This document shows, in pieces, positions 1-48,841 of a stretch of DNA of 48,841 bases. This DNA comes from Microcaldota archaeon. GTDB lineage: Archaea > Micrarchaeota > Micrarchaeia > Micrarchaeales > Micrarchaeaceae. The notes beneath the pieces were generated by a model. It had not been told where the DNA came from, searched no databases, and saw only the letters and a program-made list of their open reading frames with translations. Numbering within the stretch: position 1 is the first letter of the stretch; each line of letters opens with the position of its first letter. The stretch lies in NCBI GenBank assembly GCA_027317945.1, contig DAHVQB010000013.1:1-48841 (forward strand). Reading direction: 5' to 3'. The position numbers were made by a program, and so were the translations under genes.

Positions 1-710
1 GAGGGACGCAGACCATATACATGAATTTCCTGCCGATGTCTAGCAATGCGCCTGTCACAGATGGCTACACCGGTTACGCACCGCAGCATTATTGCGCTGT
101 GAATTGCATGCAGACAACTTACGGCCAGTATGACAATGGCCCGAAAATATTCACTTTCTATGATGACTTCAAATCGACATCGCTTAATACAAGCAAGTGG
201 ACTGCAGTGACTTCTGGTGGTACAATTTCAGTGGACAATGGGTTGTCGGCATCGCTTACCGGAACTGGTAATAACTATGCATGGATATGGTCGTCCGGCT
301 TCTCTGAAGCATCACCGAATAATTATATAGCGGATTATTACGGTTCTGCGTCAACAGTTCAGCACAAGGTAGGATGGGAGCTGGGAAGCAGCGGCAATGG
401 CGCCGGGATAGAGGACGGTGCAACTGCGGACCAACTTAGCAGCTGGCTCACCGGAAGCTACGTAAGCGGCTCTTGCGGGATATCAGTAGGCGTCTTTTCG
501 TCCACATGGCAAGGTACAAATAACGAAATAGGTTACCAGAACTATTGTGACGCTGCAACCCAATCGTCTACCCCGACGATTGGAACTGCAAATATCTATC
601 TTGGGACATTTTATGCTACTCAGGCTAGCGCGGCTAATTATTATTGGGCCAGGGTAAGAGCGTATCCACCGAGCGGCGTGATGCCAGGGAGCAGTATACT
701 TCTCAATTGA
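1..710 (+). CDS. C-terminal part of a secreted DUF2341/ConA-like domain protein (5' truncated by window edge)
   Basis: The reading frame is open from the first bases, so the gene begins upstream of the window; the first in-frame ATG at 21 is probably internal. The visible ~235 residues contain a jelly-roll/lectin-like segment that opens with FYDDFKSTSLNTSKW, rich in Ser, Gly, Asn and aromatic residues. It ends with the ARVRAYPPSGVMP motif that commonly closes DUF2341-associated extracellular domains in archaea. It lacks Lys/Arg-rich stretches and looks like an exposed surface or adhesin domain. No C-terminal membrane anchor follows, so anchoring would have to come from the missing N-terminal part. 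The exact role is unknown; the domain assignment is from remembered motif similarity only. Confidence 0.6.
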   Translation, partial: GTQTIYMNFLPMSSNAPVTDGYTGYAPQHYCAVNCMQTTYGQYDNGPKIFTFYDDFKSTSLNTSKWTAVTSGGTISVDNGLSASLTGTGNNYAWIWSSGFSEASPNNYIADYYGSASTVQHKVGWELGSSGNGAGIEDGATADQLSSWLTGSYVSGSCGISVGVFSSTWQGTNNEIGYQNYCDAATQSSTPTIGTANIYLGTFYATQASAANYYWARVRAYPPSGVMPGSSILLN

Positions 711-773
711 GCTTGTTCAAACCAAAAGCACTGCCAGCACTCATCATATGCAAAAGCAGCCTTGTAAGAGGGA

Positions 774-1145
774 TCAGCCAATCCTATAAACTCCGCTCCC
801 TATGGGGACCCTGTACTTGGTCTTTATACCTACAGAATCGCCATCGTCTGCCTCCTGCACGTCCTGCCTGTCTATCTGCATGCTGGACACCCTCTGCCTT
901 ATGGCCTCCTCCTCGGTGCCTATCTCTATGATATCGCCTACGGACAGCTTGCCGGTAAGTTTGACTGCTGCAACATTTATCTTGCTGAAAAATTCTTCTA
1001 CGGTGCCTATATGAATCCGTCCTGTCTCTATAGCCTTGGGGGCATCTCCATATGCAAACCTTTCCGCATGCCTCTGCTCACGCGACTCGAATGATGCTAT
1101 AACTTCATCAAGCTCCGAAGCCTTTACTGGTTTCTTCCTAGCCAT
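774..1145 (-). CDS. Small EF-Tu domain 2-like (translation elongation factor-like) protein
   Basis: A 123-residue protein. From about residue 46 it has the compact beta-barrel pattern of EF-Tu domain 2: IGTVEEFFSKINVAAVKL, then a GDIIEIGT turn, then SMQIDRQDV and a DGDSVGIK loop. No GTPase domain is present, so it resembles the stand-alone archaeal translation elongation factor-like proteins of unknown function. The first 45 residues are charged and helical. It stands alone on the minus strand, convergent with the preceding partial gene. The ATG start at 1145 has an AT-rich stretch (TATATAATTATATA) just upstream that could serve as promoter. Confidence 0.7.
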   Translation of the reverse strand: MARKKPVKASELDEVIASFESREQRHAERFAYGDAPKAIETGRIHIGTVEEFFSKINVAAVKLTGKLSVGDIIEIGTEEEAIRQRVSSMQIDRQDVQEADDGDSVGIKTKYRVPIGSGVYRIG

Positions 1146-1253
1146 TGCCGATCAATAGTTGTTGTCGTGAATGCTTTATATAATTATATACCATCCCAAT
1201 CTGCCTTCCCATGCATCATAAACCTTATTAAGTTATAATGCGCTCTTGTGATT

Positions 1254-1694
1254 ATGGAGATAACTGTAAGGGGATTCGCGAACGGAGGCAGGATACCACA
1301 AAAATTTACGTGCGACGGGGATAACGTATCGCCCGAGATAATTATAGAAGGCGTGCCTTCAGAGGCGAAGTCGCTTGTGCTGATAATGGACGACCCAGAC
1401 GCGCCTGGCGGCCTTTTCACCCACTGGATAGCTTATGGCATGCCGCCGGACACGAAGCTGATTGAGCAGGGCGCAGGCAACGGAAGCACATTTAAATCAT
1501 GCATTAACGATTTTGGGAAACACGGATACGGAGGCCCATGCCCGCCGCCCGGGAAGCCGCACAGGTACAATTTCACATTGTATGCCCTCGACACTGAAAG
1601 ACTTGACGCAGGGAACGGCAGGAAAGGCATAGATTCCGCAATGCAAGGCAGGATAATAGAGACGGCGGGCTACTCGGGTATTTACAGCAGGTAA
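1254..1694 (+). CDS. PEBP family protein (YbhB/YbcL-like)
   Basis: About 146 residues with the phosphatidylethanolamine-binding protein signature: the conserved VLIMDDPDAPGGLFTHWIAYGMP segment in the first half, then GYGGPCPPPGKPHRYNFTLYALD, which holds the HRY(N/F) ligand-pocket residues. Bacterial and archaeal members are small cytosolic proteins of uncertain role, probably binding anionic ligands or acting as kinase/protease inhibitors. A GTG at 1248 is in frame, but the ATG at 1254 fits the family start (MEITVRGFANGGRIP) better. The gene lies between two minus-strand genes and appears monocistronic. Confidence 0.9.
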   Translation: MEITVRGFANGGRIPQKFTCDGDNVSPEIIIEGVPSEAKSLVLIMDDPDAPGGLFTHWIAYGMPPDTKLIEQGAGNGSTFKSCINDFGKHGYGGPCPPPGKPHRYNFTLYALDTERLDAGNGRKGIDSAMQGRIIETAGYSGIYSR

Positions 1695-1715
1695 ATATCG
1701 CGGCCGTGGTGTGGC

Positions 1716-2567
1716 TTACGCATCCAATCCCGCTTCTTTTATTACGCTCTTGGCAAATCTGTAGTTCATGGCCTCATCGCCTTCCGCGATGACAGGGGTT
1801 TCCATTATGAACCCGCAACCGTTCAGCGACCCGTCCCTGAAAAGGGACAGGAATCCTCGCTTTCCTATGTACCCCTTGCCCAAATGCCAGTGCCTGTCCA
1901 GATGGCTTCCCAGGCCGTACTTCGCATCGTTGAGGTGCACGAGTTTCACTTTGCCCAGGCCCACGGTGGCGTCTAGTTCATGCATTGTATCGGCTATCCC
2001 TTTTGGCGTGCTGAGATCGTAGCCTGCGGCAAACGTGTGGCAGGTGTCCAAGCACATCCCGACGCGTTTGGATCCTACGTTTTCCATTATGCGCGCTATC
2101 TCCCCGAATTTAGAGCCCACGCTGTTATTGTAGCCCGCTGTGTTCTCAAGCAGTATGCTGACACGCCTGGCGGAGTCGAGGCCGTCCGCCATCGCTTTCG
2201 CCGCATTGGAAATGCCAGCGTCCAACCCCTTCCCCAAGTGGGAGCCTATGTGCACCACAAGGTAATCCACGCCCAGGCGTTCGCAGTTCCGCATGTTGTC
2301 CATAAGCATGCGTACGCTCTTCCTGTGCACCTCCGGATTCGTGGACGAGGGATTGCACAGGTACGGTATGTGCGCGTAGGCCGCCAGCCTGCCGTCCTTG
2401 ACCAGTGCCTTGAACGCGTCCGCATCATCGCTCTTTATCTCGGAATGCTTCCACGACCTGGAGCTGGACACGAACATCTGGAACGCGTTATAGCCGCTGG
2501 CTATGGCGCTCTTTGGCGCATTCGCCACGGAGCCAGCTATGGACATATGGAAGCCCAGCCTTATCAC
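1716..2567 (-). CDS. nfo: Endonuclease IV (AP endonuclease, family 2)
   Basis: 283 residues, the full family length. It cleaves DNA 5' of abasic sites in base excision repair, using a trinuclear zinc centre. All expected metal ligands are visible: H66 (AHIPY), H106 (VVHIG), E141 (LLENTAG), D174 and H177 (CLDTCHT), H211 (LVHLND), D224/H226 (LDRHWH) and E256 (METP). The start MIRLGFHMSI matches the family N-terminus. It is divergent from the TRAM-like gene at 2699, with a ~130-base spacer holding both promoters. Nothing unusual; the assignment is firm. Confidence 0.95.
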   Translation of the reverse strand: MIRLGFHMSIAGSVANAPKSAIASGYNAFQMFVSSSRSWKHSEIKSDDADAFKALVKDGRLAAYAHIPYLCNPSSTNPEVHRKSVRMLMDNMRNCERLGVDYLVVHIGSHLGKGLDAGISNAAKAMADGLDSARRVSILLENTAGYNNSVGSKFGEIARIMENVGSKRVGMCLDTCHTFAAGYDLSTPKGIADTMHELDATVGLGKVKLVHLNDAKYGLGSHLDRHWHLGKGYIGKRGFLSLFRDGSLNGCGFIMETPVIAEGDEAMNYRFAKSVIKEAGLDA

Positions 2568-2698
2568 TAAACCACTTCGAGCAATCTGTTAGGCGTTATA
2601 CTGTAGCCCGGGATATAAATAATGTGGGAATCTGGCGTATTCAGCAACATTTAATAATATGGAGAGGCGCTGTATCTAATGAGCGAATCGATGATGCG

Positions 2699-2938
2699 AT
2701 GACCAGCATGGAGCCGGTAGTGAAGAAGCCGTTGCCGCCGCTTGCGGTGGGCGACAGGATCAGCGTCAGGCTGCACTCGGTTAACAAGAACGGGAATGAC
2801 GGCATAGCGAAGCTCGAAGACGAATGGCTCATAAGGGTAAATCACGCGCCAGGCAAGGAAGCCCTGGTTCCCGACCAGAAAACCGATGTTGTAATAACCA
2901 GACTGTTCCCCGGAGGGGCGGAGGGGACGCAAGCATAG
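2699..2938 (+). CDS. TRAM-domain-like small protein
   Basis: About 79 residues. The central part, AVGDRISVRLHSVNKNGNDGIAKLEDEWLIRVN, followed by a VVITRLFPG strand, matches the five-strand OB-like TRAM domain that binds RNA, usually found at the end of tRNA-modifying enzymes or alone in archaea. The start at 2699 (MTSMEPVV) is preferred over upstream in-frame codons because residues before it have no family similarity; ATG 2708 is also possible. The next gene begins 9 bases after the stop, so the two are probably cotranscribed. In archaea stand-alone TRAM proteins are proposed RNA chaperones; that role is inference here. Confidence 0.6.
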   Translation: MTSMEPVVKKPLPPLAVGDRISVRLHSVNKNGNDGIAKLEDEWLIRVNHAPGKEALVPDQKTDVVITRLFPGGAEGTQA

Positions 2939-2947
2939 GGTGAGTCG

Positions 2948-4048
2948 ATGCCGGACATTACAAGGACGCCTGCGGAACAGAACATGGTAAGGCGCAACAA
3001 GCAAATAGACCAAGAGCAATACGCACAATTTCAGGAGTATGTGAACGGCAGGGTGCATAAGATTTTCGATGGAGCATCCGCCTTGTACAATGATACAGCA
3101 CGCGAAATGTTCGGTGCTGATGCGAATGTACGGGGATTCGAAAAAATAAGCGTATTATACTCGCAATTCTACAAGAAAACTGGACATAACGTGCTGGCAG
3201 ATTACGAAGAGTCCATCAGTTCTATAAAATTCTACCGCCCGTCATACCAGCTATTCAAGAGGATGAATGAAGCTGCGGCAGACGTGGAGAAACAGGAGCG
3301 GTTGCGTAAGAGGCTGGACACCATAATAGGACATGAGTTAGGGCACGAGTTGCTCTCATTCATAAAGTCGGAAAGCATGAGGATTAACGCCAGTCTTTAC
3401 CAAAAGCAGGGTGCAGGGTATCCTAAATGGTTTGAATATAGCGGCGAGGGCAAGAGGCTGGAAGAGAGCATGGCAGAGGTCATAGGCACTTACCTATGCG
3501 CCAAGGTAAACAATGAGGAGTCTGACAGCGCAACGCTCGCAAGGACGCTCATTGATTCCGTATACAAAAGCGCCACTGGATCCGCAGACCTGCACAAGGA
3601 ATATTACAACGAACAGGATTTCAAAGAGGCGCTTAAACGCCTGGGCTTAGAACAGCTGGCGGACAACGGCTACGCCAAGGAGTACAGCGACGAGCAGGCG
3701 ATCAGGGCGGGCCGGAGGACGCTGGGCAAGTACTGCAAGGAAAACCAAAGCTTCCTCGTATTCTACTGCATGCCGCGCCTTGGCATGCTTCTGGCACTTG
3801 CAGACCATCCGAACGATTCGCTGCCCGAATTCATAAAGCGGTGCATTGATTCGCCAAGCTCGTTGGGCATAGGCGTCAGCAATTACATACTCGATCATGA
3901 CGGCGAGGTATCCGGCCTTGAGCAGTCGCTCAAGGAGGCGAATATGCGCGGCAGGAACGAGATATTGTACAAGAAGTTTTCCGAGATAGCGGAGAAGGTT
4001 GCCGCTGAGGCTTACCTTAGGTATGGGCTGTTCTACGGTGCGACCTGA
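2948..4048 (+). CDS. Putative zinc metalloprotease-like protein with HELGH motif
   Basis: 366 residues, not recognised as a named family. It contains a zincin motif HELGH at residues 129-133 (IIGHELGHELLSF). A conserved-looking LEESMAEVIGTY helix lies ~40 residues on and could supply a third zinc ligand (E173 or E177), as in gluzincins. No signal peptide or membrane segment is seen, so it should be cytoplasmic. The rest is charged and helical. It sits 9 bases after the TRAM-like gene, in a likely two-gene operon. Protease activity is inferred from the motif only; HExxH can occur by chance, but the flanking hydrophobic pattern and the downstream Glu helix favour a real site. Confidence 0.6.
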   Translation: MPDITRTPAEQNMVRRNKQIDQEQYAQFQEYVNGRVHKIFDGASALYNDTAREMFGADANVRGFEKISVLYSQFYKKTGHNVLADYEESISSIKFYRPSYQLFKRMNEAAADVEKQERLRKRLDTIIGHELGHELLSFIKSESMRINASLYQKQGAGYPKWFEYSGEGKRLEESMAEVIGTYLCAKVNNEESDSATLARTLIDSVYKSATGSADLHKEYYNEQDFKEALKRLGLEQLADNGYAKEYSDEQAIRAGRRTLGKYCKENQSFLVFYCMPRLGMLLALADHPNDSLPEFIKRCIDSPSSLGIGVSNYILDHDGEVSGLEQSLKEANMRGRNEILYKKFSEIAEKVAAEAYLRYGLFYGAT

Positions 4049-4072
4049 GCAGGAAAGTTATGCAGCAGCGCA

Positions 4073-4555
4073 TCATAGCAGCTTAGAGTGTATGTTCGTT
4101 ATCGGCCTGAATCCCTGCTTCGCGTAGAACTGCACTGATATCTTGTTCTGGGACGGGAATTCCGCCGATATCATCTGCACACCCATGTGCTTCATTTTTT
4201 CTATGGCGTGATGCAGCATTTCGGTGCCGCTTCCGTGCTTCCTGTACTCGGGCATTATGTAGAATTCTATTATCCTGCCCTCCCTCATCGGCTGGCTGAA
4301 CCGCCTCTCCCTGAGGTCAGCCTTGAGAAGGCCGACCACCTTGCCCTTGTATTCCGCGACAATCACTATGCAGTTCTTGTCCTTTACTGCACTTGATATG
4401 TAAGAGCGTGACACTACTTTTATGTCATCCCTGACCGTAAGCATTGAATCGAACTCCTCGTTCAGCCTCTTGAGCCGAACTACAAGCTCTGCAAGCGTAT
4501 CAACGTCTCCATTACGTGCGTCCCTGTATCTTAATTTGCTCTCAACACCTGCCAT
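4073..4555 (-). CDS. GNAT family N-acetyltransferase
   Basis: 160 residues with the GNAT fold order. The N-terminus (RYRDARNGDVDTLAELV) matches strand 1/helix 1; KGKVVGLLKADL is the central strand pair; IEFYIMPEYRKHGSGTEMLHHAIE carries the acetyl-CoA pyrophosphate-binding R-x-x-G-x-G pattern (RKHGSG); and YAKQGFRP is the closing motif. The acetyl acceptor cannot be told. It is convergent with the metalloprotease-like gene and lies 20 bases downstream of the malic enzyme gene on the same strand, so it may be cotranscribed with it. Confidence 0.85.
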   Translation of the reverse strand: MAGVESKLRYRDARNGDVDTLAELVVRLKRLNEEFDSMLTVRDDIKVVSRSYISSAVKDKNCIVIVAEYKGKVVGLLKADLRERRFSQPMREGRIIEFYIMPEYRKHGSGTEMLHHAIEKMKHMGVQMISAEFPSQNKISVQFYAKQGFRPITNIHSKLL

Positions 4556-4575
4556 ATAAAAGACCGCTATAAACG

Positions 4576-5910
4576 TTATTGGGGCGGCATCTTAATTAAC
4601 CTGCTCTTTATCAGGGCGGAAAGCGTCATCCTGCTGCCCTCTATTATCCTCTCCGCGTTGTCATGGAACTTCTTCGCCGACATGGAATGCTTCGCTATCT
4701 TCTGTTCCACCGCCTTCCTCGCCACGGCTGCCGCCACATTCGGGTAGACCTCCCACTCCTTCATAGTTGGTATTATGTGCTCCTCCGTCGAGCCCTTCTC
4801 GTATGCGTACTTGGCTATCTCGGACGAAGCCGCCACTATCATCTCGTCCGTTATTGTAGAAGCTCTGGAGTCCAGGGCGCCCCTGAACAATGCAGGGAAT
4901 ATGATGCTGTTGTTGACCTGATTGGGGAAGTCGGATCTTCCTGTCGCGACTATCTTGGCGCCCATCGCCTTGGCCTCCCATGGCCATATCTCAGGCACGG
5001 GGTTTGCAAGCAGGAAAACTATTGCATCCTTGTTCATGCCTTTTATGAATTCCTTCGGGAACCTGTTCGGGCCAGGACCAGAAGCCGCCACCATGGCATC
5101 TGCGCCTTTCAGCGCATCCTTGAGGCTGCCCTTGATCCTCTCGCCGTTCGTCTTTATAGCAAGATCGTACTTCCATGGGTTGTGAAGCATGAGCTCGTCC
5201 ATATCATCCCTATCGGGATTCAGAACGCCCTTGGAATCCACCATGACGATGTTCCCGATGTCGAATCCTGCGACAGACAGTATCCTTGCAGTGGCGACGT
5301 TCGCCGCTCCGGTGCCCAGGAACACCACTTTCGTCTGGCTGGGCTTCCTTCCGGTCATCCTCATGCTGCTAAGGAGCCCCGCAAGCGTTGCACCCGCCGT
5401 GCCCTGCTGGTCGTCGTGCCAGACAGGCACCTTGAGAGACTTCCTCAGGTTATCCAGTAAGTAGAAGCACTTGGGCGACTCTATGTCTTCCAGGTTGAAG
5501 CCGCCGAATGCAGGCTCCAGGGCGCTTACGGTGTTGAATATGCCCTGCTGATCGTGCACGTTTACAGTCAAAGGCACGGCGTTGACTCCGCCCAGGTACT
5601 TGAATATCATTGCCTTTCCCTCCATGACCGGCATCGCGGCCTCCGGCCCCACGTTTCCGAGGCCAAGCACCCTCGTGCCATCGCTGACTATGGCTATCGT
5701 GTTCCACCTGCTGGTCAGCTCGAACGAGAGCTCGTGCTTTTTCTCTATCGCCCTTGATACCGCGGCAACCCCCGGAGTGTACCATATCGAGAAATCGTCC
5801 AGGCTCCGCACCGGCACGCTAGGCGTCACGGATATCTTCCCGCCATAGAACTTGGAGTAGCGTACGGCCAGCTTGTAAAGCTCCTCCGTCTTCTCATTCT
5901 TCTTGGGCAT
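4576..5910 (-). CDS. Malic enzyme (malate dehydrogenase, oxaloacetate-decarboxylating)
   Basis: 444 residues, typical of the short prokaryotic form without a phosphotransacetylase tail. It oxidatively decarboxylates malate to pyruvate with NAD(P). Visible sites are the catalytic Tyr44 in IWYTPGVAAVS, Lys99 in VMEGKA, the metal-binding EDIE (141-144) and HDDQQGTAG (165-173), and the dinucleotide-binding GTGAAN (199-204). DSKG after the second strand of the Rossmann fold does not settle NAD versus NADP. The ATG at 5910 gives the usual N-terminus. It would supply pyruvate and reducing power in an organism with reduced central metabolism (inference). Confidence 0.95.
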   Translation of the reverse strand: MPKKNEKTEELYKLAVRYSKFYGGKISVTPSVPVRSLDDFSIWYTPGVAAVSRAIEKKHELSFELTSRWNTIAIVSDGTRVLGLGNVGPEAAMPVMEGKAMIFKYLGGVNAVPLTVNVHDQQGIFNTVSALEPAFGGFNLEDIESPKCFYLLDNLRKSLKVPVWHDDQQGTAGATLAGLLSSMRMTGRKPSQTKVVFLGTGAANVATARILSVAGFDIGNIVMVDSKGVLNPDRDDMDELMLHNPWKYDLAIKTNGERIKGSLKDALKGADAMVAASGPGPNRFPKEFIKGMNKDAIVFLLANPVPEIWPWEAKAMGAKIVATGRSDFPNQVNNSIIFPALFRGALDSRASTITDEMIVAASSEIAKYAYEKGSTEEHIIPTMKEWEVYPNVAAAVARKAVEQKIAKHSMSAKKFHDNAERIIEGSRMTLSALIKSRLIKMPPQ

Positions 5911-6137
5911 CGTACCACAGGGACAACTTTAATTATGAAAAAAAGCATTTAAAGGTCTTTCATTATGTTCGTTTATATGCGTAAGGGACGCTGCCGGATC
6001 CCATATGCCACATATGAATTGCATGCCCGGCGTGTCCCAAAATCCATTTTTAAGATGAAATACCAATGGTCTGGCTATTGCCAAACCGAGGCGTTACGTT
6101 TTTATAATGTACTCTGGCATATAATTTTGGAGATATT

Positions 6138-6278
6138 ATGGAAGCTTATTGCATGAAGTGCAAGCAGAAGAGGGAAATGAAGAATGCGGCCGAGGTGACC
6201 ATGAAGAATGGGAAACCTGCCATGTCGGGCTCCTGCCCGGTTTGCAGCACCAAGATGTTCAAGATAGGGGGCAAGTAA
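6138..6278 (+). CDS. DUF5679-like zinc-ribbon microprotein (46 aa)
   Basis: A 46-residue protein that starts MEAYCMKCKQKREM and ends CPVCSTKMFKIGGK. Two CxxC pairs (C5/C8 and C33/C36) form a zinc ribbon, and the sequence matches the small DUF5679 family frequent in archaea. A TATA-like TTTTTATAATG lies at about 6098, ~40 bases upstream. Function unknown; similar proteins are assumed to bind nucleic acid or ribosomes. It stands alone between malic enzyme (divergent) and the glycine-rich surface protein gene. Confidence 0.8.
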   Translation: MEAYCMKCKQKREMKNAAEVTMKNGKPAMSGSCPVCSTKMFKIGGK

Positions 6279-6403
6279 CCCAATTACCTGGCTTTTGCTA
6301 GCAGGGATGGCTGCAATATGCCACGGTAGGCGTAACCTTGCTGCCTTTTGGCCTTTCGCGTAAATGCTGGCCCAAGTCAAAGGATAGGGGATTTTTACAT
6401 AGA

Positions 6404-7936
6404 ATGGACAGGACAAATATGCGATCGGGATTGCTTAAACCTGCAGGATCTGGGATTAAGGCCCAGTCGGCGATGGAGTACCTGATGACCTACGGATGGG
6501 CAGTACTTGTCATCGCGATAATAGCCAGCCTGCTCATGGCATTTGGTATTTTTGACCTAGGGAACAGCAGCACCCCGAATTCTTGCGTTCCGATATCCGG
6601 GTTCGGCTGCAGCAGCCCGTCTTACACCACGAACGGCGTAAGCGCGGTGATAAGCGAAGGCGGCGGCTCGTATTACAACAATGCATGGGGATTCATAACA
6701 TCGGACAGCGAGCACATAGGCAGCTCCGGGCTGCCGGACAACTTCTCGACCTCAAGCACGGACAACATGGTACACCTGGGCATTTTAGCTCCAGGCCAGA
6801 CCGTCACATTGAACTACAGCGGTGGCGCATACGCAATGGCTGGCGATATACCTACAAACGAGCCCGTAGGCTATCCTTTTACCGGCTATGTTTGGCTAGC
6901 TTACTGCATGACACCCAACTGCAACGCGCCTACTAACTACGTTAAGATAGCTACCGTAGCAGTGCAGAATAACGGTGGGTCGTCATCATTAAGCGGGGGC
7001 GGCTCCTCGCAGACTGGCAGCAGCACGACTTCGACATCGTCTACGTCTACCACGTCCACCTCCACAACCAGCTCTACCACAAGCAGCACGAGCAGTACGA
7101 CGACTACGATAGGCACCACATACGACCCGATGGGCGGCTACACAGGAAGCAACAACATAATATTTGATTCCGGATCCAGCGGCTCCGCTTTGACCGGCAG
7201 CATAACCACTACGGCTAACATAACTATAGAATCCGGAGTATCGCTAACCAGCGAGGGATTCTCGTTCATTGCAGGAGGCAATTTCATAAATGATGGCACG
7301 ATTTCGACAGGATACGGGCCGGGCGGCGGCAGCGGATCCTCGGGCACGGGCACAGCCGGAACATCCGAGTCCCTTTCATACGGCGGGTCCGGCGGAGGCG
7401 GCGGCAGCAACGGCCAAGGCGGCGCAGGCGGCACTGCTCCGAATCCGGCACCGACACTGAGCCTAGTGCAGGAATGGGCAAATGATCCATTGGCGTACCT
7501 TTCCGGTGCGGGCGGCGGCGGAGGAGGAGGTTCAGGCGGCGGGGGAGGGGATGGCGGTTCGAGTATAGCCCCAGGAGGCGCCGGCGGCAGCGGCGGCGGT
7601 GCAGGGTGCGGCAGTGGAGGCAATGGCGGAGCAGGAGCACATGGCATTTACATACAAGCCTATTCGATTACCGCAGGGCAGATCCAAGCGCCCGGAGAAG
7701 GCGGGGGCGGAGGCAACATACCTGCCCCTGGAGGTGGCTGCGGAGCGGGCGGGGGCGGAGGAGGAGGAGGAGGCGCCATACTGCTAGCGTACTATTCATC
7801 TTATACGGCATCACCGACCTACGGAGGCGGCGCCGGGCAGGGAGGAACCGCAACAAACGGCCAGAATAACGGTGCCGGAGGCGGGGCGGGCCAGTTGATA
7901 CATTACCAGTACACCACACAGCCTGTGCCGACATGA
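6404..7936 (+). CDS. Class III signal peptide, glycine-rich surface protein (paralogue of 16155-17561)
   Basis: About 510 residues. The N-terminus has the archaeal class III (pilin-like) signal: a basic stretch ending GIKAQSAMEYL, then a hydrophobic helix (AVLVIAIIASLLMAFGIF). Cleavage before the Q-x-x-x-E segment by an EppA/FlaK-like peptidase is expected from the family. A small domain with two Cys (NSCVPISGFGC) follows, then a Ser/Thr-only linker (about 210-250), a beta-strand-rich segment, and a C-terminal half of GGSGGGGG-type runs. Start candidates are ATG 6404 and 6419. The Gly-rich half resembles bacterial glycine-rich PE_PGRS-like low complexity only in composition. Likely an exposed filament or S-layer-associated protein. 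Confidence 0.8.
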   Translation: MDRTNMRSGLLKPAGSGIKAQSAMEYLMTYGWAVLVIAIIASLLMAFGIFDLGNSSTPNSCVPISGFGCSSPSYTTNGVSAVISEGGGSYYNNAWGFITSDSEHIGSSGLPDNFSTSSTDNMVHLGILAPGQTVTLNYSGGAYAMAGDIPTNEPVGYPFTGYVWLAYCMTPNCNAPTNYVKIATVAVQNNGGSSSLSGGGSSQTGSSTTSTSSTSTTSTSTTSSTTSSTSSTTTTIGTTYDPMGGYTGSNNIIFDSGSSGSALTGSITTTANITIESGVSLTSEGFSFIAGGNFINDGTISTGYGPGGGSGSSGTGTAGTSESLSYGGSGGGGGSNGQGGAGGTAPNPAPTLSLVQEWANDPLAYLSGAGGGGGGGSGGGGGDGGSSIAPGGAGGSGGGAGCGSGGNGGAGAHGIYIQAYSITAGQIQAPGEGGGGGNIPAPGGGCGAGGGGGGGGGAILLAYYSSYTASPTYGGGAGQGGTATNGQNNGAGGGAGQLIHYQYTTQPVPT

Positions 7937-7953
7937 TGCGGCAATTGATGCTT

Positions 7954-9204
7954 TCAAATGCTCAGGAAGACCCAATAAACGAAAACGTTTATCGCAGTAA
8001 GCAGAACTCCGACCCTGGCGAAGTCCGTGAATGTAAGGGCCTCGGAACGCCTCCGCTCCGCGCTCTGTATTATTATGACGTTGCTAGCTGCGCCCAGTAT
8101 GAACATGTTTCCGGCTATGGTGCTACCCGCTGCGAGCGCCATCGCGGACGCGGTTGATATGTGCGCGAATGCCAGGAGCTTGAGGTACAGGAGCACCATT
8201 GGCACATTGGACACCAGCTGGCTGCCGAGAACGCTTGCCACGAGCACCACTGGCACGGATCCGATTCCGGCGCCCAGGCCGCTTGCCAGGCCCTGCACGA
8301 AACCCGACTGCCATACGCTGCCCACAAGCACGAACAGGGCGACGAAAAACGCTATGGTCGGCCAGTCTATGTTCTTCAGCAGCGTTGCCCTCTTCTTGCT
8401 CAGGGCAAGCAATGGGAGCGCCGCCATGGCCGCGATATACGCCAGGCTGAAGCCTCCGCCCAATCCCAGTGATACGATAGCTATGTCTGCCGCAACAAGC
8501 ACGCCGATTATGAGCAGCGAAACCTTGCACAGCCGGGCCAGCCCCTCATCGGCTATGCGCATCTTGGCGTATGTTGGCCTCTTCGCACCGAACTCTTTCT
8601 TATAGAAGAGCCTAAGCACCGCATACGCCAGCAGCAGGTTTATCATCGTCGGGAGCAGGAGGTAGGAGAAAAACGTGATGAACGGGTTGCCGACATCGCC
8701 GCTGGACGCTATGAGGATGTTCTGCGGGTTGCCTATCGGGCTTGCGACGCTCCCTATCGTGACCGCGAACGCCAATGACAGCAGCATGAGCTTCGGATTT
8801 ATGCGCTCCTTCTCGGCGAACAGCAGAACGACTGGTGTGCCTATCACCGCAAGCGTGTCGTTCAGCAGGAACATCGAGGCCACCCCTACCGAGAACAGCA
8901 CAATAAGCACAAGTGCGCCGACTGACTTCGCCGGCTTGAAAACCGAGTAAAAGAGATGCTGTGCATAGCCGCTCTCGGTGAGCGCTTCGCCCACTACGAA
9001 TATCGATGCCAGGAACACTATTACGGTGGGGTCGATGTAGGATACCGCGGCCTGCAACGATATCTGCCCGGTGGCCATTATGACTGCTGCGCCGGCGACT
9101 ACTATCTGCCATATCCTGAGCTTCACAATGTTTATCTGCCTTACGGCTATCAGCAGGAAGACTACGGATAACACTACCACAGGAAATGGAGGTGCATTGA
9201 GCAT
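7954..9204 (-). CDS. SLC13/ArsB-type anion permease
   Basis: 416 residues with about eleven hydrophobic segments. It has the ion transporter superfamily signature near residue 155, SVASPIGNPQNILIASSG, which resembles ArsB, NhaD and CitMHS/SLC13 permeases. A second repeat follows a hydrophilic loop around residues 215-225. The substrate (arsenite, dicarboxylate, sulfate or Na+/H+) cannot be decided from sequence alone. No arsR or arsA lies nearby. It ends 17 bases from the stop of the convergent glycine-rich protein gene. Confidence 0.8.
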   Translation of the reverse strand: MLNAPPFPVVVLSVVFLLIAVRQINIVKLRIWQIVVAGAAVIMATGQISLQAAVSYIDPTVIVFLASIFVVGEALTESGYAQHLFYSVFKPAKSVGALVLIVLFSVGVASMFLLNDTLAVIGTPVVLLFAEKERINPKLMLLSLAFAVTIGSVASPIGNPQNILIASSGDVGNPFITFFSYLLLPTMINLLLAYAVLRLFYKKEFGAKRPTYAKMRIADEGLARLCKVSLLIIGVLVAADIAIVSLGLGGGFSLAYIAAMAALPLLALSKKRATLLKNIDWPTIAFFVALFVLVGSVWQSGFVQGLASGLGAGIGSVPVVLVASVLGSQLVSNVPMVLLYLKLLAFAHISTASAMALAAGSTIAGNMFILGAASNVIIIQSAERRRSEALTFTDFARVGVLLTAINVFVYWVFLSI

Positions 9205-9295
9205 GGAATCATAATTGCATGCTCATCGTTTATAAATGCATGGCAGTACAAGCACGGATGCGGATTCGATTGGTCGGGCCATGCCGTGATGACGT

Positions 9296-9685
9296 TCAGT
9301 CTCTAAGCCTCATATACTTGGTGTCATCGAAGAAAAGGGCGGCTGCAAGTATCGCGATCGCGGTGTCCCTTATGGTTATGTCAGTGAACCCCGATTGCAT
9401 CGTCACCACGACGATTATAGCCAGCATCATGAAAACAGCGAGCAGGGACGCGACCCTCAAGTAGGCCCCTGCAAGCACTGCAATCCCTATCACAAGTAGA
9501 ACCATTCCATGGACAATAATCAGTGTATCGATAGGTACGATACCCGGGAATGACCGCGGAATGAACGCGCTCCAATAACCGGGCTGCAGTATCTCCCAGA
9601 CGCCTATCCCTATGAATACCACTGCGAGGCTTACCCTGGTTAGCATATGGCGTATTTGCTGGTTCTCCATATAGAATCGTGCCAT
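9296..9685 (-). CDS. DoxX/DoxD-like membrane protein
   Basis: 129 residues with four predicted membrane helices; the first begins RVSLAVVFIGIGVWEILQPG, in the style of the DoxX family. The start at 9685 (MARFYMENQQI) is chosen because it falls 9 bases after the stop of the upstream PF03640-like gene, whereas the longer frame would overlap it. DoxX-like proteins are often associated with quinone oxidoreduction or thiosulfate oxidation, but many are uncharacterised. Pairing with a secreted PF03640-type protein suggests a membrane redox or cell-envelope role (inference). Confidence 0.7.
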   Translation of the reverse strand: MARFYMENQQIRHMLTRVSLAVVFIGIGVWEILQPGYWSAFIPRSFPGIVPIDTLIIVHGMVLLVIGIAVLAGAYLRVASLLAVFMMLAIIVVVTMQSGFTDITIRDTAIAILAAALFFDDTKYMRLRD

Positions 9686-9693
9686 TACTGGAA

Positions 9694-10290
9694 TTAGCCT
9701 GTGCCGTTGACCCGTACGACATACCACAAGCCGAGCAAGCCCTCGCCGTTGATGGCGGAGGCGCTCCTGTCCCCGCTGTAGAAGTATAACGGCATGCCGT
9801 TATAGGTGGTCTGCATGACTCCGCCGACCCTCGTTATGGAGCCGAACTTTGAGGCATTGATGTTTTTTGGGGTTGATATGTTTGCGGCATAGAAAGATGG
9901 CCATAGCGCAGCGCATTCGCCGTAGCATGTGCTGTTCCCGCTATAAGGCGTGTCCTTGGCATAAGTGTAAAGCGCCCAGCCCGTTGCATTCACCATATAG
10001 TTGCCCACAGTTGCGTTGTACGCCGAATTCAAAGTGTACAATGTCTGCGATATCGTAGTCGCAGTAGTGGTGTTGGCCCGTGTCTGGTTCATGCTTGTTG
10101 TGGCAGTGGTAGTTGCGTTAGTATGATTAGTATAATTAGTATAATTAGTATAATTAGTAGGATGGATTGTCGTGTACGTCTGGCTTCTTATCTTGCCGCC
10201 GGTGTTGAGCGCCATGCCCACTGCTATGACTACTACGATTAATACCACTATTATGCCTGCTATAACCGCCTTTGAATTCTTGCTGGCCAT
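9694..10290 (-). CDS. Membrane-anchored secreted protein with PF03640 (Lipoprotein_15-type) repeats
   Basis: 198 residues from ATG 10290 (MASKNSKAV). An N-terminal membrane helix (residues ~7-27) is followed by a Thr/Asn/Tyr linker with four (T-N-Y)-type units, then the secreted repeat domain: TGWALYTYAKDT, a CYGEC pair and ALWPSF, the motif order of PF03640. A second half-repeat follows (GVMQTTYNGMPLYFYSGD). The linker is full of N-x-T/S sequons, consistent with archaeal N-glycosylation outside the cell. A downstream DoxX-like gene follows 9 bases after the stop. The molecular function of PF03640 proteins is not known. Confidence 0.8.
   Translation of the reverse strand: MASKNSKAVIAGIIVVLIVVVIAVGMALNTGGKIRSQTYTTIHPTNYTNYTNYTNHTNATTTATTSMNQTRANTTTATTISQTLYTLNSAYNATVGNYMVNATGWALYTYAKDTPYSGNSTCYGECAALWPSFYAANISTPKNINASKFGSITRVGGVMQTTYNGMPLYFYSGDRSASAINGEGLLGLWYVVRVNGTG
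10123..10158. repeat. Four tandem copies of a 9-base unit (ataattagt)
   Basis: Three exact copies of ataattagt at 10132-10158 are preceded by a one-base variant at 10123-10131. The repeat lies in frame inside the PF03640-like gene and encodes the Y-T-N linker, so copy-number change would lengthen or shorten the linker by three residues without a frameshift. Confidence 0.85.
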
Positions 10291-10357
10291 ACTATACTTT
10301 TGGGTAGTAATCAATAAAAAGCTTGGCAAAGTTTTAGGCTTAGATGGGCGAATGAAG

Positions 10358-10957
10358 CTATTTCGGCTTCATTATGCAGAATATGGCCTTTGGCTGCTCT
10401 CCCATCGGCCCCTGGAATATGGAATCTCGCATAGACAGTATCTTGAATTGGCTGCCAAAGTAATCCCTTATCTGGTCCATTGTGAACCTGTAGGGCCCCC
10501 ATGTCCCCGGGGTCTTGGTAGAGAAACATTTCATCAGGTAAATTCCGTCCCTCTTGAGCATGCCGTTTATCTTCTTTACGTACGCCTGCCTGTTTTCAGG
10601 ATTTATCGTGTGGAAGATGCCCCTGTCCAAGACGCAGTCGAATTGCCCGCGACTGAGCCTTGCCTTGATTATGTTGCAGCGTATGAACTCTATCGCGACC
10701 CCTTCTGCCCGGGCCCTTTCCCTGGACTGCCTTATGGCCTCTATGGAGATGTCTATGCCAACCACATCGAAGCCCATCTTTTTCAGCGCTATCGCTTGGG
10801 TGCCCGGGCCCGTCCCTAGGTCCAGCATCCTTCCGCCGCTTAGGCCAAGGCGTTTAAGCGCCTTCCTTACGTCCCCGTCCAATACGGGATAGTACCATGG
10901 CAGCCTCTGCGTCTCTGTCTCCTTGTAAACGTTGTTCCAGAAATTCTCTATGCTCAT
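10358..10957 (-). CDS. Class I SAM-dependent methyltransferase
   Basis: 199 residues. Motif I is MLDLGTGPGTQAIALKKMGF at about residues 44-63, followed by VVGIDIS (motif II with the acidic Asp that holds the ribose) and FDCVLDRGIFHTI (motif IV region). The N-terminal FWNNVYKETETQRLPWY resembles the thiopurine/TehB-like small-molecule methyltransferases, and the PW motif is typical of that group. The substrate is unknown. It is followed 20 bases later on the opposite side by the broken cutA gene. Confidence 0.85.
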   Translation of the reverse strand: MSIENFWNNVYKETETQRLPWYYPVLDGDVRKALKRLGLSGGRMLDLGTGPGTQAIALKKMGFDVVGIDISIEAIRQSRERARAEGVAIEFIRCNIIKARLSRGQFDCVLDRGIFHTINPENRQAYVKKINGMLKRDGIYLMKCFSTKTPGTWGPYRFTMDQIRDYFGSQFKILSMRDSIFQGPMGEQPKAIFCIMKPK

Positions 10958-10977
10958 AAAGTCACGTTTATTCGCTT

Positions 10978-11291
10978 CTATTCGACCTCTCCGGAAATCC
11001 AGCCAAGGTAGCTTTTGGAGCCCTTGCTTATATAAGTCGCGGTTATCTGGGGCAGCGAGTAATTATGGCTCTTTAGGATCACCTTTTGGACTGCATCGAA
11101 GCGGGATTCCTTTGTCTTTATTATGCACAGCCATTCCCTAGTGCGCCTGAGCCTGCCCTGCCACATGTAGTTGCTCTCTACCTGCCGCGCACCTGCACGC
11201 AGGCGGCCAGCCCCTTCTTTACCAGTTTCAGCGCGATCCCATCAAGCACGCCCTTCCTGTCGCTCGTTGCGGTTATCTCCAAGTATCTCAT
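10978..11291 (-). pseudogene. cutA: cutA (CutA1 divalent ion tolerance protein), interrupted by a one-base frameshift
   Basis: The first 36 codons from ATG 11291 read MRYLEITATSDRKGVLDG... to GLAACVQVRGR, then hit TAG. In the next frame the family sequence resumes exactly: VESNYMWQG, then REWLCIIKTKES and a C-terminus IKATY-like (ITATYISKGSKSYLGWI). Adding one base at about 11180-11183, where GGG may have become GG, restores a continuous 104-residue CutA1, the usual length. CutA1 forms trimers and is linked to metal tolerance. Either the gene is newly inactivated or the assembly has an indel here. The two halves are convincingly one gene. Confidence 0.85.
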
Positions 11292-11441
11292 AATACCTGA
11301 TTGTTTAAAGCACTTCCATGGATGGCGATGTTTCCCGCAGGAAAAATTTTGGGGAATGGCGCCACAGAAAGCCTTATATTGATATAATCACTAAGCTCTT
11401 GAAGTGCATGTTTGGTGAAACCTTACGGCACAGTGATTGTA

Positions 11442-11705
11442 ATGGCCGAAGTAAAAGTCATGTCCTTTGTAGAGATATTCGTGGATCCCGCCTTTATGGA
11501 CGACGTGGTGAAGGAGCTGTCTTCCATAGACGATGTAGTCCAGGTGTACGAAGTGACCGGAGAGTTCGACATAATAGCTATGACGCTGTCTGATGACATG
11601 GAGCAGTTCAGGGACATGCTCAAGAACAAGATAATGAAGATAAAGGGCATAAAGACAACAGTAAGCTCGATAGTCCTGAAGGCCGACAAGGGCTCTAACC
11701 AATAA
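11442..11705 (+). CDS. Stand-alone Lrp/AsnC ligand-binding (RAM) domain protein
   Basis: 87 residues. MSFVEIFVDPAFMDDVVKEL, DDVVQVYEVTGEFDIIAM and IKGIKTTVSSIVL give the beta-alpha-beta-beta-alpha-beta order of the RAM/SMART effector domain of Lrp/AsnC regulators, including the VTGEFD turn. The DNA-binding helix-turn-helix is absent, as in archaeal demi-Lrp proteins that sense amino acids or assemble with full Lrps. Start at ATG 11442; upstream GTG 11415 and TTG 11412 are in frame but add residues without family match. It lies 64 bases before kdpA on the same strand, so it may be cotranscribed; a link to K+ uptake is speculation. Confidence 0.75.
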   Translation: MAEVKVMSFVEIFVDPAFMDDVVKELSSIDDVVQVYEVTGEFDIIAMTLSDDMEQFRDMLKNKIMKIKGIKTTVSSIVLKADKGSNQ

Positions 11706-11769
11706 GCGGGCCTCACATGTCTTGTGCTTTTCCTAAAATATCCGCAATGGATAAGCGCCGGGGCTGCTC

Positions 11770-13419
11770 ATGAGCGCATTACTCTATATCCCCTTTCTTG
11801 CCCTCATATTCGCTATAGTGATAGCCTCGGCATGGCTGCTATCGAGGTACCTCTTTGACGTGTATACCGGGAAGAAGGGCAGGCTCGACAAGCTATTCGA
11901 CCCAATAGACAATTTCATTTACAGGATCATAAATGCTGACCCGCTAAGGCAGATGTCGGGCTGGGACTACTTCTTTTCTGTGCTTGTTTTCAGCGCGTTT
12001 TCCGCAGCGCTGTGCTTTGCAATCCTCTTATTCCAGGGATATCTGCCGCTGAATCCGCAGCACTTTACTGGCCTGTCATGGAGTCTCGCGCTTAACACTG
12101 CGATATCATTCGTAACCAACACGAACCTTCAGCATTACGCTGGTGAGACCACCCTGTCGTATCTCAGCCAAGCTGCGGCGATCCAGTTCCTGCAGTTCTC
12201 ATCCGCAGCAATAGGCCTTTGCGTTGCCGTCGCAGTTTTCAGGGGCTTTTCTGGGAAATTCAAAGGGATAGGCAACTTTTACTATGATTACGTAAGGACG
12301 ATAACGAGGGTGATGCTGCCAATAGCGGCTATTGCTGCGATAGTATTGGTGGCAGCGGGCCTGCCGCAGACATTCAGTGGTTACATTACCGCGAACACCA
12401 TAGGGGGAGGCAGCCAGACAATCGCGATCGGCCCCATAGCCTCATTGGTTTCCATAATGCAGCTAGGCACGAACGGAGGCGGATATTTCGGCGCCAATTC
12501 CGCAAGCCCGTTCCAGAACCCTTCGCCTTTCACAAACTGGTTTGAGGTATACCTTATGGTCCTGTTCGTAACCGCGATGCCGTTCCTTTTCGGAAGGATG
12601 GCGCAGAACAGCAGAGAAGGGCATATGCTCCTGATAGCAATGTATGCCATCTACGCGATCAACATGGCCGTAGCATTCTATAACGTGATGCAGTTCGGGC
12701 CAGGAATGGAAGCGAGCATAGGGGCGTTTTCATCTACATTCTGGACAGTTACTTCGACTTCAACCATGACGGGATCACTTAATGCATCGCTGGCATCGTT
12801 CAACCCGCTAGTCATACTGGCGGCCCTGATGGGCATGTTCGTGCAGGCAGCACCAGGCGGCATCGGTGTCGGCATAGTGTACATGCTCATGTACGCGATC
12901 TTGGCAGTATTCATAGTCGGCCTTATGGCCGGCAGGACGCCGGAGTATCTTGGCGCTAAAATCTTGCCCAGCGACATAAAGAGGGCAGTTATAGTGTTCG
13001 TCTCCCACCCGATAATAATACTGATACCGCTGGCCATAGCGTTTTCCACTGGTGCAGCCGGAGCCATCGGCTCCGGCAGCATACCAAACGGCTTCACGAG
13101 GGTGCTGTACGAATTCACTTCTGCCGCGGCGAACAACGGCTCTGACTTCCTCGGTACGGCGGCGAACACTGCATTCTTCAACATATCGACCGGCGTGGTG
13201 ATGCTGCTCGGCAGGTTCATCGCAATGGCCATAATGCTTATAATAGCGGAAAGCATGCTCAAGAGGCCACGCGCGGCGGAGATAGGCATGAGGACGGACA
13301 GCCTCCTGTTCGCCGGCATACTGGTTGTAAGCATAATGATACTGGTAGTGCTCGCCTTCCTGCCTTTCATGGTGCTTGGGCCCATACTGTCTTTACTACA
13401 GGGATACGGTGCAATCTGA
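11770..13419 (+). CDS. kdpA: Potassium-transporting ATPase subunit A
   Basis: 549 residues, about ten membrane helices. KdpA is the K+-selective channel-like subunit of the KdpFABC pump. Filter-like loops are visible: TNTNLQHYAGE, LGTNGGGYFGANSASPFQNP and SAAANNGSDFLG align with the four selectivity-filter repeats of the superfamily of K+ transporters. The third loop (around TGSLNASLASFNPL) is less canonical. It overlaps kdpB by about 11 bases and is first in a kdpABC operon; no KdpF peptide or KdpDE regulator is visible in the window. Confidence 0.95.
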   Translation: MSALLYIPFLALIFAIVIASAWLLSRYLFDVYTGKKGRLDKLFDPIDNFIYRIINADPLRQMSGWDYFFSVLVFSAFSAALCFAILLFQGYLPLNPQHFTGLSWSLALNTAISFVTNTNLQHYAGETTLSYLSQAAAIQFLQFSSAAIGLCVAVAVFRGFSGKFKGIGNFYYDYVRTITRVMLPIAAIAAIVLVAAGLPQTFSGYITANTIGGGSQTIAIGPIASLVSIMQLGTNGGGYFGANSASPFQNPSPFTNWFEVYLMVLFVTAMPFLFGRMAQNSREGHMLLIAMYAIYAINMAVAFYNVMQFGPGMEASIGAFSSTFWTVTSTSTMTGSLNASLASFNPLVILAALMGMFVQAAPGGIGVGIVYMLMYAILAVFIVGLMAGRTPEYLGAKILPSDIKRAVIVFVSHPIIILIPLAIAFSTGAAGAIGSGSIPNGFTRVLYEFTSAAANNGSDFLGTAANTAFFNISTGVVMLLGRFIAMAIMLIIAESMLKRPRAAEIGMRTDSLLFAGILVVSIMILVVLAFLPFMVLGPILSLLQGYGAI

Positions 13420-15550
13420 AAAACCGACTGGCGCAAAAAGAGTCGAGGGAAATGCCAGCGGCGAGCATCGCAAGCCGCAACTTAAGCCCCTGCTTGTGGA
13501 GTCGTTTGCCAGGATGGACCCTAGGAGGCTGAAATCCAATCCCGTGATGTTCATCGTAGAGCTTTCCTTCATCGTAGTGGCGGTGATGGCGATAGACCCC
13601 GGCCTCATACCGGTAGTCTCCAGCCCGTCACAGCAGCCTTTCTACGCTTACGTCGCCATAATAGTGCTTCTTACAGTGTGGTTCAGCACAATTTCGGACT
13701 CGATAGCGGAGGCGCAGATAAAAGCCACGGCGGACAGCCTGAAGCAGATAGAACACGAGGTGAAAGCGAGGAAGGTAGGCGCCGACCGCAAGGTAACGAT
13801 GGTGTCATCGAAGTCGCTCAGGAAGGGCGACACGGTGCTTATACAGAAGGGCGACTACATACCGATAGACTGCGTTGTGATGGAAGGGGTGGCGATGGTG
13901 GATGAATCGCTTCTGACAGGCGAATCCGCGCCGGTCAAGAAAGCGCCGACCGACGTGCTCATAGGCGGATCCGTCCTGGTTTCGGATTCACTCGTGGCCA
14001 AGATATCGGCAGACCCAGGCGACACATTCCTAAGCAAGCTGATAAGCATGGTGGAGAGCACGAAGAGGCCGAAGACCCCCAATGAGACATCTATATCAAC
14101 ACTGCTTATCGGGTTCACCGCCATATTCACCATTATAATAATATCAATATTGTGGCTCTCGGTATCTCTTTCGCTTGGCGTAGACCTTTCTGTGCTAATG
14201 GCGTTGTACGTATGCCTGCTACCGACAACCATAGGGGCGCTACTGCCTGCCATAGGGATATCCGGGATAAGGAGGATGTCTGCGGACAAGATAATAGCGA
14301 AATCAGGCAAAGCAATAGAGACGGCGGGCGACACGGACGTCGTGCTCCTTGACAAGACAGGCACTATCACATTCGGGAGCAGGATAGCGACGAATTTCAT
14401 CCCGTTGGGGAAACATACCCAGAAGGAGCTCGGCGAGGCCTCATTCCTATCATCGTGGTATGATGACACGCCGGAAGGGCGCAGCATAATAGACTTGGCG
14501 TACCGTGATGGCTACATACCAAGCGTATTCTGCTCCATAGACAGGGCGTCTGCCGTGGAGTTCAGCGCAGTCACGAGGGTCAGCAGCGTGAAACTCGAGA
14601 ACCCTGCCCTCTTCCTGCTACCGAAGGGAGGAGGCAGGAAGTCTCAGCGCATGACCAGGATGCGCAAGAAGGTTCAGCAGGACATACCTATACAGGACAT
14701 GAACATAACGAAGGGTGCGCCGGATGCGATTGCCCAATCAGCGCGTGAGGTACCTGCTGGCTTCGATGAAAAAGTTTCCATGATATCTTCAATGGGCGAG
14801 ACCGCGATGGCGGTCGCAGCAGGAGGCGAGATAATAGGGCTGATAAGATTGAAGGACCAGCTGAAGCCGGGCATAAAGGAGAAGATAGACTCGGTAAAGG
14901 CCATGGGCATAACGCCCATTATGATAACAGGCGATCAGCCGCTTACGGCAAAAAGCATAGCGTCGGAAGTCGACATAGACGAATTCGTCTCGAAGGCAAA
15001 GCCGGAGACCAAGATAGAAGTGGTCAAGAGGGAGCAGTCGAATGGCAGGATAGTCGCGATGGTCGGTGACGGGACGAACGATGCGCCTGCGCTGGCCGCT
15101 GCGGATGCGGGCCTGGCCATGGGGTCCGGCACGATAGCTGCAAAAGAGGCCGCCAACATGGTGGACCTTGAATCGGACCCGTCCAAGATAATAAGGGTAA
15201 TAATATTGGGAAAACAGCTGCTGATGACCAGAGGGGCGGTGACGACTTTCAGCATATCGAATGACATCGCTAAGTACTTCGCCATAGTGCCGGTGATGTT
15301 CGCCGCATTGCCCGTGCTTGGCAGGATAAACGTGCTGGGCCTCCCACCAGAAACGACAGTGCTGGCTGCGCTGGTATTCAACGCGATCATAATACCTGCG
15401 CTAATACCGCTCGCGACCCGCGGCGTGAAGCTCAAGCCCCAGAATGCCATGGCCATATTCATGAGGAACATGCTGACATACGGGGTCGGAGGTATCATAC
15501 TTCCTTTCATAGGGATAGAGCTTATAGGGCGCATAATAATGGCGCTTTGA
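13409..15550 (+). CDS. kdpB: Potassium-transporting P-type ATPase subunit B
   Basis: About 713 residues if translated from GTG 13409, overlapping the kdpA stop. P-type ATPase motifs are TGES at ~170-173, the phosphorylated Asp in DKTGT at ~315, KGAPDAI in the N domain, MITGDQ and GDGTND at ~553. The DETPEGRS-like motif is present as DDTPEGRS. Compared with bacterial KdpB there is an extra basic segment in the N domain at about residues 395-430 (LPKGGGRKSQRMTRMRKK). The protein energises K+ import through KdpA. A later ATG would give MDPRRLKSNPVMF, matching the bacterial start less fully. Confidence 0.95.
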   Translation: MQSEKPTGAKRVEGNASGEHRKPQLKPLLVESFARMDPRRLKSNPVMFIVELSFIVVAVMAIDPGLIPVVSSPSQQPFYAYVAIIVLLTVWFSTISDSIAEAQIKATADSLKQIEHEVKARKVGADRKVTMVSSKSLRKGDTVLIQKGDYIPIDCVVMEGVAMVDESLLTGESAPVKKAPTDVLIGGSVLVSDSLVAKISADPGDTFLSKLISMVESTKRPKTPNETSISTLLIGFTAIFTIIIISILWLSVSLSLGVDLSVLMALYVCLLPTTIGALLPAIGISGIRRMSADKIIAKSGKAIETAGDTDVVLLDKTGTITFGSRIATNFIPLGKHTQKELGEASFLSSWYDDTPEGRSIIDLAYRDGYIPSVFCSIDRASAVEFSAVTRVSSVKLENPALFLLPKGGGRKSQRMTRMRKKVQQDIPIQDMNITKGAPDAIAQSAREVPAGFDEKVSMISSMGETAMAVAAGGEIIGLIRLKDQLKPGIKEKIDSVKAMGITPIMITGDQPLTAKSIASEVDIDEFVSKAKPETKIEVVKREQSNGRIVAMVGDGTNDAPALAAADAGLAMGSGTIAAKEAANMVDLESDPSKIIRVIILGKQLLMTRGAVTTFSISNDIAKYFAIVPVMFAALPVLGRINVLGLPPETTVLAALVFNAIIIPALIPLATRGVKLKPQNAMAIFMRNMLTYGVGGIILPFIGIELIGRIIMAL

Positions 15551-16020
15551 CGGTTGTTGCGATGAAGACGATGGAACTTGTAAAGACGCCGCTGCTGCTT
15601 GCGATAGTCTCGATGCTGATCTGCGGAATCGCATACCCGATAGCCATAGCGCTGATAGCAGGGGGGGCTTTCCCGTTCCAGGCAAACGGGGAGCAGATCA
15701 CGATTAATGGCACGGTTGTGGGATCCCACCTCATGGCGCAGAGTTTCAATTCAAGCGTATTTTTCCATCCTGAGCCTGCCAACTTCTCAGCCTCGGGAGT
15801 GGACCCTACGATAACGCTCGCTTATGCGGAATCCCAGATTCCTGCAGTAAGCAACGCGACAGGCTTATCCTCTTCTCTTCTGGTAGGCATAGTCAACAAC
15901 CAGAGCAGGTACACAATGTTCTTTTTCGGCACAAAATACGTAAATGTCGTAAACCTCAATCTTTACCTAATCAATAACTATCCTGCTATCTATTCTAAGT
16001 TCACCGGGCACAGCGCATGA
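15547..16020 (+). CDS. kdpC: Potassium-transporting ATPase subunit C (short form)
   Basis: 157 residues from TTG 15547, which overlaps the kdpB stop by four bases; ATG 15562 is the alternative. One N-terminal membrane helix (LLLAIVSMLICGIAYPIAIAL) is followed by the extracellular domain with GSHLMAQSFNSSVFFHPEP, SASGVDPTITLAYAESQIP and VNVVNLNLYL, the KdpC landmarks. The segment between the YF-x-x-RP region and SG(V/L)DP is much shorter than in bacterial KdpC (~190 residues). The protein is needed to stabilise the KdpA-KdpB complex. Third gene of the operon. Confidence 0.9.
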   Translation: MTVVAMKTMELVKTPLLLAIVSMLICGIAYPIAIALIAGGAFPFQANGEQITINGTVVGSHLMAQSFNSSVFFHPEPANFSASGVDPTITLAYAESQIPAVSNATGLSSSLLVGIVNNQSRYTMFFFGTKYVNVVNLNLYLINNYPAIYSKFTGHSA

Positions 16021-16154
16021 CGGTTAAACGATCAGATGCCTGAATTTCTTACATGTGAGGCCCGAACCGGCTATGCATTAACAAGATTTTTGGTTGATGC
16101 AGCCGTAGCCCATCGGAATCTAGTAGAAATGAACCGATGTTGCTTCCTACACGA

Positions 16155-17561
16155 TTATGGAGTTATAGGTGCAGATGAGTACGTGCACGCGTAAGCAACC
16201 CCGTTGCCTCCGGCGCCTCCCTGACCGTAAAGGCTGCCGCCTCCCGCCGCGCCGCCGTTAACATTTAACGTTCCTGTGCTTGAATAGCTGCCGGAGCTGG
16301 AAGTGTCCACCAGTATTACGCCGCCGCCTCCGCCGCCGTTGCCCGCATTACCTGCAGTTGCTGCAGTGGCATTTGCATATATCGTTCCTGTATTGGTGAA
16401 TGAATATGCCTGTATGTAAATTCCATATTCCCCTGAACTCGGCCCTCCCTGGCTGGATCCGCTGCCTCCGCCCCCTGCATCCAGGTACTGCGCTATGGTA
16501 TTGCCATACCAAGTGCTTAAGCTTGACGTCATTGTAGAGCAGGATTCAGTGGGTGCGCTCTGGCCGTTGCTATATTGGCCGTTGACGTGGGGAGCTATGC
16601 CACCAGCAGCAACCAACGTGCTGCCGCCGTTGCCCGAGTTGCCGCCGCCGCCGCCGCCGCCTCCCCCGCCATAGGCATTCGGCTCGTTGCCTCCGGCGCA
16701 GTAGTTGCAATTTGGAGCCTGGTTCCCAACCTGGCCGGTATAAATGCTTCCGGCATTGGTGAATGCGCCGCCTGCTATTATGGAATAGCTATCTGTAGTA
16801 AGCGACACTCCGCTGTCTATTTTTACGGTGCCGGTGGTCTTGATGTCGCCGGATAATGTCGTGACACTACTGAATTCCACATTCTGCGTGCCAGAATATG
16901 AAGTCGGATTGTATATCGGCGGGCTTATTGTAGTGGTGGAGCTTGTGGTGGTAGAGCTCGTCGAAGTGGAAGTTGTAGAGCTTGATGTGGAAGAAGTCGT
17001 GGTAGATTGCGAGATTGTGAAAGCGCTTGCGCCAGAGAACTTCGTGTTGATTGTGCCTATCCTCGTGTAAGAGGTTGGTATGTTGCAGTTCGGGACAGTG
17101 CAGTATCCCAGCCATACGTATGCAGTCAAAGGCTGTCCAACCAGAACGTTAGCGGTCGGTATGTCACCCGCCTGCGCATTAGTGAATTCGACCGTTGCGG
17201 TCTGCCCCGGGGTCAATGCGCCTATGGGTATCATGTTAGCGGCAAACGACATGTTCTCAGGTAGTCCGTTGCTGTCGAGATGCTCTGAAGTAGATGACAC
17301 GAACACCCAGTCCCCATAATAGTACTGCCCTGACTCCTGCCCTACAGTAAGGACTATCCCGTTGGGAGTGTAAGAAGGATTTGAGCAGATGAAACCTGTC
17401 TGCGGCGTGCAACCTTCTGGCAGGTTGGATGACGACTGTCCGAACAGGCCGAGAGCGAAGAGCAGGGCCGCCACGATAGCTATGACAAGTATGGCCCACC
17501 CATAAGTCATCAGGTACTCCATCGATGATTGGGCTTTGGTACCTGATTTGTTACCGCACAT
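16155..17561 (-). CDS. Class III signal peptide, glycine-rich surface protein (paralogue of 6404-7936)
   Basis: 468 residues. The leader GNKSGTKAQSSMEYL plus an AILVIAIVAALLFALGLF helix is the archaeal class III (type IV pilin-like) signal. Next come the same two-Cys motif (EGCTPQTGFIC), an HLDSNGLPENMS segment shared with the other copy (HIGSSGLPDNFS), a Ser/Thr linker around 185-210, a beta-strand stretch with IDSGVSL also found in the paralogue, and glycine-rich runs at the end. The shared order shows a duplicated gene family. Likely a filament or envelope component exported and processed by a prepilin-type peptidase. Confidence 0.8.
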   Translation of the reverse strand: MCGNKSGTKAQSSMEYLMTYGWAILVIAIVAALLFALGLFGQSSSNLPEGCTPQTGFICSNPSYTPNGIVLTVGQESGQYYYGDWVFVSSTSEHLDSNGLPENMSFAANMIPIGALTPGQTATVEFTNAQAGDIPTANVLVGQPLTAYVWLGYCTVPNCNIPTSYTRIGTINTKFSGASAFTISQSTTTSSTSSSTTSTSTSSTTTSSTTTISPPIYNPTSYSGTQNVEFSSVTTLSGDIKTTGTVKIDSGVSLTTDSYSIIAGGAFTNAGSIYTGQVGNQAPNCNYCAGGNEPNAYGGGGGGGGGGNSGNGGSTLVAAGGIAPHVNGQYSNGQSAPTESCSTMTSSLSTWYGNTIAQYLDAGGGGSGSSQGGPSSGEYGIYIQAYSFTNTGTIYANATAATAGNAGNGGGGGGVILVDTSSSGSYSSTGTLNVNGGAAGGGSLYGQGGAGGNGVAYACTYSSAPITP

Positions 17562-17638
17562 ATGCGTAACTATGAAACGCGCAGGTATTAATAATATCCA
17601 CTTTATGCAAATTATGCAAATAACGTCAATAATATCAA

Positions 17639-17646
17639 TTTAAATA
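17639..17646 (+). promoter_or_regulatory. TATA box for the first transglutaminase cassette
   Basis: TTTAAATA, a perfect match to the archaeal TATA consensus, 39 bases before the GTG start at 17685. It implies a very short leader and a cassette with its own promoter. Confidence 0.6.
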
Positions 17647-17684
17647 CGTATACTGATTGTATTAGATAATAGATAAGTGGTTTC

Positions 17685-17969
17685 GTGGCTGGCATAGGTG
17701 CCCCTATTTCCATAGGGATGAAGATACTGCTTCACGGCAAGGCACTCGCCATTAAGGCAAATAACGCGGAGCTTACTGCCAAGTTTGACAAGTCTATAGC
17801 GGATTTGGACCAGTATATCAAGAGCGGCCACACCACCCTTGATGACAAGGCCAATAGCATAGTATTCGAACCGTTCGGCGGGGTCGAGCATGAATTTAGG
17901 GAAGAGGCGATGTCAGGGATCGGCGATGACGGTATGGTTGTGCCCAAGAAGCCCAAACATGGGAAGTGA
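17685..17969 (+). CDS. Unknown ~94-aa protein, partner of transglutaminase-like protein (copy 1)
   Basis: 94 residues, not recognised. GTG start; the choice is supported by the paralogue at 24123-24407, whose ATG falls at the same place. Both copies share a hydrophobic N-terminus (GIGAPISIGMKIL versus TGIPIVIGMRIL), then FDKSI..L..Y.K.GH.TLD, an A..I...PF.G patch and an EEA segment. The N-terminal hydrophobic stretch is short and broken by charged residues, so a membrane anchor is uncertain. The transglutaminase-like gene starts 22 bases downstream. Because it is coupled to that gene in both cassettes, it may be its substrate, inhibitor or adaptor (inference). Confidence 0.75.
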   Translation: MAGIGAPISIGMKILLHGKALAIKANNAELTAKFDKSIADLDQYIKSGHTTLDDKANSIVFEPFGGVEHEFREEAMSGIGDDGMVVPKKPKHGK

Positions 17970-17991
17970 TTATGTTTTATAAGGTGCGGCG

Positions 17992-19281
17992 ATGGTCGAA
18001 ATAAAAAAGGAGAAACATGAGACAGCTGAGTTTTCCAGTGTCGAAGACATGGTTGATTATCTGCGGTCCGCAAATATTGCGGTTAAGGATAGGGTAGATG
18101 TAGTACTAGACGTGGACGGAAACCAGAAGAATATAACATTTGAAAGGCGCAGCAACCCGGATGGGTCGAGAGGAGGATTCGTAGCGACCAGCGTTTCGAG
18201 ATTAAACATAGCATCCTCTTACGTAGACAGCACGGCAGTTATATACGGCAATTTTGACATAATTAATTCGCATATAGGCCCTAATGCGACCGTAATATCG
18301 CTGGGAAAAGACACAGTTTACGCTAACGGGGACCAGAATGTTATAATAGACACCGACATAGGGATGGACAGCACGCTGAAAGCCCTCGGAAAGAAGAGCT
18401 GCATAGTGCTTAGGGGCGCCATGATAGGCGATCAAGTCGACATCGATGTCCAGAAGGGCAGGCTCTACATAGCAAGAGCTACAGTAGGAAACAGCGTAAC
18501 TACGGAAACGTTGGTGTCGGATCCCGGTAACCTTGAGATATTGACTATTGAAGAGGCAGTGATTGGCAGGTACAGCAAGATATCGCTTGACAAGCAGCCG
18601 CCTAGGCTGGGCATATCCAACCTGAACATACCGGAGCGCTCTGCGATAAGTATCGATATGGACAACTATGCCATGGAAGTCCAGCAACCAGGGAAAATGC
18701 CGAACGATCCGTATACCGTAATAGTGCCAACGCCAACAAACCATACGCTAGAGGCTTTCATAAAAAGCGCAGAGAAGTATGCCAACAACATGTCGCTTAC
18801 GCCAAAATACATTTCGCAATTGCAGATGTTTGCCGGAAACGCGAAGAGGCTCAAGAAACTGGAGATGGTGATACTGCTTGCAAAGTACGTTTATGACACG
18901 ATACCGTACGATGGTACGACCTATGAGAAATATGGCGACCCGGCCAACGTGCCTCTCGACTACTTCATAAAGAACAAGGGCGGCGTATGCTTCGAGCACG
19001 CACTGCTTCTTTATGAGATACTCGAGAAGGAGAGGCAGGATGGGACTCTTGACGTGAAGCCCATGTTCGTTACGGGCGCAGCCATAGGGAAGGACGTAGA
19101 TTCGCTCCACGCGTGGGTCGAGGTGGAGATAGACGGGGAGGTATTCGTCATGGACCCGACCAATCCAATGCCTTACACGATTGCAGGTATGAGGGACATC
19201 AACAACGGTTTCATAAGGATCTACGGCGTGCCGGGTTATGACTACGTATACGATGGGCAGCCAGCGATAAAGCCGCTGTAA
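17992..19281 (+). CDS. Transglutaminase-like cysteine protein with N-terminal repetitive beta domain (copy 1)
   Basis: 429 residues. Residues ~80-230 form short strands spaced by Ile-Gly turns (STAVIYGNFDIINSHIGPNAT, TDIGMDSTLK, GAMIGDQVDID, EEAVIGRYSKISL), in the manner of a beta-helix or bactofilin-like solenoid. The C-terminal half has the transglutaminase-like triad: C333 in GGVCFEHALLL, H373 in LHAWVEVE and D388 in FVMDPTNP. No signal peptide, so it should act in the cytoplasm. It follows a 94-aa gene by 22 bases. The paralogue at 22666-24102 has the same architecture and triad. Activity could be protein cross-linking, deamidation or peptide-bond cleavage; none is shown. Confidence 0.8.
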   Translation: MVEIKKEKHETAEFSSVEDMVDYLRSANIAVKDRVDVVLDVDGNQKNITFERRSNPDGSRGGFVATSVSRLNIASSYVDSTAVIYGNFDIINSHIGPNATVISLGKDTVYANGDQNVIIDTDIGMDSTLKALGKKSCIVLRGAMIGDQVDIDVQKGRLYIARATVGNSVTTETLVSDPGNLEILTIEEAVIGRYSKISLDKQPPRLGISNLNIPERSAISIDMDNYAMEVQQPGKMPNDPYTVIVPTPTNHTLEAFIKSAEKYANNMSLTPKYISQLQMFAGNAKRLKKLEMVILLAKYVYDTIPYDGTTYEKYGDPANVPLDYFIKNKGGVCFEHALLLYEILEKERQDGTLDVKPMFVTGAAIGKDVDSLHAWVEVEIDGEVFVMDPTNPMPYTIAGMRDINNGFIRIYGVPGYDYVYDGQPAIKPL

Positions 19282-19293
19282 TAGTACGCGTAC

Positions 19294-19977
19294 CTAAGCC
19301 AGCAAGGTATACCATATAAGAGGCAGCCATGCAGTTATTCCGGCCCGTGCTGATGTTGTCCAATAGTTCGCTTCTGTGTCATATGCACCGTCGGCGAACA
19401 ACCTTTTGACAAATTCCCTTAGTGGTTCGACCAAATCCTTTAAGACGCTTGTATCGGCAACTTTACTATCAGTTACTTTCACACCGTAAACCCTCTTTGT
19501 ATGGGCGTCCACGATTATGTGAACTTTCTTCCACTCCTTCACTTTTCCATATTTCATGCTCCTGTACTCTCCATCGTTCCTACTTTTCCAACCGGAAGAG
19601 TCTATCTATACCTCCAGGTTCCTTCCAGACTGTTTTGTACGCACTTCTAAACCGTATTTTTGCAGGTTTATAAGTCTCCAATTTATAGTCCGAAAGTTTG
19701 GTACCTTCTTCAAATGGAAGAAGGCCTTTAGACCCTTTACGAAACCTTCCAACTGTCTATACCCTATCTTGAAGGCACATTTTACAGTGAAGAAACCGGC
19801 TATTATTCCATCGCTAAACCGAAAAGGAGCGCCAACCTTATGCTTATTCTTTGTTTTCAACTCCTCCAACTGCATTTCTGCAGCAGGTGATATCCGTACT
19901 ATTATGTTTCCTCTGTCTACCAACCGCTGGCTATACAAATTCCAATCTCTACTATATTGCTGCATACTGTTCGCCAA
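19294..19977 (-). pseudogene. IS4/IS5-superfamily DDE transposase, broken by an in-frame stop and 3' truncation
   Basis: The frame from ATG 19977 reads a transposase N-terminal domain (YSRDWNLYSQRLVDRG... to GLEVRTKQSGRNLEV), then TAG at 19603-19605, then continues in the same frame with IDSSGWKSRNDGEYRSMKYGKVKEWKKVHI. The stop directly precedes the first catalytic Asp (IDSSGW); the second is in LFADGAYDTEANY. The frame ends 30 codons later, 13 bases from the stop of the convergent transglutaminase gene, without the final catalytic Glu region, so the 3' end is lost. Start could be 19965 (MQQYSRD). It is an inactive remnant. Confidence 0.8.
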
Positions 19978-19989
19978 GATTAGTATGCG

Positions 19990-20012
19990 CCTAGAGGTTT
20001 AATACCTCTAGG
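19990..20012. repeat. Perfect 8-bp hairpin CCTAGAGG-7 nt-CCTCTAGG
   Basis: Arms at 19990-19997 and 20005-20012, loop TTTAATA. It lies 13 bases upstream of the broken transposase start and may be part of the IS left end or a terminator blocking read-through into the IS. The surrounding stretch from 19978 to 20288 holds no convincing gene; it also has a weaker inverted repeat (gcatag...ctatgc) near 20128-20148. Confidence 0.7.
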
Positions 20013-20288
20013 AAATAGTGGGATTATTAGACAATGTCGCCCGTGCTTACCGTTTCGCAAGATATTTATATTAGGTATACAGATATCTTCCAACATCCAC
20101 TGCGTGCGCATGAGCACATAGGTGGGCATAGCCATATGCGCTATGCGATTCGGTACCAACGCATGGAACTGCCATCGAGACAACGAGGTTGCACCCTTTT
20201 GGGTTCGGCCATTGACTTAACGGTCCTGCGTGTTTTTCAATTTTTAAGGTGCTGATGCCGAGCGGCAGAGCTACGAGCTGGGGATTGC

Positions 20289-20666
20289 ATGGTAAACGCC
20301 ACGAAATACAACGACTTTGGGAACATACAGCAGACATACGCAGGAGCAGCGTACCTCAGGATAGAGCATCCGCAGTACGATGAAAAGGAACTGACAAAAG
20401 CAAGCCCGAAGAGCATACTCAAGCTAATGGATGCAGTCAAGGAGGGGAACGCCCCGAAGCACGAGATACTCGAACTGCTTGGGAAGGTCAACAAGGTCGC
20501 ACCGGGCGAAACGGAAAAACTGCTAAAACGCTACAATAAGAAGGACATAGAAGGGTTCGCCGATTTCCTATACAAGACCAAGAACGAAAAGGCGATAAGG
20601 GACCTCACCTATGTGGTCATAGGGATACTGAAAACCATGGTCTTGAAGGACTATATGCGCAAGTAA
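20289..20666 (+). CDS. Hypothetical helical protein (125 aa)
   Basis: 125 residues, not recognised. The start ATG 20289 (MVNATKYNDFGNIQQTY) follows a T-rich, TATA-like CAATTTTTAAGG about 35 bases upstream. From residue 36 the sequence is charged and helical (KELTKASPKSILKLMDAVKEG, then KHEILELLGKVNKVAPGETEKLLKRYNKKDIEGFADFLY written here as separate helices), with no Cys and no membrane segment. It may bind nucleic acid or protein. The SIMPL gene starts 62 bases downstream in the same direction. Confidence 0.6.
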   Translation: MVNATKYNDFGNIQQTYAGAAYLRIEHPQYDEKELTKASPKSILKLMDAVKEGNAPKHEILELLGKVNKVAPGETEKLLKRYNKKDIEGFADFLYKTKNEKAIRDLTYVVIGILKTMVLKDYMRK

Positions 20667-20728
20667 AGGCGTAACGTTGCGCAACGAATAAATAGTTTGG
20701 TTGCGCACTCTTTTTTTAGTGTGATTCT

Positions 20729-21460
20729 TTGGACGGATCGGCTAGGACATTTGATATAAGCATTGCAGCAGTTGTTATACTGATTGTAGTAATCGCATTG
20801 GCGCTGATGAACGGGAAAGGGGGCCAGACGAATGAAAATGCATCCAGGATAAGCGTAACCGCGACTGGTACCGCTTACGCCTACCCCAGTTCTGCAATCA
20901 TGTACATCCTTGTAAACGGATCTGGCAGCAGCACGCTCGAGGCGACATCCAACATATCCGCTACGCTGGTCGAGTTGAACCGCTCAATCTCGCCTTTCAT
21001 AGATGGCAATCTCAGCAACGTGAAGACGACTTCGTACAACATAGGCAGGTCATACAACGCGAGCCGCAACAAGACTCTATACGCTGCAGTCGAATCAATC
21101 AGGATATCAATCCCGTCAGTGGACAACGTAAGCGCGTTGATCGGTACGCTTTCGGGCATACCTAACACTTATGTCACATCGGTATCGGCGCAGCTTACCG
21201 GTGCGCAGGTAAACGCGCTGAGGCAGCAGGCGCTTTCGCTGGCACTGCAGAATGCGACACAGCAGGCCAGTACACTTGCAGGTGGGCCGGTTTCGCCCGG
21301 AAACATCACAGTAAACAGCTATGCTTATTATCCATTAGGGGCAAGTGGCAGCTTCCAAACTTTCTCCCAGACAGTAGCCGGGGCGGTGCCGGAACCATTC
21401 TTCTCTGCGGGAAGAGGCAGCGTGACCGAGAGCATATCGGTTGCGTTCTACCGCAATTGA
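20729..21460 (+). CDS. SIMPL (DUF541) domain protein, membrane-anchored
   Basis: 243 residues from TTG 20729, the only start that includes the whole membrane helix (residues 8-27, DISIAAVVILIVVIALALM). The exterior part begins RISVTATGTAYAYPSSAIMYILVNG, the typical first strand of SIMPL, and ends with TESISVAFYRN, the usual closing strand. A conserved long helix with ALSLALQNATQQAS precedes it. It has many N-x-S/T sequons, consistent with outside location. SIMPL proteins occur in envelopes of bacteria and archaea without a settled function. A 43-aa Cys-rich protein gene follows 16 bases later. Confidence 0.85.
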   Translation: MDGSARTFDISIAAVVILIVVIALALMNGKGGQTNENASRISVTATGTAYAYPSSAIMYILVNGSGSSTLEATSNISATLVELNRSISPFIDGNLSNVKTTSYNIGRSYNASRNKTLYAAVESIRISIPSVDNVSALIGTLSGIPNTYVTSVSAQLTGAQVNALRQQALSLALQNATQQASTLAGGPVSPGNITVNSYAYYPLGASGSFQTFSQTVAGAVPEPFFSAGRGSVTESISVAFYRN

Positions 21461-21476
21461 TGGGCGGTGTGTTTCC

Positions 21477-21608
21477 ATGGCTAATCAAGGCGCTGGCGCA
21501 GGATGCGAATGTGGAGGGGGATGCATATGCGGCTGCAGGAGCGGCTGCGCATGCAAAGCGGGGTGCGAATGCGGATGCACGTGTGGTGAAAGGAGGGCAG
21601 GCAACTAA
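21477..21608 (+). CDS. Metallothionein-like Cys-rich microprotein (43 aa)
   Basis: ATG 21477 to TAA 21608 encodes 43 residues with 11 Cys and 11 Gly, in CxC arrangement: GCECGGGCICGC, then SGCACKAGCECGCTCGE. No His and no aromatic residues; charged residues sit at the C-terminus (ERRAGN). This composition is that of metallothioneins that bind Zn, Cu or Cd through thiolate clusters. It lies 16 bases after the SIMPL gene and may be translated from the same message. No known metallothionein family motif was recalled that matches exactly, so the metal role is inferred from composition and spacing. Confidence 0.65.
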   Translation: MANQGAGAGCECGGGCICGCRSGCACKAGCECGCTCGERRAGN

Positions 21609-21634
21609 ACCTTGTCTGGTTCCCTAGTCTATGG

Positions 21635-22504
21635 CTACATGAAGTATGACAGCGTTATTACCCCTGCGATTGCAAGCACCATACCCGCCCACTGGTTCGA
21701 CTCGGGCCTCTCCTTCAATAGTATTACTGCAAAAACGATTAGGAACAGTGTTGCCATCCCGGATAATGCTGACACTATGGGCAGCGCTGCACTCTGCACC
21801 TGAATCCCGTATGCAAAAGAAAGGGTGGCGAATGCGTCCGTGATCCCGGCTCCTGCCACATATGCGATGTAAGGTTTCCCAGGAGGGGCCATGTCCTGCT
21901 TTGCCATGCGCCCTGTTATGAAGCCTCCGGCTGAAGCAACGACCCTCCATATCATGCTTAGCAGTGCAAAACCCAATATCGCGGCGTAGGGTCCGGAGTA
22001 TATTCCCGGAGCGGCAAACATGACCATAGAAACAATTGCGCTTCCGACTCCGGCAGCCAGGACGGTACGCCCTTTTTTCAGCTTGCTGAACTTCGTAGAT
22101 GTGAGTATCATGCCTACCAATATTGCAGCTATGGAAACTTCCTGGATAAGATTTAGCACATCGCCAAACGCAAACACCGCCACGACTACCGTGATGAGCG
22201 GATACGAATAGGCTATCGGCGCTATTATTGACAGGTTGCCATACTTGAATGCCCTGTACAGGAATAGCTGCCCTATGAAAAATCCGATTGCAGAGAGCAC
22301 CGCCAAGAATATTACGAACCAGTTTATGCCGGTGCCAGTCCCAGTGATGAGAAGGAACGGCAGTATGGTCAGCATGCTGAAAAGCATCGAGTAGGCTATG
22401 GCATTATAGTGGCCCAATACCCGCACGGGCTTGCTCACTAGATAATCGGACAAGCCCCAGAAGAATGCTGCGGAGAGCCCGGCGATTATCGGGATGAAAG
22501 CCAT
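21635..22504 (-). CDS. EamA/DMT superfamily transporter
   Basis: 289 residues with ten predicted membrane helices in two five-helix halves. The first half begins IIAGLSAAFFWGLSDYLVSKP and ends with LFLYRAFKYGNLSIIAPIAYSYPLITVVVAVF; the second ends with the equivalent LSFAYGIQVQSAALPIVSALSGMATLFLIVFAVILLKERP. That duplicated pattern, with the E(R/K) at the end of helix 9, defines EamA proteins, which export metabolites or amino acids. Substrate unknown. It is convergent with the Cys-rich protein gene. Start ATG 22504 is well placed against the family. Confidence 0.85.
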   Translation of the reverse strand: MAFIPIIAGLSAAFFWGLSDYLVSKPVRVLGHYNAIAYSMLFSMLTILPFLLITGTGTGINWFVIFLAVLSAIGFFIGQLFLYRAFKYGNLSIIAPIAYSYPLITVVVAVFAFGDVLNLIQEVSIAAILVGMILTSTKFSKLKKGRTVLAAGVGSAIVSMVMFAAPGIYSGPYAAILGFALLSMIWRVVASAGGFITGRMAKQDMAPPGKPYIAYVAGAGITDAFATLSFAYGIQVQSAALPIVSALSGMATLFLIVFAVILLKERPESNQWAGMVLAIAGVITLSYFM

Positions 22505-22566
22505 GGTTCAACAACCTCTGCATATTTTGTCAGATTCGGACCTGTGGCTTACGTATACAGAAACAT

Positions 22567-22640
22567 CGCCCTTGCCGGGATTTGAACCCGGATCACAGGC
22601 TCCGGAAGCCCACGTTCTATCCAAGTTATACTACAAGGGC
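22567..22640 (-). tRNA. tRNA-Arg(CCG)
   Basis: On the minus strand the acceptor GCCCTTG (from 22640) pairs with CAAGGGC (to 22568), discriminator G at 22567. The anticodon loop is TTCCGGA, giving anticodon CCG, closed by a stem with two wobble pairs; the T arm GGGTTCAAATCCC is canonical. No CCA is encoded and no intron is needed to fold it. It sits between the DMT transporter and the second transglutaminase gene. Confidence 0.9.
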
Positions 22641-22665
22641 TCAGCGCGACATATACCGATCCTGC

Positions 22666-24102
22666 CTAGCCCCGCTTGTTTATACCGGTCGGCGCTGCCG
22701 GAATCGGAGTTACCAATGGGGCGCCGTCCGGCCTGTAGTCCCAGTCTATCAATGGACCGGAGCTGACGAAACTTCCGCTCTTGGTCCTCTTGCCTGCAAA
22801 CATGAACGGGCTGGTTGCATCTATCACGAATACCTTGCCGTTTATCTCAACCTCCACCCATGCGTGCCATGAAGCGACGTCGTCGCTCTTTGCGAGCCCG
22901 GTAACGAAATGCGGGGTCACTTTGCCGCCCTGCATTGCCAGCTCCTTCTCCAGTATAGTATAAAGGAGGAGGGCATGCTCGAAGCATATCCCCTTACCCT
23001 TGTCTATGAAGTAGTCGAGCGGTATGTCAAGTACGTCCTTCGTATACTTGTCGGTTATGTCCCCATACTTTATGTTGTCGTATACGTACTTCGCTATCAG
23101 TATGGTGTGCTGCAGCTGCTTCGCTGAATCCGCATCTAGCTTGCCGAGGAGGCTCTGGTCCACGGTTTTCGGCAGCTTGTGGGTATTGGCGTAATCCTCA
23201 GCGTCCTTGGCAAACTTTGAGAAGACAGGATCGTTTAGCAACGGTATGCGCACCTTGTAGAATATGTTGGATTGTGTGCCATCCAGCGTAACCGGTATGA
23301 AGTAGTTGCGCGGGTCCACTGTAACTTTTGAATTGGCCGGCACATTTGCACTCAGTATCCTAAGCCTTGGAGAGCCGGCTTCAAGTTTTATCCTGCTGTT
23401 GCTGCCTATCTCTGAATCATCTATGTCCAATACCTTTATGCTGATACTGGGTGAGGCGCCCTTCAAATCCTTGGAGCTTGCATATGGGCTCATGAAATCG
23501 CGCAAAGCCTTGAAGTTGGGCGGATTTTCTGGCAGGTCGGCATAGGATTCCAGGACCACGCCGCTGTGCACGGTGGATCTTACTATGTACAGTATGCCCT
23601 TGCCTATGTTGAGGCTCACGTCATCCTCTATGTTGGTCATGTCAAGAACTATCGGGCCCAGCACTCCGCCGGACCGTATGTTAACGCGCGAGCCTATCGC
23701 TGTATCCTCTATGTAGGACTGCGCCTGGCCCAGTGCGAGGACTGACGAGTTCGGGCCTATCTTTGAGTTTACTATCTTGACATTGCCGTATACGACAGCG
23801 GTGCTGTCTATGAATGTGTCTTCCGGCTGCATATCGCTCCCGTAGATTGACTTGGCGCTGAGGTTCTGGTCTATAAGGCCCCCGACGCTGCCATCAGGGT
23901 TCCTGTAGCGCACGAAACTAAGTTGGCGGCTTTCGCCACCGGTCAATAGCGTGACTGTTACGCTGTCCGCACCGGCCGCCATGCTTGACCTCAAGTAAGC
24001 GAGCATGTCGGCTTCGCTCCCGAATTCCGTCGAATCTTCCGCAATGGCCTCCAGCAGTTTCTCGTTCTTCTTGACATTCGGTACAGCCTGTTTTTCTGCC
24101 AT
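22666..24102 (-). CDS. Transglutaminase-like cysteine protein with N-terminal repetitive beta domain (copy 2)
   Basis: 478 residues from ATG 24102 (MAEKQAV); ATG 24123 would overlap the stop of the upstream small gene by one base (TAATG) and add seven residues. Architecture is that of copy 1: a helical N-terminus with MLAYLRSS, a solenoid-like region with Ile-Gly turns (STAVVYGNVKIVNSKIGPNSS, DTAIGSRVNI), then the transglutaminase-like core with C373 (GICFEHALLL), H413 (WHAWVEVE) and D428 (FVIDATSP). The region between the solenoid and the catalytic core is about 40 residues longer than in copy 1. No signal peptide. It is translationally close to the 94-aa partner gene. Confidence 0.8.
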   Translation of the reverse strand: MAEKQAVPNVKKNEKLLEAIAEDSTEFGSEADMLAYLRSSMAAGADSVTVTLLTGGESRQLSFVRYRNPDGSVGGLIDQNLSAKSIYGSDMQPEDTFIDSTAVVYGNVKIVNSKIGPNSSVLALGQAQSYIEDTAIGSRVNIRSGGVLGPIVLDMTNIEDDVSLNIGKGILYIVRSTVHSGVVLESYADLPENPPNFKALRDFMSPYASSKDLKGASPSISIKVLDIDDSEIGSNSRIKLEAGSPRLRILSANVPANSKVTVDPRNYFIPVTLDGTQSNIFYKVRIPLLNDPVFSKFAKDAEDYANTHKLPKTVDQSLLGKLDADSAKQLQHTILIAKYVYDNIKYGDITDKYTKDVLDIPLDYFIDKGKGICFEHALLLYTILEKELAMQGGKVTPHFVTGLAKSDDVASWHAWVEVEINGKVFVIDATSPFMFAGKRTKSGSFVSSGPLIDWDYRPDGAPLVTPIPAAPTGINKRG

Positions 24103-24122
24103 AATAATCAACTCAATAAGCA

Positions 24123-24407
24123 TTATTCAGTCCCGTTCCCGTTCCCTATCAGCTCAGCCAACTCGTTTATGTCTATAGTTGCATGAGCTTCTTCCTCCAA
24201 GGCGAACTCGCCCTTAAATGGTGCGGATATTATCGCGCCGGCATGGGTGTCTAGGGTGCTATGGCCCTTCTTTTCGTAGCTTTTCAATTCCTCTATGGAC
24301 TTGTCGAATTTAGGAAGAAGATATGACTTGCCTTTCTGTTGCGCGAGCTCCCTGCCCCTTGCGAGTATGCGCATGCCAATTACTATCGGTATCCCTGTGT
24401 CTGCCAT
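24123..24407 (-). CDS. Unknown ~94-aa protein, partner of transglutaminase-like protein (copy 2)
   Basis: 94 residues, MADTGIPIVIGMRILARGREL start. It keeps the conserved FDKSIEELKSYEKKGHSTLD block and the APFKGEF...EEEA patch of copy 1, while the C-terminus diverges (acidic ELAELIGNGNGTE versus basic PKKPKHGK). The transglutaminase gene begins at or just after its stop, tighter than the 22-base gap in the other cassette. Conservation of gene order in two diverged copies says that the two proteins work together. Function unknown. Confidence 0.75.
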   Translation of the reverse strand: MADTGIPIVIGMRILARGRELAQQKGKSYLLPKFDKSIEELKSYEKKGHSTLDTHAGAIISAPFKGEFALEEEAHATIDINELAELIGNGNGTE

Positions 24408-24508
24408 GTCGACCCATTACCTGTTTTATCTCTGTGTATTTAAGGTTATCCTATCAAAACCTCTTCTGTGCTTTTTGCACACGATCGTCAATAAAACGGT
24501 AGGCATGC

Positions 24509-25036
24509 ATGGGTTATTACATAATAGTAAGGGGGCCCCTTGGAGCGGGAAAAACAAGCATAGCAGTGACGCTTTCCAGGAGGTTGAGGGCAGAACGCAT
24601 AAGCATAGACGAGGTGCTTGAAGCCAACCACCTCGAAGACGACATTGAGGATGGGTATATATCGCAGAGAAGCTTCATCAAGGCCAATGAGATAGCAGCG
24701 CAGAAGGCGAATGATGCCATGGACTCTGGCGCCATAGTCATATTCGATGGTAATTTTTATTGGAAGTCGCAGCTAGACGACCTCCAGGGCAGGCTCAGGC
24801 GCAATGGGTATGTGTTCACGCTCAAGGTACCGCTCGATGTGTGCATCTCAAGGGACGGGGGCAGGGCCAAGCCCCTTGGAATCGAAGCCACCAGGGAGGT
24901 GTATGAGAAGACAACGTCGTTCGAATACGGAATTGATATAGATGCAGCGGGAACGCTTGAAGACGCGATTGACAGGATATTGTCGTTCATCAACAGCAAG
25001 GACCCAGCCACAGATATAACCATGAGGCATACCTGA
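24509..25036 (+). CDS. P-loop NTPase/kinase (AAA_33-like)
   Basis: 175 residues. Walker A is RGPLGAGKTSIAVTLSRRL (residues 8-26). A Walker B-like IVIFDGNFYW follows, and an R-rich lid with ISRDGGRAKPLGIEATREVYEK, a layout of small-molecule or nucleotide kinases such as adenylylsulfate, gluconate or shikimate kinase-like proteins. IDEVLE after strand 2 may bind the phosphoryl acceptor. The substrate cannot be named. It is divergent from copy 2 of the 94-aa gene. Confidence 0.75.
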   Translation: MGYYIIVRGPLGAGKTSIAVTLSRRLRAERISIDEVLEANHLEDDIEDGYISQRSFIKANEIAAQKANDAMDSGAIVIFDGNFYWKSQLDDLQGRLRRNGYVFTLKVPLDVCISRDGGRAKPLGIEATREVYEKTTSFEYGIDIDAAGTLEDAIDRILSFINSKDPATDITMRHT

Positions 25037-25138
25037 CAATGCGCCGCTTTTCCTTTCGAAGGCGATGCAACCAATTTTATGTAAGCAAACTGCTGGGGCA
25101 GTAATAAAGACCTTGCCTGCCATCAAAGTAACGATGAA

Positions 25139-25885
25139 ATGGAACTATCTGGCAACACAGTGTTGATCACTGGAGGGGCTACTGGGATAGGCTTCGCAGT
25201 TGCGGACAGGCTCATCAAGCTGGGCAATACGTGCATAGTATGCGGCAGAAGGCTGGACAGGCTCGAGGAGGCCAGGAAGAGGATCCCTGGGCTGAACATA
25301 ATTCAGTGCGACATATCCAAGGAGGAGCAGCGGAATGCGCTCTTTGAATGGATTGACGCGAACTTCAAGGAGATGAACGTCTTAGTAAACAATGCAGGGA
25401 TACAGAGGAAGATAAACCTGGCAGAAGGGATGGCGGACATAGAGAAGAATGAGGACGAGATAGAGATAAACCTGAGATCCCAGATATACCTTGCAGCCAG
25501 GTTCATACCAATGCTTCGCAGGAGGGCCAAGGCCGCCATAATCAACGTGTCATCAGGGCTGGGCTTTGTGCCGATGGCCGCTTTCCCGATATACTCCGCG
25601 ACCAAAGCTGCGATACACTCATTCACGATGTCTTTAAGGCAGCAGCTTAAGGGCACATCCATATCGGTATTCGAAGTGATCCCCCCTACGGTACATGATA
25701 CTGAACTCAAGGGCAAGCCCATACCGAAGAGCGATTATTCAATCTCAGCAGCTGAGATGGCAGACGCGATCATAGCAGGGTTACGAAATGACCAATACGA
25801 GATAGCAGCAGGCGCATCAAAAGGATGGATTTCCGCTTCAAGGGAAGAGCTGGATAGATTTTTCTCAGGAATCAACGACCATTGA
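25139..25885 (+). CDS. Short-chain dehydrogenase/reductase (DltE-like)
   Basis: 248 residues. The Rossmann motif TGGATGIG is at 11-18, NNAG at 84-87, the catalytic Ser138/139 in NVSSGLGFVP and the Y152-x-x-x-K156 pair in YSATKAA. The sequence after strand 2 (CGRRLDRL) with two Arg favours NADP(H). The C-terminal part with PPTVHDTELKGK resembles DltE-type oxidoreductases. Substrate unknown. It lies 102 bases after the kinase gene in the same direction. Confidence 0.9.
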   Translation: MELSGNTVLITGGATGIGFAVADRLIKLGNTCIVCGRRLDRLEEARKRIPGLNIIQCDISKEEQRNALFEWIDANFKEMNVLVNNAGIQRKINLAEGMADIEKNEDEIEINLRSQIYLAARFIPMLRRRAKAAIINVSSGLGFVPMAAFPIYSATKAAIHSFTMSLRQQLKGTSISVFEVIPPTVHDTELKGKPIPKSDYSISAAEMADAIIAGLRNDQYEIAAGASKGWISASREELDRFFSGINDH

Positions 25886-25947
25886 TGTAGAAGCGCCTTA
25901 TGTACGATAGGGACAGCAGCAAGAATGCAACGCGCAGCCCTCAGAAC

Positions 25948-26442
25948 TCATTTTGAGAACTTGATGTAAATCCTGCGGTACTGCAGCAATATAGATGCGA
26001 GCAGAATCGCAATTACCGCAATGTATATGTATATGAATGGAGAGGACGAGCCAGTTTGAATGCTAGAACCTATGCTGATTGTCAAAACCAGGCTTAATAG
26101 GCCGAGGAAGGCAACCACCAACGCATGCACCGTGAATATCATGCTGAATGCAATGCTCTGATTGCTTTTGCTTTTTTGCTTGTCGATGCGATAGAACAAT
26201 GAAGGCAGATTCATTAGATACGGGTATTTTTCAAATAACGTGTACCGGTACTGAATTATCAAAATGAGTACGGCCAAAATGCATGTGAATATTAAAGGCG
26301 CTATAAACAGCGCCATTTTGCTTACAAATCCGAAATAATAAATCCCCACAAACCAGGAAGAAAGGACAAGCAATAACCCAATAACAATGAGTATCTTGGC
26401 TGCGGATTCCAACCCATATCTCTTAAGCGCAATAGTTGCCAT
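25948..26442 (-). CDS. Hypothetical membrane protein (164 aa, four helices)
   Basis: 164 residues with four long hydrophobic segments (around 15-35, 40-62, 97-120 and 130-152), the second pair separated from the first by a basic loop with YRIDKQKSKSNQS. The N- and C-termini are basic, suggesting both face the cytoplasm. No family recognised. The codon use is somewhat more AT-rich than neighbouring housekeeping genes. Convergent with the SDR gene. The 235-base stretch that follows (26443-26677) shows no gene that I can support. Confidence 0.6.
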   Translation of the reverse strand: MATIALKRYGLESAAKILIVIGLLLVLSSWFVGIYYFGFVSKMALFIAPLIFTCILAVLILIIQYRYTLFEKYPYLMNLPSLFYRIDKQKSKSNQSIAFSMIFTVHALVVAFLGLLSLVLTISIGSSIQTGSSSPFIYIYIAVIAILLASILLQYRRIYIKFSK

Positions 26443-26677
26443 AATTTGGTTTTGCCTCTTAGATATTTATACATTTTTAGGTTTGTTGACAGGGCGCCTC
26501 ATTTTGTTCATATATGGATTGACTGGGACCTGAACGATGGGAAATGACCCTGCCATATAAAATTATTGGCATGAGTTGGACTTAAAAGAAAAATTGTAAG
26601 CCCCGAGAGGGACGCTGAAATTCCCTTTATGTCCCAATCAATATACAAGTGTTATTATGACAGATATGCCAGAATCC

Positions 26678-27661
26678 TCAGTGTTTCATTACTTTCAATT
26701 GCACACCGCTATTATTTGCCGTCATCTTTGCTGTTCCGCCTATCGGGAATGTTATTTGCGGAGCGGTATGCCCGAAGTCTGCACCTGATATTACAGGTAT
26801 ACCGTCCAACTCTCTCTTTGTCTTGATTATCTTATCCAGCAATTGCTGGGTCATGCTGGATGCCTTTTGGAACCTTCCAATTACTAACCCCCTTACTGTT
26901 TCGAAGCCGGGCTGATGTATCAATGACTGCAAGTCCCTGTCAAACGTATGCGGGCGTGTCTCTTCATCATCTTCCAAGAAGAGTATACTGTTTTTTATGT
27001 TTGGCATATATTGTGTGCCTTGAAGCAGATTGAAAGTGCATAAATTGCCTCCTATTATCATTCCTTGCGCCTCGCCCTGGTTGATTACACGATAGCCCTC
27101 GTTTTTTATGAAATGTCTGTCCTGCTGGTCCTTATACCACGGGTCATCGCTCCACTCCTTTGCCGCCACCACCTCAAATGGTCTTGAAGACATCAGGCAC
27201 TTCTGGAAATATTCTGCTGTGAATTCGAACCCAAGCTCCATCCCAAAGGTAGAGAAATGGGGCCCATAGTACGTAATAAGGCCCGTTTTGGCATAAATAG
27301 CATTTGACAGGGCAGTTATGTCAGAGTAGCCGCAGAGTATCTTGGGGTTTTCTTTTATGAGTTTGTAGTCGAGATATTTCAGTAATTGGTTGGAGTTGAA
27401 ACCCCCTATAACAGTGAGTATCCCTTTTATTTCCCTATCGCTGAAAGCCCAATTGATGTCCTCAATGCGGGATTCTATAGAAGACGAAACAAAATCGTCG
27501 CTTTCTTTTATGTGTTTCCCGTACTCTACCTTCAATCCCAATCTTGTGAGGGCTGAAATCGCAATCTTTTGCCCATTCTCACTTATGATACGCATACTTC
27601 GGGCTGGAGCTATGACTGCAACATGATCTCCACGCCTCAGCCTCTTTGCAACTATGGCCAT
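26678..27661 (-). CDS. LD-carboxypeptidase/MccF-like protein (peptidase family S66)
   Basis: 327 residues. The family triad is visible: Ser113 in the nucleophile elbow GYSDITAL, Glu231 in ILFLEDDEE and His299 in ADFGHTAPQ. The N-terminus (GDHVAVIAPARS) and ILTVIGGFNSNQLL are also typical. S66 enzymes remove the terminal D-Ala from murein tetrapeptides, or in the MccF group cleave the amide of microcin C7-like aminoacyl-nucleotides. Archaea of this kind lack murein, so the second role, or scavenging, is more plausible here (inference). It lies alone on the minus strand upstream of tRNA-Thr. Confidence 0.9.
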   Translation of the reverse strand: MAIVAKRLRRGDHVAVIAPARSMRIISENGQKIAISALTRLGLKVEYGKHIKESDDFVSSSIESRIEDINWAFSDREIKGILTVIGGFNSNQLLKYLDYKLIKENPKILCGYSDITALSNAIYAKTGLITYYGPHFSTFGMELGFEFTAEYFQKCLMSSRPFEVVAAKEWSDDPWYKDQQDRHFIKNEGYRVINQGEAQGMIIGGNLCTFNLLQGTQYMPNIKNSILFLEDDEETRPHTFDRDLQSLIHQPGFETVRGLVIGRFQKASSMTQQLLDKIIKTKRELDGIPVISGADFGHTAPQITFPIGGTAKMTANNSGVQLKVMKH

Positions 27662-27780
27662 GCTCTAAATATTGCAGCAACAGCTAATAATATTTTCTAG
27701 AAGTGGCGCATTTGGCAGCAATAGCATAGCCTCGCTGTGGGGGATTTGAATCGACTTCAAACTGCCATTTTCGTCGGTAT

Positions 27781-27852
27781 AGCCCCGAGGGGGAATTGAA
27801 CCCTCGACCTCTTGTTTACGAGACAAGCGCTCTACCACTGAGCTACCGGGGC
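27781..27852 (-). tRNA. tRNA-Thr(CGT)
   Basis: On the minus strand GCCCCGG (from 27852) pairs with TCGGGGC (to 27782, one G-U pair), discriminator T at 27781. The D arm GCTCAGTGGTAGAGC, anticodon stem CTTGT/ACAAG with loop CTCGTAA (anticodon CGT) and T arm GAGGGTTCAATTCCCCC are canonical. No CCA is encoded and no intron is seen. Confidence 0.95.
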
Positions 27853-27924
27853 ATTAGGTTTTGACTAAATTCTTTTGGCATTTAACTTTATATAGCATTT
27901 GGGATTTCTAAGCATTTTAGAACT

Positions 27925-28959
27925 TTATGCGCTACGCATCTCCTTTTGCAACTTACCTGCCATTGCCGAAACATTGATCGGGTTGCTATATGGCGTTGCG
28001 TTGCCCTTCATGTGATCGAAAGGAAGCGCATTGTAACCCAGCTTTTTTAGATTCTCTGCGAATACGTAGGAGCTCTTTCCATAGGTGTATATCATTGCGG
28101 GATCGACCGCCTCTATATACTCTGTGGCCTGCCAAAAATCGGCATGATCACTCAGCGGAAACTGTGCATCTGTCGGGAAAACGAACTCCTTTGCGAATCC
28201 CGTGGCAACAGCAGTAAAGACGCGCTTGCCATAAGCGCTTGTAAGCATGTATGGCAGCGTGCCGAGGTTGTGGTTTTCGACTATCCCGACAAAGTTGTCC
28301 TTCAGAACCTCTTCATGGTCGCTTTGTTCCTTGTATGCAGAAACGTAATCTAGCTTTACGCCATGCGCATTGTATATCGCGCTCACTTCGTTTATCTTCT
28401 TGCTTACGACAGGCGTTATGCCCGCGTCGTTCAATATCGCTATAAGCTCCTGGGCCTTGCCCATTGCGTAGGCGCCGAACAGCACTATGCCGTGCTTCTG
28501 CATTGTGGTGGTCCATTTCCGTATGCCCTGCTCCACAACCGCCCTCTCATCGAATATCACATCTGGCGTGGGATACGTCGAGTCCAATATCGCTATGTCG
28601 GCCTTTTCTATCTCTATCCGCTCGGACGCCATGGATTCCTGCATTTGGTAATCCCCGGTATAGACTATGCGGCTGCCGGTCCCGTAATCATCCATTAATA
28701 TCTGTTTTGAGCCCAGCATATGGCCAGCGTTGAGCAGCTTCAGCCACCCGTGCTTCGATAAATCGTACTTGTTGATGTTCTTGCCGTATACGCGCCTTAT
28801 GAGGTCTATCGTCTGCCCGCTTGCCAGTATGTTCTTGTTGTTGCGGGCGGCTGCAGTATGGTCAGTGTGGGCATGGGATATGAAGTCGATATCTGCGCCT
28901 TGCTCCTTCCTGTCCAGCGATATATTGTACCCGTTAACGCAGAACATCGCAGTCGCCAT
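27925..28959 (-). CDS. Beta-CASP metallo-beta-lactamase exonuclease-like protein (COG1236 type)
   Basis: 344 residues. The metallo-beta-lactamase motif HAHTDH is at ~29-34, followed by NAGHMLGS (His motif 3), VYTGDY (Asp motif) and, in the C-terminal part, PLSDHADF, typical of the beta-CASP motif that closes the active site. The protein is shorter than CPSF-like archaeal proteins and lacks KH domains, resembling the ligase-associated or mRNA 3'-processing exonuclease group. It is expected to process nucleic acid with two zinc ions. Start at 28959 gives MATAMFCVNGYNISLD. Confidence 0.8.
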   Translation of the reverse strand: MATAMFCVNGYNISLDRKEQGADIDFISHAHTDHTAAARNNKNILASGQTIDLIRRVYGKNINKYDLSKHGWLKLLNAGHMLGSKQILMDDYGTGSRIVYTGDYQMQESMASERIEIEKADIAILDSTYPTPDVIFDERAVVEQGIRKWTTTMQKHGIVLFGAYAMGKAQELIAILNDAGITPVVSKKINEVSAIYNAHGVKLDYVSAYKEQSDHEEVLKDNFVGIVENHNLGTLPYMLTSAYGKRVFTAVATGFAKEFVFPTDAQFPLSDHADFWQATEYIEAVDPAMIYTYGKSSYVFAENLKKLGYNALPFDHMKGNATPYSNPINVSAMAGKLQKEMRSA

Positions 28960-29044
28960 TTTTATTTAGCATGCCAACGCTTTAATTATTTCGTTTTGCC
29001 GCGCCTACGGCTTCTTTACGGCAATATACGCAGCCAGTCCATAG

Positions 29045-29052
29045 TTTAAAAT
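29045..29052 (+). promoter_or_regulatory. TATA box for trxB
   Basis: TTTAAAAT, 30 bases before the ATG at 29082, fits an archaeal promoter giving a nearly leaderless message. Confidence 0.5.
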
Positions 29053-29081
29053 CCTTTGGAAGGCCAATTATATCGGTTGAG

Positions 29082-30020
29082 ATGGTCGAGCAAATAATAG
29101 TAATAGGATCCGGGCCTGCTGGCTACACTGCTGCACTTTATGCCGCAAGGGAGGGATTTAACCCTTTGGTAATAACTGGAATCAACATAGGGGGGCAACT
29201 CATACTCACAACGACAGTAGAGAACTACCCGGGTTTCCCTGACGGCGTATACGGGGCGGACCTTATGGAAATGATGAAAAAACAGGCCGAAAGATTCGGC
29301 TCGAGGTTCGCTTATGAGGACGTGACCGAAGTGGACTTCTCCAAGAAACCGTTCAAGGTAAAGACAAAATCCAACGAGTATGAAGCGAGGTCAGTAATAA
29401 TAGCGACAGGCGCATCGGCCAACTGGATGGGACTGCCATCCGAACAGAAATTCATAGGCAAGGGAGTGAGCAGCTGCGCAACGTGCGATGGCCCGTTCTT
29501 CAAGGGGAAGGATGTGATAGTGGTTGGAGGCGGGGACACCGCGATGACTGATTCCATATTCCTTACGAAATTCGCCAACAGCGTCACCATAGTGCATCGA
29601 AGGGATTCGTTCAAGGCGAGCAAGATAATGCAGGAAAGGGCGATGGCGAATAACAAGATCAAGGTAAGGTGGAATTCCGTTGTGGAGGAAATACGCGGGG
29701 ATGCGAAAGTCAGCTCCGTAAGCATAAGGGATACCGTTACCGGAAAGGGCGAGGAGATTCCGGTTTCCGGGGTCTTCGTGGCAATAGGCTACTCCCCCAA
29801 CACCAAGTTCCTAGAGGGCAAGGTTAAGCTCGACGAGCATGGTTACATAGTAACCGAAGATGAGGTAAAGACCGGCATAGACGGAGTATTTGCGGCAGGA
29901 GATGCCGTAGACCACGTTTATAGGCAGGCGATATCTGCGGCAGGAAGCGGGGCAAAGGCAGCGCTGGAGGCCAGGGAGTACCTGCAGAACATGGATTATA
30001 TCGAATCAGGTAAGGAATGA
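29082..30020 (+). CDS. trxB: Thioredoxin reductase
   Basis: 312 residues. FAD-binding GSGPAGYTAALYAAREG at 9-25, GGQL..T..ENYPGFP at 38-53, the redox-active CATC at 132-135, an NAD(P)-binding GGGDTAMTD at 149-157 and the closing FAD motif GVFAAGDAVD. HRRDSFKAS after the second Rossmann fold is the HRR(x)n pattern that favours NADPH. It reduces thioredoxin or a related disulfide partner; no thioredoxin gene is next to it. The stop codon is adjacent to the end of the convergent polymerase IV gene. Confidence 0.95.
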   Translation: MVEQIIVIGSGPAGYTAALYAAREGFNPLVITGINIGGQLILTTTVENYPGFPDGVYGADLMEMMKKQAERFGSRFAYEDVTEVDFSKKPFKVKTKSNEYEARSVIIATGASANWMGLPSEQKFIGKGVSSCATCDGPFFKGKDVIVVGGGDTAMTDSIFLTKFANSVTIVHRRDSFKASKIMQERAMANNKIKVRWNSVVEEIRGDAKVSSVSIRDTVTGKGEEIPVSGVFVAIGYSPNTKFLEGKVKLDEHGYIVTEDEVKTGIDGVFAAGDAVDHVYRQAISAAGSGAKAALEAREYLQNMDYIESGKE

Positions 30021-31098
30021 TCAGAAGAGCGTATTCTGGCCCTTCATGCTGACCAAAGTAGAAACCTTCACGCCTATCTTGTTCACGTCCTTTGTCGTGT
30101 CAAGATACTTGGAAAGGGCGATTGCTGTTTCGCGCAGCAACTCGGCTGAATTGATGTAATGGTTAAGCCTTGTGCTCTTTATGTGTGTCGTGAAGTCGTT
30201 ATATCTCGCCTTGAGCGTTACGGTCTTGTAAAGCAGGTTCTGCTTCTTGACCTCTGCGGATACTTCATCTGACAGTTTCTTCAATATCTCGCCCACCTCC
30301 ATGCTGTTATTCGGATCCAGCTTCACGGCCCTCTCCCTGCCTATTGATTGCGCCTCCTCGTTCTCCACTATCTTTTCAGTTTCGGTGCCATTGGCTATCA
30401 AGTACATGTACTTGCCGACCTCGCCGAATTCCCCATAGAGCGCCACTGGACTTGCTTTGGACAGCTTGCCTATCGTATCGAAACCCAGCGCCCTGAGCCT
30501 GTCTCCGGTCTTCTTCCCTATCCCAGGCAGCTTCTCGACAGGTTTTTCCCCCAGGAAAGCGGTGATGTCTGCCTCACTCACCGCCTTCAGCCCGTTTGGC
30601 TTGGCTTCGTCGCATGCCATCTTTGCGAAGGTCTTGCCGAAACTTATCCCTACTGTGCAGGGAAGCCCGAGGCTGTCGTTTATTCTGGCCTTTATCTTCC
30701 TTGATAGATCGATGGCCGTGTCGTAGTCCATGCCGGCCGCTTCCATGGCAACCTCGTCTATGCTGTCGACCTCTAACCTGAATCCGTATGACTTTAGCAG
30801 TTCCACTATCTTTTTTGACGTGCTCTCGTAGTATTCGTAGTCCTCTGGCAGGTATTTCAAGTCCGGATTTATCTTGAATGCCTCGATCAGCGGCATGGCG
30901 CTGTGGATCCCCAGCTTCCTCGTCTCGTAATTGCACGTCTGAACCACCCCTTTGGACGTCCGTTCCTCGAAAGACGACGTTCCCACAACGAATGGCTTGC
31001 CCTTGAGTTCCGGATGCTTCAGCTCCTCGCATGCGGCGAAGAAATAGTCCATATCTACGTATATTACTGTAGCGACGTGATCACCGTTTAACTGGCAT
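30021..31098 (-). CDS. dinB: DNA polymerase IV (Y-family, Dbh/Dpo4-like), start region apparently frameshifted
   Basis: The body encodes a full Y-family polymerase: VIYVDMDYFFAACEE (first catalytic Asp), YEYYESTSKKI, EVDSIDEVAME (SIDE motif with catalytic Asp/Glu), GISFGKTFAKMA, LPGIGKKTGDRLRALG (HhH) and a C-terminal little-finger domain. It performs translesion synthesis. No ATG, GTG or TTG is in frame just before VIYVD; the nearest in-frame ATG is inside the motif and would delete the catalytic Asp. Dropping one A from the AAA at 31087-31089 would join ATG 31098 to the frame and give MPVNGDHVATVIYVD, a 358-residue protein of normal length. The longer open frame to 31373 runs back through the MEMO gene and is not credible. 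Confidence 0.85.
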
Positions 31099-31130
31099 TG
31101 GAGCCTTGGCGCATTGGCAGATTTCCCCGT

Positions 31131-31150
31131 AAAAATATTTAATATATCAC
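31131..31150. promoter_or_regulatory. Shared AT-rich divergent promoter of dinB and the MEMO gene
   Basis: AAAAATATTTAATATATCAC holds TATA-like sequences readable on both strands, 25-35 bases from the probable starts of the MEMO gene (31172) and dinB (31098). Confidence 0.45.
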
Positions 31151-31171
31151 AAGTAATATGTAAATTGTCAT

Positions 31172-32008
31172 GTGGTGAAAATGCGCAAGCACGCTTTCGC
31201 AGGCAGTTTCTACCCGAGAGGCAGGGATGAACTCCAGGCCATGATAAATGAATTCCTGCTAGAGGCAGCGGCCAAGAATCCTGAAAAGAAGCAGTTCCTG
31301 TCATACGTCGCCCCGCATGCGGGTTATGTCTATTCAGGTAAAACAGCAGCGTACACATACAACGCAATTGCAAACCGCGACGACATCGGCTATGTGGACA
31401 CGATAGTCATCGTTGGGCCAAACCATACGGGCTACGGCACGCGAATCTCTGTTTCTGCACAGGATTGGGAGACGCCGATCGGAAATATTGCCAATGACCT
31501 GGAACTGTCTAATGCAATAGTGGAATGTTCAGGCATAGCAGGGATAGACGAGACTGCACACGCGCAGGAGCACTCGATAGAAGTGCAACTCCCTTTCATC
31601 CAGACAATATCGCATGGAAAGAAGGCGGTATTCATATGCATGGGCGACCAGAGCCTTGGCTGCAGCGAAGATCTCGCCAATGCGATAACCAAGGCGGAGA
31701 AGGAACTTGGCAGGAAAATCCTTGTTGTGGCCAGCTCAGATTTCAACCACTACGAGTCCGCAGAAGTCGGAAAGGGCAAGGATATGAAGTTAATAGACGC
31801 CATTAAAGCAATGGACTATGAGCGGTTTAATGCGCTAGTCGGAGAACTCGAAGATACGATATGCGGATTCGGGCCCATTACCGTATCGCTGCTCTATGCG
31901 AAGGCGCATGGAGGCATGCGCGGCGAGCTGCTCAAGTATGCCAACTCCGGCGAGGCTTCCGGGGACTATGAAAGCGCGGTATGCTATGCGTCCATAGGTT
32001 TCTGCTGA
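31172..32008 (+). CDS. amrB: AmmeMemoRadiSam system protein B (MEMO1 family)
   Basis: 278 residues. The conserved pattern is complete: AFAGSFYPRG at the N-terminus, YVAPHAGYVYSG, VIVGPNHTGYG, DETAHAQEHSIEVQLPFIQ, and SSDFNHYE near residue 190. These His/Asp/Cys clusters form a metal site related to extradiol dioxygenases. The biochemical role is unsettled; it cooccurs with AMMECR1 and a radical SAM protein, which are not in this window. GTG 31172 lies about 30 bases from the TATA; ATG 31181 (MRKHAF) fits the family start equally well. Confidence 0.9.
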   Translation: MVKMRKHAFAGSFYPRGRDELQAMINEFLLEAAAKNPEKKQFLSYVAPHAGYVYSGKTAAYTYNAIANRDDIGYVDTIVIVGPNHTGYGTRISVSAQDWETPIGNIANDLELSNAIVECSGIAGIDETAHAQEHSIEVQLPFIQTISHGKKAVFICMGDQSLGCSEDLANAITKAEKELGRKILVVASSDFNHYESAEVGKGKDMKLIDAIKAMDYERFNALVGELEDTICGFGPITVSLLYAKAHGGMRGELLKYANSGEASGDYESAVCYASIGFC

Positions 32009-32039
32009 ACAGATTGGACCATGATGCCGCAGGCATCTG

Positions 32040-33269
32040 CTATCTTACGGTGCCTATGCCCAGGAATTCGTTGCCTTCGTACAGCGCGAATCTTCCGAGC
32101 TCTGCGCATTCCTCGAAATTCTCCACAGGGTACCTGGACTTGAGCTGAAGCGCTATTATGCCGGAGTTGCTCGGACTTATGCTGGCGGACTTTTCCTCCG
32201 ACCCTGTTACTGGGGATATTGCTCTTAGCACATTCAGCGCCCTTATCGGCACGTCATTGTTGTTTATCTTCATGTGTATCCTTCCGTTCGTCTCGCGTTC
32301 CAGCCTCTTTATCGCGAACACCTTGGCCTCGAACCTGTTCATGGAATAAGGCTTGTCGGCAGCACCGTAAAGCACGCTGCCCCTGGACACCTTTGAGATG
32401 TCAGCAAGTTCAAGCGCCACATTGGTGCCGGCAGGCGCGGACTTGGCGCTCAGTCCTTTAAGGTATATCTTCTTTATCGCGGTTGTCATGCCGGCCGGCT
32501 GGACCCTAAGCTTCTCGCCCACCTTTATGCTCCCGCTATATACCATGCCGAATGCCACCTTGTCGCTGGCGCCGTCCGCGATGCTCTGCACGAGTATCCT
32601 CACGCTCTTGCCTTTTGGCGCCTCGCCGTACTTCGATATGAAAGACCCTATCGTATCCATCAATGGCAGCCCATCGTACCAGGGCATCTTTTTAGACTTC
32701 TTGATCAGGTTTTCGCTGCTGTAAGCTGATATCGGGACGAACTCGACCGGTTTGTCGAAGCCTATCCTGCCAAGGTAATCCCTTACCATCTCGCAGATGT
32801 TCTGGAACTTCCGCTCATCGTATCCCATGTAATCTAGCTTGTTGACCGCGACTATGAGCGCACGCATCCCGAACATGCTCGCTATGAATATGTGACGCCT
32901 TGTCTGCGCGGTGAAGCCCTCTCCCCTCTTCGCCGATATGACCACGACAGCCACGTCGCCGCTGGACGCGCCGCTCATCATGTTCTTCATCAGCTCAAGG
33001 TGGCCGGGCACGTCTATGAACTCGAATATCCTACCATTGTACGCTATGTCGGCCCTCGTGGTGTCTATCGTCAGCCCCTGCTCCCTCTCCTCGGAAAAGC
33101 TGTCCATTATGAAAGCGGGTTCGAATGGCTTGCCTATCTGCTCGCTGATTTTCCTGGCCTCTTTCACCCTCTCTGCGGTAACGGATCCTGTTGATATGAG
33201 CAGGTTTCCTATCACCGTAGACTTCCCATGGTCCTTCTGGCCCAGCAGAGTGATTCTGTTGACTATCAT
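32040..33269 (-). CDS. cysN: CysN-like GTPase (sulfate adenylyltransferase large subunit-type, EF-1A-related)
   Basis: 409 residues. G1 is GQKDHGKST (10-18), a switch I region with EEREQGLTIDTT, G3 DVPGH (86-90) and G4 NKLD (143-146), followed by two EF-Tu-like beta-barrel domains. Adjacent position after cysD (12 bases apart) identifies it as CysN, which couples GTP hydrolysis to ATP sulfurylase activity: sulfate + ATP to adenylylsulfate. The sequence is rather diverged from bacterial CysN. No APS kinase, APS reductase or PAPS reductase is nearby, so the fate of the product is open. Confidence 0.75.
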   Translation of the reverse strand: MIVNRITLLGQKDHGKSTVIGNLLISTGSVTAERVKEARKISEQIGKPFEPAFIMDSFSEEREQGLTIDTTRADIAYNGRIFEFIDVPGHLELMKNMMSGASSGDVAVVVISAKRGEGFTAQTRRHIFIASMFGMRALIVAVNKLDYMGYDERKFQNICEMVRDYLGRIGFDKPVEFVPISAYSSENLIKKSKKMPWYDGLPLMDTIGSFISKYGEAPKGKSVRILVQSIADGASDKVAFGMVYSGSIKVGEKLRVQPAGMTTAIKKIYLKGLSAKSAPAGTNVALELADISKVSRGSVLYGAADKPYSMNRFEAKVFAIKRLERETNGRIHMKINNNDVPIRALNVLRAISPVTGSEEKSASISPSNSGIIALQLKSRYPVENFEECAELGRFALYEGNEFLGIGTVR

Positions 33270-33281
33270 AGCACCACGTCC

Positions 33282-34070
33282 CTACATGTAGCCCAGCGCC
33301 CTGAGCTTCTCCATCACGTACTCCTTCTCCTTGTCCTGCTGCCTCCCCGACCTCTCTTCGGTTTCCGTGACCTCCAGCTCCTTTATTATCTGGTCAACGT
33401 TCCTGGCATTGGACTTCAGCGCCACGGTGCAGTGCGTGCAGCCGAGGCTCCTGTACCTTAGGCCGTTCTTGGAGTAATAGAGCGGGTTTATTGGAACGTC
33501 GTTCTCCCGTATGTAATTCCATATGTCTATCTCGTTCCAGTCCAATATAGGGTGTATCCTTACGTGGCCCTTGGTGTCCAGCTTGGACGTGTAGTTGTTC
33601 CAGAGCTCCGCGGGCTGGTTCTTGTAGTCCCACTTGAACTCCTTCGTCCTCGGTGAGAAGTAGCGCTCCTTTGCCCTTATCCCGTGCTCGTCCCTCCTTA
33701 TCGATACTATCAAGGCGTTGAACTTGTACTCGTCCATTATCTTCCTGAGCGCGGCCGTCTTGTTGGCGCCGCAGCAGCTGAATCCGGAGATTTCCTGCTT
33801 TATCTCGCTTTTCGCGACTATCAGGTCCATGTTCCACTTCTTCGCCAGGTCGTACCTGAACTTGTACGATTCAGGGAAGTCTATCCCGTTGTCTATGTGT
33901 ATTACAGGGAATGGTATCTTGCCGAGGAATGCCTTGCGCGCTATCGCCAGCATAGTCGTCGAGTCCTTTCCCATGCTCCAGAGTGCCGCTATGTTGCCGA
34001 ACTTCTCCTTTGCTTCCCTTATTATGAATATGCTCTTTTCCTCCAGTTTGTCAAGATCTTGTTCCATCAT
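33282..34070 (-). CDS. cysD: CysD-like sulfate adenylyltransferase small subunit (PP-loop ATP pyrophosphatase)
   Basis: 262 residues. The PP-loop is SMGKDSTTM (32-40), followed by HIDNGIDFPESYKFRYDLA, FSCCGANKTAAL, IRRDEHGIRAKER and VRIHPILDWNEIDIWNYI, the CysD/PAPS reductase-family order. CTHCTVALKSN near residue 215 is also typical of CysD. It catalyses adenylyl transfer to sulfate with CysN. The last residues, EKLRALGYM, recur in the RHH protein encoded at 34473. One base separates its start from the preceding small gene, so cotranslation is likely. Confidence 0.85.
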   Translation of the reverse strand: MMEQDLDKLEEKSIFIIREAKEKFGNIAALWSMGKDSTTMLAIARKAFLGKIPFPVIHIDNGIDFPESYKFRYDLAKKWNMDLIVAKSEIKQEISGFSCCGANKTAALRKIMDEYKFNALIVSIRRDEHGIRAKERYFSPRTKEFKWDYKNQPAELWNNYTSKLDTKGHVRIHPILDWNEIDIWNYIRENDVPINPLYYSKNGLRYRSLGCTHCTVALKSNARNVDQIIKELEVTETEERSGRQQDKEKEYVMEKLRALGYM

Positions 34071-34071
34071 T

Positions 34072-34383
34072 TCAAAGCACCTTCCTGTTTATCTCCAATC
34101 CTATAAGGTAACGCGTGGCGCCCTCTATCTTTTTCCCATGCCTGCACAGCACAGGTATCTTGTGCTTCTCGGCATAATTCTTGTCGTAAAGGGTTATGTG
34201 AGACTTCGTGAGATCCGCCTCCCCGTCCAGCCCCGAAGGGAAAACCACATTGTAATACCTTATGCCGCTCTTCTTGAGCGCCGAAGCGAACGACTCCCAG
34301 TTCTCCTCTGACTGGTCCGAATTGAGCTTGCGGACTATCGCATCGAACCCGTTTCTCTTCTCCGATTGCTTGCGTGCTGCCAT
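34072..34383 (-). CDS. Unknown 103-aa protein leading the cysDN operon
   Basis: About 103 residues from ATG 34383 (MAARKQSEKRNGFDAIVRKL); ATG 34392 adds three residues. Not recognised. It contains IRYYNVVFPSGLDGEADL, LYDKNYAEKHKIPVLCRHGKK and a basic C-terminus, with no membrane segment. One base separates its stop from the cysD start, so the three genes (this, cysD, cysN) are likely one operon. The promoter faces the RHH gene. Could be a regulatory subunit or an unrelated small enzyme; no evidence decides. Confidence 0.6.
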   Translation of the reverse strand: MAARKQSEKRNGFDAIVRKLNSDQSEENWESFASALKKSGIRYYNVVFPSGLDGEADLTKSHITLYDKNYAEKHKIPVLCRHGKKIEGATRYLIGLEINRKVL

Positions 34384-34396
34384 GGTAAACATCTTC

Positions 34397-34412
34397 TAAT
34401 TATGTATAATTA
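34397..34412. promoter_or_regulatory. Palindrome TAATTAT-GT-ATAATTA, candidate operator
   Basis: Seven-base perfect arms around a 2-base centre, between the divergent starts at 34383 and 34473. Together with the palindrome at 34418 it is a plausible binding site for the RHH protein encoded next to it; RHH repressors usually bind such short inverted or tandem sites. Confidence 0.5.
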
Positions 34413-34417
34413 ATCAA

Positions 34418-34429
34418 ATTATATATAAT
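34418..34429. promoter_or_regulatory. Palindrome ATTATATATAAT, TATA box and candidate operator
   Basis: A perfect 12-base palindrome that also serves as the TATA-like element of the minus-strand cysDN operon (about 35-45 bases before 34383). A separate CATATAAA at 34432-34439 is well placed for the plus-strand RHH gene. Overlap of operator and promoter would allow repression of both. Confidence 0.45.
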
Positions 34430-34472
34430 GGCATATAAAAACGTTTGCTCCTATGCTATATATGGTAGTAGC

Positions 34473-34697
34473 ATGAAAACAAAAAGGGCGGTAAAGCAGG
34501 AATTCACGACGATCTCGTTGCCGACGGTCCTATTCAAGAAGGTGGAGAAGCACATAGAGGGAACTGGATTTCCCTCTGTTTCAGGGTACGTGGCGTTCCT
34601 TCTGCGGGTGTTGCTCAGCGAGTCCGGCAAGGACGGCAAGGCTAACTATGAGACCGATGTGATAAAGAAGAAGCTGAAGGACCTGGGCTACATGTGA
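34473..34697 (+). CDS. Ribbon-helix-helix (CopG/Arc-type) regulator
   Basis: 74 residues from ATG 34473 (MKTKRAVKQEFTTISLP). The RHH fold is plain: QEFTTISLP strand, a helix FKKVEKHIEG, TGFPSVSGYVAFLLRVLLSE as second helix with the conserved Gly/Ser turn. The C-terminal tail VIKKKLKDLGYM repeats that of CysD (VMEKLRALGYM). Its gene is divergent from the cysDN operon and two palindromes lie in between, so it probably controls that operon and itself (inference). Its last ten bases overlap the 3' end of the convergent peroxiredoxin gene. Confidence 0.75.
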   Translation: MKTKRAVKQEFTTISLPTVLFKKVEKHIEGTGFPSVSGYVAFLLRVLLSESGKDGKANYETDVIKKKLKDLGYM

Positions 34698-35149
34698 GCC
34701 ATTCCTTTTATGAATGAGAGGACGTCCGCCCCGTGGCCCATGGGCTTTACCTTCTCGTATATCTTCGCTATCCTGCCTGTCCTGTCTATTATGAATGTCT
34801 TCCTAAGAGTTCCAATCCCGAATATGCCCCTGTCGCCATAGGAACCGTAGGCCTTTATCGTGGCGGATTCAGGATCCGAGAGGAGTAGGTAGTTTATCTT
34901 GTACTTGTTGCAGAACTTGCCGTGGGATTCCAGATCGTCCTTGCTCACGCCCACCACTACTCCGCCTGCTTCCTCTATTTCGGCGTTATGCTTGGTGAAG
35001 TCCTTCGCCTCGATGGTGCAGCCTGGCGTATCGTCCCTTGGGTAGAAGTAAAGCACCAGGGTCCTGCCTTTGAAATCTTTTAGCCCATGTGTCTTGCCAT
35101 CGCTGCCTTCCAATTTAAAATCGGGAGCCTTCGAGCCTTCGCTTATCAC
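34688..35149 (-). CDS. bcp: Peroxiredoxin (Bcp/PrxQ-like)
   Basis: 153 residues. GSKAPDFKLEGSDGKTHGL, YFYPRDDTPGCTIEAKDF with the peroxidatic Cys44, and VSKDDLESHGKFCNKYKINYLLLSDPE mark a thiol peroxidase of the Bcp group. The usual resolving Cys five residues after Cys44 is Lys (position 49), so a 1-Cys mechanism, or Cys80, is likely. Divergent from the 225-aa gene at 35228 and convergent with the RHH gene, overlapping it by ten bases. Confidence 0.9.
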   Translation of the reverse strand: MISEGSKAPDFKLEGSDGKTHGLKDFKGRTLVLYFYPRDDTPGCTIEAKDFTKHNAEIEEAGGVVVGVSKDDLESHGKFCNKYKINYLLLSDPESATIKAYGSYGDRGIFGIGTLRKTFIIDRTGRIAKIYEKVKPMGHGADVLSFIKGMAHM

Positions 35150-35227
35150 GCAATCACATTATACGTTTTGGCTGGAAAGACGTTAATATTCGTCTGTTCA
35201 AGCTTTAACCTTGTATAGGGTAAATTG

Positions 35228-35902
35228 ATGAGGATAGGCATACGCTCGCTGTTCGGGAGGAAGAACAGCGTAAAAGCGACAGTAGTGAACATTAAGCTGC
35301 ACGGTAAGATACACACACTGCCGGGCATGGAGTCGAAATCGGGCTTCATCGACCTTGAGATACCGTTCGCCAACAAGCCGAACCAGAACGTGCTGATGTT
35401 CCAGGCGCAGAAGAGGAAGCCGGAACGCATAACCGCGATAGAGGTGGCGCAGCCGTTCACTCTGGTAAGCATAGAGCCCAAGGCGCCCATAGAGATAGAG
35501 GAAGAGAGGAAGGTAGTGTTCAAGCTCAGGATAGGGGTGCCGAGCTACGGGTACAGCGGCCCGATGAACATAGAGATGAAGACCGACGAGCCGGAAATGG
35601 TGCACATCGAGCTTTCCAAGACTGTGCTCGTCAGGGGCGAGAGGGAAGTGGAAGTGGAGAACTCTAACGCCATAATAATGGTGCAGAAGAACGGGATATT
35701 CCAGCAGAACATCCAGATGTACAAGGTGCTGAGCTACAAGGACAAGGTAAGCAAAGTCGTACTGCCCGAGCCGTTCAAGCTCGTGAGCACGGACCCCAAA
35801 CTCCCATTCACGATAAGCGACGAGAACAGCTACATCGTTGCCTTCTACATCCAGGCGCCGGACCACGGCTATGCGGGCCCGTTGACTATAGGACTAGAAT
35901 GA
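35228..35902 (+). CDS. Hypothetical protein with an internal duplication (224 aa)
   Basis: About 224 residues, not recognised. Two similar halves end with PFTLVSIEPKAPIEI...VPSYGYSGPMNIEM and PFKLVSTDPKLPFTI...APDHGYAGPLTIGLE, so an ancestral ~80-residue beta-rich unit was duplicated. No signal peptide (the N-terminus is MRIGIRSLFGRKNSVKATV), so a cytoplasmic beta-sandwich protein is likely. Start at ATG 35228; a TTG one codon before is also in frame. The 3' end overlaps the end of the convergent RFC gene by nine bases. Confidence 0.65.
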   Translation: MRIGIRSLFGRKNSVKATVVNIKLHGKIHTLPGMESKSGFIDLEIPFANKPNQNVLMFQAQKRKPERITAIEVAQPFTLVSIEPKAPIEIEEERKVVFKLRIGVPSYGYSGPMNIEMKTDEPEMVHIELSKTVLVRGEREVEVENSNAIIMVQKNGIFQQNIQMYKVLSYKDKVSKVVLPEPFKLVSTDPKLPFTISDENSYIVAFYIQAPDHGYAGPLTIGLE

Positions 35903-36880
35903 CCTTGCCCCTCCGGACTTCAGCAGCGCTAGGTGCGCGAGCATCGCCTCCAGCTGTATGCGCTCGTTGGCCCCCTGCACTATGCGGAAATCGTACTCGC
36001 CTAGGTCGGACATTATGTTAAGCTTCATCTTCTCATCCATGTTTAGGTTCGGCACCTCCTTGTAGCACTGCGATATTATGTCCTCGGCGCCCAGACCGTG
36101 GCGCAGGAGCAGGTTGTAGAGCTCGCCGCGCGCCTTCTCGAAGTCGCCCTCTATGGCGTACTTGAGCATGGAGCTTATCTCCTTCGGCTTCGCCCTTGCC
36201 GCGATGTCGTATATGTGCGCCTCGGTAAGCTTGGCATTCTGCATGGAGGCGCTCTGGAGTATGTTCGTTATCTTCCTCAGATCGCCGTCGCCCACGTCCA
36301 CCAGGGCGCTGACACCCTTTTCGTCTATCTCCAGCTGCTCCCCGTCTATGATCCTCTTTATGTACTCCTTCATGTTGTCTTCCGTAAGCGGCTTGAACCT
36401 GAACACCACGCACCTGCTCTGGATCGGCTCTATTATCTTGGCCGCGTAGTTGGCGCTGAGCACGAAGCGGGTCTCGCTGGCGAATTTCTCCATAGTCCTC
36501 CTCAGGGCGTGCTGCGCGTCGGCGGTAAGCGAATCTGCCTCGTCCAGGAATATTATCTTTATCGGCACCTTGGCAACTGATATGGTCTTCGCGAACTCCT
36601 TGACCTCGCCCCTTATCACGTCTATGCCGCGCGCATCGCTGGCGTTCAGCTCCTTGAAGGCGCTGTGTATGTCGCTCCCGTAAAGCTCGTTCGCCATCGC
36701 TATCGCGCATGTGGTCTTGCCCACCCCTGCGCTGCCGGCGAATATCATGCTTGGGAAGTTTCCCTTCTCGACGAATGCCTTGAGCCTTCCGACTATGAGG
36801 CTCTGGCCTATCACTTCGGAAAGCCTCTTTGGCCTATACTTCTCAGTCCAAGGAAGATCGAGCGTCTGTATGAGAACCAC
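35894..36880 (-). CDS. rfcS: Replication factor C small subunit
   Basis: 328 residues. EKYRPKRLSEVIGQ at 13-26, Walker A GSAGVGKTT (49-57), Walker B FLDEAD (111-116), sensor LSANY (141-145) and the SRC motif (155-157) are those of the archaeal clamp loader small subunit. It loads PCNA at primer ends during replication. No inteins are present. The start is GTG 36880. Nearby promoter: an AATAAATATC TATA-like element at 36909-36918. Its large subunit is not in the window. Confidence 0.95.
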   Translation of the reverse strand: MVLIQTLDLPWTEKYRPKRLSEVIGQSLIVGRLKAFVEKGNFPSMIFAGSAGVGKTTCAIAMANELYGSDIHSAFKELNASDARGIDVIRGEVKEFAKTISVAKVPIKIIFLDEADSLTADAQHALRRTMEKFASETRFVLSANYAAKIIEPIQSRCVVFRFKPLTEDNMKEYIKRIIDGEQLEIDEKGVSALVDVGDGDLRKITNILQSASMQNAKLTEAHIYDIAARAKPKEISSMLKYAIEGDFEKARGELYNLLLRHGLGAEDIISQCYKEVPNLNMDEKMKLNIMSDLGEYDFRIVQGANERIQLEAMLAHLALLKSGGARSF

Positions 36881-36908
36881 CAGAAAACGTTGATAATGAA
36901 TGCGAAAA

Positions 36909-36918
36909 GATATTTATT
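36909..36918 (-). promoter_or_regulatory. TATA-like element for rfcS
   Basis: AATAAATATC on the minus strand, about 30-38 bases before GTG 36880, in the 85-base spacer shared with tRNA-Pro. Confidence 0.45.
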
Positions 36919-36965
36919 AGCTTTTCCGCAAATAGATAGTGCCCATACTATTTTTCAGGCATTTT

Positions 36966-37038
36966 GGGGAGTTACGCTAACCTGGCAGACTTCCAGCCTT
37001 GGGCGCTGGATATCCGAGTTCAAATCTCGGACTCCCCA
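36966..37038 (+). tRNA. tRNA-Pro(TGG), integration target
   Basis: Acceptor GGGGAGT pairs with ACTCCCC (to 37037), discriminator A at 37038. Anticodon stem CCAGC/GCTGG closes the loop CTTGGGC, anticodon TGG; T stem CCGAG/CTCGG closes TTCAAAT. The D arm pairs poorly. The last 16 bases (37023-37038) are repeated at 41006-41021, the mark of integration by a tyrosine recombinase; the gene remains whole because the element supplies the same 3' end. Confidence 0.9.
37023..37038 (+). repeat. attL: 16-bp core at the tRNA-Pro 3' end
   Basis: aatctcggactcccca, identical to 41006-41021. It covers the 3' side of the T stem and the 3' acceptor strand of tRNA-Pro. Confidence 0.85.
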
Positions 37039-37245
37039 TTTTAGACTTTTCGACTTCAAGGATAAGGTTCGAATCCGCGGATTTAGAACGTTTGGATGGC
37101 ATGGAATCAGCGGAATTTGATAAGATATCCAAGGCAACACATATAAATCAATGAGGTTCGAATTTACGCTAGAAACTGAATGTAGTCTTGAGCTTTATAC
37201 TTGGGTTGGATGGGGATATAAGCGCCTCAAAACGTTAAATGATGA

Positions 37246-37827
37246 TTATATAACTCCCCATGGTAAGTAAAATGTATCTGTCTGATTTAATTGCATTGTA
37301 TCTTTGTCTAACTTAAATACTATTATGTCTTTCAATGATTTAAACTTAAAAGTTTTATCGTCATAGAGCTTTTTTAAAAATCCAAATCTTTGGTCTGTTG
37401 TTAAAAAGTCATCACAACCTAAGTAATCTGCCGTAATAAGATGAAACCAATCCATTATATCTAATGCATTTTTAGCGCCGCGTTCTGCAACTAAATCTAT
37501 ATTTAAGTTTCTAATTATGTTTAGAATTTTATATAGGTCTATTTTTATTTCTTTTAAATCAATGTTCTCTTGTTTAAATGGTGTAATAAAGGTATCTAAT
37601 TTATCCCAGACATCCATAAAAGTTTGATAAGCACTATCGGTCTTATATTCTTCCTGTAAGTCTTTTAGGTCTCTCTGCATTACTTGCAAAAATTCTTCTG
37701 TTACGAATAATGAAATATGTTTCTCTATTTTGTTATTCAAATAATAGAACTCATTTGATTTAGTTATCTCGTCTTTTACATTGAAGAAATATAAGAAAAG
37801 TCCAGTATCATAATAGCAACGCCTCAT
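37246..37827 (-). CDS. PIN-domain protein on the tRNA-Pro element
   Basis: 193 residues. PIN-domain acidic residues can be placed: D7 in CYYDTGLFLYF, E44/E45 in VTEEFLQVM, D123/D126 in ALDIMDWFHLITADYLG and D145 in FLTTDQRFGFL. The last two motifs are the best matches (D-x-x-HL..A...G...FLTTD-x-RF). PIN proteins are Mg-dependent RNases and are often toxins (VapC). It is longer than VapC (~130 residues), with an inserted helical region at ~50-115. It starts 6 bases after the stop of the 249-aa gene, so the pair is an operon. A toxin or defence nuclease role is inference. Confidence 0.7.
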   Translation of the reverse strand: MRRCYYDTGLFLYFFNVKDEITKSNEFYYLNNKIEKHISLFVTEEFLQVMQRDLKDLQEEYKTDSAYQTFMDVWDKLDTFITPFKQENIDLKEIKIDLYKILNIIRNLNIDLVAERGAKNALDIMDWFHLITADYLGCDDFLTTDQRFGFLKKLYDDKTFKFKSLKDIIVFKLDKDTMQLNQTDTFYLPWGVI

Positions 37828-37833
37828 AATAAC

Positions 37834-38583
37834 TCACAGATTAGTTGAGTTATCTATTATGCTAAGATAGGCGTCTTTGCTGTAAAATCTTTTATCTAAT
37901 TCCGATATCCTAAGATATTCATCCGGATACCTATTAGCTATAATGTAAGCATACTTCTCTACTAGCTCACTATATTTAGCTATAAACTGCTCATCATTTC
38001 TATTAACTTCAGAAAACGCGGCGGGTATTATCATTTGTTCTAAAGAGACAAATAAACCTATTTCAAAAGAGTTTTTGTCATCATCATCCCACTCCATTGT
38101 TTTAAGTTCCTCATTAATTTGATCGATATTCCTCTCTATCTTTTCAAAATCTGTTTTTGATAATACATCAAAAAATATTTTAGATATTATAAAATGCTTT
38201 TTGGCAGAAAAATATAGAATTGGGTTAACATCAGATTCTTCTAAAATAGTTATATACGCTTTAGTAAAATTATGCTTAATTTCTTTAGCATCTTTTATTG
38301 AAGATGCAAATTGTCTAAGCCATACTTTGTCAATCCCTTTTTCTTTTATAGTACTAAAAGCATTATTCAGATAGTTATCAAATTTTGTTATATATGATTT
38401 GGCAGCTAAACTTGCCTCAATTTCTCGCAAAGGAGCTTTATGGCTAGTACTTTTTATATTATATGGAGCTTCAGTCAAATGCTGAATTTTTTCCTTAAAA
38501 TCTACAATTTCATAAGTAGCTTTGAAATCTTCTAGTATTATGCGCCCAGTATAGAACGCCCCTTCTTGAATCAATATGTTCAC
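37834..38583 (-). CDS. Unknown 249-aa protein paired with the PIN-domain protein
   Basis: 249 residues, GTG start at 38583. Not recognised. AT-rich coding sequence, mainly helical and charged: ...IREIEASL, KAYITILEESDVNPILYF, DFEKIERNIDQINEELKTMEWDDDDKNSFEIGLF are separate helices in the middle part. No membrane segment and no obvious DNA-binding motif. A TATA-like TTTATAAATGG at about 38603-38613 precedes it. Position directly before a PIN gene is where an antitoxin or sensor would be, but its size is unusual for a VapB antitoxin. It could be a defence sensor; unproven. Confidence 0.6.
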   Translation of the reverse strand: MNILIQEGAFYTGRIILEDFKATYEIVDFKEKIQHLTEAPYNIKSTSHKAPLREIEASLAAKSYITKFDNYLNNAFSTIKEKGIDKVWLRQFASSIKDAKEIKHNFTKAYITILEESDVNPILYFSAKKHFIISKIFFDVLSKTDFEKIERNIDQINEELKTMEWDDDDKNSFEIGLFVSLEQMIIPAAFSEVNRNDEQFIAKYSELVEKYAYIIANRYPDEYLRISELDKRFYSKDAYLSIIDNSTNL

Positions 38584-38727
38584 CTGATATATACTGCCAT
38601 TTATAAATCTAAAATCCTTTCGATACTAGCCTTAATAAATGTTTGGATTGGGCTGGCTTTTCTGGGCTGTTGTAAACATTCAGTTTCAGTAGAAATCCTT
38701 TGCCTATTAATAAGATCTAATTTTAGT

Positions 38728-39552
38728 TCAGCTATTAATGGATGCCTCATCTTTTTGCTCTTTTCGTTTTTTGCTAAATTTAGTAGACTGAAACCAATTT
38801 ATTATATAATAAACTATTACGTTCAAAAACGTGAACCCCGCACCATAAAACATATAGTTAATTGCTCTGTTACTGGTATAAGGAAAAATGCTAAGGATAG
38901 ATTTGACACTATTAGTTGAATTAATTATTCCACTTGTTTCATTGACCAAAATTGGATTGAATAAGTTTGTGGTTTTAGTTTTATAATAATCAAGAAGTGG
39001 CATTGATTTATTTATCAAAGTCTCGTTACGCGTATTATTTATTATAATAGACAGATTGTCATAAAACCCTATATAATATTTTTCCGAGTTGCTCGTGCCG
39101 TTATATATTGAGCTAAGAGAAGAGTTGGTGGCTTGGGCATGTTGTAGTATTGTAAGCGCAGGGTATAGCGAAACAGAATCGAAGACAGAAAAAAGGTAAT
39201 AGTATGTTGGTTGGAATAATAGAAACAAAAAGAAAAGCCGCAATATGTAGCTTCCTGTCTTAGAATGTTTATATGTAACGCTCAGAAACCTTTCTTCTTT
39301 TATGATAATTGGGATTAAGATAGTTAAATAAAAACCGAAGAGTATCGCCGTTATAGTTAACAAAGCGCCTAGTAATGATGTATATAAATTGCTGTCATAT
39401 GGTGATAGAACAACAGTAAAAATAGTAATTTCGTTGGGCAGAGAAAAAGAGATAAAATAGGCTAGATATAATAGGGTATATACTACGGTTATTATTATAA
39501 CAATAAGCTGGATTAGTTCAAGTGTACTTTGTGATGGCAATTTAATTTTCAT
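38728..39552 (-). CDS. Hypothetical membrane protein on the tRNA-Pro element (274 aa)
   Basis: 274 residues with about four membrane helices: ~12-35, ~60-85 (LLGALLTITAILFGFYLTILIPIII), ~105-125 and ~235-255. Between the third and fourth is a ~100-residue Asn/Ser/Thr-rich region with several N-x-S/T sequons (NSSL, NGTS, NNTR, NETL), which should face outside. The C-terminus is basic and inside. Not recognised. AT-rich like its neighbours. Between this gene and the integrase (39553-39767) only a short frame for a hydrophobic peptide without a good start is seen on the minus strand. Confidence 0.6.
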   Translation of the reverse strand: MKIKLPSQSTLELIQLIVIIITVVYTLLYLAYFISFSLPNEITIFTVVLSPYDSNLYTSLLGALLTITAILFGFYLTILIPIIIKEERFLSVTYKHSKTGSYILRLFFLFLLFQPTYYYLFSVFDSVSLYPALTILQHAQATNSSLSSIYNGTSNSEKYYIGFYDNLSIIINNTRNETLINKSMPLLDYYKTKTTNLFNPILVNETSGIINSTNSVKSILSIFPYTSNRAINYMFYGAGFTFLNVIVYYIINWFQSTKFSKKRKEQKDEASINS

Positions 39553-39767
39553 AAGCCGTATATTGCAAGACTAACTTAATAAATTATGGCATGTATTTGA
39601 AGCTATACCATATGATTAGCGCTATTCCTAGTAAAAGTATTAGGCAAACAAATCCACTTAGATTTGGTTGGATGACTCCGATGAAAAACAAAACAAGTGT
39701 GCAACTATACCATACAAAAGGGAAAATAAGTATGCAGAGCCTTTTACGTTTACTGGGCAGTCCCGCC

Positions 39768-40670
39768 TTATTTATTCAATCTCTTCTTCAGCAGCGCAAC
39801 CTCGCTTACGGCTATCGCATCAATCACGTCATAAATCTCCCTCTTGTCGGTGTTTATGTACGTGGTCGTCGTGCTAGGGTCGGTGTGGCGTGCGAACCTG
39901 CTCGTCAGGATTAGGTTGCCATTAGTCGTCCTCGCGAAGCGCGTTATCGCGTAGTGGCGAAGACTGTGCGTTGTGAGCCTATGAAGGCGCCTAAGAGGCC
40001 TGCCCTCCGCCTCCTCGCTTATCCCATAGGTCTCATCAAGCCCGGCAGCTATCAAGTATTCCCGGAATTTATTGCGCAGATAGTTAGGTTCAATAAAGGT
40101 CTCGGTTCTGTCCTCCCTTGGTGATTCCTTGAAAAACAGATAACCCTTTGCGTACTCTATCTCTTTTGTGTGTTCATGCACGAAATCCAGCGTTGCCTTG
40201 AACAATGGCAAGGGAATCTTTAGCGTATCCAGCAAACCGCTCTTCTCGGTTTTTAGAGTTAGCTCTTGGGTCTCAAAATTTACATTATTGATATTTACCC
40301 TGACAACCTCCCCGATTCTCAGCCCAAGGTTGGCCTGAAATTCGAAGGCTAGGCGCATCTTTGGATTATCAACCGCTTTAAGGAAAGCCTGAAGCTCATG
40401 CTCGGTGAAACCCTTATTCAAATTACCATACTTCGGGCGGTGTCCATTTTTCTTGAAGCGCGCCATATAGTGATGGCGCACGGCTTGGCCCAAAGCCTCG
40501 ACTTGCCATTTAGCCATGCTAGGAAGCATAGCCTTTATGTACGCTACCACATCGTTCCTATCCTCTGGTTGCCCCTTCTCTGGTTCGGTTTCCAGCGTGT
40601 ATCTGAACGCCCTTTCGTAGCCTTCTATGGTAGCCTTCATTTGATACACATTTGGGTTTTGATACAACAT
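39768..40670 (-). CDS. Tyrosine recombinase/integrase of the tRNA-Pro element
   Basis: 300 residues from ATG 40670 (MLYQNPNVYQ). Catalytic residues can be assigned: R118 in LGLRIGEVV, K143 in LKTEKSG, H235-x-x-R238 in HSLRHYAITRFA, H262 in RHTDPSTTTTYI and nucleophile Y271. A SAM-like N-terminal domain with PKYGNLNKGFTEHELQAFLKAVDN precedes. The frame continues open to 41042, but that 124-residue extension is a Pro/Ala/Lys-rich read-through of the attachment region and is not credible as protein. Oriented away from the distal repeat. It integrates and excises the element at tRNA-Pro. Confidence 0.9.
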   Translation of the reverse strand: MLYQNPNVYQMKATIEGYERAFRYTLETEPEKGQPEDRNDVVAYIKAMLPSMAKWQVEALGQAVRHHYMARFKKNGHRPKYGNLNKGFTEHELQAFLKAVDNPKMRLAFEFQANLGLRIGEVVRVNINNVNFETQELTLKTEKSGLLDTLKIPLPLFKATLDFVHEHTKEIEYAKGYLFFKESPREDRTETFIEPNYLRNKFREYLIAAGLDETYGISEEAEGRPLRRLHRLTTHSLRHYAITRFARTTNGNLILTSRFARHTDPSTTTTYINTDKREIYDVIDAIAVSEVALLKKRLNK

Positions 40671-41005
40671 TCGAATCTCGGCATTGACACAGTTATCTGA
40701 GAGGGAATCGAACCCTGAAAAGCGGGTCTGACTCCTTAGCCGGGCCCCTGACCCGACTCTTGCCTTGGCTGAATCCGCAAGCAGGATTTGAACCTTCGAC
40801 GTATCTTGGGCGGTGGGCCTTGGCTTTGCTCTCTTGGCCGTCGGCGCCCCTAGGCGCCTCCTTGCTAGGGCTTGGGGCTCTCTTGGTATCTCGGCTGGCT
40901 TGGGGGCGTATAGCTTGGCTGGCTTTAGCTCTTGGGTTCTTGGTCGGGTTGGTGGTCTTGGCCCTAGCTTTAGCTCTTGGGTCATGGGTCTTGGGGGGTG
41001 CGGAT
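40671..41005. other. Attachment-side non-coding region with repeats and tRNA-like 3' fragments
   Basis: About 335 bases between the integrase start and the distal att core, strongly G-skewed on the plus strand. It contains a 16-base direct repeat (gctttagctcttgggt at 40922-40937 and 40967-40982) and many cttgg units, which could be integrase arm sites. On the minus strand two stretches look like tRNA T arms: GAAGGTTCAAATCCTGC around 40784-40800 and AGGGTTCGATTCCCT around 40709-40723. Neither folds into a full tRNA in my hands. Confidence 0.5.
40922..40982 (+). repeat. 16-bp direct repeat near the distal att site
   Basis: gctttagctcttgggt occurs at 40922-40937 and again at 40967-40982, 45 bases apart and 24 bases before the att core. 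Possible arm-type sites for the integrase. Confidence 0.6.
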
Positions 41006-41021
41006 AATCTCGGACTCCCCA
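41006..41021 (+). repeat. attR: distal 16-bp copy of the tRNA-Pro 3' end
   Basis: aatctcggactcccca, identical to 37023-37038. It lies between two divergent integrase sequences. Confidence 0.85.
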
Positions 41022-41049
41022 CCGACGACAAATCGACGACAAAATCGGT

Positions 41050-41431
41050 GTTCAGACACGAGCCTTGTCGAGGGAGCGGAGAGGACGAAAGAGCGGAGAA
41101 AGCTCGAAAACCGGAGCTCGAAAGGCTGCGCAGCGAACTCGCGCATCTGCTTCCAAGAATGGCAAAGCACGAGATAGAAGAGCTGACAACGCAGATAAGG
41201 CAGGTCTACTTCAAACGATTCCACAAGAGGAAGACGCCGAAGTACGGCTCGCTGAACAAAGGGTTCACGAGCCAAGAGCTGCAGGCGTTCTTCCGTGTCA
41301 TAGATGATGAGCGCCTCAAGTTGCTCTTCGCCTACCAGTCGCAGCGGGGGTTAAGGATTGGCGAAGTTTGCAAGCTGCACCTGGGCAGATATGAACAGAA
41401 CTATTTTAGATTTCAACAGCCTAACTTTTAG
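41050..41431 (+). pseudogene. Truncated second integrase
   Basis: Reads from about GTG 41050. LPRMAKHEIEELTTQIRQVY, FHKRKTPKYGSLNKGFTSQELQAFF and YQSQRGLRIGEVCKLHLG align with the intact integrase (LPSMAKWQVEALGQAVRHHY, RPKYGNLNKGFTEHELQAFL, FQANLGLRIGEVVRV). The match ends just after the first catalytic Arg; the frame then runs into AT-rich sequence and stops at 41431. H-x-x-R and the Tyr nucleophile are gone, so it cannot recombine. It is a distinct relative (not a copy) and faces away from the intact gene: a remnant of another element integrated at the same tRNA. Confidence 0.8.
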
Positions 41432-41448
41432 AAGAATAGCTTGATATT

Positions 41449-42726
41449 ATGCCTAATTATAATAGGACATACATATACCTGCTACTTATAATTATTTTAG
41501 GACTAGTTGTAGCTGGTCTGTTCTACTCAGGCCCATTATATATCGATGACCAGAGTCTTTACATAACATACTCATACCAGCTACTGCAAGGCAACCTTTC
41601 CGTTACAACCTCTACACCATATAAAATAGGTCTACTGCCTTTAGCTACGATTGCTATTTCAGAGAGCCTTTTTGGAGTAAGTTCTTTATCGTATGTACTG
41701 CCAACCCTACTGGAATTAGTATTGATTATAATCCTTACGTTTTTAGTAGGTAAAGAATTTTTTGATGTTAAAACTGGATTATTAGGAAGTTTACTAATAC
41801 CTATTTTGCCTTTCGTATTACAATACGCAACTAGTGCATTTCCGGATATGCTTTTAGGTGTATTGGCTGGTTTATCGATTTATCTACTTATAGTAGGACT
41901 AAAGAAGAAAAAAGATAATATACTCCTAATTAGCGGATTGGTCGCCGGTCTAATGCTCTCGGCGAAACTTGGCGGCGTTGGATTTGGCGTAATACTAATA
42001 CTCACTTTAGCTCTAAGAGATCGAAAATATGTAAAGGCATTTTCGATAGGTTATTTCACATCGGTAATAGGGTATCTAATACTACTGTATATCGCATCTA
42101 ATGGAAACTTATTCCCTGTGCTCTCTTCTTATTCTATCAGGCAGGTCACATTAGCAGTTCCAAATAGCAATAACGGAGCACTATACTATAATATATATTG
42201 GATGCTAGACATGATAAGCGGTGCGGCAAGCTTAAGCGCCCCGCTCTTCAAAACGTACCCTCTAGGGATAACATTAATTTTAGTAATAATTGGTAGCGCG
42301 GTAGCGCTAACTAAGTTGAAAAGAAGAGGCACATATTTAGTAAGTAGTTTTTGGCTCGTATTTCTCTATCTATTCTTAGGCTCTGAATCAATCACTTCTT
42401 ATCAACCCATAGTGTTTGTGGATAGATACCTGTTAATTGTGGTAGTACCATTAGTATTGCTAATCTCGGCCTTTCTAGTTTTCGTATACGATTTTTGTCT
42501 TAATAATATAAGAAAATCATTCGCAATAATGGCCGTTGTTGCGATAATAAGCGCTCTATTAATTTCGAACTTACAAAGCTATGGACTCGTTTATAATTAT
42601 AATAATCTAATAAGCGAGCAATGCTTATCTTACATACAAAATAATTCAGTGATTACGTCTATTTATATGAATGAAAGCAACTTATCTGGTAACTGTCTGG
42701 TCTTATATAATGCAGTAGTCCCGTGA
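41449..42726 (+). CDS. GT-C-type membrane glycosyltransferase (ArnT/PMT-like)
   Basis: 425 residues with 9-11 membrane helices. After the first helix the outside loop holds YIDDQSLYITYSYQLLQGN; the acidic DD at the loop start matches the catalytic Asp of the GT-C fold (PMT_2/ArnT), which transfers sugars from polyprenyl phosphates. A second hallmark is the conserved-looking LPFVLQYATSAFPDMLLG. A soluble C-terminal tail of ~35 residues has sequons. AT-rich, probably acquired. It is 17 bases after the broken integrase and four bases before the next membrane protein, an operon. It could modify surface glycans (inference). Confidence 0.65.
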   Translation: MPNYNRTYIYLLLIIILGLVVAGLFYSGPLYIDDQSLYITYSYQLLQGNLSVTTSTPYKIGLLPLATIAISESLFGVSSLSYVLPTLLELVLIIILTFLVGKEFFDVKTGLLGSLLIPILPFVLQYATSAFPDMLLGVLAGLSIYLLIVGLKKKKDNILLISGLVAGLMLSAKLGGVGFGVILILTLALRDRKYVKAFSIGYFTSVIGYLILLYIASNGNLFPVLSSYSIRQVTLAVPNSNNGALYYNIYWMLDMISGAASLSAPLFKTYPLGITLILVIIGSAVALTKLKRRGTYLVSSFWLVFLYLFLGSESITSYQPIVFVDRYLLIVVVPLVLLISAFLVFVYDFCLNNIRKSFAIMAVVAIISALLISNLQSYGLVYNYNNLISEQCLSYIQNNSVITSIYMNESNLSGNCLVLYNAVVP

Positions 42727-42730
42727 TTAG

Positions 42731-43030
42731 ATGAAGCGCACTAAAATTTTAGGTATAGCTGCCATAATTTATGGTATAGCAATAATATGGTATCTGCTTT
42801 ACAGCATCCAGTTCTACGCCGCATTCTTTTTTATGTATATCATGTCGATACCTACTCTAAGTACTTCAACGGCGCTAGAACTCTCAGCACTATGCATCGC
42901 ATTTGTACAGATAGCGTTGGGCTATAAGCTTATGCACATACGGCATATTCGAGAGCCTAAGGTTATGGTCATCTGTATAGTATTAGTAATAACCTACAAT
43001 ACCATAGCTTTAGCCATATCACAGCTATAA
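42731..43030 (+). CDS. Small hypothetical membrane protein (99 aa)
   Basis: 99 residues with three membrane helices (~5-28, ~45-68 and ~78-97) and a short basic loop with MHIRHIREPKV. ATG 42731 lies four bases after the stop of the glycosyltransferase gene, so the two are cotranscribed. Not recognised. After it, 43031-43227 has no gene; a TGTGG-7-CCACA hairpin at about 43056-43072 could end the transcript. Confidence 0.55.
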   Translation: MKRTKILGIAAIIYGIAIIWYLLYSIQFYAAFFFMYIMSIPTLSTSTALELSALCIAFVQIALGYKLMHIRHIREPKVMVICIVLVITYNTIALAISQL

Positions 43031-43227
43031 GCAACAATTTGAAGAGAGGCGTACATGTGGTAAAAGGCCACATCAGATAGTAGAGGATGGCTTTATGTCA
43101 TGGTTTTTGTGTTACCACCCTTTTCCTAACACATCAATTGGATTTTGCGCTATTATGGCTAGATTAGGGTGGATTTCAAATCCTAGAGAGTGTATAATAG
43201 TGCCTTCTAAAGGCTTGCGATAGATAT

Positions 43228-43545
43228 ATGAATAAGAGAACGACCCCGGTCATAACTATCGGCTCTTTCATGGCGTCTCTGGCGCTTGGGCTCTACCTGC
43301 AGGTCGCTTACACATTCACCTCGGAGAGCTATCCCACAAGGGCGCGGTCGTCTGGGTTCGCCCTCAGCGACGGGCTGGGACACATAGGCGAGATAGTCGG
43401 CGCGCTGGCACTTCCGCTAATCGTGGCAGGACTCGGATTCTTTGTAGGATTCGCTGTGATAGGCATAACTGGCCTTGTGGCCGGAGCCATTGCACTAGCA
43501 GGGCCATCGGTGACATCGCTTAGCCTCGAACGGATATCTAAGTGA
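43228..43545 (+). pseudogene. C-terminal fragment of an MFS (sugar/phosphate-type) transporter
   Basis: 105 residues with YTFTSESYPTRARSSGFALSDGLGHIGEIVGAL, the motif between helices 10 and 11 of MFS sugar porter-like proteins (E-x-YPT-R-R), and two following helices. Complete MFS proteins have twelve helices and ~400 residues, so three quarters are missing. It sits at the right border of the island and is GC-richer, like the chromosome. Its loss probably came with element insertion or deletion. Possibly nonfunctional. Confidence 0.75.
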
Positions 43546-43718
43546 GAATTTGCGCCAAAAACAGAAAAGCGCATATGTGCAAATTATAGGATAGGGGCGA
43601 TTCCATATTCATACTCAATTGTATGGTAAACGTATACGATTACTGAGTATCATCGCTGCCGGAAATCTATGGCCCTACCCGTATCTAAGCATACTGCCGG
43701 TTTGCCATGCATTGCTCC

Positions 43719-44960
43719 TTATTTCTTGCCCTTCGCATTTTCATGGCCGGACGCTGATCTCTTTTTCGCAGCCATCTTCCTCAGCATCATGACTGCCGCT
43801 GCCGCTATTATGACTGCAGCCACGTATTCTATGGCGGAGCCGTTGCTTGACCCCGAGCTTACGGGTATGAAGTAGTTATCGGAGCCGGTGAACTGCTGGT
43901 TAACCGCACCGTTGGGCTGCTTCCACTGCTCGAACAAGGTTATTGGGTAATTGCCTGGAACTCCGTTCGTGTCAACGTCAACCAAGAATGTCAGGTTTGC
44001 GGTGGCTCCGGGTTGGAGTTCATCGACAAAAGCCGTGCTCGCAACTGGAGTTATGGGATATGAAGTTTCCAGGTTAAACTGCAGCTTGCTTGCGGGGCTC
44101 GTGCCCGTATTGGTCACTTCCAAGTGTATCGGGACGTCTGCAGCGCCGACCACCGGGCCGGTGCCGGCCGAAGATATTGAGAACTGCGCTGATGGCGCTA
44201 CAGAGAGATTCATCTGCTGCGTGCTGTTGAAGCGCTGGCCCTTGCTGGACGAATAGTACGCTACGCTTGCGTTAAGGTTCGTGTAGTTGGTGCCCTGCGC
44301 AGAAATCAGGATGGGCTCGCTCACGGATGAGCCGTACGTCAGGTTTGAAACGAAGAACGTCTTAACCGAGCTCAGTATGGTAAGCCCTCTGCCTGAGCTC
44401 AATGCCACGCTGACGTTCCTGGCCGTGCCGTACCCTACGTTCTCTATCACTACGTCGACGCTCTGGTTATGCCCGGTGTAGAGCGTGGACGGCGATGGGC
44501 TGGATAGCGTGATTTTTATGTTTGGATTGTTCTGCACGTAGAAGCTTACCGGCATCGATGAGGTGGCTATCTCAGTGCCAGTAGCCGCGTAAACGAAGTA
44601 GGTAGCGGTGAACGTGAGCGTGTACGTGCCTGAAGGCACCGTGTCAGGTATGTGGATCGTGTAGTTGTAATATTTCGGGTTATACCCGGGAACTACAAGC
44701 CCGACCACGCGGCTGCTTAGCGGAGAAACGTTAAGGATCGGGTAGCTGCCAGTAGGCTGCAGCGTAGTGCTGTAGAGCCAGTAGTCATATGCGTTATACA
44801 ACTGGAACCTTATAGTTGCATTCCCGCCGGCCATGATCGGATTCGGGGATACCGTCAGGTTGGACAGGGAAGCCGAACCATCGTATACGGTAGCTGCACC
44901 GGCAGCACCAATCAGCATTACCGTTACGGCAAAGGCGATAAACAAAGTTGTCGTTTTCAT
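43719..44960 (-). CDS. COG1361-type secreted, membrane-anchored accessory protein
   Basis: 413 residues from ATG 44960 (MKTTTLFIAF), chosen because GGTGG precedes it; ATG 44978 overlaps the permease stop (ATGA) and adds six residues. A signal peptide (to about AGAAGA) is followed by three Ig-like/CARDB-type beta domains (LSNLTVSPNPIMAGGNATIRFQLYN, VDVVIENVGYGTARNVSV, IHLEVTNTGTSPASKLQF), many sequons, and a C-terminal membrane helix (AIEYVAAVIIAAAAVMML) with a basic tail. Such COG1361 proteins accompany ABC-2 exporters in archaea and probably extend the exporter outside the cell. Confidence 0.85.
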   Translation of the reverse strand: MKTTTLFIAFAVTVMLIGAAGAATVYDGSASLSNLTVSPNPIMAGGNATIRFQLYNAYDYWLYSTTLQPTGSYPILNVSPLSSRVVGLVVPGYNPKYYNYTIHIPDTVPSGTYTLTFTATYFVYAATGTEIATSSMPVSFYVQNNPNIKITLSSPSPSTLYTGHNQSVDVVIENVGYGTARNVSVALSSGRGLTILSSVKTFFVSNLTYGSSVSEPILISAQGTNYTNLNASVAYYSSSKGQRFNSTQQMNLSVAPSAQFSISSAGTGPVVGAADVPIHLEVTNTGTSPASKLQFNLETSYPITPVASTAFVDELQPGATANLTFLVDVDTNGVPGNYPITLFEQWKQPNGAVNQQFTGSDNYFIPVSSGSSNGSAIEYVAAVIIAAAAVMMLRKMAAKKRSASGHENAKGKK

Positions 44961-44974
44961 TTTTCCACCAAATA

Positions 44975-46081
44975 TCATATTTGTTCGCTAGTATTCTTGA
45001 ATAATATAAATGCAATCCCCATCATGATCGCGGTGAACGCGAGCAGTATGGCGCTAGTGGTGATGAATGTGGCAAGCGGAAGTGATCCCTTGATCATTAT
45101 GTCCCTGACCGCATTCACCGCATAGGTCAATGGGTTTACTACTGTAATCGGGATCAGGAATGAAGGCAGCAGGGTGACCGGCACGAACGCGCCGCCCAAA
45201 AATGCCAATGGCATGGTAAGAGTCTGCGCTATAAGCGCGTATGTCTGGAGCTGCTTTGACCTTGCGGCGAGCGCTATTGCGAGAGAACTGAATCCAAGTC
45301 CCACGAGCAGGATGAACCACAGCAGCTCCAAAAAGCCCAGGACGCCGGCTGCGATCGTAGCGCCGTAAAGAAGCCCTATGAACAGGCCTATGTAAGCCGA
45401 AAGCGCGGACTGGAATGTGCCGTATGCTATCTTGCTGATCAGGTAGGAGAACTTGTTTATCGGCGTGGTCAGGAAGGCCTTCAGATTGCCCAACTGCCTG
45501 TCGCTTAGAAGCGTGAAGCCGGAAGTGAACACTGCGCCAAACGACGCCACCATTACAAGCAAACCGCCGACCACGAAGCTAAGGTAATTGCTGCCTGCGC
45601 CGTATGCGTAGTTAGTAACCACGGACACGGAGCCTGGATCTGCCGCCACGGGATTCACGCCAACCTGTTGCGCGACGGAATCTACCTTTGCGCTTACAAC
45701 GGCAGCGGATTGGGGCTGGGAATTATCGAGATACACATACACTTTGTTGGCCGTTCCCTGGGTGAATCCGGATGGTATCACTATTACGCCAGCAACATTG
45801 TCGCTCGAAAGAAGGGACATGGCCTGCCGCTGCGTGGCCTCGGACACTACGCTTACGCTGTTGCCCAGCTGTAGCTGGTTTATGAAATTAAGCGCCATGG
45901 GCCCGTTGTCGTAGTTTACCACGGCAACTGGCACGTTCTTAGGCGCGCTGCCGAAGCTGCCCAATAATATTATGAATATTACAGGGAAGGTCAGCGATCT
46001 GATTATATTTGTAGCCAGGTTCTTTTTGAAAATAAGCAACTCCCTGAGTAAAAGCGTATACGAGTCCCCTAGAATGCTCAT
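44975..46081 (-). CDS. ABC-2 type transporter permease
   Basis: 368 residues. One N-terminal helix (~25-45), a ~130-residue extracellular domain with QLQLGNSVSVVSEATQRQA-like sequence, then five helices from about 180 on. The motif LAARSKQLQTYALIAQTLTMPLAFLGGAFVPVTLLP is the family hallmark of ABC2_membrane proteins (drug or lipid exporters, ABCA-like). Starts one base after the ATPase gene stop, so strongly coupled. Substrate unknown. Confidence 0.9.
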   Translation of the reverse strand: MSILGDSYTLLLRELLIFKKNLATNIIRSLTFPVIFIILLGSFGSAPKNVPVAVVNYDNGPMALNFINQLQLGNSVSVVSEATQRQAMSLLSSDNVAGVIVIPSGFTQGTANKVYVYLDNSQPQSAAVVSAKVDSVAQQVGVNPVAADPGSVSVVTNYAYGAGSNYLSFVVGGLLVMVASFGAVFTSGFTLLSDRQLGNLKAFLTTPINKFSYLISKIAYGTFQSALSAYIGLFIGLLYGATIAAGVLGFLELLWFILLVGLGFSSLAIALAARSKQLQTYALIAQTLTMPLAFLGGAFVPVTLLPSFLIPITVVNPLTYAVNAVRDIMIKGSLPLATFITTSAILLAFTAIMMGIAFILFKNTSEQI

Positions 46082-46082
46082 T

Positions 46083-47078
46083 TTATCTACCTCCCCTCAT
46101 CATTGCACCTGCCCTTCCCGAAAATTCTCCCGTCGCATCCCTCACTTCGGAGCCCGTCAACTTAAGGAAGACGTCGTCTATCGTGGGCTCGTGCATGCTT
46201 ACGTTGTGTATCTTTATCCTGGCCGCGGACAGCGCCTTCAGCAGCGTCTCTATTTTCTTAGTGGCATTGCTGCCGGCAGGTGCCACGACCTTATTGCTAA
46301 GTACATTAGGTTCAAGGCCGATTTTCTCGAATTCCGCTGCCACTTTTTGAAGATCCTCCTTCTCTGCAGCAATCTCTATGACGCTTGTCATGCCTATTTT
46401 TTCCCTCAGCTCGCTTGGAGTGCCAAGCGCGATGAGCTTGCCGTGGTCTATTATGCCTATCCTATTGCAAAGCTGGTCTGCCTCCTCGAGATACTGTGTT
46501 GTCAAAAGTATCGTTATGTTGTCCTTCTTGTTTATGTCCCTGAGCAGATTCCATATCTTTGTCCTGTTTTGGATGTCCAGGCCGGTCGTAGGCTCATCAA
46601 GAAGTATCAGTTGAGGCGCGTGCATTAGTGATTTCGCAGTTTCCAGCCTTCGTTTCATGCCTCCTGAGAAAGTGCCAGCGTACGCATGCCTGAATGGAAC
46701 TAGATCCGAGAGCTGCAATGCAAATTCTATGTCCTTGGGCAGCTCCGATTCAGGGATGTGGTACAGCCTGCCGAATACCATCAGGTTCTGCTCTGCGGTC
46801 AACTCGGGCTCCACTACGGTTTCCTGGGTCACCACCCCTATGTTATTCCTTGCTGCCGCAGGATCTTTTTGCATATCTATGCCGTCTACTATGACCTTGC
46901 CTGATGTCGGCTTAAGAAGGCCGAGGAGCATGTTTATTGTTGTGCTCTTGCCTGCGCCGTTCGGCCCCAGCAGGCCGAATATCTCGCCTTTCTTGATTCC
47001 CAGGCTTATGTCATTAACGGCCGTCAGGCTGCCGAACTTCTTGACCAAGTGCTCTATATCTACAATGTACTCGCTCAT
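46083..47078 (-). CDS. ABC transporter ATP-binding protein
   Basis: 331 residues. Walker A GPNGAGKST (38-46), Q-loop VTQE (~83-86), signature SGGMK (138-142), Walker B LILLDEP (157-163) and H-loop region LLTTQYLEE. A ~110-residue C-terminal extension matches the DrrA-type export ATPases. It energises the permease encoded just downstream. Starts 42 bases after the regulator gene. Confidence 0.95.
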   Translation of the reverse strand: MSEYIVDIEHLVKKFGSLTAVNDISLGIKKGEIFGLLGPNGAGKSTTINMLLGLLKPTSGKVIVDGIDMQKDPAAARNNIGVVTQETVVEPELTAEQNLMVFGRLYHIPESELPKDIEFALQLSDLVPFRHAYAGTFSGGMKRRLETAKSLMHAPQLILLDEPTTGLDIQNRTKIWNLLRDINKKDNITILLTTQYLEEADQLCNRIGIIDHGKLIALGTPSELREKIGMTSVIEIAAEKEDLQKVAAEFEKIGLEPNVLSNKVVAPAGSNATKKIETLLKALSAARIKIHNVSMHEPTIDDVFLKLTGSEVRDATGEFSGRAGAMMRGGR

Positions 47079-47120
47079 CTGAACATACCATCCGTGATTT
47101 GGCCATAATGCATGAGAACA

Positions 47121-47486
47121 TCACTGATCGTTGAACTCGGCCTTGACGAGTCGCTTCAGGGCGCTGAATGTTTCCTTGAAGATTTTGTTCTTGTTCATGA
47201 CTATTGCGTTGCCCTTGGACGTAAGCGTGAACACTTTTTGGACCTTGTTGCCCTTGAACTGCGCCTTGCTTTTTAGGTAGCCTTCTTTCTCAAGCTGCGA
47301 TGTCAGATTGTAGATGTCGTTCTTGCCTACACCGTCCAACATGCCGTAGCCGTGCACTTTCTTAAGAGATGCGACAAACTTGAGAAGCGCGTACGGGTAG
47401 GTCTTGTTGCTCTTTATGTAGCTCAATATCATTATCTTTACCATGCCCTTACGCATGTCCCTGTCTATGTAGTCCTTTTTCCGCAT
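47121..47486 (-). CDS. PadR-like winged-helix transcription regulator
   Basis: 121 residues. A wHTH with ILSYIKSNKTYPYALLKFV, LDGVGKNDIYNLTSQLEKEGYLKSKAQFKG and KVFTLTSKGNAIV gives the helix-turn-helix, recognition helix and wing, similar to PadR regulators. It heads the exporter operon and probably represses it in response to an exported compound, as PadR/ABC pairs often do (inference). An inverted repeat at 47506-47521 could be its operator. TATA-like TTTTAAAAATAG lies at about 47520-47531. Confidence 0.7.
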   Translation of the reverse strand: MRKKDYIDRDMRKGMVKIMILSYIKSNKTYPYALLKFVASLKKVHGYGMLDGVGKNDIYNLTSQLEKEGYLKSKAQFKGNKVQKVFTLTSKGNAIVMNKNKIFKETFSALKRLVKAEFNDQ

Positions 47487-47505
47487 TCAGACACATTGTT
47501 ATATT

Positions 47506-47521
47506 AGTTTGAAATTAAACT
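47506..47521. promoter_or_regulatory. Inverted repeat AGTTT-GAAATT-AAACT, candidate operator
   Basis: Five-base arms 20 bases before the start of the winged-helix regulator gene and beside its TATA-like box. An autoregulatory site is plausible. The rest of the 206-base spacer to the hydrolase gene shows no gene. Confidence 0.35.
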
Positions 47522-47692
47522 ATTTTTAAAATACTCCACTTAGGTACTTAAAGCTTTGTGGCTTCGGATTGGAGGATTGTAATATTTTTGCCTGAATCCT
47601 TATGGGAAAATGATGCGAATGGTGCGTTTTTTTGCCACAAGCCCATCGCGCTCGCATACAGGTTATTCTGATGAAATCGGCACGGAATGCGA

Positions 47693-48502
47693 CTATTTGA
47701 GGTTGTCCTTGTAGAACTTCAGCATCATGTCCCACGAATCCTCGGCTGCTTCCTTGTTATAGTTCTGCGGGTGCGTATCATCGAAGAATGCATGGAATGC
47801 GCCCGGGAAAACCTTGATGGTGAACGGCTTCTTATAGTCCGCCATGGCCTTGACCAGCTCGTTCACCTTCGACGTTATCCTTGTGTCTTCCCCTCCGTAT
47901 AGGCCCATAACCGCGCCCTTGACGTTCTTTACCTTGTCTATCGGCTCGGGATTCTCCCCGTAGAATATTACAGCGGCATCTATACCGCCTTTGCATGCGA
48001 GATTGATTGACATGCTGCCGCCGAAGCAGAAGCCAACGCTGCCTATTTTACCGCTTATGTTGTCCAGCGATTTCAGGTAATCCGCACCGGATGACATGTA
48101 CTCGACAAAAAGGTCCACCGGCCTGTTGGAAAAAAGTATTTCATTCACTGCCATGACTGCCTTCTTGCTTTCGCCATCCAACTTGTTTAGCTCCGCGGCC
48201 CTGTATTCGGGGTCCCTCTGCTTGTCCGGGGGTATCGACATCATGAATTTCATCGCTTCCGCGATGTTGCCCGCAGTGAGAACAGGGGACAGCTTTTTGC
48301 TGGAGAAAAGATGCGGGGCCAACACCACATAACCCTCGGATGCGAGCCTGTTTGCAACGTCCCTGATGTGGTCATCCAGTCCGAATATTGCATGTATCAT
48401 AATCACTGCAGGGTGCTTTTCTCCATCGTCCGGATATGTTAGATAAGCGGATATGGAATCGTCACCTGACTTGTAGACCACGTTGCTAGATTTAATTGCC
48501 AT
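47693..48502 (-). CDS. Dienelactone hydrolase family protein
   Basis: 269 residues, alpha/beta hydrolase. The triad is Cys159 in VGFCFGGSM, Asp206 in YGGEDTRIT and His237 in FPGAFHAFF, with Cys rather than Ser as nucleophile, the dienelactone hydrolase pattern. The first strand region has IMIHAIFGLDDHIRDVANRLASEGYVVLAPHLF. An insertion of about 30 residues (~95-130) compared with the typical form is seen. Substrate unknown. ATG 48502 start. Confidence 0.9.
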   Translation of the reverse strand: MAIKSSNVVYKSGDDSISAYLTYPDDGEKHPAVIMIHAIFGLDDHIRDVANRLASEGYVVLAPHLFSSKKLSPVLTAGNIAEAMKFMMSIPPDKQRDPEYRAAELNKLDGESKKAVMAVNEILFSNRPVDLFVEYMSSGADYLKSLDNISGKIGSVGFCFGGSMSINLACKGGIDAAVIFYGENPEPIDKVKNVKGAVMGLYGGEDTRITSKVNELVKAMADYKKPFTIKVFPGAFHAFFDDTHPQNYNKEAAEDSWDMMLKFYKDNLK

Positions 48503-48513
48503 TTCACCACTAG

Positions 48514-48841
48514 CTATTTATAATTCTGAATAATTCGTGACATCCTCCCACCCGTGAACGGCGTGGGCTTCCTCTGCGTTCGTGCAATCACTGCATCCCG
48601 CAAAGGATGTGTTTTATCGGTTCTCAGTTCGTCGAGTCCGTTTGCATTCCCTGTTGGAACGTATTGACGATTCTCTCCCTGAGCGTTACTTCCCCTCTGC
48701 CCGAGGGTAGCTCTGTTGAGTATGTTTATTGATGCGTTTATGTCCCTGTCCTTTGACATTCCGCATCTCTGGCAGATGTACGTTCTTTCCGAGAGTGGCA
48801 TCTCCTGAATGTTGCCGCAATTACTGCACTCCTTTGAGGTG
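48514..48841 (-). CDS. tnpB: C-terminal end of IS200/IS605 TnpB (cut by the window edge)
   Basis: The frame is open to the window edge. TSKECSNCGNIQEMPLSER followed by TYICQRCGMSKDRDINASINI shows the zinc ribbon (CxxC...CxxC) and the RDxNA(S/A) motif with the last catalytic Asp of the RuvC-like nuclease. The N-terminal part and any tnpA lie beyond the window. The end of the frame runs through the IS right-end hairpin, so the true stop may be within it. TnpB is an RNA-guided nuclease that helps IS retention. Confidence 0.85.
   Translation of the reverse strand, partial: TSKECSNCGNIQEMPLSERTYICQRCGMSKDRDINASINILNRATLGQRGSNAQGENRQYVPTGNANGLDELRTDKTHPLRDAVIARTQRKPTPFTGGRMSRIIQNYK
48535..48620 (-). 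ncRNA. Likely reRNA (omegaRNA) 3' region/IS right end with hairpin
   Basis: In IS200/IS605 the right end downstream of tnpB makes the scaffold of the guide RNA. Here an imperfect hairpin CCCACCCG-TGAA-CGG(C)GTGGG is at 48547-48567 and the sequence GGATGTCACGAATTATTC follows on the minus strand, the typical terminal form. The guide would be the flank beyond ~48535. Bounds are approximate. Confidence 0.4.

Follow-up and report, generated by a model that had tools for sequence, protein, structure and literature searches.

VASH2 is a transglutaminase-like cysteine enzyme, a tubulin carboxypeptidase, that works together with the small helical partner SVBP; the vasohibin-SVBP pair is eukaryotic, with a non-canonical Cys-His-Ser triad, a single-helix partner and no beta-helix (PMC6642083). 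CPR-C4 is a transglutaminase-like protease of small-genome bacteria that has no partner, forming a homodimer with a Cys-His-Leu(carbonyl) triad and, again, no beta-helix (PMC9108980). None of the papers searched names Micrarchaeota together with transglutaminase. The stretch of DNA analyzed here, 48,841 nucleotides in all (the window), belongs to a Micrarchaeota metagenome-assembled genome (MAG) of 678 kb, estimated to be 72% complete. It carries two paralogous two-gene cassettes, A and B, inverted relative to each other; contig C11 of this genome holds a third. The cassettes represent a real, lineage-restricted enzyme-plus-partner family, kin of the transglutaminase-like proteins. Their features are the following.

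17639 to 17649, plus strand: TATA-like element TTTAAATACGT upstream of cassette A, a putative promoter
17685 to 17969, plus strand: small protein A, 94 aa, predicted to form four helices
17992 to 19281, plus strand: large protein A, 429 aa, a beta-helix joined to a transglutaminase-like domain
18190 to 18687, plus strand: predicted left-handed beta-helix region of large protein A, about residues 67-232, from the strand pattern of the model and YdcK-like homology
18739 to 19236, plus strand: transglutaminase-like domain of large protein A, about residues 250-415, from PF04473, the model, Foldseek and the triad
22666 to 24123, minus strand: large protein B, 485 aa (478 aa if translation begins at Met8, 24102)
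24123 to 24407, minus strand: small protein B, 94 aa
24434 to 24444, minus strand: TATA-like element CTTAAATACAC upstream of cassette B, a putative promoter

The initial annotation had described two diverged copies of a two-gene unit, and this was borne out: the open reading frames lie at these coordinates, and the two copies are homologous in both genes, with 46.8% identity over 79 aa for the small proteins (E 2.5e-16) and 38.4% identity over 456 columns for the large ones (E 6e-89). Spacing would also be similar if large protein B started at Met8, which would leave a gap of 20 nt to the small gene, compared with 22 nt in cassette A. A TATA-like TTTAAATA or CTTAAATA element lies 5' of both small genes. 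An extended form of this promoter pattern has two sites in the window, both at the cassettes, against 0.26 expected; the pattern was written from those very sites and thus does not constitute independent evidence.

The large proteins are related to transglutaminase-like proteins by several lines of evidence. Both exceed the cut-off of PF04473 (DUF553), with 26.8 bits for A and 30.6 bits for B (cut-off 20.5), and for PF01841 (cut-off 23) large protein B is above the cut-off with 24.6 bits and large protein A below it with 22.7. The predicted structure of large protein A contains a confident transglutaminase-like domain, and Foldseek matched this model to 3isr, a cysteine protease, and to 4xz7, a TGase, at a probability of 1.00 but modest E-values (4e-4 to 8e-4), in agreement with the fold first proposed; VASH-like structures appeared low in the ranking (E 0.15 and worse). 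The intact C-H-D triad noted at the outset was located, on the papain-like fold, at C333/H373/D388 in A and C380/H420/D435 in B, and its Cys, His and Asp are conserved in all 13 aligned large-protein rows. The absence of a signal peptide was likewise upheld, as neither protein has a hydrophobic N-terminal segment; the maximal 19-residue Kyte-Doolittle means, 0.85 in A and 1.13 in B, lie elsewhere than at the N-terminus.

The repetitive beta region of the first description corresponds to a left-handed beta-helix in the model of large protein A, where this half is of medium confidence (pLDDT about 50-88), and is further supported by homology to YdcK-like stand-alone proteins. The N-terminal part of the large proteins has homologues in other Micrarchaeota that are proteins in their own right and share an RHxNPDGxxGGFV cap followed by hexapeptide-like repeats, and the large-protein profile picks up these stand-alone GGFV proteins through its N-terminal positions. 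Some of the stand-alone GGFV-cap proteins score above the YdcK repeat model PF18836, and their profile matches the solved YdcK structure 2f9c at 7e-18. Large proteins A and B themselves gave no match to PF18836, B having a sub-threshold Hexapep match only, and neither matched Bactofilin (PF04519). The beta-helix protein and the transglutaminase-like domain are also found apart within the order, and the large enzyme probably arose by fusion of the two. Tandem pairs of stand-alone GGFV-cap beta-helix genes were also observed in other Micrarchaeota (L042, 1378-1881 and 1966-2607; L045, 717-1358 and 1447-1965).

The small protein was modelled with a mean pLDDT of 77.8 as helices at residues 8-24, 28-46, 54-64 and 69-77, followed by a low-confidence C-terminal tail that is disordered and variable beyond about residue 80. 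It gave nothing significant in searches against Pfam, NCBIfam, PHROGs, PADLOC, PDB sequences, PDB folds and viral folds, and no DNA-binding domain was found with the Pfam and NCBIfam profiles. In an alignment of 11 sequences few positions are invariant, these being mostly hydrophobic, aromatic or glycine, with no Gln or Lys among them. The GH(T/S)TLD block to which attention had been drawn is present in both A and B; in the wider family it is only partly retained, with G48 invariant and H49 and D53 nearly so.

Profile searches covered 301 genomes of the phylum, and an all-species scan used exact peptide patterns of one protein. The two families are co-inherited, occurring in an identical set of 6 of the 301 genomes. 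An adjacent small gene accompanies 11 of the 14 full-length large genes, and 11 of the 12 intact small genes adjoin a large gene; the 94-aa family is thus mostly found next to the transglutaminase gene, and the fixed pairing that had been assumed gains support. These operon-like pairs sit in several unrelated neighbourhoods. Within this lineage the cassette has multiplied as a whole. In G049 the order is swapped, the large gene coming first and the small gene starting about 4 nt after its stop. No hidden small gene was found near the three unpaired large genes, and a partner is therefore not needed beside every enzyme gene. The lone intact small gene is that of G004 (contig C12), and a 13th small gene, in G001 without a nearby large gene, is a pseudogene remnant. 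The lone G004 gene was considered as a partner of the B-like large gene that stands unpaired elsewhere in G004, as its best scores would fit (66 bits with B types); the tree left this unresolved and the assignment was not adopted.

Relatives detected by tblastn occur in the Candidatus Micrarchaeota MAGs FK3.bin83 and MAS5.bin21, whose cassette A copies sit on contigs sharing 99.4% identity across 4.5 kb (L017 1957-6478, L018 140-4659). The two MAGs are classed as two species, so one of these contigs may be misbinned; counting the two copies once leaves 13 large genes, 11 small genes and 10 pairs. Phage, plasmid and viral collections contained no full-length relative.

The two families also show matched divergence. 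Their distance matrices correlate with r 0.95, a value reached in none of 20,000 permutations, and the small-family distances track the transglutaminase domain most closely (r 0.96, vs. 0.75 for the cap). Between B orthologs the small protein is no less conserved than the enzyme (78% compared with 67%). In the ortholog pairs for which it could be computed, dN/dS was about 0.05-0.22, with dS near saturation; these values indicate purifying selection on both families in the measurable pairs and hence that the cassette frames are real genes.

The DNA between the cassettes contains transposase remnants and genes for a 125-aa protein, a SIMPL-domain protein and an EamA transporter. A broken DDE transposase (PF13737 fragment) lies directly 3' of cassette A (19294-19977, minus strand). 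The 125-aa gene, which belongs to no family, and the SIMPL (DUF541) gene occupy 20289-21460 on the plus strand; in L017, cassette A is followed by DNA resembling this stretch, and the B cassette of L074 also has a SIMPL gene beside it. Divergent from small gene B is a small AAA/shikimate-kinase-like P-loop gene (24509-25036, plus strand), with a similar gene in the same place in L074 (3545-4078). Further along, at 26678-27661 on the minus strand, is an LD-carboxypeptidase/MccF-type peptidase S66 gene (PF02016, PF17676); peptidoglycan is not expected in this archaeon. Proteins with a class III signal peptide (SSMEYLMTYGWAIL) are encoded at 16155-17561 (minus strand) and 6338-7936 (plus strand). 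A link of the cassette to such genes was considered and rejected, as 25 of them occur in the 678-kb partial genome and their adjacency is therefore unremarkable; several lie at contig ends, and some are identical over 64 residues.

It is proposed that the cassette specifies a cytoplasmic two-component enzyme, composed of a transglutaminase-fold large subunit and a bound small helical subunit with a chaperone or regulatory role, a reading that has about an even chance of being correct. The large subunit would be a cysteine enzyme acting as a peptidase, amidase or transamidase, and its YdcK-like left-handed beta-helix would probably oligomerize or recognize the target. The four-helix small protein, usually encoded first in what would be a shared transcript, may bind the enzyme and act as its chaperone or regulator, loosely in the manner of SVBP with vasohibins. 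A more ambitious version, possible if rather doubtful, is a lineage-specific Micrarchaeota system of protein modification or proteolysis, in which a beta-helix-scaffolded enzyme depends on a helical subunit from a novel family and targets a defined set of cellular proteins. If the complex is real, it would be a case of a transglutaminase-fold enzyme in a prokaryote having a small helical subunit dedicated to it, and would provide a function for a gene family that occupies as many as four loci in a ~1-Mb genome.

Other explanations have been weighed. The two proteins might share a pathway or their regulation without touching each other. Genes in close linkage diverge together whether or not their products touch, and linkage alone would then explain the matched trees; three large genes and the intact small gene of G004 also have no partner beside them. 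The pairing nevertheless survives in unrelated neighbourhoods and in swapped order, and the phyletic sets of both families are identical, which makes this explanation rather unlikely. The initial annotation had also raised a toxin-like module with a dedicated inhibitor, that is, a toxin-antitoxin or conflict system whose enzyme would harm a cell protein and whose small protein, made first, would neutralize it. Such a system is quite unlikely, since the small protein is highly conserved rather than fast-evolving and, as indirect evidence, three enzymes persist without an adjacent partner, even though the genes are adjacent and tightly spaced with the small one usually first, the distribution is patchy with several paralogs per genome, a transposase remnant adjoins cassette A and one small-gene copy has decayed. 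In addition, the enzyme is large, the order is swapped in G049, the small protein has no PADLOC match and no DNA-binding domain, and no phage or plasmid carrier was found.

A dedicated substrate was the other role suggested for the small protein, which would then be cross-linked or cleaved, for example as the precursor peptide of a leader peptidase. Its fixed pairing with the enzyme and its disordered, variable tail could be read in this manner. However, the alignment offers no invariant Gln or Lys for cross-linking, and the whole helical part is conserved, whereas a precursor would have a core that varies. The lasso-peptide B2 family PF13471 was not reached either (13.4 and 15.1 bits, cut-off 26), and no biosynthetic genes occur among the neighbours; a substrate role is thus quite unlikely.

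Compared with known systems, the window enzymes share with the transglutaminase-like superfamily (PF04473, PF01841) the fold, the Cys-His-Asp triad, the HAW motif and a PF04473 score above the cut-off, but they differ in their fusion to a beta-helix and in having a small helical protein as partner in the cassette. With the YdcK left-handed beta-helix (PF18836; PDB 2f9c, 2pig) they have in common a GGFV/GGWV cap followed by hexapeptide-like strands, whereas they do not themselves match PF18836 and carry an enzyme domain. CPR-C4 is likewise a transglutaminase-like cysteine protease from small-genome prokaryotes, although, in contrast to its partnerless homodimer with a Cys-His-Leu(carbonyl) triad and no beta-helix, the window enzymes have Cys-His-Asp and a small partner gene. 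The vasohibin-SVBP system offers the same combination of a transglutaminase-like cysteine enzyme beside a small helical partner. It differs in that the window enzymes have a beta-helix, Asp as the third triad residue and a partner modelled with four helices rather than one; by these last two features the window enzyme is not a vasohibin. The vasohibin-SVBP precedent does indicate that an arrangement of enzyme plus small partner can work.
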